From NCBI RefSeq assembly GCF_039655865.1, contig NZ_JBBYXL010000002.1, positions 496,001 through 560,000 of the forward strand: a DNA stretch of 64,000 nt, written 5' to 3'. Positions 1-64,000 of this stretch are shown piece after piece. The DNA comes from Prosthecobacter sp. SYSU 5D2 (GTDB lineage: Bacteria > Verrucomicrobiota > Verrucomicrobiia > Verrucomicrobiales > Verrucomicrobiaceae). The notes under the pieces were generated by a model. It had not been told where the DNA came from, made no database searches, and saw nothing but the letters and a program-made list of their open reading frames with translations. A program made the position numbers and the translations under genes. Each line of letters begins with the position of its first letter. The stretch's first letter is position 1.

Positions 1-1115
1 GTGACAAACCGGTGGCATTGCTGCTCCCGGCTTTGTTTGTGGAGACTCAGCGTCCTGCGCTGCCGGCCATCCTGGAGCAGGTTTCCCAGGTTCCTTACAT
101 CAGCGAGGTGCTGCTGACCATGAACGGCATGGAAGAAAGCCAGGTGGAGACCGCCCTGAAGCTCTGCCGGGAGTCCCCTTGTGGAAAAAAAGTGCATGTG
201 CTGTGGAATGATGGCCCGGATCTGAAGGCAGCTCATCACCGCCTGAGTGAAAAGGGCTGGGACGGGACTTTCTCAGGGAAGGGGGCCAACATCTGGATGG
301 GGCTGGCCTGCCTGAAGGCGGCCGGTCATACGGGCATTGTCATCAGCCATGATACGGACATCCTGAACTACAGCCGCTCCATGCTGGCCAAGCTGTGTTA
401 TCCTGTGGCCCATCCGCGGCTGAATTACCGCTTTGCCAAAGGCTACTACAGCCGTGTCGCGGACCGCCTCTATGGCCGCGTGACGCGGCTTCTTATTTTC
501 CCTCTGATCCAGGCCTTTCAGGATGTGCTGGGCGTGAAGCCCCTGCTGGAGCATCTGGAAAGCTTCCGCTATCCATTGTCAGGGGAGTTTGCCGGTGAGC
601 TGGAGACCCTCGCAGAGTTCAGCCTGCCTCCGGCCTGGGGGCTGGAGATTGCCATGCTGTGTGAATCCCACCGTTATCTCACCCCGGCGGAGCAGTGCCA
701 GGTGGATCTGGGCTTTCACTTTGAGCACCGGCACCGGCAGCTTGTGAACCCTGGCCTGGAACAGGGGCTGGTGGCTGCGGCGGCGGATGTGGTCCGCTGT
801 CTCACGTATCAAATTCTGCGTGATGCGGAAGAGCGTGCGGCGGAATCCCTGCTCCGCATGGTGCTGGAGCGCTATGCCAAACATCGGGCTCATGAATGGA
901 TGCAGCGTTATGAGCATGTGGCCCTGCTCAACGGACTCATTTTTGATGAGGCGGATGAGCGGCTGGCCATCCAGGCCTTTACGGAGGCGCTGGAAGAACT
1001 GGTGGCCACGGTCAGTGCCAAAGGCCTGCTGGTCCCAGGCATGCGGCCTTCCCCTGCACAGGCGCTCAAGCAGCTTCCGGGTCTTGGAGAGCAGATCGTG
1101 GCGACGGTGATGTAA
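1..1115 (+). CDS. Glucosyl-3-phosphoglycerate synthase-like glycosyltransferase, 5' end cut by the window
   Basis: A cytoplasmic GT-A-fold glycosyltransferase resembling the GpgS/mannosylglycerate-synthase group, which transfers a sugar from a nucleotide-sugar donor to a glycerate-type acceptor. The frame is open to the first base of the window (D-K-P before VALLLPALFVE), so the GTG at 12 is probably internal and the real start lies upstream; 367 residues follow it. The opening VALLLPALFVETQRPALP strand and the acidic motif HDTDILNYSR (near residue 113 from that GTG), matching the metal/donor-binding DxD region, support the family. A long helical C-terminal part follows. The stop lies 68 bases before glgA on the same strand, so the two may be co-transcribed for alpha-glucan or compatible-solute synthesis. 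The class is fairly sure; the acceptor cannot be read from sequence. Confidence 0.72.
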   Translation, partial: DKPVALLLPALFVETQRPALPAILEQVSQVPYISEVLLTMNGMEESQVETALKLCRESPCGKKVHVLWNDGPDLKAAHHRLSEKGWDGTFSGKGANIWMGLACLKAAGHTGIVISHDTDILNYSRSMLAKLCYPVAHPRLNYRFAKGYYSRVADRLYGRVTRLLIFPLIQAFQDVLGVKPLLEHLESFRYPLSGEFAGELETLAEFSLPPAWGLEIAMLCESHRYLTPAEQCQVDLGFHFEHRHRQLVNPGLEQGLVAAAADVVRCLTYQILRDAEERAAESLLRMVLERYAKHRAHEWMQRYEHVALLNGLIFDEADERLAIQAFTEALEELVATVSAKGLLVPGMRPSPAQALKQLPGLGEQIVATVM

Positions 1116-1183
1116 GGGGGGCGGTGATTGATGCTTCTTCTTGCACCCTGGGGCAGGACTGGGCTAGAAAGCGGCCTGCCATC

Positions 1184-2389
1184 ATGAAGTCCCTTTTCCT
1201 CACCAACGAATACCCGCCTCACATTTACGGAGGGGCCGGGGTGCATGTGGAATATCTGACCCGCGAGCTGGCCAAGCTCATGGAAGTGGAAGTGAGGTGC
1301 TTTGGCGACCAGGACAGCACTGAGCCTAACCTGAAGGTCAAAGGCGTGGGCCTGGACATGGAAGGCTGGAACTGCCCGCCGAATCTGAAATCCGTCTTTG
1401 GGGCCGTGCAGCGCTGCCTGGATTTCAATACTGAAAAAGTGGATGCCCAGGTGGTGCACCTGCATACTTGGTATGCCCACTTCGGCGGCATCCTGGCCAA
1501 GATGAACTACGGCCTGCCAATGGTCCTCACCGTACATTCTCTGGAGCCTCTGCGCCCTTGGAAGCGGGAGCAGCTTGGCGGCGGCTACGACTTCACCGTC
1601 TGGTTGGAAAAGACCGCGCTGGAAATGGCGGATGCGGTCATCGCCGTCTCGGAAGAGACCAAGAGCGACCTGCTGCGCTTCTTTCCGCTGGATCCGCATA
1701 AGATCCACGTCATTCACAACGGCATTGATCCGGATGAATACCACCGCGTGGAGGCTCCTGAGGTCCTGCGCAAGCATGGGGTGGACCCGGAGGTGCCGTA
1801 TGTGCTGTTTGTGGGCCGCATCGCCAGGCAAAAGGGCATCGTCCATCTGGTGAAGGCCATTGAGAAGATGGACCCGGGATATCAGGTCGTCCTCTGTGCC
1901 GGCGCGCCGGACACGCCGGAGATCGCGGCAGAAATGCAGGCCGCCGTCGCACACGCCCAGGAAAAGCGGGGCGGCATTGTCTGGATTCAGGCCATGCTTC
2001 CGGTCCAGGAAAAGATCGCCATGTATTCTCATGCATCGGTCTTTTGCTGCCCGTCCATTTATGAGCCTTTTGGCATCATCAACCTGGAAGCCATGGCCTG
2101 TGAAACAGCCGTGGTCGCCAGCGCGGTGGGCGGTATCAAAGAAGTCGTCGTACCTGGGGAAACTGGCATCCTTGTGCCTTTGGACCAGCAGACGGAAAGC
2201 CCTTTTGAAGCGCTTCATCCGGACCGGTTCGCCGCTGATCTGGCGGAAGGAATCAACAGCCTCATGGCCGATCCTGAAAAATGCCGCCGAATGGCCCTGG
2301 CCGGCCGCAAGCGTGCCGTGGACCGCTTTAGCTGGACAAGCATCGCCGTGCGTACCAAGGCCCTGTACGACACCCTGGTGAAAGCCTGA
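1184..2389 (+). CDS. glgA: GT4-type glycogen synthase (GlgA/GlgM-like)
   Basis: A two-domain GT-B glycosyltransferase of about 401 residues that builds alpha-glucan or maltose-1-phosphate from ADP-glucose. The N-terminus MKSLFLTNEYPPHIYGGAGV is the classic glycogen-synthase start with the glycine-rich donor loop. The second domain carries VGRIARQKGI and the E-x7-E signature in EPFGIINLEAMA, followed by SAVGGIKEVV. This is the shorter actinobacterial (GT4) form rather than the E. coli GT5 enzyme. The start at 1184 fits the family. A GTG at 1124 preceded by AGGGGGG would add 20 residues with no family match, although it has the better ribosome-binding site. The GpgS-like gene lies upstream and ridA 28 bases downstream. 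In GlgE-pathway organisms this family makes maltose-1-phosphate, so the exact product is open. Confidence 0.88.
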   Translation: MKSLFLTNEYPPHIYGGAGVHVEYLTRELAKLMEVEVRCFGDQDSTEPNLKVKGVGLDMEGWNCPPNLKSVFGAVQRCLDFNTEKVDAQVVHLHTWYAHFGGILAKMNYGLPMVLTVHSLEPLRPWKREQLGGGYDFTVWLEKTALEMADAVIAVSEETKSDLLRFFPLDPHKIHVIHNGIDPDEYHRVEAPEVLRKHGVDPEVPYVLFVGRIARQKGIVHLVKAIEKMDPGYQVVLCAGAPDTPEIAAEMQAAVAHAQEKRGGIVWIQAMLPVQEKIAMYSHASVFCCPSIYEPFGIINLEAMACETAVVASAVGGIKEVVVPGETGILVPLDQQTESPFEALHPDRFAADLAEGINSLMADPEKCRRMALAGRKRAVDRFSWTSIAVRTKALYDTLVKA

Positions 2390-2417
2390 TCTGACACGCC
2401 TTATAGATTCTCATTGT

Positions 2418-2798
2418 ATGGAACTCATCAACAACGCTGCTGACGTGCCCGCTGCGGTCGGGCCTTATTCCCAGGCTGTCCGTGCCAACGGTTTCCTGTT
2501 CTGCTCCGGCCAGATTCCCATTAATCCGGCCACAGGCAAGATTGAAGCGACCGAAGTGGAAGGGCAGACGCGGCAGGTGCTGGCCAACATCAAGGCCCTG
2601 CTTGCGAGCCAGGGGCTGGAGCTGAACTACGTCGTCAAAGCCACCGTCTTTTTGCAAAGCATGGCGGACTTCCCGAAAGTGAACGCACTGTATGAAGAGG
2701 CTTTCAGCGGTCACAAGCCTGCCAGATCCACCGTCCAGGTCGCCGCGCTGCCGCTCGGCGCCCTGGTGGAGATTGAGGTGATCGTAGAACTCCCCTGA
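2418..2798 (+). CDS. ridA: RidA/YjgF family enamine-imine deaminase
   Basis: A small cytoplasmic protein of 126 residues, the usual RidA length. RidA trimers hydrolyse reactive enamine/imine intermediates released by PLP enzymes such as threonine dehydratase. Visible hallmarks are GPYSQA near residue 15, FCSGQIPINPATG (28-40), and PARSTVQVAALPLGALVEIE (101-120), which contains the conserved arginine R103 that binds the substrate carboxylate and the E118/E120 pair. The gene starts 28 bases after glgA on the same strand and may share its transcript. It converges with the minus-strand gene ending at 2822, with a hairpin between them. Confidence 0.95.
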   Translation: MELINNAADVPAAVGPYSQAVRANGFLFCSGQIPINPATGKIEATEVEGQTRQVLANIKALLASQGLELNYVVKATVFLQSMADFPKVNALYEEAFSGHKPARSTVQVAALPLGALVEIEVIVELP

Positions 2799-2812
2799 TC
2801 ACTCTGGCGTCA

Positions 2813-2834
2813 CCCCGGCCACTACTGGCTGGGG
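2813..2834. terminator. Hairpin in the convergent gap after ridA
   Basis: CCCCGGCCA and TGGCTGGGG form a 9-bp stem with one G-T pair around a CTAC loop. It sits exactly between ridA and the minus-strand gene and overlaps that gene's stop codon. There is no T-run on either side, so a role in termination is inferred from its position only. Confidence 0.35.
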
Positions 2835-4147
2835 ATGGACTCCTCAGGATTCTTCCGGCGGAAGCCCTGGATGCGTCCCTCCCCTTTGTAGAGGTAGATT
2901 TTGCCAACATCTTCCAGTTTCATCAGCAGCCAGGGGGAGAGGAGATTCCGCCCGTTCTTGGTAAAGACAATTCCATCTGCCAGATGAACGCAGGAATGGT
3001 AGGCATCGCCGGTGGTATTGCTGAGGAAGAACAGGATGTCCCCGTATTTATAGGGAGCTTCCACCGGCTGGAAGTTTTCCAAAACCGCACTGGTGGCCAG
3101 GCGTGAATCCAGCAGGTATTCATGCGGCTCGTAGTTGAAGAAATTCAGGGATGTCCAGTGGCAGTCCGGCAGCATTCCATGCTTGGCCAAATCCAGTCCG
3201 GGGTAAGTGTACATCAGCTTGCGCACCAGAGAGGGGAGCAAGTGCGACAGAGGCAGTGTCTCAAGGCCGTCCGTATCAATGACGGATTGTACGAACGGCT
3301 CGATGTCCTTGCGCCGCAGGCCGATCCCCAGCGTCCAGTAGCCCACGAGCTCATCAATATTTGTGGAATGATCTACTTCCACCTTGACCATCAGGGACCG
3401 GGTGCGGGTGAAGGCCTTGAAGATCGCACGGGCTTCGGAATCAGACTCGGCATAATTGAGGATGGCACCCACATCACTGAAGGCGATCGTATCTCCGCGT
3501 TTGTAGCACATCTGCTCGATTTTGGCGATGAGCGCCGGGCGCAGTTTGCTGGTGCGATACCATTCGCCCACCGTCTGGCCGACAATCAAAACCGGGTCCA
3601 CACAAAATTCATTGGGCGGATACTTGGACAGCTCCGTGTAAATGAAAGCCCTGGATTCCGGGCTGATGGATTCCAGATCAGGAAGTGGTGGGAAAAGGTG
3701 AACGAAACCGTTTTCCCGGACCATCTGGTCTGGAGACAGCAAGAGAGTGATCAAGGCCTGGGACAGGGAGGCTTTGCGAAAGAACTCCGGCAGTGTGCTG
3801 AGCATCTCCTCTGGGAAAGTCCAGCGGGGGCGTGAATTGGGGAGCGGAAAGCTGTCCACCAAAGCCGTAGGCGCTTCGAGATAGATGTAAGAGCAGCGCA
3901 GCTTGCCCCATGGACCAGGAGCCGCATAAAAGGTGTTCGGGCCGGGGGCAGGCGTGGCCGATGTGGAGGCAGAAGTCGAGGCTGTATTGCTGCCATTCTG
4001 GCTGAGCAACTGGCGCAGATCGTTGAGGTCATTGATTTGCGCTTTCAGTGCGGATGCAGAGCCCAGAACAAGGGGGAAGAGGAGGAGCCTCCAACAACGG
4101 CTTGAGATGGCGGAACGGAATGCTGCGTGTGGGGGGGGCAGAGACAT
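2822..4147 (-). CDS. Secreted protein with possible C-terminal NlpC/P60-like domain
   Basis: About 441 residues from the ATG at 4147. This start was chosen because it gives a signal peptide (MSLPPPHAAF, then hydrophobic LLLFPLVLGSASALKAQ); the frame is open to 4249. The mature protein begins with a Ser/Thr/Ala/Pro-rich linker. A large middle region of about 250 residues is not recognised. Near residues 360-415 lies YGDILFFL, GDAYHSCVHLADGIVFTKNG and a PW-x3-KLEDV stretch ending in IYLY. The order of GD, a small residue plus Cys/His, and 'VHLADG' recalls the papain-like NlpC/P60 fold that cuts cell-wall peptides, but the similarity is distant and the catalytic residues are not certain. The gene is divergent from the secretin gene, with about 190 bases between the two starts. 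Confidence 0.6.
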   Translation of the reverse strand: MSLPPPHAAFRSAISSRCWRLLLFPLVLGSASALKAQINDLNDLRQLLSQNGSNTASTSASTSATPAPGPNTFYAAPGPWGKLRCSYIYLEAPTALVDSFPLPNSRPRWTFPEEMLSTLPEFFRKASLSQALITLLLSPDQMVRENGFVHLFPPLPDLESISPESRAFIYTELSKYPPNEFCVDPVLIVGQTVGEWYRTSKLRPALIAKIEQMCYKRGDTIAFSDVGAILNYAESDSEARAIFKAFTRTRSLMVKVEVDHSTNIDELVGYWTLGIGLRRKDIEPFVQSVIDTDGLETLPLSHLLPSLVRKLMYTYPGLDLAKHGMLPDCHWTSLNFFNYEPHEYLLDSRLATSAVLENFQPVEAPYKYGDILFFLSNTTGDAYHSCVHLADGIVFTKNGRNLLSPWLLMKLEDVGKIYLYKGEGRIQGFRRKNPEESIPSQ

Positions 4148-4336
4148 GGTTGAACGGTGAGACAAAGGATGCCGGATAGCGTTTAAAGGCTTGTGGGATT
4201 CTTGAAAAAGAATCCTCCATATTTGGTTGGTGTAATCTTTATAACGCAAGAAAGATCAGTTCCACAGAGAAAATGCTTGGGCTGGCGGGGAAAAATTGAT
4301 ATTCCTCGCGTTTCCGCTTCGCTCCCCCGATCCCGA

Positions 4337-6769
4337 ATGTATTGCCAGAACTCACGATCCGCCCGCCAGCATGCAGTGCAGACTGTCGCTTATTGCCTAG
4401 TCATGGCCGGTGGCAGCCTTCTTTTCCCCTGCTTTTCAGTGGCGGGCGAATCTACTTTTGCCCTGGCTGAAAAGGAAATTCAGAGGCGTGCTGAAACCGT
4501 GTCCTCACGTGAGATGCTCCTGCCTGAGGCTGAAACCCTCCTGCGCAAAGGGGAAACCGCTGCCGCCTTAAAGATCTACGAAGAGGTCTATACCGGCCTC
4601 CCGGATGTACCATTGGCCCAGGAAGCCAGGGCTCTTGCCCTGGATGGCTATGTGCGTTCCGGTCTTGTCCGTGCCCAGGAACTGACCACTGCCGGTGATT
4701 ATCCCGGCGCTACGGCTCTGCTCGACAGGCTGGACAGCCAGGGCGTGGCGAAAGGGGACAAACGCATCTCCCGGATGAGGGCCCTCTTTAGTGACCCGGA
4801 CCGCTATCCTCCTGCCCTTACTCCTGGCCATGTAGCGCGCGTGGCTGAAGTGAAGACCTTGCTGGAACTCGGAAATTCCCAACGGGAAATCGGTGAGTAT
4901 GACAAATCCCTCCTGACCTTTGAAGAGGTACTTCGGCTGGACCCCTACAATTCTGCCGCCCGCCTGGGGATGCAGAAAACAGAAGCTGACCGCACCCGCT
5001 ACCTGGATGCGGCCAAAGATCACACGCGCAGCAAAATGCTCAATGACGTCAGCGGAGCTTGGGAAAATCCGGTTGCGGTGAGCAGAACTGATGTGTCCAG
5101 CCTGTTCAACGGCAGCGGGACCACGGGCATTGCCACCGGCATTCGTGGCGGGCGGGAAGCCATCCAGCAGAAACTCAGGGACCTGAAAATTGCCCGCATT
5201 GACTTCAGCGGTGCTTCTTTGCAGGAAGTCGTGGAGTATCTGCGCGTTCGCTCCAGGGATCTTGACCCTGCAGGCCGTGGCATTGATTTTGTCATCAGCC
5301 TGCCGCCTGATTTTCCCTCCCGGCCTATTTCCCTGAACTTGATTGAGGTGCCGCTGGAGGAAGTCCTTCGTTATGTGGCTGAGATTGCCGGATTGAGTTA
5401 CCGGGTGGAAGAGTTTGCAGTGCGCCTTGTCACCGCTGCATCCGGCTCATCTGTCATCATCACCAAGACCTACCGGGTTCCGCCGGACTTCATCACCCGG
5501 ACGCCGGTGGGCGCTGAGGCGCCCGCCACGGCAGATCCTTTCGCCAATACCAGCAGCGCCCCGACATCCGGTCTTGGGTTCCGGCGCATGGGTGCCCAGG
5601 AGTATTTACAAAGCTATGGCATCCTTTTTGGAGAAGGAGCAAGTGCTACTTATAGTGCTGTCAGTGGCACTCTCATGGTGCGCAACACTGCCAGCAATCT
5701 GGAACTGGTGGACAATCTTGTTGAGCAGGCCCTCACCCGCTCTCCGAAGCAGGTCATCATTGATGTCAAATTGATGGATGTTGGCGAAGACCGTCTGACA
5801 GAACTTGGTTTTGACTGGCTTCTGGGCGGTGGCGGCGTCTCCAATGACCAATATGTACTCGGCGGCGGCACTCCGGGAAATCTCGGTTCAGCCTTAGCTT
5901 CCCAGGACTTTCCATTTCAGAATGCCACGACGGCGGTCGGTGCCAATCCGGTTACTGCAGGATTGCGGTCCTCGGCTGATTTAGGGGTGCAAGGTGTGGA
6001 TGGCGTGCTTGCAGGCATTGTTCCCTCCACTGCCAGGCGCTCACCGGGCGTTCTTTCCGTGGCTGGTGTTCTTACCACCCCGCAGTTCCAGGGGGTGCTC
6101 CGGGCACTGGATCAGAAAAAAGGCATTGATATGACCGCGCAGCCCAGCGTCATCACCCGCACCGGGCAGCAGGCCAGTTTGGAGATTATCCGCGAGTTGA
6201 TCTATCCCACCGAGTTTGATCCGCCCCAGATCCCGACCACCGTTGGAAATACGACTTTGGTAGATGCGGTTACCGGTGCCTTGATTCCCCTGCCTCTGCC
6301 CCCGGCTGTCATCACTCCGACCACACCGACAGCTTTCGAAATGCGCCGCACCGGAGTCGTCTTGAACGTGACGCCTGAAATCTCCGAAGACGGCAAATCG
6401 GTGGACCTCACACTGAACCCGGAGTTTACCGATTTCACTGGCTTTGTGAACTATGGCTCACCCATCAATACAGTGACGGATGGTGAATTTTTTGAACTGA
6501 CACCCAATCTGATCTTCCAGCCGGTGTTCGACAGCAAAAGGATCGTGACTTCGGTCAAGGTCTGGGATGGTGCCACAGTGGTCCTTGGCGGAGTTATCAC
6601 AGATCGTGAAGAACTCATTGATGACAAAGTACCCGTCATGGGGGATCTGCCCTTCATTGGCCGGTTTTTCAAAAGCACCGTGAAGCAGCGCCGCTTGCGC
6701 AATGTGGTCATGTTTGTCAGCGTTCGTGTAGTGGACCCCTCCGGGGCACGGATCAATCCGGATCAGTAA
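4337..6769 (+). CDS. TPR-containing secretin (type II/IV pilus secretin family, Amuc_1098-like)
   Basis: An outer-membrane secretin of about 810 residues, expected to form a gated multimeric ring for pilus extrusion or protein export. The start at 4337 gives a signal peptide (MYCQNSRSARQHAVQ then VAYCLVMAGGSLLF). Residues about 45-240 contain helical TPR-like repeats (GETAAALKIYEEVYT; GEYDKSLLTFEEVLRLDPYN). An N0/STN-like domain follows near 285-360 (IDFSGASLQEVVEYL; IEVPLEEVLRYVAEIAGLSY), then N1-type folds. The C-terminal secretin domain at about 555-805 ends in the signature GATVVLGGVITDREELIDDK and VPVMGDLPFIGRFFKS. The arrangement of TPR before secretin is known from Verrucomicrobia, where Akkermansia Amuc_1098 belongs to a pilus-like locus. 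No other pilus gene lies nearby, so the partner system is unknown. Confidence 0.86.
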   Translation: MYCQNSRSARQHAVQTVAYCLVMAGGSLLFPCFSVAGESTFALAEKEIQRRAETVSSREMLLPEAETLLRKGETAAALKIYEEVYTGLPDVPLAQEARALALDGYVRSGLVRAQELTTAGDYPGATALLDRLDSQGVAKGDKRISRMRALFSDPDRYPPALTPGHVARVAEVKTLLELGNSQREIGEYDKSLLTFEEVLRLDPYNSAARLGMQKTEADRTRYLDAAKDHTRSKMLNDVSGAWENPVAVSRTDVSSLFNGSGTTGIATGIRGGREAIQQKLRDLKIARIDFSGASLQEVVEYLRVRSRDLDPAGRGIDFVISLPPDFPSRPISLNLIEVPLEEVLRYVAEIAGLSYRVEEFAVRLVTAASGSSVIITKTYRVPPDFITRTPVGAEAPATADPFANTSSAPTSGLGFRRMGAQEYLQSYGILFGEGASATYSAVSGTLMVRNTASNLELVDNLVEQALTRSPKQVIIDVKLMDVGEDRLTELGFDWLLGGGGVSNDQYVLGGGTPGNLGSALASQDFPFQNATTAVGANPVTAGLRSSADLGVQGVDGVLAGIVPSTARRSPGVLSVAGVLTTPQFQGVLRALDQKKGIDMTAQPSVITRTGQQASLEIIRELIYPTEFDPPQIPTTVGNTTLVDAVTGALIPLPLPPAVITPTTPTAFEMRRTGVVLNVTPEISEDGKSVDLTLNPEFTDFTGFVNYGSPINTVTDGEFFELTPNLIFQPVFDSKRIVTSVKVWDGATVVLGGVITDREELIDDKVPVMGDLPFIGRFFKSTVKQRRLRNVVMFVSVRVVDPSGARINPDQ

Positions 6770-6841
6770 GTTTCGCCCAAAAACAGCTCAGACCGGCGGA
6801 GAGAGAGGAGAGTTTTTTCTTTGGGCTGCGTTTAGGTTGGC

Positions 6842-8404
6842 ATGACTGTACGTCACCTCCTTCTGGCCCTGGTTTTGTCATCCGCCGCAGGCAGCCTTTC
6901 CGCTGCGCCGAAGCCGCCTAACATTCTGTTCATCTTCACAGATGACCACTCCTACAAGACGCTGTCCTGCTACCTGGAGGCCATGCCTGGCGTGCGCACC
7001 CCGGCCATGGATGCGCTGGCCGCCAGCGGAGTGCGCTTCAGCCATGCTTATATGGGGGCCTGGTGCATGCCCTCCCGCGCCACAATGCTGACCGGCAGGC
7101 ATCCTCACGGCATTGAGTCCATGCGCATGAGCGGCAAGTATCCGGGCAGCGAATACGATCCGAAGCTGACACCTTTCTTTCCGGCTGAGTTCCGCAAAAA
7201 CGGCTATCAGACAGCCCACATTGGCAAGTGGCACACGGGGACGGATGCCGGCTATGGGCGGGACTGGGATTACCAGATCGTCTGGAACCGGCCGAAGTAT
7301 CCTGAGAATGCCGGGGCCTACTACACGGGGCAGATTTTGGAGGTGAATGGGGTGAAGGCGGATGCGCCGAACCCTGACTACTCCACGGATAATTATACGA
7401 AGTGGGCGGCGGAATACATCCGGGGGGAGCACCGGGCGGCGGATAAGCCGTGGTATCTGTGGCTGTGCTATGGCGGGGTGCATGGCCCGACGACGCCGGC
7501 GAAAAGGCACAAAGGTCTGCACAAGGAGGACAAAGTGACCGTCCCGGCGGATATTTTGGGCCCGCGTCCAGGCAAGCCTGACTATCTCAACGACACCCAG
7601 GCCTGGAGGAAAGACAAAGAGGGCCGCATCGTCCCGCAGAAGAGCGGGAAGACCTTTGGCGACAATGCCAAGAAGGCCCGCCCCTATGAAGACCATATCC
7701 ATCAGCTCAGTGACTGCGTGCAGTCCCTGGATGAGGGGGTGGCGGAGGTGATGAAGGCGCTGAGGGAAAGCGGGCAGCTGGAGAATACCCTGGTGGTATT
7801 GACCGCAGACCAGGGCTTTGCCACCGGGGAGCACGGACTGCGCACCAAGCTTGCTCCGTATGATGCTGCCTATCGCAGCCCGCTCATTGTCTCCATGCCG
7901 GGGACGGTGGCTGCTGGGAAGGTGTGCACGAAGCCGGTGAACGGAACGGATCTGGTGGCGACCTTTAGCGCCATGGCGGGCATCCCGCTGCCGTGGGAGG
8001 TGCATGGGCGGGACATCACGCCTTTACTTAAAGAGCCAGAGACTGCCGCCTGGCCGTATCCCTGCTATTATGAGGGAACAGGAAATCTGTACGGCAGCGA
8101 TGTGACGCAGGTTATGAAGACCGATGCCAAGGAGGCCGCCTACCACAACGTTCCCTGGTATGCAGCGCTCAATGACGGGCAGTATAAATACATCCGTTAC
8201 CTGACCCCCGGAGAGACAGAGGAACTCTACAACCTGCAGGCTGACCCGGAGGAGCTGACCAACCTGGCGGACGAGCCAGCGCATCTTGCCACCCTGGAAA
8301 AACTGCGTGCTGCGGCGGTGGCGGAACTGCGCCGCACGAGTGCGGGTTATGCAGAACTGCTGCCTCCAAGCCGCCAGATGCAGGCAGCAGCGGAGAAGAA
8401 CTGA
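6842..8404 (+). CDS. Secreted sulfatase, CxPSR type
   Basis: A 520-residue arylsulfatase-superfamily enzyme that hydrolyses a sulfate ester, probably on an algal or animal polysaccharide. A signal peptide occupies residues 1-22 (LLLALVLSSAAGSLSAA). The metal-binding pair D34-D35 lies in FIFTDDHSY. The active-site motif C75-M-P-S-R-A-T-M-L-T-G is the canonical sequence whose cysteine is converted to formylglycine. HIGKWHTG carries the conserved Lys/His, and LTADQGFATGEHG the second metal and catalytic site. The C-terminal part (LYNLQADPEELTNLADEP) is typical of family S1. The start ATG at 6842 follows the secretin gene by 72 bases. Downstream it converges with the M42 peptidase gene over a shared hairpin. 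No maturation enzyme is encoded in the window; the substrate cannot be named. Confidence 0.93.
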   Translation: MTVRHLLLALVLSSAAGSLSAAPKPPNILFIFTDDHSYKTLSCYLEAMPGVRTPAMDALAASGVRFSHAYMGAWCMPSRATMLTGRHPHGIESMRMSGKYPGSEYDPKLTPFFPAEFRKNGYQTAHIGKWHTGTDAGYGRDWDYQIVWNRPKYPENAGAYYTGQILEVNGVKADAPNPDYSTDNYTKWAAEYIRGEHRAADKPWYLWLCYGGVHGPTTPAKRHKGLHKEDKVTVPADILGPRPGKPDYLNDTQAWRKDKEGRIVPQKSGKTFGDNAKKARPYEDHIHQLSDCVQSLDEGVAEVMKALRESGQLENTLVVLTADQGFATGEHGLRTKLAPYDAAYRSPLIVSMPGTVAAGKVCTKPVNGTDLVATFSAMAGIPLPWEVHGRDITPLLKEPETAAWPYPCYYEGTGNLYGSDVTQVMKTDAKEAAYHNVPWYAALNDGQYKYIRYLTPGETEELYNLQADPEELTNLADEPAHLATLEKLRAAAVAELRRTSAGYAELLPPSRQMQAAAEKN

Positions 8405-8421
8405 GGGGTATAAAAAAGTAA

Positions 8422-8440
8422 GGGCCCCTTAGCGGGGCCC
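8422..8440. terminator. GC-rich hairpin between convergent sulfatase and M42 genes
   Basis: GGGCCCC (8422-8428), loop TTAGC, GGGGCCC (8434-8440) form a perfect 7-bp stem. It lies 17 bases after the sulfatase stop and 8 bases past the end of the minus-strand peptidase gene. On the minus strand the hairpin is followed by TTACTTTTTTATA, so it is a plausible terminator mainly for the peptidase. Confidence 0.65.
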
Positions 8441-8448
8441 CGGCTGGT

Positions 8449-9453
8449 TTATTTGAAGTGCTTGTTGGCGGCCTTCAGATGTCCGGCGTATTCCTCGGTG
8501 CGCATTTCCACGCGCTCGCGGATGCTGCGCTCGCCGATGCCGTCGTGCTTGGTGGCAACGAGAGCTTTGAGGAGATTGATCGTGTCCCGCACATCTGCCT
8601 GCATGACGAACTCGGGGGAGATCTTTTTGTTCTCATCCATGTTGTGATAGTTGCCCAGCGGTACGGAGATGCCGGCGCTGCGGTGGCCGGCGGCCTGCAT
8701 GGCGGTGGCTTCACAGGCTCCGGCGTCCAGCAGGCAGCGCTGCACGCGGATGCCCTGTTCCTTGGCCGTTGTCATCAGCACGGCGGTACCTTCGCTGTCA
8801 AAGATGGAAAGGCGGTCGCCCACGCGCACCACCGGGCCACCTCCCATCACCGCACCATTGACAGGACGGCTGGTCTCGATGGACAGGAAGACGTCGTCTT
8901 TCTCAAAGGGCCATTTTTGGGCGATGTGCCAGGCTCCCAGGAAACCGACTTCCTCGGCACGGGTGAAGACGGCATGGAAGGTGGTGCTGAGGTTCAGCTC
9001 CGCCAGCTCCCAGAAGGTGGCGACGATGACAGCACAGCCGACGAGGTCGTCACAGGCAGTGGCCTCGATTTTTTCATCGGTGATGTTCACCGGGAAAACC
9101 CAGGTGGCGATGTCGCCCTTCGGCTTCGCACGCAGACCGCGTTTGACGCCGGCCTCCACCTCAGGTTTGGGCACGCCGCCGAGGAATTCAAAATCATCCT
9201 TGCCCTTGCTGCCGGGGACGCGGACGAAAGCGGGGTGGTCCATGTGGGCACCGAGCACCCAGGTGGGCTTGCTCTTGCTTTTGCCGTTTTTATACGTGGC
9301 GATGAGGTTGCCGTATTTGTCCCGTTTGGTTTTGACGTGGGGGCATTCCTTCAGCAGCGCCTCGATTTCGGCGCGGACATGGTATTCGTGGAAAGGAGCG
9401 GTAGGCTGCTTTAGAATTCGCTTGAGAATGGTTGTGAGGTTGGGCACTGCCAT
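8449..9453 (-). CDS. M42 family metallo-aminopeptidase
   Basis: A cytoplasmic di-metal peptidase of about 334 residues, of the kind that forms large tetrahedral particles and removes N-terminal residues from peptides. Metal ligands are visible in order: H70 in LGAHMDHPAF, the bridging Asp in TACDDLVGCAV, the catalytic Glu pair in TRAEEVGFLGAW, ETSRP, and a late His in SVPLGNYHNMDE. Length and motif order match M42 peptidases and endoglucanase M/CelM-like proteins. The start at 9453 (MAVPNLTTIL) was preferred to the one at 9480 because the extra nine residues (MGKGRYGRH) fit nothing and would run into the divergent gene. It shares a very short divergent region with the acyltransferase gene. 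Confidence 0.88.
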   Translation of the reverse strand: MAVPNLTTILKRILKQPTAPFHEYHVRAEIEALLKECPHVKTKRDKYGNLIATYKNGKSKSKPTWVLGAHMDHPAFVRVPGSKGKDDFEFLGGVPKPEVEAGVKRGLRAKPKGDIATWVFPVNITDEKIEATACDDLVGCAVIVATFWELAELNLSTTFHAVFTRAEEVGFLGAWHIAQKWPFEKDDVFLSIETSRPVNGAVMGGGPVVRVGDRLSIFDSEGTAVLMTTAKEQGIRVQRCLLDAGACEATAMQAAGHRSAGISVPLGNYHNMDENKKISPEFVMQADVRDTINLLKALVATKHDGIGERSIRERVEMRTEEYAGHLKAANKHFK

Positions 9454-9495
9454 GTGCCTACCGTAACGACCTTTTCCCAACCCACAAACGCCAAG

Positions 9496-10479
9496 GTGAA
9501 GAAGCTCCGATATTTCTGCGAGACCGTTTTGGTCTCATCAGCGGCCTGGTTGCTGCCGAAACTGCCAAGATCTGTGATCCTGGGGCTGGCTCGTGGGCTG
9601 GGTTCGCTGGCCTATTTTCTGGATGCGCGCGGCCGCAGTACCGCCCTGGACAATCTGAATGCCGCCTTCCCTGGCACTTATACACTGGCGCAGCGGAAGC
9701 GCATCGCCCGGCAGTCGTACCAAAATTTTGCCCGCACCTTCCTGGATCTTTTCTGGTCCGCCAGCCTCACGAAGGAAACCTGGCAGCAGCACATCAGCCT
9801 CCGGATGGACGACAGCGAGGCGGAGGCCAGGGCCCGCGAGACCGGGGCCATCTGGGTCACGCCGCACTTTGGGAACTTTGAGTTTGTCAGCCTCGTCTGG
9901 GGGTTTCGCGGCATTCACTTCACGGTCGTGGCGCAGGATTTTGCCAACCCGGCGCTGACCACGATCTTCCGCCGGCTGCGGGAGCACTCCGGGCACACCG
10001 TCATTCCGCAGGAAAATGCGATTATCAAACTGGTGAAGGCGCTGAAGAAAAAAGGCCACGCCGGACTGCTGACGGACCTGAACATCGCGCCCGGAAAATC
10101 AGCGACCGTCATCCGCTGCTTCGGCCTGATGACCTGCGTGCCGACGCTGCATGTGGAGCTGGCGCTGCGGCTGGGCCTGTCTCTCATCACAGGCGTCTGC
10201 CGGCCGCTGCCGGACGGGCGGTCAGAGATCACCATCTTCGAGGCTCTCCTGCCACAGCCGGGGGATGATGTGACTGCGCTGACGCAGCGCGTGTGGGATC
10301 ATTTTGAAAAGGCCATCCGCGAGCATCCGGAGTGCTGGCTGTGGATGTATAAGCACTGGCGCTACCTGCCCACGCGGGACATTTATCCCGAATATCCGAC
10401 CTATGCGAAACCTTCGAGGAAATTCACGGCGCTGATTGAATCCATGAAGGCGGGGGGCAGCCGGCATCGTGCGGGGTGA
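9496..10479 (+). CDS. Lipid A-type lauroyl/myristoyl acyltransferase (LpxL/HtrB-like)
   Basis: An inner-membrane acyltransferase of about 327 residues that adds a secondary acyl chain to a lipid A precursor or related lipid. Evidence is a hydrophobic N-terminal anchor (TVLVSSAAWLLPKL), the catalytic H-x4-E motif in TPHFGNFEF (H124, E129), then VAQDFANPALTTIFRRLRE and the later GLLTDLN, corresponding to the family's 'G.....D.R' acceptor region, and a C-terminal HPECWLWMYKHWRY that matches the usual 'P.QWLW.H.RW'. The GTG at 9496 is chosen; a GTG at 9454 would abut the divergent M42 start and leave no room for a promoter. It converges with the minus-strand gene ending at 10494, only 14 bases away. 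Confidence 0.87.
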   Translation: MKKLRYFCETVLVSSAAWLLPKLPRSVILGLARGLGSLAYFLDARGRSTALDNLNAAFPGTYTLAQRKRIARQSYQNFARTFLDLFWSASLTKETWQQHISLRMDDSEAEARARETGAIWVTPHFGNFEFVSLVWGFRGIHFTVVAQDFANPALTTIFRRLREHSGHTVIPQENAIIKLVKALKKKGHAGLLTDLNIAPGKSATVIRCFGLMTCVPTLHVELALRLGLSLITGVCRPLPDGRSEITIFEALLPQPGDDVTALTQRVWDHFEKAIREHPECWLWMYKHWRYLPTRDIYPEYPTYAKPSRKFTALIESMKAGGSRHRAG

Positions 10480-10493
10480 AACGCAGGATCGTT

Positions 10494-12911
10494 TCAATAG
10501 CTCCCCAGCGCCTGCTTCTGCATCAATTCCACGCCTTGTTCGCCGACGGGGATCCAGAGGTCCTGGGGCGCAGTGTTGGTGGCACGCTCCACGGGCAGGA
10601 TGAGGTTGATTGGCGTATCGAAAGAGGCCACGGAATTTAGCTGGCCGGTGACGGGGGCGATGGAAGCGACCTCAAAATGGCCGGGGCTGCTGGCCAGCAG
10701 GTGCCCGCCGATGCTCTGCAAGAGGATGGGCAGGGCATTGGTATTCCAGGCGGAGGCCTGCGAAAGCCGGCCGGTCATGGCATCATAGCGGATGCTGACC
10801 ACACCTGGGCGGCCGGTTTCGCGGGCGAGATACAGGCCCGCTTCATCCATGCTGGCTGCTGCATCAAAGGCAGTGGCGGTCACGTAGTCACTTAGCAGGC
10901 TCGCTTTCACCCCGTCATAGGCGCTGGCATGGACCACGCGGGTGGGGCTGAATCCGGCACGGAGCATCAGCTCGCTTTGCGTCACCAGCACCGCCCCTTG
11001 GGAATCCGCAAGGCGCACCCCCAGCAACTGGCCTGGAATGGAAACGGCATCGCGCAGCAGGGGAGTTCCAGAGCGGAAATCCACCACTTGCAGCCAGGAG
11101 CGTATCTCACCTGCACGGGGGCGCAGGGGTACTTTTATTTCAGGCGCTGCGTGGCCCGCCGGGCTGCTGCCTTCAACATGGTCGTAGCTGAAAAAGACAA
11201 AACCTCCGGCAAAGGTGGCGGGTGAAACATGCATCACCTGAGCCTGGACAGGAAACACCTGGGCCTCCTCGGCGATGAGCGCATCTTTGCCCAAACGCAG
11301 CGGGCAAAGGGCCATCACCACGGAGCCTGCCCGAGTTTGAGGCGCAGCGCTGTTTTGAATGACATTCGGATCCTTCCACCAGTGCCAGGATTCTGGTTTC
11401 GCCGGGATAAACCAGACCAGGGTAGCTGCATCCACCCATAGCGGTTGCACCTTGGCAAGATTCAGGCCCCCTTCATCCAGGCCATCCAGATCCTGTTCCT
11501 GCGTGGACAGGACGGTGATCGCAGCGGTGTCATTGAGGGTCAGCATCCAGGTGCGCAACCGGGACGGCTGGCTGGCTGTTGCCGGGAGCCATTGGGCGAT
11601 GAAAATGCGGTCCTCCTGGCGGCTGATGCCCACCACCTGCCCCTGGCCCAGGGGCAGCTCTTCCAGCAGTTCTTCCGGGGCGATGGCAGGCGTGAGGCGC
11701 AAGTGGGCCGGGGGCGCTTCAATTCCCTCTCCTCCATCCTCCACCTGCAGCAGATAATCACCGGCGGGGATGACGCGGTCAGTTCTCCAGAACAGCGTCA
11801 TTTCTACAGGCAGCTCGGTTGGGTCGCCGGCATTTTGGGCCTTCAGATTCCTGCCGCCGACGCTCAGTTCATATCCCATCACCAGGACGGGCGGGCGTTT
11901 GGCCGGCTGCGTCACCAGTCCGCCAGCGCCTCCTTCCACGGGGACTTCGTGGAGGCGTTTTTGGCCGGCTTCACGTACGCTGACCATCAGACGTCCGTCC
12001 TGGATACGGAAAGCGGACCTGTTGCCGGCAAAGGTCGTTTTGCCGGCGATCTTGGGCTTCTCAAGATGTATCAATTCCAGCCGTGTTAAAAGCGTCGAAC
12101 GTCCCTTTTTGGCGGCCTGGACCGAGCTTAAAATTTGCAGTTCGGTGCTGCTGCGATTGAGCACGGCATCGGTCATCTGCCCCTCCAGCCGCAGGCTGCC
12201 GGTCAGCATGGGCTCGCCATGCTGGATGTGGATGAGAAGCAGCATCAGAGCTCCCGGATGCTCCTTGCTGGTGGATGGACCTATCAGCAGCACCTCGGTC
12301 CCGGCCGCATTGAGGACAAACATTCTTTGAACCTCCACCGGCACTCTCAGGCTGCCGGTGCGCAGAGGATTTGTGGGATCGCTCACATCCAGCACCTGCA
12401 GCCCGCGTGCGGCATGACTGTAAAACAGACGCGTGCCGCGCAGTTCCCAGTTTTCCGTTTCTGTCGCCGGGCTTTGGGTAAGGGTGGTCGGGGCTTTGGG
12501 GCTGCTCTTCAGCCGGTCCAGGGCTTTGGAAACCGGCACTTCAAAAGCGGCCGCCGGGCGGGAAAAGCTGTGCTTCGCGTAAGTGAACCGGCTGGGAAAT
12601 TTCGGCGTGCGATAGCCCAGCACCCGCACTTCATCATCAGCCACACCTACTGGCAGGGGAAAAGAGACATCGCGCATCTGCTCGCGGTTCAGCGTGCGCG
12701 GATACAGTACCGCTAACGGCTTCCAGCCAGGGCCGCTTTTGCGTTCCAGCACCACCTGGTGATAGCTCAGGGCCATCGGCACGGACAGGGCATCGCCTGT
12801 GCGCGTGGTGCGCAAGGTCGCGGGCGCACTCGCAGGCGTGGCGGCAGTAAGGACCGGAACGGGCAGGAACGTCAGCAGGACAGCGATGAGCGCGTGGCGG
12901 AGGGGGGGCAC
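10494..12911 (-). CDS. Large secreted protein of unknown function, possible beta-propeller
   Basis: An 805-residue protein with a clear signal peptide (LIAVLLTFLPVPVLTAATPA). I do not recognise the family with confidence. Near residue 165 it has FYSHAARGLQVLDVSDPTNP, the kind of strand-turn found in LVIVD-type and other secreted beta-propellers. Many later blocks alternate short hydrophobic strands with 'G-T-x-L-L' or 'D-x-x-G' turns, which would suit repeated blades. Residues 50-130 instead look like a beta-sandwich. No catalytic motif, membrane segment beyond the signal peptide, or C-terminal anchor is visible. It stands alone between the acyltransferase and sulfatase genes, and its neighbours do not suggest a role. 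Export to periplasm or cell surface is inferred from the signal peptide. Confidence 0.7.
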   Translation of the reverse strand: MPPLRHALIAVLLTFLPVPVLTAATPASAPATLRTTRTGDALSVPMALSYHQVVLERKSGPGWKPLAVLYPRTLNREQMRDVSFPLPVGVADDEVRVLGYRTPKFPSRFTYAKHSFSRPAAAFEVPVSKALDRLKSSPKAPTTLTQSPATETENWELRGTRLFYSHAARGLQVLDVSDPTNPLRTGSLRVPVEVQRMFVLNAAGTEVLLIGPSTSKEHPGALMLLLIHIQHGEPMLTGSLRLEGQMTDAVLNRSSTELQILSSVQAAKKGRSTLLTRLELIHLEKPKIAGKTTFAGNRSAFRIQDGRLMVSVREAGQKRLHEVPVEGGAGGLVTQPAKRPPVLVMGYELSVGGRNLKAQNAGDPTELPVEMTLFWRTDRVIPAGDYLLQVEDGGEGIEAPPAHLRLTPAIAPEELLEELPLGQGQVVGISRQEDRIFIAQWLPATASQPSRLRTWMLTLNDTAAITVLSTQEQDLDGLDEGGLNLAKVQPLWVDAATLVWFIPAKPESWHWWKDPNVIQNSAAPQTRAGSVVMALCPLRLGKDALIAEEAQVFPVQAQVMHVSPATFAGGFVFFSYDHVEGSSPAGHAAPEIKVPLRPRAGEIRSWLQVVDFRSGTPLLRDAVSIPGQLLGVRLADSQGAVLVTQSELMLRAGFSPTRVVHASAYDGVKASLLSDYVTATAFDAAASMDEAGLYLARETGRPGVVSIRYDAMTGRLSQASAWNTNALPILLQSIGGHLLASSPGHFEVASIAPVTGQLNSVASFDTPINLILPVERATNTAPQDLWIPVGEQGVELMQKQALGSY

Positions 12912-12991
12912 AGCAAGGGGGATTTGCAGTGTCCTTTTATAAAATTACCGGGCGTTTAGCAAGACTGTTTCCTGATGGGGGTGGCAAACGA

Positions 12992-14638
12992 TCACGGCTT
13001 CCTTTTACCCTGGCCTTTGCCTTTGCCCTTGCCCTTAGCCGCTGGCTTGGGCTGGAGGTGGACGGTCTTTTGGACGAGGGTGGAAAATTCATCGGTCTGC
13101 TGTTGCCAGACGGCTTCCAGTTCCTTCACCTTGTCGGGCATTTTGGCGGCGAGATCATGGGCTTCAGCGCGGTCAGTTTTCAGGTCGTAAAGCTCCCAGG
13201 CATCGCCTTTGGCGGCCACCAGTTTCCAGTCGCCCACGCGCACGGCGCGGTTGCCTTCATGCAGCCACCAGAGGGAATCGCGGGGGATGGTTTCGTCTTT
13301 GGCAAAGGCGGGCAGCAGGCTCTTGCCGGGGGCTTCTGGCATTGCCTCGCCATTCCATTCCTTGGGCTTCTCCACTCCGGCGATTTCCAGGATGGTAGGC
13401 ACGATGTCCACCACATGGGATGGCGTGTGGCGCAGCTCTCCGCGTGCGGGGATGCCTACGGGCCAATGGGCGATCAATGGGGTGCTGATGCCGCCTTCGT
13501 GCACCCAGGTTTTGTGGCGGCGGAAAGGGGTGTTGCTAGCGCTGGAGAAGCCGGGTCCCAGGCAGAGATAGGTCGCGGCGCTGCCGGGTGCGGCCTGCGG
13601 ATCATGGCCGCCGTTGCGCACCATGATCTCGGCGCTGGCGCCGTTGTCGGAGGCAAAAAAGATGACGGTGTTTTCATAGGCGCCCATGTCCTTGATCTGC
13701 TGCACGATGCGGCCGATCTCCTTGTCCATGCGGTCCACCATGGCGGCATGGATGGCCATTTTGGTGGCCTGAAAACGGCGCTGTTCATCGGTCAGCGTGT
13801 CCCAGGGCAGGGGGCGGTTGATCTCGCCGGGGCCGAGCTTTTCAAAGGCATCGGGGAAGTCATAGGGCGGGCCCACATCCTCCTCCAGAGCGGACAGCTC
13901 CGTGTTGTGGATGCCCATCTCTTTTTGCTTTTTAAAGCGGGCTTCGCGCATGGCCTCCCAGCCTTTCAGATACTTGTCGCGATAGATGGCGATGTCCTCC
14001 GGCAGCGCATGCAGGGGGAAGTGCGGGGCGATGAAGGGAATGTAATGGAAGAAGGGTTTGTCTGCGTGTTTGGCGGCGTGCTCCTTCAGGCAGTCAATGG
14101 CGTGGTCGGCGGTGGCGATGGTGGTGTAGTAGCCGGTTTCGTTCTCGGGGGCATTGACGGGCACGTCGTTGATGGCATTGCCTTTGGAGCTGAAGAAGTT
14201 CCCTTGGTTGCGGGTGTCCAGGGAGCGGTCGAATCCGGCTTCCAGCACCGGGCCGTCAATGTGCCACTTGCCGCTGTGATAGCTGCGGTAGCCGGCGGGT
14301 TTGAGGTAGTCTGGCAGCAGGCGCGCCCAGGGCTGGCGCACGCCGCGGCCACCGCCGCCCAGGCCGGGCAGCTCGTCCCGGTGGATCTGCTGCGCGTAGT
14401 AGCCGCTCATCAGCGCCCCGCGCGTGGGCCAGCAGCGGGCGGTGTTATAAAACTGGGTAAAGCGCAGCCCGTTTTCCGCCAGGGAATCCAGGGCGGGCGT
14501 GGCGATGTCACCGCCGTAACAGCCGAGGTCGGAGTATCCCAGGTCATCGGCGAGGATGAAGACCACATTCGGTTTGTCCGCCGCTGTCGCTGTGAGCAAG
14601 GACAGGGAGGCTACGAGGAGGGAAAAGAGGACGCGCAT
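12992..14638 (-). CDS. Secreted sulfatase, CxPTR type, with Lys/Gly-rich tail
   Basis: A sulfatase of about 548 residues. Start 14638 gives MRVLFSLLVASLSLLTATAA, a clean signal peptide; upstream in-frame ATGs would only lengthen it. Metal ligands D31-D32 lie in ILADDLGYSDLGCYGG. The formylglycine site is C69-W-P-T-R-G-A-L-M-S-G, the accepted Ser-to-Thr variant of CxPSR. SGKWHIDGP and FFASDNGASAEI supply the other active-site residues, and ELYDLKTDRAEAHDLA the typical C-terminal subdomain. The last 18 residues are a run of Lys, Gly, Pro and Arg (KGKGKGKGQGKRKP), a low-complexity basic tail not needed for catalysis that might bind anionic polymer or envelope. It lies divergent from the DMFase-like gene, with about 90 bases between starts. 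Confidence 0.92.
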   Translation of the reverse strand: MRVLFSLLVASLSLLTATAADKPNVVFILADDLGYSDLGCYGGDIATPALDSLAENGLRFTQFYNTARCWPTRGALMSGYYAQQIHRDELPGLGGGGRGVRQPWARLLPDYLKPAGYRSYHSGKWHIDGPVLEAGFDRSLDTRNQGNFFSSKGNAINDVPVNAPENETGYYTTIATADHAIDCLKEHAAKHADKPFFHYIPFIAPHFPLHALPEDIAIYRDKYLKGWEAMREARFKKQKEMGIHNTELSALEEDVGPPYDFPDAFEKLGPGEINRPLPWDTLTDEQRRFQATKMAIHAAMVDRMDKEIGRIVQQIKDMGAYENTVIFFASDNGASAEIMVRNGGHDPQAAPGSAATYLCLGPGFSSASNTPFRRHKTWVHEGGISTPLIAHWPVGIPARGELRHTPSHVVDIVPTILEIAGVEKPKEWNGEAMPEAPGKSLLPAFAKDETIPRDSLWWLHEGNRAVRVGDWKLVAAKGDAWELYDLKTDRAEAHDLAAKMPDKVKELEAVWQQQTDEFSTLVQKTVHLQPKPAAKGKGKGKGQGKRKP

Positions 14639-14730
14639 GAGTGCCATGAAAACGACGGTCACGGGCGGCTCTTGCGTCTGCCTCCAGTTTGCCGAAAGGA
14701 ACCTGGGGCGAGGGGCTTATCTTGAAGACG

Positions 14731-16143
14731 ATGAACCGCATTCAGCAAGAGAACGCCCTGGAAGGAAGCCGCGACTGGCAGTTGACGCGCATGCGGCTGG
14801 ACAAGACGGGCGGTTTCCGCAGCCCGTACATTGAAGGATACTGCTCCAGGCAATCCGTGCAGGCGGGGGAAACTCTGGACGTCTTTGTCAGCACGGCCCC
14901 TGCGGCGCGCTTTAAGATCGAGATCTTCCGCACGGGTTATTATGGCGGACGCGGGGCCAGGTTGATGGCTGAACTGGGCCCGTTTGAAGGCAAGGCGCAG
15001 CCGGTGCCGGAGCCGGATGAAACGACGAGGTTGCGGGAATGCCGCTGGGAAAAATCACACACGCTGACCATCCCGGAGACGTGGGTGAGCGGGGTTTATC
15101 TTGGACGTTTGACGACGCTGCCGGAGACGGAGGACCAGCCTTACTGGCAGAGTTATGTGGTCTTCATTGTGAAGGATGAGCGGCCTGCGGACATTCTTTT
15201 GCAATGCAGTGACAATACCTGGCAAGCGTATAACCGCTGGCCGGATGACTATTCGCTTTATACCGATCCGCGTGGTGGCCAGGGGCCGCTGGCGCATGTG
15301 AGCTTTGACCGACCTTATGCGAAGTACGCGCAGATTTATGAGAATCCGCAGTCGGTGGGCAGCGGGGAGTGGCTGTGCTTTGAGTATCCCATGGCCTACT
15401 GGCTGGAGCAGCAGGGTTATGATGTGACGTATTGCTCCAATGCCGACATGGTGACGCCGGACCGGGGGCTGAAGTGCAAGACCTTCATCAGCATCGGCCA
15501 TGATGAATACTGGGACATCCGCCAGTTCACCAGCGTGGAAAAGATGCGGGATGAAGGGGTCAATCTCCTGTTCCTTTCCGGCAATTCCGTGTGCTGGGTC
15601 ACACCCTTTATGGACAATGCCAAAGGGGAGGCCAACCGGCGCATCTTTCGTGGCGGGCCGTATGGTGCCAGCAACCAGTGGGCGCAAAACCGCGAGGACA
15701 ACCACGGTCCTTTCCCGCATCGTGGCCCGGATGAAGGGTATCTGATGGGCGTGCGCAACATCCGGCCCGTCAATGGCGGCGGCGACTGGACCTGCGTGAA
15801 GCCGGATCACTGGCTCTTTGAAGGCACCGGCATGAAGGCCGGGGAAAGCGTGCCGGGCCTCATCGGCTGGGAATATCATGGCGACCCGCCATCGGATCTT
15901 GAGGGAGTGGAGGTCATCGCCGCTGGCACGGCCTGGCAGGGGGGCAAGGTGCCGCAGCAATGGGCGGCGGTCATCTTTCCGGGACCGAAAGGGAACTTTG
16001 TTTTTAATGCCTCCACCATCTGGTGGGCGCAGGCGATGAGCAAACCGCCAGGCCACATGCCGGTCTGGAGCCACTATTCCCGCCCGCATGGACCCGATGA
16101 CCGCATCCAGCGCATCACGGCAAATTTGCTGAACCGGAAGTGA
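14731..16143 (+). CDS. N,N-dimethylformamidase large-subunit-like protein
   Basis: About 470 residues, no signal peptide. The sequence matches the C-terminal domain of the large subunit of N,N-dimethylformamidase, an iron-dependent amidohydrolase. Characteristic stretches are FRTGYYGGRGARLM near 75, SGVYLGRLTTLP, CSDNTWQAYNRWPDDYSLY near 165, FEYPMAYWLEQQGYDVTYC near 225, ISIGHDEYWD near 255 and FNASTIWWAQAM near the end. The true enzyme is much longer (about 760 residues) and has a small partner subunit; neither the extra region nor the small subunit gene is present here. It is therefore safer to call this a family member with unknown substrate. The ATG at 14731 is preceded by GAAGACG; an earlier frame start at 14689 has no family support. 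It precedes tatD by 57 bases. Confidence 0.72.
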   Translation: MNRIQQENALEGSRDWQLTRMRLDKTGGFRSPYIEGYCSRQSVQAGETLDVFVSTAPAARFKIEIFRTGYYGGRGARLMAELGPFEGKAQPVPEPDETTRLRECRWEKSHTLTIPETWVSGVYLGRLTTLPETEDQPYWQSYVVFIVKDERPADILLQCSDNTWQAYNRWPDDYSLYTDPRGGQGPLAHVSFDRPYAKYAQIYENPQSVGSGEWLCFEYPMAYWLEQQGYDVTYCSNADMVTPDRGLKCKTFISIGHDEYWDIRQFTSVEKMRDEGVNLLFLSGNSVCWVTPFMDNAKGEANRRIFRGGPYGASNQWAQNREDNHGPFPHRGPDEGYLMGVRNIRPVNGGGDWTCVKPDHWLFEGTGMKAGESVPGLIGWEYHGDPPSDLEGVEVIAAGTAWQGGKVPQQWAAVIFPGPKGNFVFNASTIWWAQAMSKPPGHMPVWSHYSRPHGPDDRIQRITANLLNRK

Positions 16144-16200
16144 CGATCATCCTTGCGTGGGGGAGCTTGCGTGCGGGGATTTCGCCCGCTATGGAAACTC

Positions 16201-16992
16201 ATGTTTTTCGATACGCACACGCACCTGGGCAGCCATAAGTTTGATGAAGACTTGCCCGCTGTTTTGGACCGGGCCCGTGCGGCCGGGGTGACGCGCATGA
16301 TGGCCCCGGCGACGGATCTTGCCAATGCGCGCAAGCTGCTGGCCATCGCGGAAAAGGAGCCGGATGTGCGGGTCGCCGTGGGCATCCATCCTTGTGATGT
16401 GGACAGCGTATCGGGCGAGGCTTGGATCAACGAACTGCGTGACCTGGCCCGGCATCCCAAGGTGGCGGCCATTGGCGAGATTGGCCTGGATTATTTCCAT
16501 GCGCCGCCGGAGGGATTCGACCTGGATGGATGGAAACTGCACCAGGCCCGCTGCCTGCATTTGCAACTGGAGCTTGCGGCAGAACTCGGCCTGAACGTGG
16601 TGCTGCATAACCGCGAAAGCTGGGAGGATCTGACCGCCATCGTCATGCCCTACAGCGGCCGCCTGCGTGGTGTGTTTCATTGTTATACCGGCACGCTGGA
16701 GCAGGCACAGCCGCTGCTGGATGCCGGCCACCTTATTTCCTTCACCGGCATTGTGACGTTTAAGAATCCCGGTCCGGCGGGAGAAACGGTGCGCCAGGTC
16801 CCTGCGGGCCATTACATGCTGGAGACGGACGCACCGTACCTGGCACCGGTGCCCTATCGTGGGAAACGCTGCGAGCCCGCCTATGTGGCGGATACGGCGC
16901 GGGCGGTGGCGGCACTGCGCGGACAGGCTGTTGAGCAGGTGGCCAGTGACACCAGCATCACTGCGCAGAGCTTTTTCAAAGGTTTTTGCTGA
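16201..16992 (+). CDS. tatD: TatD family metal-dependent hydrolase
   Basis: A cytoplasmic amidohydrolase-fold protein of 263 residues, the usual TatD length, related to 3'-5' DNA/RNA exonucleases and D-tyrosyl-tRNA repair enzymes. Metal-binding motifs occur in the expected order: FDTHTHLGSHKFD at residues 3-15, AIGEIGLDYFHAPPEG near 90-105, VLHNRESWED near 137, FHCYTGTLEQA near 159, and LETDAPYLAPVPYRGKRCEP near 207-226. The ATG at 16201 places the metal-binding DTHTH right at the N-terminus, as in all family members; the frame extends upstream to 16153 without support. The gene ends just before an intergenic repeat. Confidence 0.93.
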   Translation: MFFDTHTHLGSHKFDEDLPAVLDRARAAGVTRMMAPATDLANARKLLAIAEKEPDVRVAVGIHPCDVDSVSGEAWINELRDLARHPKVAAIGEIGLDYFHAPPEGFDLDGWKLHQARCLHLQLELAAELGLNVVLHNRESWEDLTAIVMPYSGRLRGVFHCYTGTLEQAQPLLDAGHLISFTGIVTFKNPGPAGETVRQVPAGHYMLETDAPYLAPVPYRGKRCEPAYVADTARAVAALRGQAVEQVASDTSITAQSFFKGFC

Positions 16993-17011
16993 AAGCGTCC
17001 GGAGGCCCGCT

Positions 17012-17040
17012 CCGCCGCCTTCCAGCAAGCCTTCGGTAAA
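17012..17040. repeat. 29-bp exact copy of the 3' end of the GH26 gene
   Basis: The 29 bases from 17012 to 17040 (beginning CCGCCGCCTTCC, ending TTCGGTAAA) are identical to 18179-18207, the last coding stretch of the GH26 gene downstream. Here they are not part of a plausible gene. This looks like the scar of a duplicated or replaced gene end and directly abuts repeat copy 1. Confidence 0.85.
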
Positions 17041-17041
17041 G

Positions 17042-17180
17042 CCAAGGAGTGAGGGCATCCTGCCCTCAGCTCCCATGCCCAAAGGACTTCCGTCCCCTAT
17101 CTTAGGGTTGGGCACAACCCTGGGACCCCATTCCCTAGACCCACCCTCCACGCACCACCCCATCGAGGACGTGTCGGTTA
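17042..17180. repeat. Intergenic hairpin repeat, copy 1
   Basis: About 139 bases that recur in diverged form at 18738-18882. Two hairpins are visible: GAGGGCA-TCC-TGCCCTC at 17051-17067 and AGGGTTG-GGCA-CAACCCT at 17104-17121. Between them is AAAGGACTTCCGTCCCC, also shared. The stem arms are kept in both copies while loops differ, so structure seems to matter. In one frame it reads 'EGILPSA...', a short spurious ORF type. This fills the gap between tatD and the GH26 gene. Confidence 0.8.
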
Positions 17181-17232
17181 AACTCGGCAGTCCCCTTTAG
17201 ACTCCGCACCGCTCCTCGCTATAGCAGCCCTC

Positions 17233-18225
17233 ATGCACAGACGCCCCTGGCTTCAAAAAGTACTCCTCATCGCCATATGCGTGTCTCTGGCCTTGTCGGG
17301 CGCATCTTCGGAACCCGCCCCCCAGCCCGCTCTCGGAGTCTATGGGGAAAACTCCATGCAGCGCGTCCTCGACTTCGAAAAATGGCTCGGCCGCCCCGTG
17401 GACCTCATCCTCTGCACCGTGGACTTCCAAAAGTGGGAAAACTACCGCTATGCCGACTGGCTCAGCCAGACCGTCTATGGCGCACGCGGCCACCGTCGCC
17501 TCGTTTATGACGTCCCCATCATCATCACCGGCGCCACCTATGCCGCCGCCCGCGCCGGGGATTACGACGCCCACTGGCAGTGCCTCGCGGATTCCATCCT
17601 CGCCAACAACCCCGGGGCAGGGGACATCGTCATCCGCCCCAGCCACGAGATGAATGGCGATTGGTTCCCCTGGGGCGTCGGCGGCTCCCGCCAGGCCATG
17701 ATCCCGGACTTCATCGCCTCCTGGCACCGCTTCCACCGCGTCTTTCGCAGCGTCAAAGGCGGCCACCGCTTCCGCTTCAGCTTCTCCACCTCCGAAGGCG
17801 CCACCGACCCCCGCCCCATGTGGCCCGGGGACGACTACGTGGACATCGTCGGCCACGACCTCTACTGGAAGCCCAAGTCCATGGGCGGCGAAGGCTGGGA
17901 GACCGACGACCCCCAGGAAGCCTGGGCCCTCCGTATCCGTACCGATGGCACCGGCTACAACGCCTGGAACCTCGCCGGCATGCACGCCTTCGCCCGCGCC
18001 CATGGCAAACCGTTTCAAATAGACGAATGGGGCGTCTGGGGTCCCCGCTCCGCCCCCTTCATCCAGTCCCTCGCCGCCTGGATCAAAGCCAACCACATCC
18101 CCTCCCACACCTACTGGGATTCCGATGCCGCCTACCCCGGCCAGCTCTCCACCCGCCCAAAAGAATTGCCCGCCCCCACCGCCGCCTTCCAGCAAGCCTT
18201 CGGTAAAAAACCAAGCGAGCAATAA
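17233..18225 (+). CDS. Secreted GH26 family glycoside hydrolase (beta-mannanase-like)
   Basis: A 330-residue secreted (beta/alpha)8-barrel glycanase. The signal peptide is residues 1-26 (VLLIAICVSLALSGASS). The acid/base glutamate E139 lies in RPSHEMNGDWFPW, which matches the GH26 motif 'R..HE.NG.W..W'. The nucleophile E265 lies in PFQIDEWGVWG. SASWHRFHRVFR-type helices and DYVDIVGHDLYW complete the clan GH-A pattern. GH26 members act on beta-mannan or mixed-linkage glucans; which one cannot be told. The final 15 codons contain the 29-bp sequence repeated upstream of the gene, and the SUKH gene starts 2 bases after its stop. Strong use of C-ending codons contrasts with the AT-rich gene that follows. 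Confidence 0.87.
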   Translation: MHRRPWLQKVLLIAICVSLALSGASSEPAPQPALGVYGENSMQRVLDFEKWLGRPVDLILCTVDFQKWENYRYADWLSQTVYGARGHRRLVYDVPIIITGATYAAARAGDYDAHWQCLADSILANNPGAGDIVIRPSHEMNGDWFPWGVGGSRQAMIPDFIASWHRFHRVFRSVKGGHRFRFSFSTSEGATDPRPMWPGDDYVDIVGHDLYWKPKSMGGEGWETDDPQEAWALRIRTDGTGYNAWNLAGMHAFARAHGKPFQIDEWGVWGPRSAPFIQSLAAWIKANHIPSHTYWDSDAAYPGQLSTRPKELPAPTAAFQQAFGKKPSEQ

Positions 18226-18226
18226 T

Positions 18227-18673
18227 ATGACATTTGAATTCTGGTTCCCGAACCCTCCCGTTGAGGAGTCAGTAATCATGAGTTTTGAGACCTTTGTGGG
18301 ATGTAAACTCCCCGACAGCTACAGGGAGTTCTTGGCGCTCTCCAATGGTGGGGAGAAGCCCAAACTGGAAAACTTTACCGTCCTCGAAACTGGAGAACGA
18401 ACAATGCTATCCACCCTTTATTCGTTAGCTCCAGATGGCAAAGGGGAGTTGTTCGACGAATATCTGGCTTTAAGGCAGGAAATACCAGCAGATTTGATAT
18501 CCATAGGCCATGATATTGGCGGCAATAAGTTATGTTTAGCGATTCAAGGAAGCGAACGTGGCAAGCTCCTTTTTTATGATCACGAGTTAAGGTCATTCAA
18601 TCGAAAAAGTACCCGCAAAAATTTCAATGTGTGCGCGAATTCGTTTGTCGATTTTTTGCAGGGTTTAAACTAA
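18227..18673 (+). CDS. SMI1/KNR4 (SUKH) family protein
   Basis: A 148-residue cytoplasmic protein. SUKH members are best known as immunity proteins against polymorphic toxins, though many are orphans. Family features are the helix LPDSYREFLALSNGGEKP near 28-45, the strand LETGERTMLSTLYSLAP, the segment DLISIGHDIGGNKLCLAIQG near 95-114, RGKLLFYDHE, and NSFVDFLQGLN at the end. The ATG at 18227 lies one base after the GH26 stop; the frame extends 34 codons further upstream inside the GH26 3' end, but those residues are Pro-rich shadow sequence. Base composition is visibly more AT-rich than that of the GH26 gene, a sign of separate origin. No toxin gene is adjacent. Confidence 0.82.
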   Translation: MTFEFWFPNPPVEESVIMSFETFVGCKLPDSYREFLALSNGGEKPKLENFTVLETGERTMLSTLYSLAPDGKGELFDEYLALRQEIPADLISIGHDIGGNKLCLAIQGSERGKLLFYDHELRSFNRKSTRKNFNVCANSFVDFLQGLN

Positions 18674-18737
18674 TAACAGTGCTGGCCAAATCCGGTCAAT
18701 CATCGCTGCCCTCAGCTTACCCAAGCCACCGGTGCAA

Positions 18738-18882
18738 CCAAGGTGTGAGGGCATCTTGCCCTCAGCCTCCCCCAACAAGCCCAAAGGGCTTCCGTCCCCA
18801 AGCCCAGGGTTGGCACAACCCTGGGACCCCATGCCCCGGATCCACCCTCAATGCCAACCCCAACCGGGGTTGCGTCGGTTAC
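18738..18882. repeat. Intergenic hairpin repeat, copy 2
   Basis: Diverged second copy of the element at 17042-17180. Its hairpins are GAGGGCA-TCT-TGCCCTC at 18747-18763 and CAGGGTTG-GCA-CAACCCTG at 18805-18823, with AAAGGGCTTCCGTCCCC between. It ends GCGTCGGTTA like copy 1 (GTGTCGGTTA). The two copies lie in the same orientation and flank the GH26-SUKH pair. Confidence 0.8.
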
Positions 18883-19111
18883 ACGCCGCCCCTCGATTGC
18901 CCCTGCATTATAACGGTCTTCTCTTACGCCAAGTGCCGCAACGCCTTTTGACGGTCGAGGATGGCAGGGGGAGCGGGAGTTTTAACGCTGCGCCTAGTCG
19001 GAGCGGGTGATTTACGTGCTGAATATCAATGCTTTAAGAGGTTGGTATTATAATTGCCTGGCAATTTTTTCTCCGGCAATGCCATGAGCGTAACCATCTG
19101 GAATGGCCAAT
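18883..19111. other. Non-coding stretch between repeat copy 2 and the SLATT gene
   Basis: No convincing gene. The right half is AT-rich and contains a short palindrome, ATTGCC-T-GGCAAT, followed by a T-run near 19053-19072, just past the 3' end of the minus-strand SLATT gene. It is too tight to be a normal terminator hairpin. Short open frames here are the repeat read through and are not supported. Confidence 0.4.
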
Positions 19112-19798
19112 TCAATTACTGGCTAAAGGAATTGATTGAGGCCATGTAAGCCAAGCAAAAACGGCAAAGGCCACAGGAGGCAGTCCCATGCAAAGATAAT
19201 AATATGAATAATGGCATAGAATAAGTCTAGCTTTAATTTGCAAGACATTTACTATAGTTAGATTGTGATCTTCATAGGAAGGTTTAGATGCCTTAAAAGA
19301 TTCAAAATCGATATCTTCGTGGTTATCTGATCGACGTAGTATTTCATCATATTGGTCTGAGAGTAATTCAACAGCATCGAGGAAAATAGGAGACGATTTA
19401 TCTTTGTGCCTAGACTTGAGAGCACGAAGCTTTTTGTAGAGTTCAGCAATTGCGAGTCCACTTTGATGAAAGGTGTAGGTCCGAACGCTGTAATTTTGCG
19501 AGGATTCAAGCTGACTCACCACAAGAATAATGATGGATAGCGCAGAACTGATAAATAAGATTACCTGCTCCGTAGCACCCTGGGAAAATTGTGGGAGCAT
19601 CGTAGTGATAAGGGAAAAAATTATCACATAGGCCGATAAAAACGAAACAGCTCTAGACGAAAGATTGTATTTCTTTTGGCACCGTGCCGCAGCGTTGAAC
19701 CTGCTTTTATAGGTGGACCAAAGCTTGTAGTTCAGTTCGCGGTCATAGCTTCCCTGTGCATAGAGTGGTACCTTTTTGCTTTTTGGCTCTTCTGACAT
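19112..19798 (-). CDS. SLATT-domain membrane protein (SMODS/SLOG-associated 2TM type)
   Basis: A 228-residue membrane protein. The N-terminal amphipathic region YDRELNYKLWSTYKSRFNAA (18-37) followed by two closely spaced transmembrane segments, SFLSAYVIIFSLITTML (52-68) and ILFISSALSIIILVVSQLES (80-99), and a long charged helical tail (YTFHQSGLAIAELYKKLRAL) is the SLATT arrangement. SLATT proteins are proposed pore-forming effectors that accompany nucleotide-sensing or reverse-transcriptase defence modules. A third hydrophobic stretch lies near 195-222. The start at 19798 (MSEEPKSKK) is chosen over 19828 because the longer form adds a hydrophobic tag with no family match. No SMODS, SLOG or reverse-transcriptase partner is adjacent; a DUF2971 gene faces away 620 bases upstream. 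The region is AT-rich, which suggests horizontal transfer. Confidence 0.75.
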   Translation of the reverse strand: MSEEPKSKKVPLYAQGSYDRELNYKLWSTYKSRFNAAARCQKKYNLSSRAVSFLSAYVIIFSLITTMLPQFSQGATEQVILFISSALSIIILVVSQLESSQNYSVRTYTFHQSGLAIAELYKKLRALKSRHKDKSSPIFLDAVELLSDQYDEILRRSDNHEDIDFESFKASKPSYEDHNLTIVNVLQIKARLILCHYSYYYLCMGLPPVAFAVFAWLTWPQSIPLASN

Positions 19799-20418
19799 GA
19801 ATGCATAAAGGCATAAAATCATCATCATGTCTAGTATGTATTCTAAATAAAATATCGAAACAGTTATGCGGCATGCGTTCTGATGGATCCGGATTTTTAA
19901 GGGTATTCTTTGGAAAAGAGGGCGTTTTGCTGTATTAGCGACACCATGAGCGTTTCACACCACCAGTACCTGCCACCGCATAAACCACCTTCCTGCCGCC
20001 AAACCACGCTTGTGTCGATTCACCTAGAAAGACACCGTTCGCCCCCATTATTCGCATTATGTGGAGCCAGCGAACACATTCCCCTCACCCTTGCCCTCAT
20101 GACCTCCCTGCAACGTTGCATTCAGAGGCATGCCTGGAGCCCATCACTATGTCATTCTTCCCCCGAGATCTAACACTACCCAAGGCCCCATGCACAATCC
20201 GTCATCTATTAAATTTTCCGGGTTGCCATATTTAAGTCCAAACGCTATCGCTAGGAAGAATCCGGCACCTACTCAGTCAGCACTCTCGGCAAATTGGCCT
20301 GATAGAGGAACCGGAGGTATACCAGATATGTGTCCATATGACTTGGAGAACCATTGAAAATCCTCTTTTTTTAATCTGCCAAAATGATCAGTTTGCGAAG
20401 TATCATTTTGAATTTGCA
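19799..20418. other. Divergent intergenic region between SLATT and DUF2971 genes
   Basis: About 620 bases with no supported gene. It is AT-rich near both gene starts and mixed in the middle. Just upstream of the SLATT gene on the minus strand is TATTTTATTTAGAATA (around 19837-19855), a possible -10 region without a clear -35. Two short plus-strand open frames (19910-20173 and 20130-20357) have Cys/His/Pro-rich, non-protein-like composition and no ribosome-binding site. Confidence 0.45.
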
Positions 20419-21294
20419 ATGAAAGATCCACCGGATGAGCTGTATCATTACACCTCTGGCGAATCACTGCTGGCGATAATTAATTCCCAATGCCTTCTCG
20501 CAACTGAACGAACTTTCCTTAATGACCCCAAAGAGTTCCAATGGGGTCTAGGAGTTTTTGAAGAATATCTAAATGCAAGCAAGAAAAAGTATTCGTCTGG
20601 TTTTCTTGAACAAATCTCATACTCGCTTGCGGACAAGATTCAAGATGATTTGCGTATCTTTGTCGTCAGTCTTTCTGCCAGACCCGATCTTTTAAGTCAG
20701 TGGCGAGCTTATGCGGCAAATGGCACAGGTGTTTCCATTGGATTTGACGGATCGATACTTCGTGACCGCTCTGGTTTCGGGGAATACGTCATGCGCGATT
20801 TGGATCCCGATAAGATGCCTCCAGATTTTGTCTTGTGCTATCATTTACTTCCGGTTGTATACGAAACGAAAGATCAGCATAAATTATTAAAAATATTTAT
20901 TGACGCGGCACACACCTTCTGGATGGCTCTAGAAGATCAAACTGACCCCGATAGCCTTACACTATTTAGATTCATGTGTCGTTACAGGGCAAAGGAACTG
21001 CTTATAGCCTTCAAGAGTGCAACATATAAAGAAGAATCAGAGTGGCGATTGGTGGCCACAGTTCATAAAACCAGCAGTAAGATCAACTACCGGTATGGAC
21101 AATTCGGCGTTACTCCATACGTAAAGCTGAATATCAGCCGTCGCGAGGAATTACCAGGCCTCAAATTGCCGATAACCAAAGTGTACGTTGGGCCAAAATC
21201 TTCAATAAAGAACAATACCTTGGGTGTTGAAATGCTATTAGCAAGTAACGGTATCCAGGCACCTCTCATCTTCTCTAATATTAATTATAGATGA
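20419..21294 (+). CDS. DUF2971 domain protein
   Basis: About 291 residues, cytoplasmic. The N-terminus DELYHYTSGESLLAIINSQC followed by LLATERTFLNDPKEFQWG fits the DUF2971 signature (LYHYT.......L.S....LNDP.EF). The central RPDLLSQWRAYAANGTGVS then GFD matches its 'W..Ya....GvciGFd' block, and YKEESEWRLV the C-terminal one. The function of this family is not established; members are frequent in accessory and phage-defence regions. The ATG at 20419 puts the conserved LYHYTS at residue 8; the frame is open to 20338, where an alternative ATG would add 27 residues. Base use is AT-rich like the SLATT gene and unlike the flanking operons. It is transcribed away from the SLATT gene. Confidence 0.85.
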   Translation: MKDPPDELYHYTSGESLLAIINSQCLLATERTFLNDPKEFQWGLGVFEEYLNASKKKYSSGFLEQISYSLADKIQDDLRIFVVSLSARPDLLSQWRAYAANGTGVSIGFDGSILRDRSGFGEYVMRDLDPDKMPPDFVLCYHLLPVVYETKDQHKLLKIFIDAAHTFWMALEDQTDPDSLTLFRFMCRYRAKELLIAFKSATYKEESEWRLVATVHKTSSKINYRYGQFGVTPYVKLNISRREELPGLKLPITKVYVGPKSSIKNNTLGVEMLLASNGIQAPLIFSNINYR

Positions 21295-21441
21295 AACTCT
21301 ATAAGGCGGGGAAACGGTCAGAAAAACATGCCGCCAGCCAGGCTATCAATTTTCACGGCCTAAAGTATTGAACGTCAGTAATATATATCTGTAATGCCAG
21401 CCGCAGGAAGAAGCGAGTCTTGTTGTCAGCAAACAAATTTC

Positions 21442-21455
21442 GGTGAGATCTCACC
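21442..21455. promoter_or_regulatory. 14-bp perfect palindrome
   Basis: GGTGAGATCTCACC is its own reverse complement. It could be an operator for a dimeric regulator. It is the first of three palindromes within 111 bases. Confidence 0.4.
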
Positions 21456-21466
21456 CTCTGCATTTG

Positions 21467-21485
21467 GTCCAACAGGCTGTTGGAC
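21467..21485. promoter_or_regulatory. 19-bp palindrome with one-base centre
   Basis: GTCCAACAG-G-CTGTTGGAC has perfect 9-bp arms around a single base. It is too tight for an RNA hairpin but typical of protein-binding sites or mobile-element ends. Confidence 0.42.
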
Positions 21486-21533
21486 AATTGAGATCGGGGG
21501 CCCAGACTTCGCAATGGGCATCCCTGAGCAATT

Positions 21534-21552
21534 GTGCAAGCGCCGCTTGCAC
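21534..21552. promoter_or_regulatory. Second 19-bp palindrome with one-base centre
   Basis: GTGCAAGCG-C-CGCTTGCAC has the same geometry as the palindrome at 21467-21485 (9-bp arms, one central base) but a different sequence. The start-to-start spacing is 67 bases. Confidence 0.42.
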
Positions 21553-21938
21553 TAATTCCTTATTCCTCATGCCTTGACGAACGTCCGACCCAACCAGAGT
21601 CCCATGGCAGTCAAACCAAGTCTACCCCAGTCAAGTTCCAGCAGACACCCACCCCCGTCTTTCTTCGCCACTTGTCCCAAGTCCCCAAATCCGCCCCTTG
21701 GCATCCCCACCGCCACCCCCGATCTTCCTCCGCCCCTGGAACCGCCTTCGCAAGAAGGTGGTCCCCTCCGTAGCTGCGCTCCCCAGAGCGTGGCCGATCC
21801 TTCTCCGTTCCCCAACCACCGCAAACAACGGCCAACCATCGCCATCAACCGCAAACCCAGTCCTGGCCCTCTTCTCCCTGCAATAAACCCCCACCCACGC
21901 GCGTATTGTCCCTGTCCCCTCATTCCTTCTCACCCCCT

Positions 21939-23210
21939 ATGAACCGCCGCCGTTTTATTCTTCAGTCCCTGGGCGCCTCGCTGGCGCTGCCGGGCATGCC
22001 TTCCTTGATGGCCAAATCCGTGGGCGGAAACTCGGCACTGCAGGCAGCCAAGGGAGCCGGGGCAGGGGCGCAGCGGTTTGTGGCGATTGGCAATCTGCTG
22101 GGCTACCAGGTCAAATCCCTTTTCCCCACCACCACCGGGCGGAACTATGAGAAGACCACGCTGCTGGAGCCGCTCTGGGAAAACCGCAACCACATGACCG
22201 TCTTCAAGGGCCTGGACCACGGGGTCAAAGGCGGGCACTTCGCCGTGCATTCCTTCCTTTCCGGCGTCCTGAACTCCGAGGCGCAGAACCGCCCGGACGG
22301 CAATGTCAGCATTGACCAGTTCATCGCCGACGAAGTCGGTTTCCAGACGCGCTTCCCCTCCCTGACCGTCGGGTCCGAAGGCGGCATCCACGGCGGCTGC
22401 CAGATCGCCTGGACCAAATCCGGCGTGCGAGTGCCACCCATCACCGGGCCGGCAGAACTGTTTGAGCGGCTGTTCATCAGCGACACCAAAGAGCGCCAGG
22501 CGCGCCGGGTGCAGGAAAACCAGGTACAGGCCTCCATTTTGGACTCGGTGCTGGAAGGTGCCAACCGCCTTTCCCGCCAGGTGAACCAGGAGGACAAGGA
22601 CAAGCTGGACGAATACCTCACCTCCGTCCGCGATGTGGAGAAGCGCCTGGAACTGCGCAAGCGCTGGGCCGATCAGCCCAAACCCGAAGCCCCCTTTCCC
22701 AAACCGGCCAACAAAAACCCGGTGCAGGACCTGCCGATGCTCTATGAGCTGATCGCCCTGGCGTTGCAGACGGATTCCACCCGCATCGCCACCCTGGAGA
22801 TCGGCGGCGACTTCCTGCCGCAGGACCTCGGCATTGACAAATCCTACCACGGCCTGTCCCACCACAGCAACGATCCGGAGGCCATCGCCCACCTGATCAC
22901 CCTGGAAAAATACCAGGTGGAGCAGTTTAACAAATTCATCACCCGCCTGTCCAAAATGCTGGATGGCGACAAAACGCTTCTGGATTCCACCGCCGTGCTT
23001 TTCGGCAGCGGCATGAGCGATGCGAACTCCCATAAAAACTCCGACCTGCCCATCATCCTGGCCGGCGGCGGATACAAGCATGGCGAATTCCGCGAGGTGC
23101 CACGCGAGGGCATCAACAAGGTCCCGCTCTGCAACCTATACGTGGACATCGCCCAGCGCATGGGCGTGGAGACGGATACCTTTGGCAGCAGCACCGGCCG
23201 TTTCTCCTGA
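21939..23210 (+). CDS. DUF1552 domain protein, twin-arginine exported
   Basis: About 423 residues. DUF1552 proteins are exported partners of Planctomycete-type cytochrome proteins; their biochemical role is unknown. The start at 21939 gives MNRRRFILQSLGASLALPGM, with an RR-x-F twin-arginine export signal; the earlier GTG/ATG frame start at 21906 would bury it. Family stretches are FKGLDHGVKGGHFAVHSFLS, GSEGGIHGGCQIAW, LALQTDSTRIATLEIGGDFL, YHGLSHHSNDPEAI and FGSGMSDANSHKNSDLPIIL, several of them His/Asp-rich as if metal-binding. The stop codon overlaps the ATG of the next gene by one base (TGATG), so the two are translationally coupled. The palindromes upstream may regulate the pair. Confidence 0.9.
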   Translation: MNRRRFILQSLGASLALPGMPSLMAKSVGGNSALQAAKGAGAGAQRFVAIGNLLGYQVKSLFPTTTGRNYEKTTLLEPLWENRNHMTVFKGLDHGVKGGHFAVHSFLSGVLNSEAQNRPDGNVSIDQFIADEVGFQTRFPSLTVGSEGGIHGGCQIAWTKSGVRVPPITGPAELFERLFISDTKERQARRVQENQVQASILDSVLEGANRLSRQVNQEDKDKLDEYLTSVRDVEKRLELRKRWADQPKPEAPFPKPANKNPVQDLPMLYELIALALQTDSTRIATLEIGGDFLPQDLGIDKSYHGLSHHSNDPEAIAHLITLEKYQVEQFNKFITRLSKMLDGDKTLLDSTAVLFGSGMSDANSHKNSDLPIILAGGGYKHGEFREVPREGINKVPLCNLYVDIAQRMGVETDTFGSSTGRFS

Positions 23211-25744
23211 TGCGCACGCAGGCCCTTTTCCGGTCCAGTTTCGCCCTCAGTCTGGCGGCCACGGTTTTAAACGTGACCGCCCCGATTCAGGTGCAGGCAC
23301 AAGCTCAGGCCAATGGACACGCACCGCCAGAGGCCAAGCTCGTCCAGCAGTTCATGGGCCGCTACTGCCTGGAATGCCACGATGCCGATGTGCAGAAAGG
23401 TGACCGCGAGTTTGAAAAATTTGCCCTGCCGCTGAAGAGCGAGGCCGACCTGATTGACGCCAAGGAGATCATTGACCAGCTCACTCTGAAGGAGATGCCC
23501 CCGAAGAAGGCCGACCAGCCAACGGAGGAGGAGCGCTTGGCTGTGCTGCGCGCCCTGCGCGAAGGCACCGTCGCCGCGCGCGGCGTCATCGAGAGCTCCG
23601 GCGGCCGCACCGTCATGCGCCGCCTGTCCAGCCGCGAGTATGAGAATACCCTGGCGACCCTCTTTGGCCGCCGCGTGGATACCCTGGGCCTAACGGGGGA
23701 TTTCCCCAAGGAGAAAACCAGCCGCCACATGGACACCATCGGCCAGTCCCTGGTGACGTCCGGATTCCTGGTGGACCAGTATTTCCAGGCCGCTAACCGG
23801 CTGGTCGAGATGCGCCTGGGCAAGCCGGAGATGGAACCGAAGAAGTGGCAGTTTAACAAAAACTTCGTCCAGTATGAGGAACTGAGCGGACCGCATAAAG
23901 CCGCCTTTAAATACCGCTATCTGAACATCTACGAGCAGCCGAATACGGATACCCGACAGGGCGGATACGGCCACATTGAGGACTTCCTGAAAGGCGTGCC
24001 TGTCTCCGGTTTATACGACATCGAGGTCGAGGCCACCGCGATGCATCGCAACACCAAATTTGACCATGAGATTTTCGGTATAGATTTCTCGGAGCCCTTT
24101 ATACTCGGCGTCGTGCCGGGCGATGTCACACGCGGCCACATCCACTATCCGCAGACCATCGAGCCCCTGCTGGCCAGCAGCGTCGTGCCGGATATGAAGC
24201 CCACCTGGCTGAAATTTCGCGTCTGGCTGGAGGCCGGGCAGACCCCGCGTTTCATCTTCCCGAACGGCCCCTATGAATCCCGCGCCTCCGTGGTGACGCT
24301 GAACAAGAAGTATAAAAAAGAGTTCAACCTCCCCGCCGGCACCTCCGGCGTCAGCCGCACCCACCTGCTGCGCGACTGGGATCTGCCGCACATCCGCATC
24401 AGCGAGGTGAAGATCCAGGGCCCCATGCCAGAGAAAGGCGGCAGTGCAGAAGAGCGCGCCGTTTTTGGCAAAGAAGGTTTCCAGCCCGAGCGCGCGCTGG
24501 AGCAGCTTTATACCTTCGCCGGCAAAGCCTTCCGCCGCCCCCTGACCGACGCCGACCGCCAGCCCATCCAGGTATTCTATGAGAAGCGCCTCGCTGAAAA
24601 AGCCACCCCGCGCCAGGCAGCGCTGGATGCCGTGAAGCTCATCCTCTGCTCGCCCTCCTTCCTGTATTTTAGCGAGATCACCGACGAATCTGATCCCGCC
24701 CTCGGCGCCTACGATCTCGCCTCGCGCCTCTCCTATGCCCTCTGGGCCGCCCCACCCGATGCCGAGCTGCTCGCCTCCGCCAAGTCCGGCAAGCTGACTC
24801 AAAAAGACGAGCTGACCAAGCAGGTCCAGCGCATGATCGCCGATGATCGCATCAGCGGCTTTGTTGACGGTTTTCTCGATAGCTGGCTCAACCTCCGCGA
24901 CCTCGGCAGCATGCCCCCACCGCGCGAAACCAACCGCGGATACTATGCCGAGGACCTGCCCACCTCCATGAAAGCCGAGGCGCGTCTCTTCTTCCGCGAC
25001 CTGCTGAAAACCAATGGCTCCGTCGCCCAGTTCCTGGATGCCGACTATACCTTTGTGGACAAAAAACTGGCCAAGCTATACGATCTGCCCGAGCAGAAGA
25101 CCCTGCGCCTGGAGGATGGATTCCAAAAGGTCAGCCTCAAAGGCAACAAGCATCGCGGCGGCCTCATGGGCATGGCCGGCATACTCACTGTCAGCGCCAA
25201 CGGCGTCGAGACCTCCCCCGTGACCCGTGGCGTATGGGTCAGCGAAAACATTCTCGGCATCCAACCCCCCCCGCCGCCGGATGAAGTGCCCGCCATCGAA
25301 GCCGACATCTCCGGTGCCACCACCATCCGCGAGCGCCTCGCCAAACACAGCACCGACAAGACCTGCGCCGAATGCCATCGCAAGATTGACCCCCTCGGTT
25401 TCAGCCTCGAAACCTTCGACCCCATCGGCCGCTGGCGCAGCAGCTATCCGAAGCCAAAGAACGGCAAGAAGCCCGCCCCCAAAGTAGACTCCTCCGGCGA
25501 ATTCCCCTCCGGCGAGACGTATACCGACTTCGCCGGCTTCAAGAACATCCTCCTCGAAACCCGCGAAGAGCTTTTCACCCGTCATCTCATCCGCCAGGTG
25601 CTCACCTACAGCACCGGCCGCCACATGGAACCCGCCGATGACTTCGAACTCGATGAAATCCACATCGCCGTGAAGAAGAACCAGCTCGGCCTGCACACCC
25701 TGATGCTGCAATGCCTCACCAGCGAAATTTTCCGGTCACGGTGA
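23210..25744 (+). CDS. DUF1592 domain protein with cytochrome c-type CxxCH motifs
   Basis: An 844-residue exported protein of the Planctomycetes/Verrucomicrobia DUF1587-DUF1592-DUF1588-DUF1585 family. A hydrophobic signal covers residues 10-30. The first haem-binding motif C53-L-E-C-H lies in GRYCLECHDADVQ within a PSCyt1-like cytochrome domain. DUF1587 follows near 135-200 (LSSREYENTLATLFG). DUF1592/1588 occupy about 430-700, with YTFAGKAFRRPLTDADR, YDLASRLSYALWAAPPD and HRGGLMGMAGILTVSANG. A second CxxCH (KTCAECHRKIDPLGFSLE) lies near residue 718, and DUF1585 closes the protein (LIRQVLTYSTGRHMEPAD). The family probably handles electrons or extracellular substrates, but no reaction is proven. 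It forms an operon with the DUF1552 gene and ends 9 bases before convergent thiS. Confidence 0.9.
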   Translation: MRTQALFRSSFALSLAATVLNVTAPIQVQAQAQANGHAPPEAKLVQQFMGRYCLECHDADVQKGDREFEKFALPLKSEADLIDAKEIIDQLTLKEMPPKKADQPTEEERLAVLRALREGTVAARGVIESSGGRTVMRRLSSREYENTLATLFGRRVDTLGLTGDFPKEKTSRHMDTIGQSLVTSGFLVDQYFQAANRLVEMRLGKPEMEPKKWQFNKNFVQYEELSGPHKAAFKYRYLNIYEQPNTDTRQGGYGHIEDFLKGVPVSGLYDIEVEATAMHRNTKFDHEIFGIDFSEPFILGVVPGDVTRGHIHYPQTIEPLLASSVVPDMKPTWLKFRVWLEAGQTPRFIFPNGPYESRASVVTLNKKYKKEFNLPAGTSGVSRTHLLRDWDLPHIRISEVKIQGPMPEKGGSAEERAVFGKEGFQPERALEQLYTFAGKAFRRPLTDADRQPIQVFYEKRLAEKATPRQAALDAVKLILCSPSFLYFSEITDESDPALGAYDLASRLSYALWAAPPDAELLASAKSGKLTQKDELTKQVQRMIADDRISGFVDGFLDSWLNLRDLGSMPPPRETNRGYYAEDLPTSMKAEARLFFRDLLKTNGSVAQFLDADYTFVDKKLAKLYDLPEQKTLRLEDGFQKVSLKGNKHRGGLMGMAGILTVSANGVETSPVTRGVWVSENILGIQPPPPPDEVPAIEADISGATTIRERLAKHSTDKTCAECHRKIDPLGFSLETFDPIGRWRSSYPKPKNGKKPAPKVDSSGEFPSGETYTDFAGFKNILLETREELFTRHLIRQVLTYSTGRHMEPADDFELDEIHIAVKKNQLGLHTLMLQCLTSEIFRSR

Positions 25745-25752
25745 TCCGTTAA

Positions 25753-25953
25753 CTACCCTCCAGCCGTGATTTGGACGATCTCGATGATGTCACCTTCGTT
25801 CACCTCGGCAGTCGAGATTTCCTTGGGCAGAAGAGCGGTCTGATTGTGCTCCACGACGACCGGTTTGCCAGCCAGATCCAGGCTTTCCAATAAGCTTGGC
25901 AGGGACAGGGGGGCGGGGAATTCGCGCTTGTGGCCGTTGAGAGTGATGGTCAT
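25753..25953 (-). CDS. thiS: ThiS sulfur carrier protein
   Basis: A 66-residue ubiquitin-like sulfur carrier. It begins MTITLNGHKREFPAPLSLPS and ends in the diagnostic Gly-Gly (QITAGG), which ThiF adenylates and which then carries sulfur as a thiocarboxylate for thiazole synthesis. EGDIIEIVQ before the end is typical. It starts 57 bases after the stop of thiH on the same strand, so the pair is probably one transcript. ThiG, the thiazole synthase that uses ThiS, is not in the window. Confidence 0.92.
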   Translation of the reverse strand: MTITLNGHKREFPAPLSLPSLLESLDLAGKPVVVEHNQTALLPKEISTAEVNEGDIIEIVQITAGG

Positions 25954-26010
25954 GGGAGGCGGAGAAAGAAGAAATGGGGAAAGCAGAAAGCGGAAATGAG
26001 TTTGAGCCCA

Positions 26011-27162
26011 TCAGGCGGCGAGGGCGCCTTCATTGAGGATGGCGGCGTCCCAGTCTTTCCAGACGGCGTCCAGGCCCTGGGCTTGCAGCATGGCGGCCAC
26101 TTCCGCCGGACTGCGCAGATCGGCGATGCCGAACTGGCCTTCGGCTTTGGCATCGGCTTTCTTGGCAGCGGTATCCAGTTCCACGCGGCGGCCGCGCACG
26201 GTCTGGTGCAGGTCGTCGCTGCCGGCACCGGTGTAACCGCCGGGCTCCGTGTGGCTGCCGGCGCTCATGACGGTGACGCCGAGCGGGGCCAGGGCATCGC
26301 GCAGGGGGGCAGGCTCGCGGGTGCTCATGACGATGCCCACCTCCGGGAAGATGAGGCGAAAGGCGCACATCGTCTGCACCAGCGCCCAGTCCGGAAAGGA
26401 GGTCTTCGGGTGAAAGCCGCCCGCTGCAGGCCGCAGGCGGGGGAAGGCGACGGTGAAGCTGGACTTCCAGCAGTGCTTGTAGAGATGCTCCAGATGCGCA
26501 GCCAGCCGCAGGGCCTCCAGCCTCCAGTCGCTGAGGCCAAAGAGGGCGCCGATGCCGATGCGCCGGAAGCCGCCTTCATACCCGCGCTCCGGGCAGGCCA
26601 GCCGCCATTCGAAATCCTTCTTCGGCCCGGCAGTATGCATTTCTGCATACAGGGGGCGGTCATAGGTCTCGTGGTAAACCACCAGCCCCTCGCACCCGGC
26701 TTTCACCATACGCTCATATTCCGGGGCCTCCATGGGGCCGACCTCGATGCCGATGGTGGGCACAAAATCCCGGATGGCGCGGATGCACTCTTCCAGGTAG
26801 CCGTTGCTGACGAACTTGGGGTGCTCACCGGCGACTAACAAAATGTTACGAAAGCCCTGCTCCGTCAGGTGGCGGGCCTCTTTGATGACCTGGTCCACGG
26901 TCAGCGTCACCCGCATGATGCTGGCATTGTCGCGGGAAAAGCCGCAGTAGGAGCAGTTGTTCACGCACTCGTTGGAAACATACAGCGGAGCGAACATGCG
27001 CATCGTACGGCCAAAGTTCCTCCGCGTTACTTGGCGGGATTCGCGGGCCATCGCCTCCAGCTGGGCCGGGGATTTGGTTTCCAGCAGGCTCCAGAAACGC
27101 TCCATCAGGGGCGATTTGCGCGCCGGGAGGGCATCGAGGACGGGGGTAAAGGTGGTCAGCAT
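26011..27162 (-). CDS. thiH: ThiH 2-iminoacetate synthase (radical SAM tyrosine lyase)
   Basis: A 383-residue radical SAM enzyme that cleaves tyrosine to dehydroglycine (2-iminoacetate) and p-cresol for the thiamine thiazole ring. The [4Fe-4S] cluster motif C66-x3-C70-x2-C73 lies in NECVNNCSYCGFSRDN. LVAGEHPKF and IGIEVGPMEAPEYERMVKAG mark the barrel, VYHETYDRPLYAEMH matches the ThiH-specific 'YQETY....Y...H' block, and GSHTEPGGYTG near the end is also typical. The N-terminus from 27162 shows the usual helical lead. The gene is divergent from proB and upstream of thiS. The identity of the enzyme is secure; the missing neighbouring thiG is the only oddity. Confidence 0.93.
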   Translation of the reverse strand: MLTTFTPVLDALPARKSPLMERFWSLLETKSPAQLEAMARESRQVTRRNFGRTMRMFAPLYVSNECVNNCSYCGFSRDNASIMRVTLTVDQVIKEARHLTEQGFRNILLVAGEHPKFVSNGYLEECIRAIRDFVPTIGIEVGPMEAPEYERMVKAGCEGLVVYHETYDRPLYAEMHTAGPKKDFEWRLACPERGYEGGFRRIGIGALFGLSDWRLEALRLAAHLEHLYKHCWKSSFTVAFPRLRPAAGGFHPKTSFPDWALVQTMCAFRLIFPEVGIVMSTREPAPLRDALAPLGVTVMSAGSHTEPGGYTGAGSDDLHQTVRGRRVELDTAAKKADAKAEGQFGIADLRSPAEVAAMLQAQGLDAVWKDWDAAILNEGALAA

Positions 27163-27288
27163 TTAAGGGCGGGTTAACAATATACCCCGCCCTGCCCGTG
27201 GGTGCAACCTGCGGTCAATCGCGGAGGTCGGGTTAAAACATCCCGTTGCCTGCCGCGCCGCTTGCGGCATACTGCTCGCCCTCTTTCC

Positions 27289-28071
27289 ATGTCCACGACG
27301 GCACCCCAGCGCATTGTTCTTAAATTCGGCACCGGCATATTGACCAAGCTTCATGCGCCTGAGCCGGATCCCGTACAGCTTCGCAAGCTGGTCGAGGCCG
27401 TGGCCCTGCTCAAGCGTGCCGGGCATAGCGTCGTCGTCGTCAGCAGCGGGGCCGTGGCCTCCGGCCTGAAGCCGATCAACCTGACCGAGCGCCCCACGGA
27501 CATGACCACGCTGCAGGCCCTGGCCGCCGTCGGCCAGACCCACCTCATGCATGCCTATGAGAACCTCCTGCGCGATCATGACCTCCACGTCGCCCAGCTT
27601 CTGGTCACCCATGAGGACCTGGAAAATTACGACCGCGCCCGCCGGGTGAAAACCACCCTGGAGCGCCTGCTGGAATTCCCGCAGGTGGTGCCCGTCATCA
27701 ATGAAAACGACAGCGTCGCCATTGAGGAACTTCGCTTCGGGGACAACGACAAGCTCTCCTCCCGCGTCGCCCGCCTGTGGCAGGCGGACTTGCTGCTGCT
27801 GCTCACCAGCGCCCCCGGCCTGCTGCGGGACATGAACTGCCCTCAAGATGGTCCCATTCCTGTGGTGGAAGATGTGGACGTGGTCATCCACCATGCCCAG
27901 GAGGAAAAAACCAAGCTCGGTACCGGCGGCATGATCTCCAAGCTGCGCGCCGTCCAGGATGCAGTCAATGGTGGTGTGGAATGCATCATCGCCAGCGGCC
28001 GCCATGCGGAGCAGATCCCGGAGGTGGTGGCAGGCGGCGGTATCTGCACGCGCTTTCCGGTCAGGAAGTAG
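27289..28071 (+). CDS. proB: Glutamate 5-kinase, short form without PUA domain
   Basis: An amino-acid kinase of 260 residues that phosphorylates glutamate in the first step of proline synthesis. The N-terminus QRIVLKFGTGILTK holds the phosphate-binding K-x-G-T/S. VVSSGAVASGLKP, PVINENDSVAIEELRFGDND near 140, LLTSAPGLL and KLGTGGMISKLRA near 210 are the expected family blocks. The protein ends right after the kinase domain, so the C-terminal PUA domain of the E. coli enzyme (367 residues) is absent; short forms occur in other bacteria. The start at 27289 fits the family; the frame extends upstream to 27202 without support. No proA is nearby. It converges with a minus-strand gene 41 bases downstream. 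Confidence 0.92.
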   Translation: MSTTAPQRIVLKFGTGILTKLHAPEPDPVQLRKLVEAVALLKRAGHSVVVVSSGAVASGLKPINLTERPTDMTTLQALAAVGQTHLMHAYENLLRDHDLHVAQLLVTHEDLENYDRARRVKTTLERLLEFPQVVPVINENDSVAIEELRFGDNDKLSSRVARLWQADLLLLLTSAPGLLRDMNCPQDGPIPVVEDVDVVIHHAQEEKTKLGTGGMISKLRAVQDAVNGGVECIIASGRHAEQIPEVVAGGGICTRFPVRK

Positions 28072-28112
28072 ATGGGGAGGAGCGTCCCGCCCCTCTTCAC
28101 CGTCTGATTGCT

Positions 28113-28682
28113 TTATTCGCCTTTGGATGAGGCAGAGTCGGTGATGATTCCTTCCTGGCTGACAGTCCAGGAGACTTCATACCAGCCTGCTCCACCCCCG
28201 CCGTTTGAGACGATAATGAGACGCTGAGTAGCTTCATCGAAGCGGACATGGGTCCAGCAGCCTCCAATGTCTGAATCCTTTCTCGTCTCTTCTTGAGTAT
28301 AGAGCAGCAGCCAATAGTAATCCCGCCAATGTTTTTGAGGAACATTGATCACTTTCTCACCCCATCGTATAACAAACAATTTAACCTCTCTGTCGGGCCA
28401 GCCAAATCCGTCCGCTCCCCAGATGGATTCTCGGCCGTCAATACGATAGGTCTGCTCAGATGAGAGGTCTGCTGAGAATGGAATCTCTTTCCAGGCACCA
28501 TCCTTTTTCGTTTCAATGAGATGTACGGTCGGATCCCATGGCCCGGTGATGATGCGCACTGAAATGTTATCTTTCGAAGGTGTGGTAAGGGTCGTGAAAT
28601 ATTCCCAGGTACTATCTTCTTTAGGCGGTTCGCCATGAAGGATGCTGGCGATACAAAGTGTGATAAGAGTGAAGGCTTTCAT
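28113..28682 (-). CDS. Secreted hypothetical protein
   Basis: A 189-residue protein I do not recognise. The start at 28682 gives a signal peptide (MKAFTLITLCIASILHGEPP). The rest looks all-beta: repeated short hydrophobic strands with Trp and aromatic residues (STWEYFTTLTTP, VKLFVIRWGEKVINV, YYWLLLYTQEE, GGGGAGWYEVSWTV). No catalytic motif is visible. It is the last of three minus-strand genes and begins 8 bases after the stop of the phosphatase-HD gene, so it is probably in the same transcript. Confidence 0.6.
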   Translation of the reverse strand: MKAFTLITLCIASILHGEPPKEDSTWEYFTTLTTPSKDNISVRIITGPWDPTVHLIETKKDGAWKEIPFSADLSSEQTYRIDGRESIWGADGFGWPDREVKLFVIRWGEKVINVPQKHWRDYYWLLLYTQEETRKDSDIGGCWTHVRFDEATQRLIIVSNGGGGAGWYEVSWTVSQEGIITDSASSKGE

Positions 28683-28690
28683 ATTCGGAA

Positions 28691-29923
28691 TCAGGGAGCT
28701 GTACCTGGTTCGTTTTGGTGTGACTCTGCGAGATGCACCCATGGATGAATGACGCCATGATCGGCGATCTCGCGGCCGAACTCAGTGCTCATGTAGGCGG
28801 GATTGGGGATCATGCCTGCGCGGCCGAGATCCAGCCGGTCCGCATCCCAGCAAGTGCCGATGGTGGGGTCGGCGTTATGTTTGCCTTCGGTGTGCCATTC
28901 GCAGGCATAACTGAGCAGATCGAAATCTTCGTCGGACAGGTGGAACATTTGGCCGCGTAAAGAGGCGGCATATTTGGCCCCTTCTTTGCCATGACCGGGA
29001 TCCCAGCCATCGTGCAGGCGGCAGCAGTCGTGAAAGAGGGCAAAAAGTCTCACGACATGGATTTTTGCACCTGTCCGGGTGGCGAGAATCAGCGCATTCC
29101 GTTCCACCCGTCGCCAGTGGTCTGGCCCATGTATTGAAAAGGAATCGTGGGGCGGGCAGGCGGTGATGACGTGCGACCAGAGCTTGGGGAAATTGATGGA
29201 CGTGTTTGTTGTTAGGTCGTCAGGGCCCTGTGATGTCCTCTCAGGGGCAGGCTTTTCTGGCCTGTCGCCACCATATAGACCTTGCAGGAAAGCCTGCTGT
29301 TGCCGGTTCATCCGGGCACCCGGCCTTGATTGAAGAATCATTGCCTGGGCTTCATCCAGCGTTTGGCAGTGATGCCTTTCCATCAACAAAGCAATCGTGA
29401 AAAGAGCCGTGCGGCCATGCCCTTGGGCACAGTGAATATACAGAGGACCGGCTGGCAGGGATGCTATAAAGGGTCGAAGAATATCGCTATCGGGGACGCT
29501 GGCGTCAAGGATGGGGAAGCTCCGATAGCTCGGTCCAGAACGTAGGCGGGCAGGCTCTTGAAATTCGGCGGTGAGGTCCACCACCGTTGCAATCCCGTAG
29601 GGGAGTTCGTGACCGAGGACACGCCTCCCGATGACGATGCCACCACGAAGGCTGTCGGAGGCTGACTCGCCTGAAAGCAGACGGATGAGATGCCAGACCG
29701 CCAGAGTGTATAGATGCAGCGGAAGAAACGCTGCCCAACTCCATAACGGCAAGGTTCCATCAGACCGTTTGCCAAAGACGGCTGCTTTGCGGCGGGCATA
29801 GGCGATGCCAATGATGAGGAAGCCTATTCCCAGCCATGCAAGCAGCCAGCCTGCGCCGGTGAGGCCGATGCCATAGACCAGCATAATGCTTCCAAGGAGG
29901 CTGTTGAGCAGGGCATATTTCAT
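28691..29923 (-). CDS. Membrane protein fusing a dual-specificity-type phosphatase to an HD domain
   Basis: A 410-residue protein with three visible parts. Residues 1-82 carry two or three hydrophobic membrane segments (LLAWLGIGFLIIGIAYA; LWSWAAFLPLHLYTLAVWHL). Residues about 90-215 form a cysteine-phosphatase domain: the P-loop is H164-C165-A-Q-G-H-G-R171-T, fitting HCxxGxxRT, with a possible acid aspartate in ILDASVPD. Residues about 255-400 form an HD-type metal-dependent hydrolase: HGPDHWRRVERNALILA, then FALFHDCCRLHDGWDPGHG with the His-Asp pair, and CWDADRLDLGR. Each part alone is common; the combination in one chain is unusual to me. The ATG at 29923 overlaps the stop of the upstream gene (ATGA). 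The catalytic domains would face the cytoplasm. Substrates are unknown. Confidence 0.8.
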   Translation of the reverse strand: MKYALLNSLLGSIMLVYGIGLTGAGWLLAWLGIGFLIIGIAYARRKAAVFGKRSDGTLPLWSWAAFLPLHLYTLAVWHLIRLLSGESASDSLRGGIVIGRRVLGHELPYGIATVVDLTAEFQEPARLRSGPSYRSFPILDASVPDSDILRPFIASLPAGPLYIHCAQGHGRTALFTIALLMERHHCQTLDEAQAMILQSRPGARMNRQQQAFLQGLYGGDRPEKPAPERTSQGPDDLTTNTSINFPKLWSHVITACPPHDSFSIHGPDHWRRVERNALILATRTGAKIHVVRLFALFHDCCRLHDGWDPGHGKEGAKYAASLRGQMFHLSDEDFDLLSYACEWHTEGKHNADPTIGTCWDADRLDLGRAGMIPNPAYMSTEFGREIADHGVIHPWVHLAESHQNEPGTAP

Positions 29924-30330
29924 TCAGAGAGCAACAGCGAGTCTTCCTGGCTGAGGATTCTTCCACTATAAACTGACAGGTATAGATGGCCTGATCTCGC
30001 GGTGCCAGGAGTATAGCGCACCTGGATGTCATCTGTCCAATCCTCCGCTCCCCCATAGCTGCCCATGACCTCGCCTGGTTTCAGTCTGATTTGATGGCGG
30101 TCACGACCCTGGTTGGATACAATGTCCAAAGTGGCGTCACCATCCAGATGGCCTTTGAAGATGACCCTCATGTTTCCATCCAGCCGGAATGGCGGTGACT
30201 GGGCGACAAGGCTGCAGACTTGATCCACGCGAGTCTTTTTTATGGAATCGTGACCTCTCGAAATTGCGCTTGTCAGCCATGCTGCAACGCCTAGCAATAT
30301 GAGGACGATGAGAATGTAACCGTACTTCAT
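29920..30330 (-). CDS. Small membrane-anchored hypothetical protein
   Basis: A 136-residue protein with one N-terminal membrane segment (YILIVLILLGVAAWLTSAI, residues 4-22) and a soluble part of about 110 residues. The soluble part looks beta-rich, with SPPFRLDGNMRVIFKGHLDG, DIVSNQGRDRHQIRLKPGE and GHLYLSVYSGRILSQEDS. The family is not recognised. Its stop codon overlaps the start of the phosphatase-HD gene by four bases (ATGA), so the two are coupled and it may act with that protein at the membrane. It is first in the three-gene minus-strand cluster. Confidence 0.65.
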   Translation of the reverse strand: MKYGYILIVLILLGVAAWLTSAISRGHDSIKKTRVDQVCSLVAQSPPFRLDGNMRVIFKGHLDGDATLDIVSNQGRDRHQIRLKPGEVMGSYGGAEDWTDDIQVRYTPGTARSGHLYLSVYSGRILSQEDSLLLSE

Positions 30331-30650
30331 AAGGTATTGTCTATCAGAGGTGGGAGTGATGGATTGGCGGGCTTCGCGGCTTCAAAGATTCCGCTTGAAA
30401 GCGGTACTCCGAGCGCCGGAATGATGGCATCGAAGTGAGTTATTTATACGGGGAATGTTTGAGATTCGCAGAACAAAGATTTCGCCTGAATGCACTGCCC
30501 AGACGTGAGGAGGGAACTTTTGGAAAGCAGTTAGGTTCGAACGGGCATCCATTTACAAGAACCCTGCGCTGCTTTTCGTTAGTATTCGCAGCCGGGGAGA
30601 TACATTTTCCGCAAGTTCTCCGGGCGGGCGGACACTTGTTTGGGAAGATT
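30331..30650. other. Divergent intergenic region before the sigma-factor fusion gene
   Basis: About 320 bases between divergent genes. At 30391-30404 the sequence CCGCTTGAAAGCGG forms a small 5-bp hairpin within TTCCGCTTGAAAGCGGTACTCCG, which looks like a piece of a dispersed intergenic repeat. The coding frame of the sigma gene is open back to 30435 but lacks a plausible start or sigma-like sequence there, so it is treated as leader. GGGAAG, 5 bases before the ATG at 30651, is a usable ribosome-binding site. Confidence 0.45.
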
Positions 30651-33320
30651 ATGAATCCGATGTCCACCCAACCTCCCGATGAAGAACTGGCCCTGCTGCG
30701 TGCGGGGAAGACGGCGGCGGCTTGTGAAAAGATTGTCACCACGCATGGAGCGCTGGTGAAGAGCGCCTGCTACCGGGTGCTGCGGGATGAAGGCCTGGCG
30801 GAGGATGCGGCGCAGGAGACCTTTGTGCTGCTGATGCAAAAGGCGGCCATCCTGCCGCCGGAGACGTCACTGGCGGGCTGGCTGTATCACGCCGCCTGCC
30901 GCATTGCTTTAAACCACCAGCGGGCGGCCATGCGGCGCCGGGTCCGCGAAAACTCAGCGGAGGCCTTGAATCAAATGACACCCGATACCCAACCGAACCT
31001 GTGGACCGAGATCGAGCCGCATCTGGACGAGGCCATGCTGGCACTGCCGGTGCGCCAGCGTGACCTGGTCGTGCAGTGCTATTTTCAAAACCGGTCACAA
31101 CGCTCGGCTGCGGCGGCGATGGGCTGCTCGGAAAGCGTCGTCAGCCGCGAGCTGGGGGCGGCCCTGGAGACCCTGCGGCAGTTTTTCACCAAGCGCCATG
31201 TGGCGGTCAGCGCGGTGGCCCTGGCGGGTCTGCTGCCCGCCCATGCGGCCTCAGCCTCGATGGCTGGCGGAGCGACGATGGTGGCGGCGATGATGGCGGT
31301 GCCGGCCAGCACTTCGCTGGCGGCGGCGCTGCTCACGTCGAAGTTTGTGCTCGCCACGGCGGCGGAGTCCTGCACGCTGACGCTCGCCGCAGCGGGGTAC
31401 TATTTTACTGCCTCAAGGTCCACAGATCCTTATGCAGCCGGCTCGCAGTCCGGTGGGGCCGGTGACCGGGGTGAGCCTAACAAGAAGTCTGGCAATATTG
31501 CCAAGAAGGGAAGCTGGCAGGGCAGCTTCGAATTCACCAGTGCGATGGCGCTGGATGAACGCAAAAAACAGGTGCTGCTGGAAAGCGACCCGGACAAACG
31601 CTATGCGCTGCTGCAGCAGATGGGCATCGGCCTGTCGCGGGCGGGCTTTGACAAGCTCATCGCCCAGGGAATGGACGCCAGCGTGGCTCCGTGGCGGGAT
31701 ACTTTTGCGGTGCTGGAAAACCGCCTGGACATGTTTGACAATTACCTCATGGCCTGGAGCAACGAGCACCCGCTGGCTGCGCTGGACTGGGTGGCCTCCC
31801 AGCCGGACGGTGGCCTCGGCATGCGCAAACAACTGCTCTATGCGTTGGAGGCCGGGCAGTTTGAGAAAGCGGCATTAGGCGAATGGATCAGCGGCCTGAA
31901 GAAGGAATCCATGCAGAAGGAGGCGGCTCTGGCGCTTGAATGGCTGGATGATCCCTCCTTGCTCATCGCGCGGTTGGGCACCGGCGGGAACGACGGTTTT
32001 TTGGTGGACCTGGCGATGCTGCGCGGCGGTGAGAAGCTGAATTGGGAAGCCTTTGGCAGCAGGCTGGGTGAAGGAAAAACCACCATCGTCGCCCGGACGA
32101 TGCGGCTGATCCTGGACTCTGAGCTGTCTTTTCAAACCATCGTTCCCTTCCTTCAGGGGCTGGCCACTTCGGCCGATTCTCACATCAGTGACGGGGCGGT
32201 GACACTCATGCGCGCCGCCTATGGGCAGCCGGATGTTTCTTACCTGACAGCCCTTGAGCTGGCGGCCGCTTGTGAAAAAGCTGGGATGGGCAACTACCGG
32301 ATCAGTGTTTTCAAAGGCTGGGCCGTGGCTTATCCCCAGGAGGCGCTGCAATACACCGCGAGGCTGAAGGACCTGAACAGCATGCGGCATGTGCTCAGTG
32401 CCCTGTCCCCGCTGCCTGATGACATCACACTGCTGGCGATGATGGAGGGCACTCCGCCGGTGGCGCAGGACATCGCGATGGCCGCCCTTTATGGCCGGAG
32501 TACCGAGGGCATGTATGCGCAGCTGCAAAAGATCATGGAATCCACCACGGTGGTGGACCAGGTGGAGGCGGCCAAGGAGGTGCTGCGGAATCTGCCTTTC
32601 GAAGATGCAGGCGCGGCGGCGTATTGGCTCAAGCAGCAGCCGGCCGACAAGGCACGGCAGGAGATGGCGCTGGCCCTGAGCCGAAGGCTGGCGGCGGTGG
32701 ATCCGCAGGCCGCGCTGGAACTGATCCTCAGCGAGGGGATGACCGGGACGGAATATGACCAGGCCATGGGCCACGCGGTGAAGCAGTTTTCCGCCAAGAA
32801 CAGCCTGGAGGAGTCCACGCGCTTCATTCAGCAGATCACGAACCCGAGAGGATACTCGGATGCGCTCGGCCAGATCGCCATGGTGAAATTTGCCGGCCGG
32901 CCGCAGGAGGCGTACGCCTATCTGCAAAAGCACTCGCGGCGCGACTGGCAGATGGCCGCTTTGCAGATGCTGAGCGAACTCCAGTATAACAAACTGGGTA
33001 ACATTGATGCCAATGCCGCCGAGATCCTGAAGCTGGACCTGGCCCAGATGGGGGGCGATGTCCCTAAACGCACCAGCAACTTCTGCCGGGTCTGGATTGA
33101 TCAACAAGTCCCGGTGACCACGCCGCTGGCCTGGACGCAGCAACTTCCTGCCCCCATTGGCCGCGCCACCCGGCTGCAACTGGCCAGAAGGAGCGACCTC
33201 AAGCCCGCCACTTTGGAACTGTTCCTCACCTGGACCCAAACGGCCCCCATCAGCCCGGCGGAACGCGGGCAGCTGCAGGAGGCCTTGACCCGGCGGCTGG
33301 CCGAACCGGCGGTCCGGTGA
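30651..33320 (+). CDS. ECF sigma factor fused to a membrane segment and a long extracytoplasmic domain
   Basis: An 889-residue fusion protein. Residues 11-95 are sigma region 2 (TTHGALVKSACYRVLRDEGL; AEDAAQETFVLLMQKA; GWLYHAACRIALNHQR). Residues about 123-180 are region 4 (ALPVRQRDLVVQCYFQNRSQ; AAAMGCSESVVSRELGAALE). A hydrophobic block from about 183 to 253 can cross the membrane more than once. From about 290 to the end comes a helical region of some 600 residues with repeated short amphipathic helices (YALLQQMGIGLSRAGF; AALDWVASQPDGG; AAAYWLKQQPADKARQEM), possibly TPR- or HEAT-like. Such fusions are known from Planctomycetes and Verrucomicrobia and are thought to sense signals directly without an anti-sigma factor. 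The promoter it recognises cannot be deduced. The start at 30651 is preceded by GGGAAG. Confidence 0.85.
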   Translation: MNPMSTQPPDEELALLRAGKTAAACEKIVTTHGALVKSACYRVLRDEGLAEDAAQETFVLLMQKAAILPPETSLAGWLYHAACRIALNHQRAAMRRRVRENSAEALNQMTPDTQPNLWTEIEPHLDEAMLALPVRQRDLVVQCYFQNRSQRSAAAAMGCSESVVSRELGAALETLRQFFTKRHVAVSAVALAGLLPAHAASASMAGGATMVAAMMAVPASTSLAAALLTSKFVLATAAESCTLTLAAAGYYFTASRSTDPYAAGSQSGGAGDRGEPNKKSGNIAKKGSWQGSFEFTSAMALDERKKQVLLESDPDKRYALLQQMGIGLSRAGFDKLIAQGMDASVAPWRDTFAVLENRLDMFDNYLMAWSNEHPLAALDWVASQPDGGLGMRKQLLYALEAGQFEKAALGEWISGLKKESMQKEAALALEWLDDPSLLIARLGTGGNDGFLVDLAMLRGGEKLNWEAFGSRLGEGKTTIVARTMRLILDSELSFQTIVPFLQGLATSADSHISDGAVTLMRAAYGQPDVSYLTALELAAACEKAGMGNYRISVFKGWAVAYPQEALQYTARLKDLNSMRHVLSALSPLPDDITLLAMMEGTPPVAQDIAMAALYGRSTEGMYAQLQKIMESTTVVDQVEAAKEVLRNLPFEDAGAAAYWLKQQPADKARQEMALALSRRLAAVDPQAALELILSEGMTGTEYDQAMGHAVKQFSAKNSLEESTRFIQQITNPRGYSDALGQIAMVKFAGRPQEAYAYLQKHSRRDWQMAALQMLSELQYNKLGNIDANAAEILKLDLAQMGGDVPKRTSNFCRVWIDQQVPVTTPLAWTQQLPAPIGRATRLQLARRSDLKPATLELFLTWTQTAPISPAERGQLQEALTRRLAEPAVR

Positions 33321-33341
33321 GGGCCGTGCTTCCTGGTGGTA

Positions 33342-34664
33342 TTAACGCATCCAGCCCTCGATCTTAAAGTTGGCCTCCATGAGTTTACGCTCGGGGGCTC
33401 CACTGTCAGGCCGGAACCATACTTCAAATCGCGCCCCATAAAATTGATCCCAATCACCTTCATAGATGGTGAAATGGGTCTCAGACAAAAACTGTTCTTC
33501 GGCGTCGGTGGACCAGCCTATCCATTCATTGGTTGCGGATTCCAGGCGATCAGAGGAAAGGCGGTAGTCGCGCGTGATTTCAAAGGCTTTCAGGTAGATT
33601 TGTCCCGGTTCACCAGGATTGGCGCGCAAACGGGCATTGTAGATGCCGCCCTGGAAGGCGGTGACGAGGGTAAGGGACGGGGAGCCTCTGATGATGGCTG
33701 ATGGAGGTAAAAGAAGGCGGGCATGTTGCCAGTCAGGTTGACGAAGCAGGGCGGAAAATTCCTTTTCCATTTCAGCAAAGGCAACGGCAGTGATACGGCG
33801 CTTTTGAGTCTCCGACTGTTCCATTTGCTCGACCAGCAAATCGCCGACAGGGACGGCAATGTAACTTTCCCAGAGATCATTATACATGCGCGTCTTGATG
33901 GTCTCAGGCTGATCGGCAGCGACCCTTTGAATACCTGATGCCCAAGTTTTTCCTGAAAAACCGAGTGTCGTCCGGGTTTGAAAACGAGGTTGTCCTTCAC
34001 CTTCAAAGAAACTGTAATAACCGTGCAGCGTTATCTGCCAATCGGGTCCTTTCATCCAACGTCGTGTAGCGAAGTGCCCGCCATCTTCATTATAGAGTCT
34101 CCAGCCAGGATGCGCTGCCAGATAGCGATCCAGCAGATCGGGGTATTCTTTTCTCAATCGTTCCAGGGAGGGGAGATGCAAATCTGGTTTCAGATCGGCG
34201 GGGAGGGGCTTGGCGGTTTCGGAGCGTATGGCTGACTGAAAAGTGTCCTCTGGAGATCCCTTTTCGTCATGTGATGTTATTTCTAATGGCTCGGTCAAGG
34301 CCACGCCTTTTGGCAGTTGCAGTCCATCCGCAAACCCATCCTCAGAAGCTGAGGTGAAGCCGAGGACCAGGCCTACAAAATTTAATGGAATAAACAGGCC
34401 GACCAAAACAACCATGATGCCGAGTGAACCGAAGCCTCTGGCAATGCGCTTTTGGAAAAAGCAAACTACAGCCAAACCGAAAAACCAGGCCAAACCCCCG
34501 AGACAAACCCAACCGGAAAGTTGACCGATCCAGCGCGTGTTCCAATGCCAGGGTATGAACATCAGGACTTCGGCTGTCGCGGCGATGCAAAAGGGGAGCC
34601 AGAGCTGCTTAAACGATGACTTTTTCGGTGCAGGGGATGGCTCTGCAACTTGGGGGGCTTCCAT
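33342..34664 (-). CDS. Membrane hypothetical protein with three N-terminal helices
   Basis: A 440-residue protein with a short Pro-rich cytoplasmic start and three hydrophobic helices at about 21-40 (LWLPFCIAATAEVLMFIPWH), 48-70 (LSGWVCLGGLAWFFGLAVVC) and 78-103 (FGSLGIMVVLVGLFIPLNFV). A soluble domain of some 300 residues follows. It contains YPDLLDRYLAAHPGWRLYNE, WQITLHGYYSFFEGEG, AFAEMEKEFSALLRQPDW and a C-terminal FTIYEGDWDQFYGARFEVWF. I do not recognise the family. It converges with the sigma-factor fusion gene over 21 bases and is divergent from purM. A membrane location is clear; the function is not. Confidence 0.65.
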   Translation of the reverse strand: MEAPQVAEPSPAPKKSSFKQLWLPFCIAATAEVLMFIPWHWNTRWIGQLSGWVCLGGLAWFFGLAVVCFFQKRIARGFGSLGIMVVLVGLFIPLNFVGLVLGFTSASEDGFADGLQLPKGVALTEPLEITSHDEKGSPEDTFQSAIRSETAKPLPADLKPDLHLPSLERLRKEYPDLLDRYLAAHPGWRLYNEDGGHFATRRWMKGPDWQITLHGYYSFFEGEGQPRFQTRTTLGFSGKTWASGIQRVAADQPETIKTRMYNDLWESYIAVPVGDLLVEQMEQSETQKRRITAVAFAEMEKEFSALLRQPDWQHARLLLPPSAIIRGSPSLTLVTAFQGGIYNARLRANPGEPGQIYLKAFEITRDYRLSSDRLESATNEWIGWSTDAEEQFLSETHFTIYEGDWDQFYGARFEVWFRPDSGAPERKLMEANFKIEGWMR

Positions 34665-34821
34665 CCTTGTTTATTGGCGAATTAGATGAAATTGGAAAGG
34701 CCAAATGAAGGCGGTTCGATTCGGTGAGCCAAACTCTGTGGCCGTAATCCCGCACTTGCATCGCCGCCGTCCCGCTTCACTCTCAGGGGTTCCGGTGCCA
34801 CAGCGCGCCGGTTTCTTTCCC

Positions 34822-35817
34822 ATGTCCAAGCACACTTACAAACAGGCCGGCGTTGATATCCATGAAGCAGCATCCTTTGTGGATGACATCGGCGCGCTGG
34901 TGAAGGCCACGCAAAAGAAGCGCAAGCTGGCCAATGCCTTCGGCCTCTTCGCCGCCGGCTACGATCTCAGCAAATACAAGGAGCCGATGATCTTCACCGG
35001 CTGTGACGGGGTGGGCACGAAGCTGGAGCTGCTGCTGAAGTACGACCTGCTGGAAAATGCCGGCAAGGACCTGGTGGCCATGAACGTCAATGACGTGCTG
35101 ACCTGCGGGGCCGATCCCATCATGTTCCTCGACTACGTGGGCGTGAACCAGATCAAGAAAAAGCAGCTCGCCCGCATCATCGCCGGCATGTCGGAATACC
35201 TGCAGGCCTGCAACTGCATCCTGGCCGGTGGTGAAACGGCGGAAATGCCCGGCGCGGTGCTCGATGGCATGGTGGAGCTTTCCGGCTTCGCCATCGGTGC
35301 GGCGGAAAAGAAAGACGTCCTCAATCCAGCCGAAATCAAAGAGGGCGATGTCCTCATCGGCTGGCCCAGCGCCGGTTTCCATGCCAATGGATTCAGCCTC
35401 GTCCGCCGCATCATCGAGAAGGAAAGCATCAAGCTCAGCAAAAAAGACGCCGCCCAGCTCCTCACTCCCACCCTTCTTTATCATGAGCAGTGCTGGGGTC
35501 TGAAAAAGGCGAAGGTGAAACCGGCCGCCATGGCCCACATCACCGGCGGCGGTCTGGTGGAAAATCTGGGGCGCATTTTCACCAAGCGCGGCCTCGGCTG
35601 CCATCTCAAGGTGCCTTACTGGCAGAACGACGTGGTCCAGAAAGTCCTCCGCCACGCCGACCCTGCGGATTGCTGGGACACCTTCAACATGGGCATCGGC
35701 TGGGTGGCCATCGTGGATGCCAAGCAGGCCAAAAAAGCCCTCAAAGTCAGCACCGGAGCCGTCGTCCTCGGCGAGATGGACAAAAGCGCCACCGTCACCT
35801 GCGAGCTGGTCAACTAA
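34822..35817 (+). CDS. purM: Phosphoribosylformylglycinamidine cyclo-ligase
   Basis: A cytoplasmic enzyme of 331 residues that makes aminoimidazole ribotide from FGAM with ATP in purine synthesis. Visible blocks are YKQAGVDIHEAASFVDDIG at the N-terminus, FTGCDGVGTKLELLLKYD near 60, DLVAMNVNDVLTCGADPIMF near 87, CILAGGETAEMPG near 135, GDVLIGWPSAGFHANGFSLV near 180, MAHITGGGLVENLGRIF near 240, and FNMGIGWVAIVD. These match PurM in order, and the length is close to the E. coli enzyme (345). The ATG at 34822 fits the family N-terminus; the frame is open to 34705. A strong terminator follows, so purM is probably a single-gene transcript. Confidence 0.95.
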   Translation: MSKHTYKQAGVDIHEAASFVDDIGALVKATQKKRKLANAFGLFAAGYDLSKYKEPMIFTGCDGVGTKLELLLKYDLLENAGKDLVAMNVNDVLTCGADPIMFLDYVGVNQIKKKQLARIIAGMSEYLQACNCILAGGETAEMPGAVLDGMVELSGFAIGAAEKKDVLNPAEIKEGDVLIGWPSAGFHANGFSLVRRIIEKESIKLSKKDAAQLLTPTLLYHEQCWGLKKAKVKPAAMAHITGGGLVENLGRIFTKRGLGCHLKVPYWQNDVVQKVLRHADPADCWDTFNMGIGWVAIVDAKQAKKALKVSTGAVVLGEMDKSATVTCELVN

Positions 35818-35840
35818 CCTCCTCCGAGCATCAGTCACCA

Positions 35841-35878
35841 AAAGCGGGCGGTCCTGTTCCAGGGCTGCCCGCTTTTTT
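35841..35878 (+). terminator. Rho-independent terminator after purM
   Basis: AAAGCGGGC (35841-35849) pairs with GCCCGCTTT (35867-35875) in a 9-bp stem with a 17-base loop, followed by a run of T to 35878. It begins 24 bases after the purM stop. Confidence 0.85.
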
Positions 35879-35947
35879 CAACCCTGGAGCGCGCGCGTCT
35901 CGCTACCGTCCCCCGACATCCTTCCTAAAAAAAAGCCACAGCTCAAA

Positions 35948-36031
35948 AAACCACTAATGCCCAGCAATGAACACTCATGTTCCGAACCATTAATTCTGAT
36001 ATTAGTGTCTATTGCTGGGCATTAGTGGTTT
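35948..36031. repeat. Long inverted repeat (28-bp arms)
   Basis: The left arm at 35948-35975 (AAACCACTAATGCCCAGCAA...) and the right arm at 36004-36031 (...TTGCTGGGCATTAGTGGTTT) are reverse complements at 26 of 28 positions and enclose a 28-base AT-rich loop. The element sits between the purM terminator and the next gene. It may be a dispersed palindromic or MITE-like element, since 'CACTAATG.....CATTAGTG' repeats are common between genes in this phylum. No transposase is nearby and no flanking target duplication is obvious. Confidence 0.8.
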
Positions 36032-36108
36032 AAAAACAACCTGCCTTCAACCTCTCGCCTACCCCTTCTGACCACAATCCGACGCCGGACAGGCCATATA
36101 TTTTTTCA

Positions 36109-37044
36109 GTGCCAGCCACCTCATCCATTCTTTCCCTGTCCACTTGCTGGAACAGCCATCGCCACACCGAAGGGCGTGCGCTGGCCCAGGAAGCCCATGA
36201 GCTCGGCTTCGAATGGATCGAGGTCAGCCACGGCACCAAAATCTCCCTTCTTCCCGGCCTGCTGGAAGCCGTGGCCGCCGGTGAGATCCAAGTCAGCAGC
36301 CTCCACAACTTCTGCCCCCCGCCCGTCGAGGTGACCATGGACGCACCCGATGCCTATGAATTCACCTCGGACAAAACCTGGGAGCGGGAAAGAGCCATCT
36401 CACTGACCAAAAAGACCCTGGCCATGGCCACCCGCTTTGGCACGGACCGCGTCGTCATCCATCTTGGCAGCGCCAGGATCCGCTCTTTCACGGATAAACT
36501 GGAGGCCATGGCGCTCGCCGGTCAGCTTTATTCACGCGATTATTCGGACCTTAAACTCAAGTTCGTCGCCCAGCGCCAGACCGCCAGCGCTCTCGCCATG
36601 GACCGCGTGCGTGCTGCCTTGGACCAGCTCCTGCCCGTGTGTGAAGCCGAAGGCGTGCGCCTCGGCATCGAGACGCGCAGCCACTACGAGCAGATCCCCA
36701 GCCAGCATGAAATGCTCCTCCTCCTGGAGGAATACAAGGACTGCCCCTGGGTCGGCTCCTGGCATGACTTTGGCCACGTCCAGCGCCAGGCCAATCTCGC
36801 GCTGCTGGACCACGAAACCTACCTCTCCCAGATCTCCGCGCACCTCATTGGCTGCCACGTCCATGACGTCGCCTGGCCCATGAAAGACCATCGCGCACCA
36901 CTGAGCACCGGCGGCGTGGCCTTGGAAAAACTGATGCCGCTCGTCCCTGCCGGCGTGCCTCTCATCTGGGAGCTCAGCCCCGGCAACAGGCGGGAGGCCG
37001 TGGTGGAGGCCCTGAACCGCTGGCGGGAAAAATTTCCGGCCTAA
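36109..37044 (+). CDS. Sugar phosphate isomerase/epimerase-like TIM-barrel protein
   Basis: A cytoplasmic protein of 311 residues of the xylose isomerase-like/AP endonuclease 2 superfamily. Expected metal-binding and barrel elements are visible: FEWIEVSHGTKISL near 34, VSSLHNFCPPPVE near 63, VVIHLGSARI near 115, RLGIETRSHYEQIPS near 184, VGSWHDFGHVQRQANL near 214 and IGCHVHDVAWPMKDHRAP near 244 (metal-type His and Asp), and PLIWELSPGNRREAV near the end. The family isomerises or epimerises sugars or cleaves sugar-like substrates; the substrate is not readable. The start is a GTG at 36109 with no clear ribosome-binding site; the family N-terminus ILSLSTCWNSHRH supports it. DUF1549 follows 59 bases later and could share the transcript. 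Confidence 0.82.
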   Translation: MPATSSILSLSTCWNSHRHTEGRALAQEAHELGFEWIEVSHGTKISLLPGLLEAVAAGEIQVSSLHNFCPPPVEVTMDAPDAYEFTSDKTWERERAISLTKKTLAMATRFGTDRVVIHLGSARIRSFTDKLEAMALAGQLYSRDYSDLKLKFVAQRQTASALAMDRVRAALDQLLPVCEAEGVRLGIETRSHYEQIPSQHEMLLLLEEYKDCPWVGSWHDFGHVQRQANLALLDHETYLSQISAHLIGCHVHDVAWPMKDHRAPLSTGGVALEKLMPLVPAGVPLIWELSPGNRREAVVEALNRWREKFPA

Positions 37045-37103
37045 CGAAAAAGATTTAGTTTGGATTGTGAAAAAGTCCGCCCCGGTTGCCGTTGGTTTAT
37101 CAT

Positions 37104-39464
37104 ATGATACGCTTGCTCCCCCATTCCCTGCTTGCTGTCCTGGCCATGCTCACCCCGGTCCAGGCCGCCCCCGACACCCAGTCTGCCGCCAAGGCGATTG
37201 ACAAGATTCTTGAGGCGGACTGGAAAAAGCACAAGGTCACAGGCAACCCCGAAGTGGATGACAGCACCTTCGTGCGCCGCCTGTATCTGGACATCACCGG
37301 CCGTATCCCCACCACCCGTGAGGCGGAGACCTTCATGAACTCCCAGGCACCGGACAAGCGCGCCAAGCTCATTGACCACCTGCTTGCCTCCGAAGGCTAC
37401 GTCCAGCACTCCTTCAATTACTGGGCGGACGTCCTGCGCACCCAGACCAGCGGCAACCAGACGGGAGCCATCACCGGTGCAGCCTATGCGAACTATCTGA
37501 AGGAAAGCCTTCGCACCAACAAGCCCTATGACAAGCTGGTCCAGGAGATGATCGCCGCCGAAGGGGATTCCTGGGACAATGGAGCCATCGGTTATTACAT
37601 GCGCGACCGCGGCATGCCCCTGGACAACATGGCCAACACCGCCCGCGTCTTCCTCGGCACTCGTGTGGAGTGCGCCCAGTGCCATAACCATCCCTTTGAT
37701 AAGTGGACGCAGAAGCAGTTCTTCGAGATGGCGGCCTTCACCTACCCGGTGCAGACCAATGATTATTATGACGGCAGTTCCACCGCCGCCCTCTCCTTGC
37801 TCCGCGAGCGTGAAAAAGAACTCAGAGAGAAGTTCAAAGCGCCCACCCTCAGCAAAAAAGCCTCTGCCCAGGAAAAAGCACGTGTCAAAAAAGAGACTGA
37901 AAAGCTGGCCGCACAGTACAAAGACGCCCTGGACAAGCTGCGCAAAGACAACCGCTATGTGCAGGAGGCCATCACTGATGTCCGTAACCTGAAGCGTTAC
38001 ACATCCGTCAGCGTCCAGGAAAACCGCAAGCTGGTGCTGCCGCACGACTATCAATACAGCGATGCCAAACCCAAGTCCCGCGTGGAGCCTGCCACCATGT
38101 ATGGCCACGCTGCCGAGGTAAAGACCGGCGAGACCCAGATCCAGGCTTATGCCCGCTGGCTGGCCTCCAAAGACAATGACCGCTTCAATAAAGTCATCGC
38201 CAACCGCCTGTGGAAGCGCGCCTTCGGCCTCGCCCTCATGGAGCCGCTGGATGAGATCATGGACAGCACCGTGCCCATGATTCCTGAGCTTCAGAGCCAC
38301 CTGGAGAAGCTCATCGTCAGCCTGAACTATGACATGAAGGCTTATCTGCGCATCCTTTACAACACCAGCGCCTATCAGCGCCAGGTCACCCGCGAGGAGG
38401 TCGCCCCCGGCATCGTTTACCACTTCACCGGCCCCGTCCTGCGCCGCATGACGGCGGAGCAGATGTGGGATTCCTTTGTCACCCTCATCAATCCAAATCC
38501 CGACATGCCGAATGAGGCCCTTCGCACCGCTTTCACCAACCGCATTCTCGCCGCCAAAAAGATCAACGATTCTATGGAGTCCCTCACGGCTGAGGAAGTG
38601 CTCGCCGGGGCTGAAAAGTCCGGCAAGCTCTACAAAGACCAGGCCGTCAGGGTCCGCGAGCTCCAGGTGAAAATGGCCGAGGCACGGGCCAATGAAGACA
38701 AGGAGACCTACAACAAGCTGCGCGGGGAGCTGAACCAGCTTCAGCGTGAAACACGCACCTCTGTGAACCAGAACCTCATCGTCCCCGGCATGAAGAAGCT
38801 CGCCACCGAGCTGGACGTGGTCCCCGCCGTCCTCCAGGACGGGGGCAAAGCGGGGGATAAAGTCGTCGCCGCCGCAGGTGCCAGCATGGACATGATGATG
38901 TCCAGCATGGCCGATACAGGAGATGCCGTGAACAAGATCTTTCTTCCTGGCTATGACACCCCCAAGCGCACCCGCGATGAGGAAAAAGCATACCAGGCCG
39001 CCCGTGAGGCCGTCTGGAAGGAAGAGGCGGATTTTTACGGCCTGGAGGGCAGAGGCCTCGCCAGCTACTACCGCGCCCGTGCCGATCAGACCCGCAACTG
39101 GGTGCGCGCCGCCGAGCTGGAAAGCCCCGCTCCCCGTGGCCACTACCTGCGTGAGTTCGGCCAGAGCGACCGTGAGACCATCGAAAATGCCAACCTCGAA
39201 GCCAGCGTTCCCCAGGCCCTGGCCATGATGAACGGCCAGCTCATGCCACAGATCATGGGCCGCCACAGCCAGCTCATGCTCACCGTCAGCAAGGCGCAGT
39301 ATCCAGATGACAAAGTGGAGGCCATTTACAAAACCGTGCTCTCCCGCAAGCCTACCTCACGGGAGAAAGAAGTCTGGATGAAAGCCCAGGAAAACGGCCT
39401 TGCCGACATCGAAGACCTCATCTTCTCCCTGCTCAATACCCAGCAGTTCATTTTTATTCAATAA
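37104..39464 (+). CDS. DUF1549/DUF1553 domain protein with CxxCH motif
   Basis: A 786-residue exported protein of a family abundant in Planctomycetes and Verrucomicrobia. The signal peptide is residues 1-22 (LLPHSLLAVLAMLTPVQA). DUF1549 covers about 30-230: DSTFVRRLYLDITGRIPTTR, FNYWADVLRTQTS, PYDKLVQEMIAAEGDSW, and GTRVECAQCHNHPFDKWTQK, which holds a haem-type C190-x2-C193-H. A charged Lys/Glu coiled-coil insertion follows near 235-290. DUF1553 occupies about 340 to the end (YARWLASKDNDRFNKVIANR; YNTSAYQRQVT; LRRMTAEQMWDSFVTLINP; SRKPTSREKEVW). No separate N-terminal PSCyt1 cytochrome domain is present, which is one known subtype. The DUF1501 gene starts 35 bases downstream. The start at 37104 gives the signal peptide. 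Confidence 0.9.
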   Translation: MIRLLPHSLLAVLAMLTPVQAAPDTQSAAKAIDKILEADWKKHKVTGNPEVDDSTFVRRLYLDITGRIPTTREAETFMNSQAPDKRAKLIDHLLASEGYVQHSFNYWADVLRTQTSGNQTGAITGAAYANYLKESLRTNKPYDKLVQEMIAAEGDSWDNGAIGYYMRDRGMPLDNMANTARVFLGTRVECAQCHNHPFDKWTQKQFFEMAAFTYPVQTNDYYDGSSTAALSLLREREKELREKFKAPTLSKKASAQEKARVKKETEKLAAQYKDALDKLRKDNRYVQEAITDVRNLKRYTSVSVQENRKLVLPHDYQYSDAKPKSRVEPATMYGHAAEVKTGETQIQAYARWLASKDNDRFNKVIANRLWKRAFGLALMEPLDEIMDSTVPMIPELQSHLEKLIVSLNYDMKAYLRILYNTSAYQRQVTREEVAPGIVYHFTGPVLRRMTAEQMWDSFVTLINPNPDMPNEALRTAFTNRILAAKKINDSMESLTAEEVLAGAEKSGKLYKDQAVRVRELQVKMAEARANEDKETYNKLRGELNQLQRETRTSVNQNLIVPGMKKLATELDVVPAVLQDGGKAGDKVVAAAGASMDMMMSSMADTGDAVNKIFLPGYDTPKRTRDEEKAYQAAREAVWKEEADFYGLEGRGLASYYRARADQTRNWVRAAELESPAPRGHYLREFGQSDRETIENANLEASVPQALAMMNGQLMPQIMGRHSQLMLTVSKAQYPDDKVEAIYKTVLSRKPTSREKEVWMKAQENGLADIEDLIFSLLNTQQFIFIQ

Positions 39465-39499
39465 CCCAACGTCCAGGCAATCTTCAACCGACTACCCGT

Positions 39500-40813
39500 A
39501 TGCGCCAAGAACTCACCCAAAAACTCCTCCGCTCCGGTGAAATCAGCCGCCGCGATTTTGCTGCCAAGACCGCCTCCTCCCTTCTCGGAGTCGGCCTCCT
39601 GGGCAGCTACATGAACGGCAAGTCCTATGCGGCTTTTGAAAACTCCTCCAAGCTCAAGCAGGTGGCCACGGCGAAGAACGTGATTTACTTGTACATGAAC
39701 GGCGGCCAGAGCCACATGGACACCTGGGATCCAAAGGTCGGGGTGGAAACCGCCGGCCCCACCAAGCCCATCAAGACCAGTGCCGACGGTGTGCGTATTT
39801 CCGAATACCTGCCGCTGAGTTCCCGCCAGATGCACCATGCCTGCGTCATCAACAGCCTCACCTCCACCCAGGGCGCGCATGAGCAGGGGAACTACATGAT
39901 GCACACCAGCTATGACCTGCGTGGCACCATCCGCCATCCCGCCATGGGTGCTTGGCTGAACGTCTTCCAGGGCGGCGGCAACAGCACCCTCCCTAACTTT
40001 GTCTTCATCGGCAATGACAGCCGCCATCCCGGCTCCGGCTTTTTCCCTGCCCAGTACAGCCCGCTGTATGTCAACAATCCGGAAAACGGCCTCAAGAACG
40101 TCAAGCTGCAGAAAGGCCTCACCGAGGACCGTTTCCAGAAGCGCATGAGCCTGGCCGAGGATCTGGATGCCGACTTCCGCTCCACCTTCAAGCATGGCAA
40201 CGTCAGCGCCTACAGCGACATGTATGACAGCGCCATGGCCATGATGAAGTCGGAAGACCTCAAAGCCTTTGACCTCACCGAAGAGCCTGAAGAGCTGCGC
40301 AAAGCCTACGGCAAAGAAGCCTTCGGCCAGGGCTGCCTGCTGGCCCGCCGCCTCGTGGAGCGCGGTGTCCGTTTCGTTGAGGTCAGCCTTGGCGGGTGGG
40401 ATACGCACAACGCCAACTTCGTCCGCGTGCCTGAGCTCTGCGATACGCTGGACCACGGCCTCGCCACCCTGCTTGAGGACCTCAATGCCCGCGGCCTGCT
40501 GAAGGATACCCTCGTCGTCCTCACCTCCGAGTTTGGCCGCACCCCGGACATCAACATCAACGTTGGCCGTGACCACTATCCGAAAGCCTTCTCCGCCGTC
40601 CTGGCCGGTGGTGGCATCAACGGTGGCATGACCTATGGCAAGACCGACAAGGAAGGTCGCGAAGTCATCGAGGACAAAGTGCAGATCGGTGACTTCAACG
40701 CCACCATCGCCTACGCCCTCGGCCTTCCGCTGGACCAGGTCATCTACAGCCCCAGCAAGCGACCATTCACCATCGCGGACAAAGGCAAGCCGATCACCAA
40801 CCTGTTTGCCTGA
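39500..40813 (+). CDS. DUF1501 domain protein, twin-arginine exported
   Basis: A 437-residue protein related in fold to sulfatases and alkaline phosphatases but lacking the formylglycine site. The export signal is SRRDFAAKTASSLLGVGLLG (residues 16-35), with the twin arginines at the start of the hydrophobic stretch. Family blocks are LYMNGGQSHMDTWDPKVGVE near 64, GAHEQGNYMMHTSY near 125, FVEVSLGGWDTHNANF near 290, VVLTSEFGRTPDINI near 336, and GRDHYPKAFSAVLAGGGING near 352. The His/Asp-rich sites suggest metal binding. DUF1501 genes almost always pair with DUF1549/1553 genes, as here; the reaction of the pair is not established. A terminator lies about 40 bases downstream. Confidence 0.93.
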   Translation: MRQELTQKLLRSGEISRRDFAAKTASSLLGVGLLGSYMNGKSYAAFENSSKLKQVATAKNVIYLYMNGGQSHMDTWDPKVGVETAGPTKPIKTSADGVRISEYLPLSSRQMHHACVINSLTSTQGAHEQGNYMMHTSYDLRGTIRHPAMGAWLNVFQGGGNSTLPNFVFIGNDSRHPGSGFFPAQYSPLYVNNPENGLKNVKLQKGLTEDRFQKRMSLAEDLDADFRSTFKHGNVSAYSDMYDSAMAMMKSEDLKAFDLTEEPEELRKAYGKEAFGQGCLLARRLVERGVRFVEVSLGGWDTHNANFVRVPELCDTLDHGLATLLEDLNARGLLKDTLVVLTSEFGRTPDININVGRDHYPKAFSAVLAGGGINGGMTYGKTDKEGREVIEDKVQIGDFNATIAYALGLPLDQVIYSPSKRPFTIADKGKPITNLFA

Positions 40814-40855
40814 TTCCTTTCGAAGTCCTTTAAGTTAGGCAGCCTTCTAAACATC

Positions 40856-40889
40856 GAAGCCAGTCCTTTGCGGGACTGGCTTCGTTTTT
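40856..40889 (+). terminator. Rho-independent terminator after the DUF1549-DUF1501 operon
   Basis: GAAGCCAGTCC (40856-40866) and GGACTGGCTTC (40873-40883) form a perfect 11-bp stem with the 6-base loop TTTGCG, followed by GTTTTT. It closes the plus-strand operon and faces the 3' end of the minus-strand ceramidase-like gene. Confidence 0.9.
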
Positions 40890-40966
40890 GGCTGAATTCA
40901 GCGTTCGGAGTGCCGCATTGATGTGGGGGATTGGGGAGCTTCGCAGCCCATTGATTCACACGCGCC

Positions 40967-42418
40967 TCACTCCTCCATCCGCCGCTTCATGGCACCGAGC
41001 ATGTCTTCCAGCTTCTCCGTCACCACGGTGGAGGCGGGCACTTCCAGGTAGCTGCTGCGGGCGCGCCAGGTTTCATAACCGCCCATGGCATGGTCCGCCT
41101 CCGTGGGCAGATAACCATTGTAACCATTGGCCAGGGAGATGGTGAAGTGGCGGACAAACGGCGTGGTCTCTTTCAAGCGCAGGCCGATCTGCACAAACAC
41201 CTCGCAGGGAATCGCCGCGACGCTGAGTGAGCCGATGCGGTGCGCCTGCAGTTTTACGGGCACCGTGTCCGGGAAGTCTGCCAGGAGCACCGTTTCACGG
41301 GCATAGATGGCTTTTTTGTCACTCCATTGGCCATCCTTGTCCCTGGGGATGGTGGCCAGCCATTCTTTCGCCTGGGCCATTTCTTCCGCCGTGCCTTTGC
41401 GAACCGCCAGCTCCACGTCCGCCTCTTCAGAATCCAAAGTCACCTCCTTCTCCCAGCGGATGGTCTCATAGGCACCCTGGGCCACCTCCGCCACATGCCC
41501 GGCCACGATGTTGATCTGCTCGCCAGGATTGCGTTTATACCGCAGGGAGGAGCCATAATTGATGTTATTGATATTCCCGCTGGTGCCGTTGGACATGATG
41601 CCGACAAAGGCCGGCTTGCCCGCATAACGCTCATCCTCGGCGCCCAGCCGCGTGCCGATTTCCCGGGCGAAGGCGCCAAAGTAGTCCGCACTGATGGCCG
41701 TGTTCCCGCCCACATAATGCAGGCTGTAGTTGGCCAGCAGGGCCAGGGGCCGCCCGTCAGCCAGCGCCCGCACCGCCATCACGGCCACATCCTGGTCCAC
41801 GGGGGCGGTGGGCACAGACACGACGGGGCTCACTGCCCCCGGATTCATCCGCGCGCGGTCCGTGGTGATGCCAAAGGGATTTTCATAATATTGCCCCTCC
41901 TTCATGTGCCAGCGGCGGTTGAAAACGTGCCTTGGCTCACTGCCGAAAGCCCAGCCAAACTCCGCCGGCTCCAGGTTTTTCACCGCCTGAATGATCCCGG
42001 CGGCGATATTGGGAGCCACCGTTTTGACGTATTCGGGGTCGGGATCGCTCTGGAAAACGGCCGCCAGGGTGCCTGCCGAGTGCGTGTGGGTGGCAGAAAT
42101 CAGCATATGGGCTGCCGGAATGCCCGTTTCCTGGCTGGCCAGCCGCTTTGCTTCCTCGCAAATTTCCCGGGGGATCATGCAGGCATCCACCACCACATAG
42201 ACCAGGGCCCGCTTGCCATCGTGGAGGGCTAAGCAACGTGCGTGCATGGGATCAGAAATTCCTTTGGCGTGGTTCCCCTTCATGCTGCCATTGACCGGTG
42301 TTGGAAAGGTCGTTGGGGAGATATTCTGGGCAAAAGCGCCCGCGCGGAAGCCGGGTTCGGCAGCCCAGTTAAAGGAAGACACCGTCAAAAGACAGACAAG
42401 GAGGCAAAATCGCTTCAT
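40967..42418 (-). CDS. Secreted neutral/alkaline ceramidase-like protein
   Basis: A 483-residue exported protein of the neutral, non-lysosomal ceramidase family, whose well-studied members are zinc amidases that split ceramide into sphingosine and fatty acid. The signal peptide is residues 1-19 (FCLLVCLLTVSSFNWA). FRAGAFAQNISPTTFPTPVN, DPMHARCLALHDGKRALVYV and VVDACMIPREICEEA open the family domain. Zinc-site histidines lie in ISATHTHSAGTLA near 107 and NYSLHYVGGNT near 255; IMSNGTSGNINNI and SLANGYNGYLPTEADHAMGG are also typical. It is shorter than classical ceramidases (about 650 residues) and lacks their C-terminal Ig-like domain, as do many Verrucomicrobial homologues, so the substrate may differ. 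It is divergent from the giant surface protein gene. Confidence 0.87.
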   Translation of the reverse strand: MKRFCLLVCLLTVSSFNWAAEPGFRAGAFAQNISPTTFPTPVNGSMKGNHAKGISDPMHARCLALHDGKRALVYVVVDACMIPREICEEAKRLASQETGIPAAHMLISATHTHSAGTLAAVFQSDPDPEYVKTVAPNIAAGIIQAVKNLEPAEFGWAFGSEPRHVFNRRWHMKEGQYYENPFGITTDRARMNPGAVSPVVSVPTAPVDQDVAVMAVRALADGRPLALLANYSLHYVGGNTAISADYFGAFAREIGTRLGAEDERYAGKPAFVGIMSNGTSGNINNINYGSSLRYKRNPGEQINIVAGHVAEVAQGAYETIRWEKEVTLDSEEADVELAVRKGTAEEMAQAKEWLATIPRDKDGQWSDKKAIYARETVLLADFPDTVPVKLQAHRIGSLSVAAIPCEVFVQIGLRLKETTPFVRHFTISLANGYNGYLPTEADHAMGGYETWRARSSYLEVPASTVVTEKLEDMLGAMKRRMEE

Positions 42419-42738
42419 AGCCTTAGAATACGGGGATTGAGGCAGCTTTTGTGGCTGGAAACCGGGTTCTGAAGAAAATAAACCTCAGTATGAGGCAGAA
42501 TTAACCATGGGCGTAAGCCCAATGGACAAAGTCAGTGAATGATTTTTCTGTGAAACCAAAAAAAATCTTTACTAATCGGCGCATCTTCTATGAAATAGCG
42601 GAGTTAATAAGCACTCGCTTGAGTCCCAACCCCAACTTCCGGCCCTAGTTTGCATCTGGCTTTTCATGAGTTCCATGGAGAGTCCCGTGTCTGCTATGCC
42701 CGGCTCAAGCCTGCACTGTCCCCCTGTTCAACGACCAT
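42419..42738. other. Divergent intergenic region upstream of the first giant gene
   Basis: 320 bases. The region holds a small hairpin GGGC-GTAA-GCCC at 42509-42520 and an AT-rich segment near 42540-42610. I see no convincing sigma-70 or sigma-54 promoter and no small gene. No clear Shine-Dalgarno sequence precedes the ATG at 42739. Confidence 0.45.
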
Positions 42739-45700
42739 ATGACCACTCTGCGCCGCCATCGCTTCATTCTTAACCTCTTCCTCACGGCCCTGATGTGCCT
42801 CTGGCAGATCGGTCAGCCACTGTTGGCGGCCAATATTAATTGGACTGCAGGCAGCGCCGCCAATTTCAACTGGCAAGATCCCGCCAACTGGGACGCCGAG
42901 CTGCCAACCATCAACGATGACGTCTTTTTTCCGGCTCCATTCCCTCTTGCAGGGTCTTCCATCACGCTAAATTCCCTGAGTTCGGCGAATTTGCTGACCA
43001 TCAAGGACAATTATGTTTTCAATGCAGGATCTCTCACTCTCGGGGCTGGCGGGCTCTACGTGGATTTTGCCAAGACATTGACTCTTAATTCATCTCTCGA
43101 AGGCTCGGCCGGTTTCATGAAAACAGGTGGTGGCACAGTCCGGCTCGGGAGCGCGGTCAACGGCTACACTGGCATCACCACCATTGCCAACGGCTCCGTT
43201 ATTATCACCAATCCCAACCAGCTCGGTGCTGACAATTCTGAGGTCGTCATCACTCTGAACAACCCTCTTCTGAATTCCGTTGCCAACCGCGGGTATGGTG
43301 GCGGTTCCTTGGTTTTGGACGGTTCGGCTTTGGGCATGAATTTCACCCGTGACCTCTCACTTCAGGGCACCGGTCCGATTGGGGATCGCGGTGCGGCGGT
43401 CCTGAGTTTTGGCAACAACACCCTTTCCGGGACTATCAATTCCGGTGTAGCCAAGCCTGGCACCGCCGGGATCAACACCCGCCTCACCTCTGCGAATGGC
43501 ACGCTCTCCATTACCGGGTCTTTGCAGGTCATTGGCACGGCTGGCACCACAGTCACCAGCCTGGGGGCCGTCACCACGGCCGGGGCCAATTTTTACAACC
43601 TGACAGGCGCCCTCTCCGGCACAGGCACCCTGGAAAAAACCGGGGCAGGCACGCTTTTCTTGAATCCGTCCTCCACGGCATCATTCAATGGCATCCTGCG
43701 CGTCGGTGGCAGTGCAGCTTCCGGCCAGAGCTCGGTTCGCATCAATTCTGGCGGGGTGCTGGGCAACCGGACAGCCACTGGTACAGGCGGTGTGCTGGAC
43801 ATGAACGGCGGCGTCCTGGAAGTGCGAATGGATGCGCCTGATCTCCGGGTCAATGGCGGCACCAATGCAAATGTTTATTTCCGCGCCACTTCCACCATGT
43901 TTGCCGATCACGCCATCGGCAGCGATGGCAAAATTAACGGCACCGCCGTTTTTGGCAGCAGCTCGTTCGAAGACAACATTACGGTGACTCTTAACAGCCG
44001 TAACGGTTATGGATTCACCTTTGGGGCCATGGCGGTCAACGGTGGTGACAACCCTTCCACCTTCACCAACAACTCCTCGGGTCTGGTCACTTATGGGGGA
44101 AATTTCTGGAGCAATACCAACAACACTGCCAACCGCCTGCTGACCTTCAGTGGCAACGGCAATTCCCTGATCACAGGCAGCATCCTCGGCACCGCAGCCG
44201 CCTTTGACCACAGCGTTGCCAAGTCCGGGGCAGGCTCACTGACCCTGCTTGGCACAGGTTCAACCATTGACGGTACCTACAGCGTTCAGGGCGGTGCCCT
44301 GGTCATCACAGACTTCCGCTCAGTCACAAACAATTCCGGTATTATCAACATCGGTTCTGGCGGCACTGCCGGTGCCCTCATCATTGGTACAAGTGTGGCT
44401 CCGACCGCAGCCGGCCTGACCACCAGCAAAGTCATCAACCTCGCTGGTTCAACCGGAACGCCCAGCATTTATGCTAACCAGACGGGGCTTAACCCAGTCA
44501 TCTTTAATTCGAACTTCACAGCTACCGCCACGACTTCAGCCAAGACGCTGACGCTCGGCGGTACCAACAAGGCGGACAACATTATCAATGGGAGCATTCC
44601 CAATGCCGTTACCGGTGTTGTCTCCCTTCTCAAAACGGGTCCGGGCACCTGGGTTCTGGCTGGAACCAATACTTACACCGGCACCACCAGTCTCTCCAAT
44701 GGTACATTCAAGATCAAGGCCAATGGGGCCACCTCGACGGTTCTTTCCAGCGCCAACGCCATCAGTTTTGTGAATAACAACGTTTATGCGGGCGGTATAC
44801 TGGAGTTCGTTGGCCAGGCCGGCGTGAACAACGTCCAGAACCTTGGCGCCCTTGCTGTCGATGCCGGTGCCAACACCCTCCGCCTCACCCCGGGGCTTGG
44901 CGGGACGGCATCGCTGGTCTTTGCCTCGGCTGGTACGGTCAATGATGCCGCCAGTTTGAACATCGTCGGCACCGGTCCTGGCAGCACGGTCACCATGACC
45001 GGCCTCGCCACCGGTTTTGTGAATCGCATGTTCTTTGAGGGCAGCGACTTTGCCTATTCCCAGGCCGGTTTGTTGCGCGCCCCGGTCTATGGCGACGGTG
45101 CTGGCGGCGCAGGATCAGACACGGGTTTCCACACTTCCTCCACCGTCCTCAAGAGCACAGATACCAATGAAATGACGGGCAGCTTCGCCACAAACGCGAT
45201 GACCATTGATGCCCTGAAAATCGTCGGCAGCAACACACTCACCCTTAATGCAAGCCAGTTGCTGACCATCCGCACCGGCGCTGCGAATACGGACGGTTAC
45301 ATCCTTTCCACCGGCGGTGCAGCCGTCATCACTGGGGGCACGGGCATCTCGGTCGGCGGCACCGGCTCCCTTTCCATCCGGGTTAATGAAGCTTCTGACA
45401 CCCTGACCCTGGAGTCTGTGATGACCAGCGGCACTTCCGGTGGCCTGACCAAGAGCGGCGCAGGCACACTCATCTTGAAAGGCACCAATGCGCAGACAGG
45501 CACCGTCTCCCTGAACGAAGGAACCATTCAATTGAGCGGTGTCGGCAGCACCATTGCCGGTAACAACGTGTCCATCACCATGCGTCAGGGCACCGTCCTG
45601 GATCTGAACGGTGTGACACCGGTAAACACCACCAATTCCTGGAACAACAACGGCATCCTGACCAACAGCGGCATTGAGGATGTCACCTTCACCATCGGTG

Positions 45701-48700
45701 GCAGCAACGGGACCGGTACCTCCTTTGGTACTTTCGAGCAGAAGGAGAATAAAGGGGTGATCAATATTACCAAAACCGGCAGTGGTGCCCAAAGCTGGCT
45801 GGGCACCAGCAACTACACCGGCGTCACCACCATCGGCGGCACAGCTCTGGTCACGGTGGAAAGTCTTGCCGACATTGGCAGCGACAGCGCCATCGGCCGC
45901 GGCAATGCCGCAAACAATGCAGGCAGCCTGGTTTTTAACGGCACCTCCGCCTCCGGCCTCGTTTACGCAGGCAACATCCGCAACGGCATCCTTGCCCTGG
46001 GCAGTCTGTCCATGAGCACCGACCGTCTCTTCACTCTGTCCGGAAGCGGGGTCACCCTTTCCAGTGCTGCGGCCACCAACATCAACAACGCCATCGTCTG
46101 GAGCAATCATGCGGCCATTGTCCATGGCACCAATGCGGACCGGACCATTATTTTCACCGGCACTTCCCAAGGCGAAAACACCTTTAATCCTCAAATCTCT
46201 GACAGCACGGGATTTGCCACGACGGTGACGAAAACAGGCACGGGCATCTGGAAGCTGGGCAACGCCGCCAACACTTACAGCGGTCCGACCACCATCACAC
46301 AGGGCATCCTCATGGCCACCAATGGCCAGGGTCTCTCTCCTAATTCCAATCTGATTTTTGACGGTGGCACCCTTTATTCCCAGGGCAGTTTCCACCGAAA
46401 CATCGGCACCGGCCCTGGGCAGATGCAGTTTTTGGCTCCTGCAGCCAATACCGCCCAGTTTTCCGGCGGTTTCCTCGGTGGTGACAGCAAGCTCACCGTC
46501 ACCTGGAATGACACGCCGGTTTGGGGCAGCACCGCAGGTTTCCTGGATAACCGCAACGGTCTGATGCTCAACGGCTCCCAGGCGCGGGCCCAGGGTGCTA
46601 CCGGTTCCATCGCTCTTTCTGAGGTCGAGCTCGCCAGTGATTTTTCCTTGGGTGCCGCAGCGGGAGCCGCATTTACTGGCAGCCTGACGTTGGCACAAAA
46701 CAGTGCCAACGTGACGCTTGCGAGCGGCACTACGGCGGGACTTGTCGTGGGTCAGACGGTAACCGGCACCAACATCCCTTCCGGGGCCTATATCGTCAGC
46801 ATCAACAGCGCCACGACCTTCACCATGAGTGCCAATACGGCAAATACTTCAGGCATTGCGGGCACTTACACGGATGGAGCCGTTCTGGCCAACACCCTGC
46901 GTCCGATCCGCGTGGATGACAACGGTAACACCGGTGCCGACTACGCGACCATCAGTGGTGACATCTCCGGATCAGCTGGAACTGGCATCCGCAAGCTGGG
47001 CACTGGCACCCTGCGCATGACGGGTGCCAATACTTATGATGGTGAAACCAACGTCAATCAGGGCACCCTGGTCGTCACCTCCCTCGGCAGCAACGGACCT
47101 GGCACCTCCAGTGTCGGCACCACGGTCAATGCCAACCAGAATTCCAATGCCGTCACCCTCGGCAATTCGGGCACCGGCGGCGGCATTCTTCAATACATCG
47201 GCCAGGGGGAAACCAGCAACCGCAAGATCCGCCTCAACAGCACGACCGGCAGCAATCAGATTCATTCGGACGGCGTCGGCCCCCTCATTCTTACCAACGT
47301 CGCCAACGACATGGTGGCCGGAGCCAAGACCCTCTTCCTGCGCGGCACGAACGCCCAGGGCAACATGATCTCCAGCATCCTTGCTGATAACGGCGGCACC
47401 CTCGGTGTCACCGTGGACAGCAGCGCCACCTGGATCCTGGCCGGTAACAACACCCTTTCCGGAGCCATCAACGTTACGGGGGGTGCCCTCGGCATCGGCC
47501 ATGACAATGCCTTCGGCATTGATGCCGGTTCGGGCTACGGCCTCTTGACTATCTCCAACGGCGCGGTTTTTGCCTATGGCGGGGACCGCACCATCAACAA
47601 TCCCATCACCCAGTCGGCTACCTCCAGCACCATTGCCACTTTCATTGGAGATAATAGCATCACTCTCATGGGTGCCTGGTCAGACCCCTCCACCACAAGC
47701 ACCGGCCGTTTTATCCGCAACAACATTGCCACCGGTAAAACCCTCACTCTTAATGGTGCCTACATTGCCACTGTCGGCACGACCAGCCGCAGCATCGGCT
47801 TTGACGGTTCCGGGGATACGATCTTGAATGGCATCTTCAGCACGGTCAGCAATACAGACTTCGGCATCACCTATGCCGGCACAGGCACCCTTACCCTTGG
47901 TGGGGCCAATTCCTACAGCGGCAAGACCACCATCTCCTCCGGCACCATCATCCTCGGGGCCAATAACGTCATCCCTGAGATGGGCGGAACGACTGGTAAC
48001 TCGACCTTCGACGGCCTCAATAACGGCCTCATCTTCAATCCGGCCCTCGGTCTCACCGCCACGCTGGATATGAAAGGCTGGTCGGACACCGTCAGCTCCA
48101 TGACCGCCATTACCAATGGCACCATTGTCATTGACAACACTTCTTCCATCGCTTCCTCGCTCACCTTTGGGGCCAACAACGGCGTGGTCAACTTCGGCTC
48201 CGGCACCGGATCTTACACGATTCAAAACTCCGGCGGCGGTGCCCTTTCCATCTACAAGGCAGGCAATACCGCAGCCACCTTCTCCGCTGGGATGACGCTC
48301 ACACACACAGGCATCACCGGTGTGACCGGGGGCACCTTCACCATAGCCTCCCCACTTAATGGAACCAGTGGCTTCAGCGTCACCGGCGCAGGCAGCATCC
48401 TGGCCCTCACGGGTGGCATTACCAATCCTGGGGCTGTCACCAGCATCGTGGTGGAAAACGGCGGCACGCTTAACCTTCTGGATGCCAAAGGCAGCAAGTT
48501 CAGCAACCTCAGCTCTCTGACCCTTGGTTCCCCTGGCGGCAGCATGACCTACCTTGGCCTGAACGTTGGCGACGGCGATGTTGTAGGTGACGAGTCCAAT
48601 ACGGATCTGCTCTCCCTCACGGCCCTGGGTACGCTGAACCTCTTTGCCGGCAATCAGATCACCCTCAATCTTACCGATGCAGGCCTGAATCCTGGTGAGA

Positions 48701-51700
48701 CTTATGACCTCCTTACAGGCACTGGCTTTACCTCCGGCGTGCTCGCCAACACCGACTGGATCCTTGGAGCCAAACCCGGCGGTTTCAGTAGCATCACCCT
48801 CACGGCTGAGAATGGCCGGGTTTTCATCACCACAGGCAGCTTGGTCTCCGGTGACCTTTACTGGCGCGGCAGCACGGGGAACGCCACTTGGAATACCTTG
48901 ATCAACTGGTCACAGGATAAAGCCGGTGCGGTTGACGCCACCACGACCCCGGGGCAGGGCACGAATGTCTTTTTTGTCTCGGACAGTGTGACCGGCAATG
49001 TCGAGACTACCCTGGAACAGAACTTCAGAATCAAATCCCTGACTTTTGAGCCGAACACTCTCCCAGCCAGCACACCTGGCTCGGTGACCATCAATCCCGG
49101 TGCCGTGGCTACAAGCCGTCTGGATATCATCCCTGAAGATTCCGACGATGGCATCACCGTCCCGACCAGCGGTCCCGCTACGGTCAATATCAATACCGCT
49201 GTCAAGCTGGGGTCCGACCAGACCTGGAACATCACAGGTGCCTCCACGCTCACTGTCGGTGGTGCCCTCAGCGGCAGTGGAGACCTGACCAAGGCGGGTG
49301 CGGGCAAACTCATCCTGGGGGCAAACGCTGACCCGACCTATGACGTTGGCACCGTCACCATCGATGGCGGCAATTTGGAAATGCAGCAGCTTGGCGGCCT
49401 CGGCGCCACTTCCAACAACAACGTCTCCGAAATCATCATCAACAGCGGTGGCGCGTTCTATTACACCAATGCTGTGGCCACCACTGCGCTGGCTCCAGTT
49501 CCTCACGACATCACCCTGGATGGCGGCACACTTTCTGTTGGCGGGGGCAACCACTTTTACGGCGGGGCCATCACCCTCAGCTCAGCTTCCACCATCAACC
49601 TGAGCGACAATAATTCCGCAGACCAGACTGGCGCGGCCCGGAATATCACTCTCACCAACACAGTCAGCGGGTCCGGCCGTCTGAAGGTCAACAGCCTTCA
49701 GGCAGTCACGACCAACTTGAACCAGACCGCCGGTACCCTGACACTGAATACGGACAACAGCACATGGACGGGCGGCCTGGAGATCCTGGGAGGTACTGTC
49801 ACTGCCGCTAACGTGAAGGCCCTGGGCTCTGGCAGCATTCTGGGCGGTGGCTCTGGCCGCATCATTTTCGCCACGGCTGGCGGTACCACCTTTGACCTGA
49901 CGCAAAACATTACCCTGGATGCCTCAGGCGGCATCCTGGAGCTGAGTGCGGACGCATCAGGCACCCCGCTGAGCGACATGACGGTAAACCTGACAGGTGT
50001 CATCACTCTTGGCAGCAGCAACAATGCCAACAACGCCCTGCGCATCAGCCAATCCTCAGATAACTTCAGCATCATCAACATCACCAATTCCATCGTCCTT
50101 GGCAATGACGCCAGCATCAGCTATCAGGGCAGCTCGGTGCGTCACCTGGAGATTCCTGCCGTTATTTCCGACGGCGGCAATGGCCACTCCCTGGCCATCA
50201 ACGACGAGCGCGGTGCCTGGACTGTCACCAGCCGCACCGTGGCTCTGACCGGGCTGAATACCTTCTCCGGTGACATTTCCCTGACCGAAGGCACCCTCCA
50301 GTTCAATACGGTGACCAACATGAACGGCGCGGCCAGCAGCCTGGGCCAGGGCAGCGCGATCAACATGTTTGGCGGCACCCTCAGCTTCATTGGCGACGTC
50401 ACCAGCCAGTCCACCAACCGCCCCATCACCACCACCACAGGGGTGGCCACCCTTTCTGCCAATGGCACGAATGGTGCCAGCATCACTTACAATGGGGCCA
50501 TCAACGTGGGGCCTGTGGCAGACGGTGCCTGGCTGGTTCTCAGCGGCACGGCAGGCAGCGTCGGTAACATCAATGGAGCCATCACCCAGACGGGAGATTC
50601 AGCTGACTTGACTGTCAACGGCGGGACATGGAACCTCGGCACTGCCACCAGCCGTATCGGGGATGACGTCACCGTTTCGGGAGCCACGACCATCCTCAAC
50701 CTTGAGAGCGGCCTGCTCCAGGTGCGGGATGACTTTACCGTCACCGTCAATGCCACGCTGAACCTCATGAACACAGGGGTGCTCTCCTACAACACGGCCA
50801 CCCTCAGCGCGGATTCCACCCTGCGGGCGACTGGCGGGGGCATCATCAATCTCGGCGCGGACAACGCGATTGTCGTGACAGAGTTTGACGGACTGCGCAT
50901 TGGCGTGGATGCCGCAGGTGTTGGTACATTCAACATGAACACCTACAGCCAGACGGTCACAGAGTTCATCCTTGGCAACCGTAACCTTGACCGCTCAGGC
51001 AACATCACCGGCAGTGGCACGCTGACCGTCACAGGGAACCTGGATCTATATGAAGGTACCATCTCCGCCAATCTTGCCAGCACCGGCACCACTGCTTTTG
51101 AGAAATTGGGGATTGGCACCGTTACCCTCTCCGGTAACAACATCAATCTTGCCTCCACCGGTTCCACCGTTGTGGCTGAAGGCACCCTCGTGCTGGACTA
51201 CACCACGAATAACAATACCAAGATCAGGGAGCTTTCCGCGCTGGACATGCGCGGTGGCACCCTTGTCATCAATGGCAATGCCTCCAGCCAGACGACCCAG
51301 TCTGTCGGCTCGTTCACCCTTGCCAGCGGCGGCAACAACACCATCAACATCAATCCGGGCAGCGGCCAGACCGCCACGCTGAACCTGAATGCCATCACCC
51401 GCGCAGCTGGCGCAGGCACCGTCCGCATCAATCTTCCTGTAACTGGAGGTTTGGTTACCACCACCAGCCCAAATAACACTGCCACAGGCCTTTTGGGAAC
51501 AGGTACCTCGGCCCAGTCCACCAGTGCCGCCTTTGCCACCATCAAAGACGCCTCAGGCACCTGGTTTGCCACTGCCAATGGTTCAAACATTGTGGGATTG
51601 GTTTCGACGCCCAAAAATGACATCAGCTCTTGGATTACAGGTGAGCACATCACCGATGAAACGACAGGCTTCACCGGCTCTGTGACGGAGGCATCGGTGA

Positions 51701-54700
51701 ACAGCCTTCGCTTCGATGCAGCTTCCGGATCGGTGGTCAACATCGCCCCAGGGGGCCAGCTCGGCATTGTGAGCGGCGGGATTCTGGTCACGGACCAGGT
51801 GACAGCCGGCAGCCCGGGCATCCTGGGCGGTAAAGTGGCCACCGGAGCGGCGGACTTCGTCATCACCCAGGACAGCACACGTCTGTTCACGCTCTCGGCG
51901 GACATTAATTATACCAATGCCGTCACCAAGACAGGGAACGGCCCCCTGCGTCTTTCCGGCAGCAACGACTACACAGGCACCACCCAGATCCAGGGCGGCA
52001 TTCTCCAGGCGGCGGGTGGCAATGCCATCGGCGATCTCTCTTCCGTGGTGCTGGCGGATGACCGCGTCAGCACGCTGGAGCTGCTGGATGATGAAACGAT
52101 TGGCCGCCTAAGCGGCGGCAGCAATTCGGCAGGACAGGATACCCTCGCCACCGTCATTTTGGGCAGCCATACCCTGACCACAGGGAATCTGACAGGAGAT
52201 GTGAACTTTGACGGCAAGATCGTGGGAACGGGCGCGATCATCAAGGTGGGGGCCAGCTTCCAGGGCTTCCGTAACATCAACGACCAGTTCACCGGACAGC
52301 TGATCGTCAACCAGGGCGGGATTCAGTTCTCCAGCATCGGTGCCCTCAATGCGTCTTCCATCACGATGAACAAGGGGACGGCAATGGACATCGCCAATAC
52401 GGGCACGACCTCTTCTACCACGCGCATTCTGGACACCACTCCCATGATCCTCAACTCCGTGGACGGAGCGATGACAGGGACTGGCGGCGCGCCTCGCTTG
52501 GGCATTACCGTCCGCAACGACCAGAACAACAGCCGCGTGGAGACCATCGGCAACCTGGAGTTTAATTCCGGGGCCAGCTACCTGTCCGGGGATGCAAATG
52601 CCTCCGGCACCAACAACGCACGTGCAGCGCTGGCTGCCACAAACTTTGTGCGCAGCAACGGTGCCACGGTGGCCGTGCGCGGCCGTAACCTGGGGACCTC
52701 CACGACCCACAACATCCAGTTCCGCATCGGTGATGCGACAAACCAGACCAGCTTCATCAATGCGATGGTGGGCGGTGCAGGGGCGGCAAACACGCCCACT
52801 CTGAGCATTGTGCCATGGGCGCTGGGTGAAACGCACAACAATGCAGCTCTTGCAGTGACAAACATGGGCAACAGCCTGGTCACTTACGTCTCCGGACTGG
52901 GCTTCCGCCCGTTGAATCTGAGCACTGAATACGCCAACTTTGCCACCGCCGGTGCTACGAACAACACCCGTGAGGCGCTCACTGCGGATCTGACCGGTCT
53001 GGCAGGACGGACGCTTAACTCTCTGGTGCTGCACAAGAATACGGATGCTGCAGGCACCTTCAATGTGACGGGCACAGGTGCTGGCCAGACCCTGGCAGTG
53101 ACGAGCGGGACGATGCTCTTCACCCAGGCCACGACCGCCGCCAATGGCAGCCTGCATGGCATCGGCCTGAGCGGCTTTGACAGCGGGATCACCACTGCCG
53201 GCAGCGAGTACATCATCTTCGTGCAGAATCCTTCATCGGCAGCCACCACACCGCTGCTGACGGCCACGATTGAATCGCCACTGACCTCCGCAGCAGACAT
53301 TACCAAATCTGGACGTGGCGCGCTGGTCCTCACCGGCACGAACACCGCCGGCGGTGGAACCCGGAAGACGACCATCAATGAAGGCATCCTGGAGATCGCT
53401 GGTCTGGAGAACATTGGTGGAGATACGGGCGAGCTTGTTTTCGCCGGTGGCACACTGCGTCTGGGCACTGGATTTACCGATGACTTTGCGACACGGACCG
53501 TCACTATCCTTCAGGGCGGGGCGACCTGGGACACCAACGGCAATGACCTGTCCCTGGTGGGCAGTGTGGGGTCAGGCGTTGGAGGTCTGACCAAAACGGG
53601 CCTGGGCAAACTGACGCTGAATACAACGGCTGCCTATCAGGGGACCACAACGGTGAATGCTGGCACGCTGACTGTGGGCGTGGCGCAGGCCATCAGCACT
53701 GCGGGACTCGTCGTCACCACGGGCGGTACACTGGAAATGGCCGCTAATGCAACCGTCAGCAGCCTGACAATGGGACTGGGTGAAAATGCCATCACGGGTG
53801 CAGGCACTCTGACTGTGAACGGAAATGCGACACTGAACCAGGGCACAATCGGAGCGATCCTGGGCGGCAGCATGAATCTCATCAAGCAGACGGCTGCACA
53901 GACGGTTGCACTGACCAACCCCGCCAACACTTACACCGGTTACACTCATATCCAGAACGGTACGCTGAGTGTGCCTTCCATGAGCAATGTCGGCAGCGCC
54001 AGCTATCTGGGCAACCAGACAGGGGCCAACGCGACCATCCGCTTTGGTTTCGGCACAACGACCGGCACCCTGGCCATTCCTGCGGACGGCACGGGCGGAA
54101 CGACCGACCGTCCATTTGACCTGGTCGGGACCACGGGTGGTGCGACCATTGACAATGACGGCACCGCTGCGCTGATTCTTAATGGCAACATTTCATCTTC
54201 GACCTATGGAACGAAGACTCTGACGCTGAGCGGCTCCACCACCGGCTTTAACAACGTCCTGGCGGGAACGATCACCAGTGGTCCGTTTGGTGTGGTGGCC
54301 GTGACGAAGGCTGAAGCTGGTACTTGGGAGCTGAAGGGCACCCAGAGCTATACGGGGACGACCTCGGTCATCGGGGGTACGCTGGTTGTCACTGGCACCG
54401 TGAACAACAGCCCTGGCTCCACATCGGTAGGAGCTTCTGCTGCTACGAACGGCCTGATGCGGATTGATACGGAAGGCAGCTACAGCTCATCCAGCTATTC
54501 CATTGGCACCAATGCCACAGGTGCCGGCTCCTTGCTGATTAAACAGGGTACGGTGGAAGCCACTTCTGCCAGCACCTCTGCGGGCATATCTGTGGGAACA
54601 GCCGGCTACGGCGCCTTCCAGATCGACGGCGGTTCATTCACCGCCAACCGGGTTAGCCTTTACAACAGTGCCACAGGCACCGGGGTGCTGCGCGTTAACG

Positions 54701-57700
54701 GCGGCACTTTGACGAGCAATGAATACATCATTCTCAGCAACCTGCGTTCGGAATTCACGGTGACAGGTGGCACAGTGGACCACAGCAATGCTTCTCAAAA
54801 CATCGCTCTGGGCTACAACCTGGGAGGCACCAGCGTGATGAACATGGTGGGTGGTACGGTGAACAATACGGGAAGAGATGTTTCCTTTGGGCAAACCACG
54901 GGAACAGCCACCGGAATTCTTAACCTGGTGGGCGGCACTCTGACCACGAATGCCTTCACCGTCGGTGCCACGACTGCGAGCGCGACGATTAATTTCAACG
55001 GCGGCACCCTCAAGGCGGCCATTGATACCGCAGCCTTCATTCCTGCAAGCAGCGCTCTGAAAGCCTATGTGTACTCTGGCAATGCCATCTTTGACACGGC
55101 AGGCAGATATGTCACGGTTTCGACGCCGCTTCTGGCTCCGACCGGTGATGGCGTGAGCGGGTTGACCGTCGGAGCTGGTGGAAGTGGTTATTTCGGCGCC
55201 CCTTATGTGGAAATCACCGGCGGTGGCGGCACGGGTGCCACGGGTTACGCAGTGGTGGACCTGGATGATTCCAGCCCGACCTATGGCCAGGTCACAAGTG
55301 TTGTGATGACCAACCCCGGCATCGGTTATACCAGCACACCGACCATTACCCTGGTTGGCGGCGGCGGCACGGGGGCGGCTGTCACGGCTTCAGGTATTGC
55401 ACCTAACGCCTCAGGCGGGCTGATCAAAAACGGCCCAGGGGCTCTTACGCTGGCGGGCGGTGTCAATACCTTTAACGGGCCAGTCGTGATCAATGGCGGC
55501 TTCCTTTCGGTCGGGGCCACTTCACTGCCAAACATCACCGCACTGACGGTGGGCACGGATTTGGGGGCAGGGTCCTTCAATCTCTACCAGGATGGCGTAG
55601 CGGCGGACTTGAATCTGCCTGCGAATGTGAGCATTATTCTGGGGAGCAACTCCAACAGCGGTGAGCTTGGGTTCAATCTGGGCGCACCAGGCGTCTCGGA
55701 CCGCATCGTGATCAGTGGCACGGGCACGCTGACGATCAATGAAGGTAATGGCTACATCGCCGGCACTCCTTTGAGCGGCTTCGGCGTGGGGACTTACACC
55801 CTGATCACCAGCGCCAATCCGATTGTGGGACTGGAGTACCTCAAACTGGGCAGCCTGCCTTCAGGTTATCAATACAGTCTGTCCACCACAGCGAACACGG
55901 TGCAGCTGAATGTCCTCAGCATGGTAGCTGGCACCAATCTTTACTGGACCGGTGCGGTGAACAGCAGCTGGGGCGGCCTGGATGGCACGGCTTCCAACTG
56001 GTCTGAGTTCCCTGGCGGCACCCCAGATGCAGGGTTCGGCCCTGGGCCGACGCATACGGTCCACTTCAGTGCGGTCGATTCCGTCACCCCACCGTTTTCC
56101 ACCACTCTGGATGCACCCATCAGCATCCTTGGCCTGAGAGTGAACCCTGAAGCAGGACCTGTGACCATCGCCCCAGGCTTTGGCGGCACTCTGACTGTCG
56201 GTGAAGGCGGTATTGACATCGCAAGCGGTGCTCCTGCGCTGACGACGATCTCTGCTCCTGTTGTGCTTGGCGCCAGCCAGTTCTGGACCGTAGCGGATGC
56301 AGGCTCTACATTAAGCATCAGCGGAGTGATCTCCGGCAGTGGCAACCTGACCAAAAACGGTGCAGGCACAGTGGTCACCTCCGGTATCAATACCTTTACG
56401 GGCAACGTCACACTCAATGCAGGCACGCTGCGGGTGGAAACAGAAGGCACATCAGGTCTGGGCACCGGCGCATCCGCATTGTTCCTCAACGGTGGCGAGC
56501 TCCAAATTGCCAGCAGCACTGCACGCGCTCATGCAAGGAACACCACCATCGCGGGAGACGTGACCATCTCCACCCAGCGCCTGACGGCGGGTGCAGGTGT
56601 GACACATACACTGGGCACCCTCAGCATGGGCGCTCATACTCTGAATGTTACGAGTGCCGTTTCGACTTCCGGCAACCAGGGGCTTGCCTTTGGGGCAGCC
56701 ACGATCACCGGCTCCACGGTCTTCAACGTCGTCAATAACGGTCTGGGTGCCACCACGCTTCTGACTGTTACGTCATTGTCTGAAAGCCCGGCAGCTTCTG
56801 GCTATGGTTTTACCAAAAACGGGAACGGCACCATGATCATCTCCGATGCTGGTAACTACACAGGTGTGGTGACTCTGAATGAGGGTGTGCTTCGCACCAG
56901 CTTTAACGGAACCTCTGGTCTAGGAGTTGGGGCTGCAACACTGGTTCTCAATGGTGGTGAATTGCAGCTCTTCAACAGCACTGGTCGTGCTTATGCGCGG
57001 CCAACGACTGTCGGCGGCAACGTCACCATTACGCTCAACCGCAACAGCGGTGGTGCTGGCGTAACCCACAGTTTGGGAACTCTTGCCATTGCCAGTCAGA
57101 CAGTCACGGTGCAATCGGGCACCAATGCGACGTCCGGTAACATGGGCCTGAACTTCGGGGTCTCCACCCTGAGTGGTTCCCCCACATTCCTGGTGACCAA
57201 TAGTACCGCTGGAGCGACCACTGTGCTGACTCTTGGCGCTTTGAGCGACGGTGGTGTCGCCCGGACACTGACCAAACAGGGAAATGGCACCATGACCCTG
57301 ACGACAGCCGCAGCCGGGCTGATTGACGGGACGCAGGTCAATATCGAAGGCGGCAGACTGAACTCCAACAACGCCACCGCTCTGGGCAGCCTGGCCAATG
57401 TCACGGTCTCCTCCGGTGCAACCTTCGGCGTAGGGGCTACCCAGACTTTGGGCGCTCTGAATGGTGCCGGGTCTTTGGAGATCAATGCCGGTCTGAATCT
57501 GACCGTCGGCAGCACGAACAACCTGGATTCGGCATTCAGTGGTGTCATTGCAACCACGACTGCCGGACTGACCAAGGCCGGAACGGGAGTTTTTGCCATG
57601 AGTGGTAACAACCTTTACACCGGGGACACTGCGGTGAATGCAGGTACCCTCCTGGTGAACAACACCGCAGGCTCCGGAACGGGTGGCGGTAACGTTACCG

Positions 57701-58296
57701 TCGCTGCCGCAGCCACCCTAGGCGGTGTTGGCAGCATCTCCGGCGGCGTCACGCTGGCCGCCGACGCGACGCTTTCTCCAGGCTCCATCAATATGGGGGT
57801 GAGCACACTGGGCCAGCTCACGGTGGGTACGTTGACTGCAGATACCACGTCTTCCGTCTTCCTTCAGCTCGGTCTGCCGAGCCTCTCAGACGCCGCCAAC
57901 GTGGCTCTTTACGAAAACAGCACGCCTCCAGCCCCGGTGCTCGAAGCCTGGACCAGCGCCTATCAGGCAGGGACAACCCAGCATGACCAGGTATTCATCG
58001 AAAACATGAGCGGATCTTCGGTGAATGCTGTCATCAATGTGACACTTGCAGACGGATATTCGGATCTGGCATATGGTGATGTCTTCCATCTTGTTGACTG
58101 GAGCACCCTGGGGACCACAAGCTTTTCGGGCACCCCTGCGGCATTGAACCTTCCTACACTGACAGGTTCGTTGAATTGGAACACCACCCTCTTTAACAGC
58201 CACGGCATCGTGTTTGTCATGATTCCGGAGCCAAGCCGGATGCTGCTGCTTTTCCTGGGTCTGATGGGACTGTTCTTCCGCCGCCGCCGCCATTGA
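42739..58296 (+). CDS. Giant autotransporter-associated beta-strand repeat protein with PEP-CTERM anchor
   Basis: A 5185-residue secreted surface protein. The signal peptide is residues 1-31 (FILNLFLTALMCLWQIGQPL). The first module is NINWTAGSAANFNWQDPANW. Almost all the rest consists of parallel beta-helix repeats of the autotransporter-associated type, with units such as KTGPGTWVLAGTNTYTGTTS and KNGAGTVVTSGINTFTGNVT recurring dozens of times. Restart modules like the N-terminal one occur near residue 2040 (GDLYWRGSTGNATWNTLINW) and near 4400 (LYWTGAVNSSWGGLDG). Gly-rich GGGGTGA modules lie near 4145-4220, and two 155-residue tandem repeats at about 4550-4860. The C-terminus is IPEPSRMLLLFLGLMGLFFR then RRRH, a PEP-CTERM sorting tail (Pro-Glu-Pro, membrane helix, Arg cluster). 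There is no autotransporter beta-barrel. I noticed no cysteine after the signal peptide. Adhesion or matrix function is inferred. A paralogue follows. Confidence 0.92.
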   Translation: MTTLRRHRFILNLFLTALMCLWQIGQPLLAANINWTAGSAANFNWQDPANWDAELPTINDDVFFPAPFPLAGSSITLNSLSSANLLTIKDNYVFNAGSLTLGAGGLYVDFAKTLTLNSSLEGSAGFMKTGGGTVRLGSAVNGYTGITTIANGSVIITNPNQLGADNSEVVITLNNPLLNSVANRGYGGGSLVLDGSALGMNFTRDLSLQGTGPIGDRGAAVLSFGNNTLSGTINSGVAKPGTAGINTRLTSANGTLSITGSLQVIGTAGTTVTSLGAVTTAGANFYNLTGALSGTGTLEKTGAGTLFLNPSSTASFNGILRVGGSAASGQSSVRINSGGVLGNRTATGTGGVLDMNGGVLEVRMDAPDLRVNGGTNANVYFRATSTMFADHAIGSDGKINGTAVFGSSSFEDNITVTLNSRNGYGFTFGAMAVNGGDNPSTFTNNSSGLVTYGGNFWSNTNNTANRLLTFSGNGNSLITGSILGTAAAFDHSVAKSGAGSLTLLGTGSTIDGTYSVQGGALVITDFRSVTNNSGIINIGSGGTAGALIIGTSVAPTAAGLTTSKVINLAGSTGTPSIYANQTGLNPVIFNSNFTATATTSAKTLTLGGTNKADNIINGSIPNAVTGVVSLLKTGPGTWVLAGTNTYTGTTSLSNGTFKIKANGATSTVLSSANAISFVNNNVYAGGILEFVGQAGVNNVQNLGALAVDAGANTLRLTPGLGGTASLVFASAGTVNDAASLNIVGTGPGSTVTMTGLATGFVNRMFFEGSDFAYSQAGLLRAPVYGDGAGGAGSDTGFHTSSTVLKSTDTNEMTGSFATNAMTIDALKIVGSNTLTLNASQLLTIRTGAANTDGYILSTGGAAVITGGTGISVGGTGSLSIRVNEASDTLTLESVMTSGTSGGLTKSGAGTLILKGTNAQTGTVSLNEGTIQLSGVGSTIAGNNVSITMRQGTVLDLNGVTPVNTTNSWNNNGILTNSGIEDVTFTIGGSNGTGTSFGTFEQKENKGVINITKTGSGAQSWLGTSNYTGVTTIGGTALVTVESLADIGSDSAIGRGNAANNAGSLVFNGTSASGLVYAGNIRNGILALGSLSMSTDRLFTLSGSGVTLSSAAATNINNAIVWSNHAAIVHGTNADRTIIFTGTSQGENTFNPQISDSTGFATTVTKTGTGIWKLGNAANTYSGPTTITQGILMATNGQGLSPNSNLIFDGGTLYSQGSFHRNIGTGPGQMQFLAPAANTAQFSGGFLGGDSKLTVTWNDTPVWGSTAGFLDNRNGLMLNGSQARAQGATGSIALSEVELASDFSLGAAAGAAFTGSLTLAQNSANVTLASGTTAGLVVGQTVTGTNIPSGAYIVSINSATTFTMSANTANTSGIAGTYTDGAVLANTLRPIRVDDNGNTGADYATISGDISGSAGTGIRKLGTGTLRMTGANTYDGETNVNQGTLVVTSLGSNGPGTSSVGTTVNANQNSNAVTLGNSGTGGGILQYIGQGETSNRKIRLNSTTGSNQIHSDGVGPLILTNVANDMVAGAKTLFLRGTNAQGNMISSILADNGGTLGVTVDSSATWILAGNNTLSGAINVTGGALGIGHDNAFGIDAGSGYGLLTISNGAVFAYGGDRTINNPITQSATSSTIATFIGDNSITLMGAWSDPSTTSTGRFIRNNIATGKTLTLNGAYIATVGTTSRSIGFDGSGDTILNGIFSTVSNTDFGITYAGTGTLTLGGANSYSGKTTISSGTIILGANNVIPEMGGTTGNSTFDGLNNGLIFNPALGLTATLDMKGWSDTVSSMTAITNGTIVIDNTSSIASSLTFGANNGVVNFGSGTGSYTIQNSGGGALSIYKAGNTAATFSAGMTLTHTGITGVTGGTFTIASPLNGTSGFSVTGAGSILALTGGITNPGAVTSIVVENGGTLNLLDAKGSKFSNLSSLTLGSPGGSMTYLGLNVGDGDVVGDESNTDLLSLTALGTLNLFAGNQITLNLTDAGLNPGETYDLLTGTGFTSGVLANTDWILGAKPGGFSSITLTAENGRVFITTGSLVSGDLYWRGSTGNATWNTLINWSQDKAGAVDATTTPGQGTNVFFVSDSVTGNVETTLEQNFRIKSLTFEPNTLPASTPGSVTINPGAVATSRLDIIPEDSDDGITVPTSGPATVNINTAVKLGSDQTWNITGASTLTVGGALSGSGDLTKAGAGKLILGANADPTYDVGTVTIDGGNLEMQQLGGLGATSNNNVSEIIINSGGAFYYTNAVATTALAPVPHDITLDGGTLSVGGGNHFYGGAITLSSASTINLSDNNSADQTGAARNITLTNTVSGSGRLKVNSLQAVTTNLNQTAGTLTLNTDNSTWTGGLEILGGTVTAANVKALGSGSILGGGSGRIIFATAGGTTFDLTQNITLDASGGILELSADASGTPLSDMTVNLTGVITLGSSNNANNALRISQSSDNFSIINITNSIVLGNDASISYQGSSVRHLEIPAVISDGGNGHSLAINDERGAWTVTSRTVALTGLNTFSGDISLTEGTLQFNTVTNMNGAASSLGQGSAINMFGGTLSFIGDVTSQSTNRPITTTTGVATLSANGTNGASITYNGAINVGPVADGAWLVLSGTAGSVGNINGAITQTGDSADLTVNGGTWNLGTATSRIGDDVTVSGATTILNLESGLLQVRDDFTVTVNATLNLMNTGVLSYNTATLSADSTLRATGGGIINLGADNAIVVTEFDGLRIGVDAAGVGTFNMNTYSQTVTEFILGNRNLDRSGNITGSGTLTVTGNLDLYEGTISANLASTGTTAFEKLGIGTVTLSGNNINLASTGSTVVAEGTLVLDYTTNNNTKIRELSALDMRGGTLVINGNASSQTTQSVGSFTLASGGNNTININPGSGQTATLNLNAITRAAGAGTVRINLPVTGGLVTTTSPNNTATGLLGTGTSAQSTSAAFATIKDASGTWFATANGSNIVGLVSTPKNDISSWITGEHITDETTGFTGSVTEASVNSLRFDAASGSVVNIAPGGQLGIVSGGILVTDQVTAGSPGILGGKVATGAADFVITQDSTRLFTLSADINYTNAVTKTGNGPLRLSGSNDYTGTTQIQGGILQAAGGNAIGDLSSVVLADDRVSTLELLDDETIGRLSGGSNSAGQDTLATVILGSHTLTTGNLTGDVNFDGKIVGTGAIIKVGASFQGFRNINDQFTGQLIVNQGGIQFSSIGALNASSITMNKGTAMDIANTGTTSSTTRILDTTPMILNSVDGAMTGTGGAPRLGITVRNDQNNSRVETIGNLEFNSGASYLSGDANASGTNNARAALAATNFVRSNGATVAVRGRNLGTSTTHNIQFRIGDATNQTSFINAMVGGAGAANTPTLSIVPWALGETHNNAALAVTNMGNSLVTYVSGLGFRPLNLSTEYANFATAGATNNTREALTADLTGLAGRTLNSLVLHKNTDAAGTFNVTGTGAGQTLAVTSGTMLFTQATTAANGSLHGIGLSGFDSGITTAGSEYIIFVQNPSSAATTPLLTATIESPLTSAADITKSGRGALVLTGTNTAGGGTRKTTINEGILEIAGLENIGGDTGELVFAGGTLRLGTGFTDDFATRTVTILQGGATWDTNGNDLSLVGSVGSGVGGLTKTGLGKLTLNTTAAYQGTTTVNAGTLTVGVAQAISTAGLVVTTGGTLEMAANATVSSLTMGLGENAITGAGTLTVNGNATLNQGTIGAILGGSMNLIKQTAAQTVALTNPANTYTGYTHIQNGTLSVPSMSNVGSASYLGNQTGANATIRFGFGTTTGTLAIPADGTGGTTDRPFDLVGTTGGATIDNDGTAALILNGNISSSTYGTKTLTLSGSTTGFNNVLAGTITSGPFGVVAVTKAEAGTWELKGTQSYTGTTSVIGGTLVVTGTVNNSPGSTSVGASAATNGLMRIDTEGSYSSSSYSIGTNATGAGSLLIKQGTVEATSASTSAGISVGTAGYGAFQIDGGSFTANRVSLYNSATGTGVLRVNGGTLTSNEYIILSNLRSEFTVTGGTVDHSNASQNIALGYNLGGTSVMNMVGGTVNNTGRDVSFGQTTGTATGILNLVGGTLTTNAFTVGATTASATINFNGGTLKAAIDTAAFIPASSALKAYVYSGNAIFDTAGRYVTVSTPLLAPTGDGVSGLTVGAGGSGYFGAPYVEITGGGGTGATGYAVVDLDDSSPTYGQVTSVVMTNPGIGYTSTPTITLVGGGGTGAAVTASGIAPNASGGLIKNGPGALTLAGGVNTFNGPVVINGGFLSVGATSLPNITALTVGTDLGAGSFNLYQDGVAADLNLPANVSIILGSNSNSGELGFNLGAPGVSDRIVISGTGTLTINEGNGYIAGTPLSGFGVGTYTLITSANPIVGLEYLKLGSLPSGYQYSLSTTANTVQLNVLSMVAGTNLYWTGAVNSSWGGLDGTASNWSEFPGGTPDAGFGPGPTHTVHFSAVDSVTPPFSTTLDAPISILGLRVNPEAGPVTIAPGFGGTLTVGEGGIDIASGAPALTTISAPVVLGASQFWTVADAGSTLSISGVISGSGNLTKNGAGTVVTSGINTFTGNVTLNAGTLRVETEGTSGLGTGASALFLNGGELQIASSTARAHARNTTIAGDVTISTQRLTAGAGVTHTLGTLSMGAHTLNVTSAVSTSGNQGLAFGAATITGSTVFNVVNNGLGATTLLTVTSLSESPAASGYGFTKNGNGTMIISDAGNYTGVVTLNEGVLRTSFNGTSGLGVGAATLVLNGGELQLFNSTGRAYARPTTVGGNVTITLNRNSGGAGVTHSLGTLAIASQTVTVQSGTNATSGNMGLNFGVSTLSGSPTFLVTNSTAGATTVLTLGALSDGGVARTLTKQGNGTMTLTTAAAGLIDGTQVNIEGGRLNSNNATALGSLANVTVSSGATFGVGATQTLGALNGAGSLEINAGLNLTVGSTNNLDSAFSGVIATTTAGLTKAGTGVFAMSGNNLYTGDTAVNAGTLLVNNTAGSGTGGGNVTVAAAATLGGVGSISGGVTLAADATLSPGSINMGVSTLGQLTVGTLTADTTSSVFLQLGLPSLSDAANVALYENSTPPAPVLEAWTSAYQAGTTQHDQVFIENMSGSSVNAVINVTLADGYSDLAYGDVFHLVDWSTLGTTSFSGTPAALNLPTLTGSLNWNTTLFNSHGIVFVMIPEPSRMLLLFLGLMGLFFRRRRH
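56389..57318 (+). repeat. Two 465-bp tandem repeats within the first giant gene
   Basis: The units at about 56389-56853 and 56854-57318 encode the same series of segments: NTFTGNVTLNAGTLRV / NYTGVVTLNEGVLRT; FLNGGELQIASSTARAHAR / VLNGGELQLFNSTGRAYAR; GVTHTLGTLSMG / GVTHSLGTLAIA; FTKNGNGTMIIS / LTKQGNGTMTLT. The spacing is exactly 465 bases (155 codons), so the unit was duplicated in phase and then diverged. Confidence 0.8.
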
Positions 58297-59210
58297 GAAG
58301 ACAAGACTGAGCTTGTTGTAAAATAAATAGGGGAGGGAGCTTTGCGGCTCCCTCCTTTTTTTTTTGAGGTGTCGGATGCCGTGAGTTTAGATCCCTGTTC
58401 CGAATCCTTGCTGCTACGAGGTACAAAACGCGTGCGGAGAACGGGTATCTAAAGTCATTCCAGGTCATCTGGTCTGCGAGTGCAGCCAAAATCCATGGGT
58501 CATCCTGGCTGACGGTCTGTAGGGGACCTCTTGCTCCATCTGGGCTCACTGGCACAGAAGGTCTTTAGACTTTGATATCTGCGGCTAAGCCATTTTAGAA
58601 CCGGGTTGCGTTATTAGCCGGGTATGGGGCAAAGCAGAAATAGGACGAAGAGGAATAAATCTTTAAATCAGCAAAGATAAGGGTATATCCTAGTTCTATA
58701 GAGCGTTCTTTAGCCTTTCCGGGAGTCTCCAGGGCATAAAGTTGAGGCATATCATAGATAAGGCATATCTTTGCCAAAAACGGGTTTTTAAAATAAATGA
58801 AAGGTAAGCAAGTGCCCAGCAGGAGCGTGAAAACCACTTGTGGATACGTGGGAGGAGAGCCATGCGGTAAGCTGTTTGATGCCCTTGTATGGCGCTTTTG
58901 TAACGTTCTATAATATCGCGAAATCGCTGATGCTGAAGCGATTGGAGCCCAAGGGATGGAAGTGTTGGGCAGGAGTCTTGGTGTGTGCGGTGGAGCTTCT
59001 TTACCACACTGGATCGGAAGGTGTTTTTAGTGCCTGAATCATCTTTATGAGTCTATTAGAATAAAGTTTATTTGGCGATTTCGGCCCTTTTTTTGGAAGG
59101 AAAATTACTCTGGAAGCTGAAGCGGTTAATCCGCTAAAAGCCGGGGAAATTCGCGAAAATCCTGAATCACTTACGAATCAGGAATTTCGATTTATTTCCC
59201 CAACCTGATC
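58297..59210. other. AT-rich gap between the two giant genes
   Basis: 914 bases. It begins with the terminator of the first giant gene and has no supported coding region. Two overlapping minus-strand open frames (58595-58837 and 58696-59007) have no ribosome-binding site or recognised family; one has a hydrophobic segment (VFTLLLGTCLPFIYF). Near the second gene are the short palindrome AGCGG-TTAAT-CCGCT (59121-59135) and an AT-rich area at 59040-59075 that could hold its promoter. Confidence 0.45.
58332..58365 (+). terminator. Rho-independent terminator after the first giant gene
   Basis: GGAGGGAGC (58332-58340) and GCTCCCTCC (58347-58355) form a perfect 9-bp stem with loop TTTGCG, followed by ten T (58356-58365). 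It lies 35 bases after the stop codon, so the two giant genes are probably transcribed separately. Confidence 0.93.
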
Positions 59211-62200
59211 ATGAAGCCCCTAAGACGTCCCTTGTTCCGCAGCATCGCCACTGCCAGCATGCTGTGTTTCCATCTTCTTGCGGTCACCCATCCATACGCT
59301 GCCACGGTGAACTGGACAGCAGGCAGCGGAGACTGGTCAACGGGTGGAAACTGGGATCCGTCCGCCGTGCCTCTGGCCGAGGATGATGTGGTGTTCCCCT
59401 TTGCGACGCCCATTCCGACGATCAATACGATCACACTGGGTGCAGGGAGTGTGGCCAACAGCCTGAGGATGCAGGGGGATTATCTTTTCACCGGTGGCAG
59501 TCTGGGGCTGACGACTGGCGGGATTTACATCAACCGGGGCCATATGCTGAGGCTGGATTCACAACTGACCGGGGGCGGCGGCCTCAATCTTACCGGGGGT
59601 GGGGCCTTGCGGTTGGGGAATTCCACCAACAACTACACTGGGCTGACCACGGTCGCCAACGGCACGCTGATCATCAGCGATCCGGCCCAGCTGGGCGCCG
59701 ACAGTTCTGCGGTGGTGGTCACAGGCTCAGCCACACGTGGATTGGGCGGTGGCAGCCTGCTGCTGGATGGCAGTGCTGGCAGCATTGTTTTCACCCGTGA
59801 TCTTAGCCTTCAGGGATATGGCCCGATCACAGATCGCTCTGCGGCCATGAGCAGCATCGGCAGCAATACGGTGACAGGTAATATTGAATTCAGCGCTGGA
59901 AATGTGGCCACGGCCATCAATTCCACCTCCGGGATGCTGAGCCTGAGCGGTGACTTGACAGCCCTGGGTGCCGGCCAGCTGCGCTTTGGTGTCGTGAATT
60001 CGACCGGCACGGGCAGCTATCACGTTACAGGCCGCCTCACAGGCAATATGAATATTGACAAACAAGGCGCGGGCACCTTGATCCTGGACCCTTCCAATGC
60101 CAGTTCCTTCAGCGGCCTGGTTCTTGCCTCATCGGGGTCTGTGCGAATTTATGACGGGGCCTCCGCAGGCACCAGCACCGCCAACGGTGCCCTCACCCTC
60201 GGCGGTGGGTCAGGCACCCTCGAGCTCCGCACCAATACGCCTGATTCATTTGCTTCAAGGCGCATGCATATGAGCACTTCCGGGAATGGCGTCCTGTTCT
60301 TGGACCACGGCCTGAACAGCAACCTGGTCAACCAGACTGTCCGTCTCTCCGCCCTCACCCTCACAGCCGGCAGCACCACGCGCACGCTGACCATCAACAG
60401 CCGAAATGGGTATGGGGTCAGTTTCACTGGCAACAGTGTCGGTGGGAGCCTCGCGGGGAATAACAACATCACGGTGAATGCCAACGGCCTGGTATCCTTC
60501 GTGGGTGATTTTTGGAACAATACCAATACCACCGCCCGCACCCTCACCATGACGGTCAACACCGGCGCGAACGCCGTGATTACCGGAAACCTGAATGCCA
60601 CGGGCGCCGCCCACATCCTGACGAAAGGCGGGGCTGGAACCCTTTCCATCCGCGGTGAAAACTCCACCTATTCCGGAGCCACCAACATCAATGCAGGTAC
60701 GCTGAGCATCACGCACATTGGCTCCATTAATGATAACTCGGCTGCGGTAAACATGGGCTCCGGCACGGGCGCAGGCACCCTGAACGTGGTGGGTGAAAAC
60801 CTCATCGCCTCGCAGACGGCCGTCAACAAGGCCTTCAATCTGGCCGGCACGACCGGAGGCGGACTCATCCTGGCCAACCAGACCGGATCCAGCCCCGGGC
60901 TGGTGATCAATGGGGGCTTTACAGCGGGCGGCGCAGGCACCAAAGCCCTCACTCTTGGCGGCACCAACCTCCAGGAAAACGAAATCCGCGGGGCCATTGC
61001 CAACAACAGTGCCAGCAACGTCACCAGCCTCTACAAAACTGGTTCCAACACCTGGGTGCTCTCCGGGGCCAATACCTACACGGGCTCCACGCTGCTCAAT
61101 AACGGCGTGCTAAAAATCCAGGATACTTTTTCCGGCACTTCAACGAATGTTCTGGCAGACAATGCTCTCATAGGTCTGGGCTTTTCATCGGGAGTGATCA
61201 CCGAGGGGACTGCGGGCGGTCTGTTTCATTATGCCGGGGCTGACGGGGCTATGAGCGAGGAAAGCATTGGTAATTTGCTCACCATTAGTGGTGCAGGTAC
61301 CATCCGGGTGACGGCAGGTGAGGGCGGCACCGCCGTGTTGAACATTGCCTCCATGAACGAGCTTCCCGTCACTACACTTAACACAACGGTAGCCATCGGA
61401 ACAACTTCAACTGCGACGGTCTCTGTGGCCAGCACAGCCGGCCTGGTTCCTGGCATGAGGGTTTTAGGAGGCAGTTCCACCGCCTTTATCGTCAGCATCA
61501 CCAACGGTACACAGATGGTGCTCAGTTCCAATCAGGCCAGTTTACTGGTTGGACGTGAGCTTACCTTTGAGCGGGTTCCTGGCAGCAGCACGGTTAACTT
61601 TGCCCCTGATTTTGCGAGCACGATCACCCTGGGCGGGGTGACCACTGCGGGCTTCCTGAATGGTTACAGCTATTTCAATGGAGCTGATTTTGCCTTCGCC
61701 CCCACTGTTGGCACCTCCACCCTGCGCGCTCCCATTTACTTTGGACCTGAGGCAGATGCAGGTTTTGTTCTGGCCAGTGATGCCCTGGTGGCCGACAGCC
61801 ACAACGTGGTGGCCGGGGTGGATACCTCCAATGGGGCCATCACGGTCCGGTCATTGAAGATTTTGGGAGAAACCGGCTCGTCGCGGGTGGTGAACGCCAC
61901 CGCGCTGATGACCATCCGCGCTGGCGGAGACGGGGTGGGCGGTAATGGCACCAGCGGCGGCATTCTTGTGACCGATGGTTCCGCCACGATCACCGGCACC
62001 GGGGGCATTACGACCGGATCCACGGGCGGTGAACTGGTCATCCGGGTCAATAAGGATACTGACATTCTTTACCTGGACACGCCTGTAACCAGTGCCACAA
62101 CGAAAGGACTGACCAAAACAGGGGAAGGGACTCTGGTGATCAGCAAATTAAATGCCCACACCACTGGTGGGGCGACGAACCTTCTCGAAGGGAAGATCCA

Positions 62201-64000
62201 ATTGGCTCCTGGAGGCAGGCTGAGCGCTAACACAGTGAATCTGTTGATGCGTCAGGGCACTGAGTTTGACCTGAACGGGATAAGTGTCGCGCAGACAGCA
62301 ACCAGCAGTTCTGTGGGCCAGTTGATGGGTACCGGAGTGGTGACCAATACGAGCCCGGATCCGGTGGTTTTTGCAACGGCCGGTTCGGGTGGCACTTTTA
62401 ATGGAACGATTAATGAAGTGGCCGGGCAGATCAGCTATGTGAAAATGGGGACTACTGCGAGCCAGACTTTTAATGGCATCCACAATTATACCGGTTCCAC
62501 CACCATCGGTGTCCCTGGCTCTGGCACCACGGGTTTCCTTTTCGTGTCCTCACTGGCCAATATTGGTGAGCCTAGCGGCCTTGGCCGTGGAGATGCCACC
62601 GATACGGCCTCCAATGCAGCAAGCCTGATTTTTGGCGGCACGACGGGCGGGCTGGCCTATACCGGCCCGGTGTCTGTAGTCACTGACCGCCTCTTCACCA
62701 TGTCCGGCACGGCCGCCACTGCGGGTGCCGGCATTACCAACAATGGCTTGAACAACGCGTCCCTGGTCTTCAGCAACACGAATCCGATTGCCTTTGGGAG
62801 CACGGCCAACCAGGACCTGCGCCTTGGCGGGTCGTCAATTTCGGACAACTGGTTCTACCCGCAGATCAATGACAATGTGGATGCCGGGGCCATCACCCGC
62901 CTCACCAAGATCAACGCTGGCTTGTGGATTTTAGGGAACGAAAACAATTCCTACAGCGGGCCGACGACCATTACTGACGGGGTGGTGCAGGCCCAGGATG
63001 GTTCCACCCTGCCAAACGCGAGCGGCCTGATTTTAGGCAATACGACATCTACCACCGCCGTATTTCAGAGCAGCGGCAACTTCACACGTGATCTGGCCAC
63101 GGTGGCCAATGCTGGGGCCAACACGGTTTCCTGGGCCACGGGCACCTCCACAGGCGGGGGGGGATTTGCGGCCTCCACTGAGAAGCTGGTTGTGGCGATT
63201 GGCGGGCTGGACAGCCCGACGACCCTCGTCTGGGGCGGCGCAGACGGGTTTTTGCCAACAGGAACCACAAGTGGAACCAACCTTGGTTCCCGGCTCATTC
63301 TCGGCTCCACCACCTCCCTGGCGGAGGTGGATTTCCGCAATCCCATTGACCTCAATGGGGGCAACCGCGTCATCACGGTGAATGACAACACCAGCACATT
63401 CACGGACATTGCCACCATCTCCGGGGCGATCAGCGGTGCCGCAGGCATCACCAAAAACGGCAACGGTGTGCTGCAGCTTTTCGGTGAGAACACCTACACC
63501 GGCGTCACCTCCTACACGGCCGGGACCCTGGTGGTGAAATCATTGGGCAACAGCGACAGCCCGGGCGCTTCCAGCCTCGGGGATACGACAACGGCCGATA
63601 CCGCTGGCAGCGCGCTGACGCTCGGTAACGGCAGCACCGGCGGCGCCACACTGCAATACATCGGCCAGGGAGAAATTTCCGACCGCATGATCCGGCTCAA
63701 CTCAACAACGGGGAGCACCCTCATCCATGCGGACGGCAGCGGGCCGCTGATCCTGACCAATGTCGTCAATGACATGGCAGCCGGAGCCAAGATTCTATAT
63801 CTCCGCGGCTCCAATTCCCTGGGCAACATGGTCACCAGTGATCTTGGTGACAATGGCGGCAACCTCTCCTTGATTGTGGATGGCGGTGCCACCTGGATTC
63901 TGTCTGGTAACAACACCTATTCCGGCAATACCACCATGAGCGCAGGCTCGCTCGGCATCGGTGGTGACTCCGTGCTGGGCAATGGCACCCTCATACTGAG
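59211..64000 (+). CDS. Second giant autotransporter-associated repeat protein, 3' end beyond the window
   Basis: An ATG at 59211 opens a frame that stays free of stop codons to the last base of the window, giving at least 1596 residues. The signal peptide covers about residues 1-32 (ATASMLCFHLLAVTHPYAAT). The mature start TVNWTAGSGDWSTGGNWDPS matches the first module of the upstream giant protein. Repeat units of the autotransporter-associated beta-strand type follow (KQGAGTLILDPSNASSFSGL; KTGSNTWVLSGANTYTGSTL; KNGNGVLQLFGENTYTGVTS). It aligns colinearly with about the first 1600 residues of the protein at 42739-58296, down to LQYIGQGEISDRMIRLNSTT against LQYIGQGETSNRKIRLNSTT, so the two are tandem duplicates. 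Whether it also ends in a PEP-CTERM tail cannot be seen. No clear ribosome-binding site precedes the ATG. Confidence 0.9.
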   Translation, partial: MKPLRRPLFRSIATASMLCFHLLAVTHPYAATVNWTAGSGDWSTGGNWDPSAVPLAEDDVVFPFATPIPTINTITLGAGSVANSLRMQGDYLFTGGSLGLTTGGIYINRGHMLRLDSQLTGGGGLNLTGGGALRLGNSTNNYTGLTTVANGTLIISDPAQLGADSSAVVVTGSATRGLGGGSLLLDGSAGSIVFTRDLSLQGYGPITDRSAAMSSIGSNTVTGNIEFSAGNVATAINSTSGMLSLSGDLTALGAGQLRFGVVNSTGTGSYHVTGRLTGNMNIDKQGAGTLILDPSNASSFSGLVLASSGSVRIYDGASAGTSTANGALTLGGGSGTLELRTNTPDSFASRRMHMSTSGNGVLFLDHGLNSNLVNQTVRLSALTLTAGSTTRTLTINSRNGYGVSFTGNSVGGSLAGNNNITVNANGLVSFVGDFWNNTNTTARTLTMTVNTGANAVITGNLNATGAAHILTKGGAGTLSIRGENSTYSGATNINAGTLSITHIGSINDNSAAVNMGSGTGAGTLNVVGENLIASQTAVNKAFNLAGTTGGGLILANQTGSSPGLVINGGFTAGGAGTKALTLGGTNLQENEIRGAIANNSASNVTSLYKTGSNTWVLSGANTYTGSTLLNNGVLKIQDTFSGTSTNVLADNALIGLGFSSGVITEGTAGGLFHYAGADGAMSEESIGNLLTISGAGTIRVTAGEGGTAVLNIASMNELPVTTLNTTVAIGTTSTATVSVASTAGLVPGMRVLGGSSTAFIVSITNGTQMVLSSNQASLLVGRELTFERVPGSSTVNFAPDFASTITLGGVTTAGFLNGYSYFNGADFAFAPTVGTSTLRAPIYFGPEADAGFVLASDALVADSHNVVAGVDTSNGAITVRSLKILGETGSSRVVNATALMTIRAGGDGVGGNGTSGGILVTDGSATITGTGGITTGSTGGELVIRVNKDTDILYLDTPVTSATTKGLTKTGEGTLVISKLNAHTTGGATNLLEGKIQLAPGGRLSANTVNLLMRQGTEFDLNGISVAQTATSSSVGQLMGTGVVTNTSPDPVVFATAGSGGTFNGTINEVAGQISYVKMGTTASQTFNGIHNYTGSTTIGVPGSGTTGFLFVSSLANIGEPSGLGRGDATDTASNAASLIFGGTTGGLAYTGPVSVVTDRLFTMSGTAATAGAGITNNGLNNASLVFSNTNPIAFGSTANQDLRLGGSSISDNWFYPQINDNVDAGAITRLTKINAGLWILGNENNSYSGPTTITDGVVQAQDGSTLPNASGLILGNTTSTTAVFQSSGNFTRDLATVANAGANTVSWATGTSTGGGGFAASTEKLVVAIGGLDSPTTLVWGGADGFLPTGTTSGTNLGSRLILGSTTSLAEVDFRNPIDLNGGNRVITVNDNTSTFTDIATISGAISGAAGITKNGNGVLQLFGENTYTGVTSYTAGTLVVKSLGNSDSPGASSLGDTTTADTAGSALTLGNGSTGGATLQYIGQGEISDRMIRLNSTTGSTLIHADGSGPLILTNVVNDMAAGAKILYLRGSNSLGNMVTSDLGDNGGNLSLIVDGGATWILSGNNTYSGNTTMSAGSLGIGGDSVLGNGTLIL

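Follow-up and report, generated by a model that had tools for sequence, protein, structure and literature searches.

Diverged composite palindromic repeats and a GH26 gene-end scrap beside tatD in Prosthecobacter sp. SYSU 5D2

The locus examined here lies in a stretch of 64,000 nucleotides (the window), part of contig 2 of the 5.87 Mb, 26-contig genome of Prosthecobacter sp. SYSU 5D2. Its forward strand carries tatD, encoding a TatD-related DNase (16201-16992; Pfam PF01026, E 1e-71), a GH26 glycoside hydrolase gene of 330 aa (17233-18225; PF02156, E 3.9e-13) and a SUKH (SMI1/KNR4) gene of 147 aa (18230-18673; PF09346, E 4.8e-15). These are followed by SLATT_5 on the minus strand (19112-19828; PF18160, E 2.2e-43) and by DUF2971 (20338-21294). 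With GC contents of 44%, 40% and 42%, respectively, SUKH, SLATT_5 and DUF2971 stand apart from the other genes measured (60-65%; GH26, 65%), which suggests that they were acquired separately. The three low-GC genes are neighbours at 18230-21294, and SLATT_5 matches PADLOC models of RT-associated SLATT proteins. The GH26 gene shows a strong coding-strand C bias, with a third-position GC skew of -0.59 as against -0.33 to +0.29 in 15 other GH26 genes. It also has a long branch in the GH26 tree, where it sits on an open fork, and we set this tree aside for questions of origin.

Between tatD and GH26 lies a scrap of coding sequence on the forward strand. The original prediction that 29 bases of the GH26 3′ end are exactly repeated after tatD, ahead of the first of two flanking repeats, was borne out: the 29-mer at 18179-18207 (forward strand) recurs identically at 17012-17040. 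The match widens to 34 of 36 positions over 17005-17040, beginning 12 nt past the tatD stop, and its score of 64 compares with at most 31 in 2000 shuffles. Read in frame, 17005-17052 encodes ARSAAFQQAFGKAKE and a stop, a GH26 C-terminus, the GH26 gene itself ending in APTAAFQQAFGKKPSEQ and a stop; the in-frame stop of the scrap overlaps the head of the repeat, which also supplies the last codons before it. Match and frame together mark the scrap as derived from a GH26 3′ end. At E ≤ 0.001, neither the rest of the genome nor 55 relatives gave a further match. A search for such gene-end scraps at 18 sites (two in the window, 16 elsewhere in the genome) returned this one only, at the first window copy; other sites gave a 16-mer, a 14-mer and, beside the RAYT-type gene described below, the repeat's own sequence. 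A third GH26 tail, ahead of the second repeat, was rejected as not significant, its score being reached by 94 of 2000 shuffles with the repeat head and by 511 of 2000 without it. A template/variable repeat pair of the retroelement type was set aside as improbable for the gene-end copy, with only 36 bases shared and no reverse transcriptase among six neighbouring proteins by Pfam.

Two direct repeats, 17043-17189 and 18739-18890, lie in the same orientation on either side of GH26 and SUKH. Without gaps they resolve into three families, 83, 45 and 38 nt long, whose members are spaced 1696-1702 apart. A 139-base element with two hairpins had been predicted on both sides of the gene pair; the two copies and their direct orientation held up, whereas the palindromes number four per repeat, not two. 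Each repeat is a composite of two dispersed palindrome families, A and B. Part A (forward strand; 17043-17070 with its hairpin at 17050-17068, and 18739-18766 with its hairpin at 18746-18764) is identical between the copies at 26 of 28 positions. Part B (forward strand; about 17069-17189 and 18767-18890) is identical at 90 of 120 aligned columns, or 75%. Copy 2 keeps all four palindromes, those of its B part lying by fold prediction at about 18777-18791, 18803-18825 and 18855-18872; copy 1 retains only the A hairpin intact, all three of its B palindromes being damaged. Allowing up to three mismatches, the A hairpin pattern occurs at two sites in the window against 0.04 expected by chance. Rfam gave no match at E ≤ 1 over 16900-19100.

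Part A, which reads CAAGG[AT]G and then TGAGGsCATCCTGsCCTCA (s = G or C), corresponds to half of a REPIN. With few exceptions, the other genomic A sites examined consist of two inverted halves, 2-8 bases apart in the aligned copies. In this genome a covariance model gave at least 54 matches on both strands, corresponding to about 27 sites, and it matched in at least 22 of 56 genomes, these counts being lower bounds from 102 candidates scored per genome. In an alignment of 15 REPINs, chosen from those at hand and not including the window copies, both sides of the stem had changed in 24 cells, where shuffling gave a mean of 8.3 and none of 500 shuffles reached the observed value; 96.3% of cells were paired. 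Short palindromes, compensatory stems and many copies per genome are likenesses to REP/REPIN sequences and their RAYT (TnpA-REP) transposases as described in PMC3733652 and PMC6006769. So are the predominance of inverted pairs of about 55 bases in the A family and the occurrence of same-tag pairs around a candidate RAYT-type gene. This gene (contig 11; L250:4360-4986) lies between REPINs that begin with CAAGGAG and end with CTCCTTG, and its best NCBIfam match is REP_Tyr_transpos (REP-associated tyrosine transposase) at 67.4 bits, below the cut-off of 80. Part A differs from the systems described there in the tetranucleotide 5′ of its hairpin foot, which is GGAG in copy 1, GGTG in copy 2 and GGAG, GGTG or GGCG elsewhere in the genome, as opposed to GTAG or GTGG. 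It differs further in that both window copies are single halves instead of two inverted ones, and in that the RAYT-flanking REPINs carry the tag of part A on a different stem. The two REPINs around the RAYT-type gene (L250:4284-5053) are nearly identical to each other, and a similar one lies about 3 kb off, at 8156-8217. As a separate observation, in one named Verrucomicrobiaceae record (L014:4178-5960) GH26 is preceded, at a distance of about 200 bases, by an open frame that at its start looks by eye similar to the RAYT protein of our genome.

In its intact form, part B consists of the palindromes AAGCCCAAAGGGCTT, CCCAGGGTTGGCACAACCCTGGG and GCAACCCCAACGGGGTTGC, with stems AAGCCC/GGGCTT (h1, six pairs), CCCAGGGTTG/CAACCCTGGG (h2, beginning with C-G) and CAACCCC/GGGGTTG (h3, seven pairs). 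Model R1 scores 116.7 bits at copy 1 and 124.8 bits at copy 2, high by construction since both are among the five copies from which it was built. The B model matched in at least 34 of 56 genomes, a lower bound, as is the count for this genome, from 63 candidates scored per genome. According to the original prediction, copies at hundreds of unrelated intergenic sites, together with the 29-mer elsewhere without GH26, would point to a chance arrangement; the genome yielded at least about 27 REPIN (A) sites and at least six B places, and the 29-mer at no other site (E ≤ 0.001).

In eight of 29 loci taken from relatives (L208-L236), two B copies in inverted orientation enclose a gene that encodes a 151-aa protein. 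The gene is intact in the units L217:1501-2232, L223:1501-2221, L227:1501-2235, L229:1501-2214, L231:904-1621 and L216:833-1630, and broken in L226 and L234. Four of these proteins were scanned, and all four exceeded the Pfam cut-off for Y1_Tnp (IS200-like transposase). Because inverted B copies flank Y1_Tnp genes in this way, B is, to judge by its arrangement in relatives, the end element of a putative Y1 transposase unit of the TIRtron kind. As described in PMC3733652 and PMC6006769, TIRtrons or TIRYTs consist of a Y1 transposase gene bounded by terminal inverted repeats, which in addition occur dispersed as a family; the motif GGGGWSAS is reported for these repeats. B resembles them in flanking a Y1 gene in inverted copies and in being dispersed without the gene, including as tight inverted pairs with no space for a gene between (e.g. 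L220, L230); the likeness is one of arrangement. A difference from those units is that the window copies of B stand alone, with no Y1 gene between them. We found one Y1 gene related to the B-linked transposase in our genome, on contig 8 (41% identity), with no B adjoining; within the 19-kb stretch examined around this gene, the only B lies some 8 kb off.

B may also bear some likeness to CGTC-tagged repeats. Palindrome h3 is followed by CGTC or TGTC in 29 of 39 B copies and h1 by CGT or TGT in 37 of 51, the tag being on the 3′ side. In the text of the 2013 survey (PMC3733652), CGTC repeats are described as having stems 8-9 pairs long, the first two pairs, adjoining the tag, being complementary A/T pairs; the survey reports them without a flanked or dedicated transposase gene. 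The B stems depart from that description: they do not start with such A/T pairs at the tag, h1 has only six pairs, h3 has seven, and h2 begins with C-G. The tags and the inverted B copies around the Y1 gene in several relatives would be the grounds for reading part B as a CGTC-type family with its own transposase, an idea to which we give very little credence. Among the titles and abstract openings listed for REPIN/RAYT, TIRYT/TIRtron and palindromic repeats, none describes the A or B family in Prosthecobacter; absence from print is not claimed.

Named records with close GH26 genes (68-73% identity) come mostly from Verrucomicrobiaceae and their neighbours, including Prosthecobacter and Brevifollis gellanilyticus. 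In five loci of relatives GH26 neighbours an ada/alkA gene, and four of these five also have a tRNA-Ser gene close by; in the remaining relatives its location varies. An ada/alkA query on our genome found only a 50% homologue, on contig 4. In the three closest relatives by tatD (G018, G019 and G034; 88-89% protein identity), GH26 is absent at E ≤ 1e-20, and the next gene after tatD is one that we take from its sequence to encode an L,D-transpeptidase. The original prediction had looked to close relatives for a tatD-SLATT junction without GH26 and SUKH; none was found, since in these three the transpeptidase gene follows tatD. No polymorphic insertion or empty site was seen. The L,D-transpeptidase gene of our own genome lies elsewhere (C11:9950); inspection by eye of the 800 bases upstream revealed no trace of GH26, A or B, and the B model found no B in a 20-kb stretch around it. 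In G019 and G034, the counterparts of the genes at 10494-12911 and 12992-14662, together with tatD, form a block whose orientation with respect to the genes at 26011-28071 is reversed, which makes the tatD junction a rearrangement point. Set against G019 and G034, a DMFA2_C-domain gene (14689-16143) between a sulfatase-like gene and tatD is present only in the window.

Neither SUKH nor tatD was next to GH26 in any of the neighbourhoods tested (14 named loci, seven loci of relatives and ten further ones, with flanks of 1.5-5 kb where the contig allows, many being the same genes under other handles). A GH26-SUKH cassette was also rejected: with ten protein queries, none of the window's other genes was found beside GH26 in these 14, seven and ten loci. 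On this comparison, GH26 and SUKH are evidently not a conserved pair.

The two flanking repeats share an ancestor. In a tree of 15 B copies, picked by hand as against 52 matches listed, their B parts group together in 187 of 200 bootstraps. Copy 2 is 72-73% identical to unlinked B copies (contig 8 and G034), about as close as it is to copy 1 (75%). Given B parts only 75% identical and a copy 1 that has lost its B palindromes, the duplication would be old; we regard the flanking repeats as an old local duplication, copy 1 of which has since decayed, and not as a pair produced by recent recombination. Divergence is lower in the scrap (34/36) than in the B parts (90/120), with a Fisher p of 0.0096, or of 0.030 with part A (26/28) added, both values being optimistic since the scrap is short and its 36 bases were chosen for their match. 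The scrap thus probably arose later than the repeats, and its lesser divergence makes one shared event unlikely.

We consider it probable, with some reserve, that the locus holds a composite A+B repeat duplicated locally long ago, to which a scrap was added later, in a patchwork at the rearranged tatD junction. Part A would be a solitary half of a REPIN, of the kind moved by RAYTs (REP-associated Y1/HUH transposases), and part B an element of three palindromes, inverted copies of which bound a Y1 transposase gene in relatives as a TIRtron-like unit; both would have been moved by Y1 transposases. After the local duplication of the composite, copy 1 would have decayed, and a short piece of the GH26 3′ end would later have been copied or converted next to it. 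The GH26-SUKH-SLATT stretch would then be a patchwork at the tatD junction and not a cassette bounded by working repeats.

Of the alternatives, the one that survives best is a former tandem GH26 copy beside tatD, deleted to its last dozen codons and leaving its 3′ flank, repeat copy 1, behind. Such a copy would explain why the scrap directly follows tatD in frame as a GH26 C-terminus, with its stop at the repeat head, and why the repeat copies are sisters. However, GH26 is single copy in all 18 carriers among 386 genomes of the order, none of the 14 named loci searched has an A or B repeat after GH26, and the scrap is less diverged than the repeats with which it would have been duplicated. We therefore think this history unlikely, and recombination between the repeats, as a route for the loss originally suggested, is further at odds with the 75% identity of the B parts.

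A considerably less probable course, also suggested by the original prediction, is that homologous exchange at the repeats brought in GH26 and SUKH together. The direct orientation of the repeats around both genes and the absence of GH26 from the three closest relatives would fit, but the B parts are only 75% identical, with copy 2 about as close to unlinked copies. Further, the two genes differ in GC (65% and 44%) and are not found together elsewhere, and the scrap would be left unexplained. About as improbable is a separate origin of the two repeats, each from its own insertion of dispersed elements at a gene end: although A and B are both dispersed in this genome and REPs are reported mostly downstream of coding regions (PMC3733652), part A adjoins B only at the two window copies out of 38 B copies, and these are sisters in the bootstraps given above.

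Returning to the patchwork with an old A+B duplication, the flanking arrangement seems to reflect ordinary wear of the genome and not a new system. It offers a caution against taking direct repeats and a gene-end scrap for a mobile cassette where the copies of the repeat are no longer alike. A puzzling arrangement thereby resolves into two recognisable palindrome families of Verrucomicrobiota that appear linked to Y1 transposases of the single-strand-DNA kind, B being present in at least 34 of 56 genomes, and the palindromes of A and B each gain candidate cognate transposases, which are testable.
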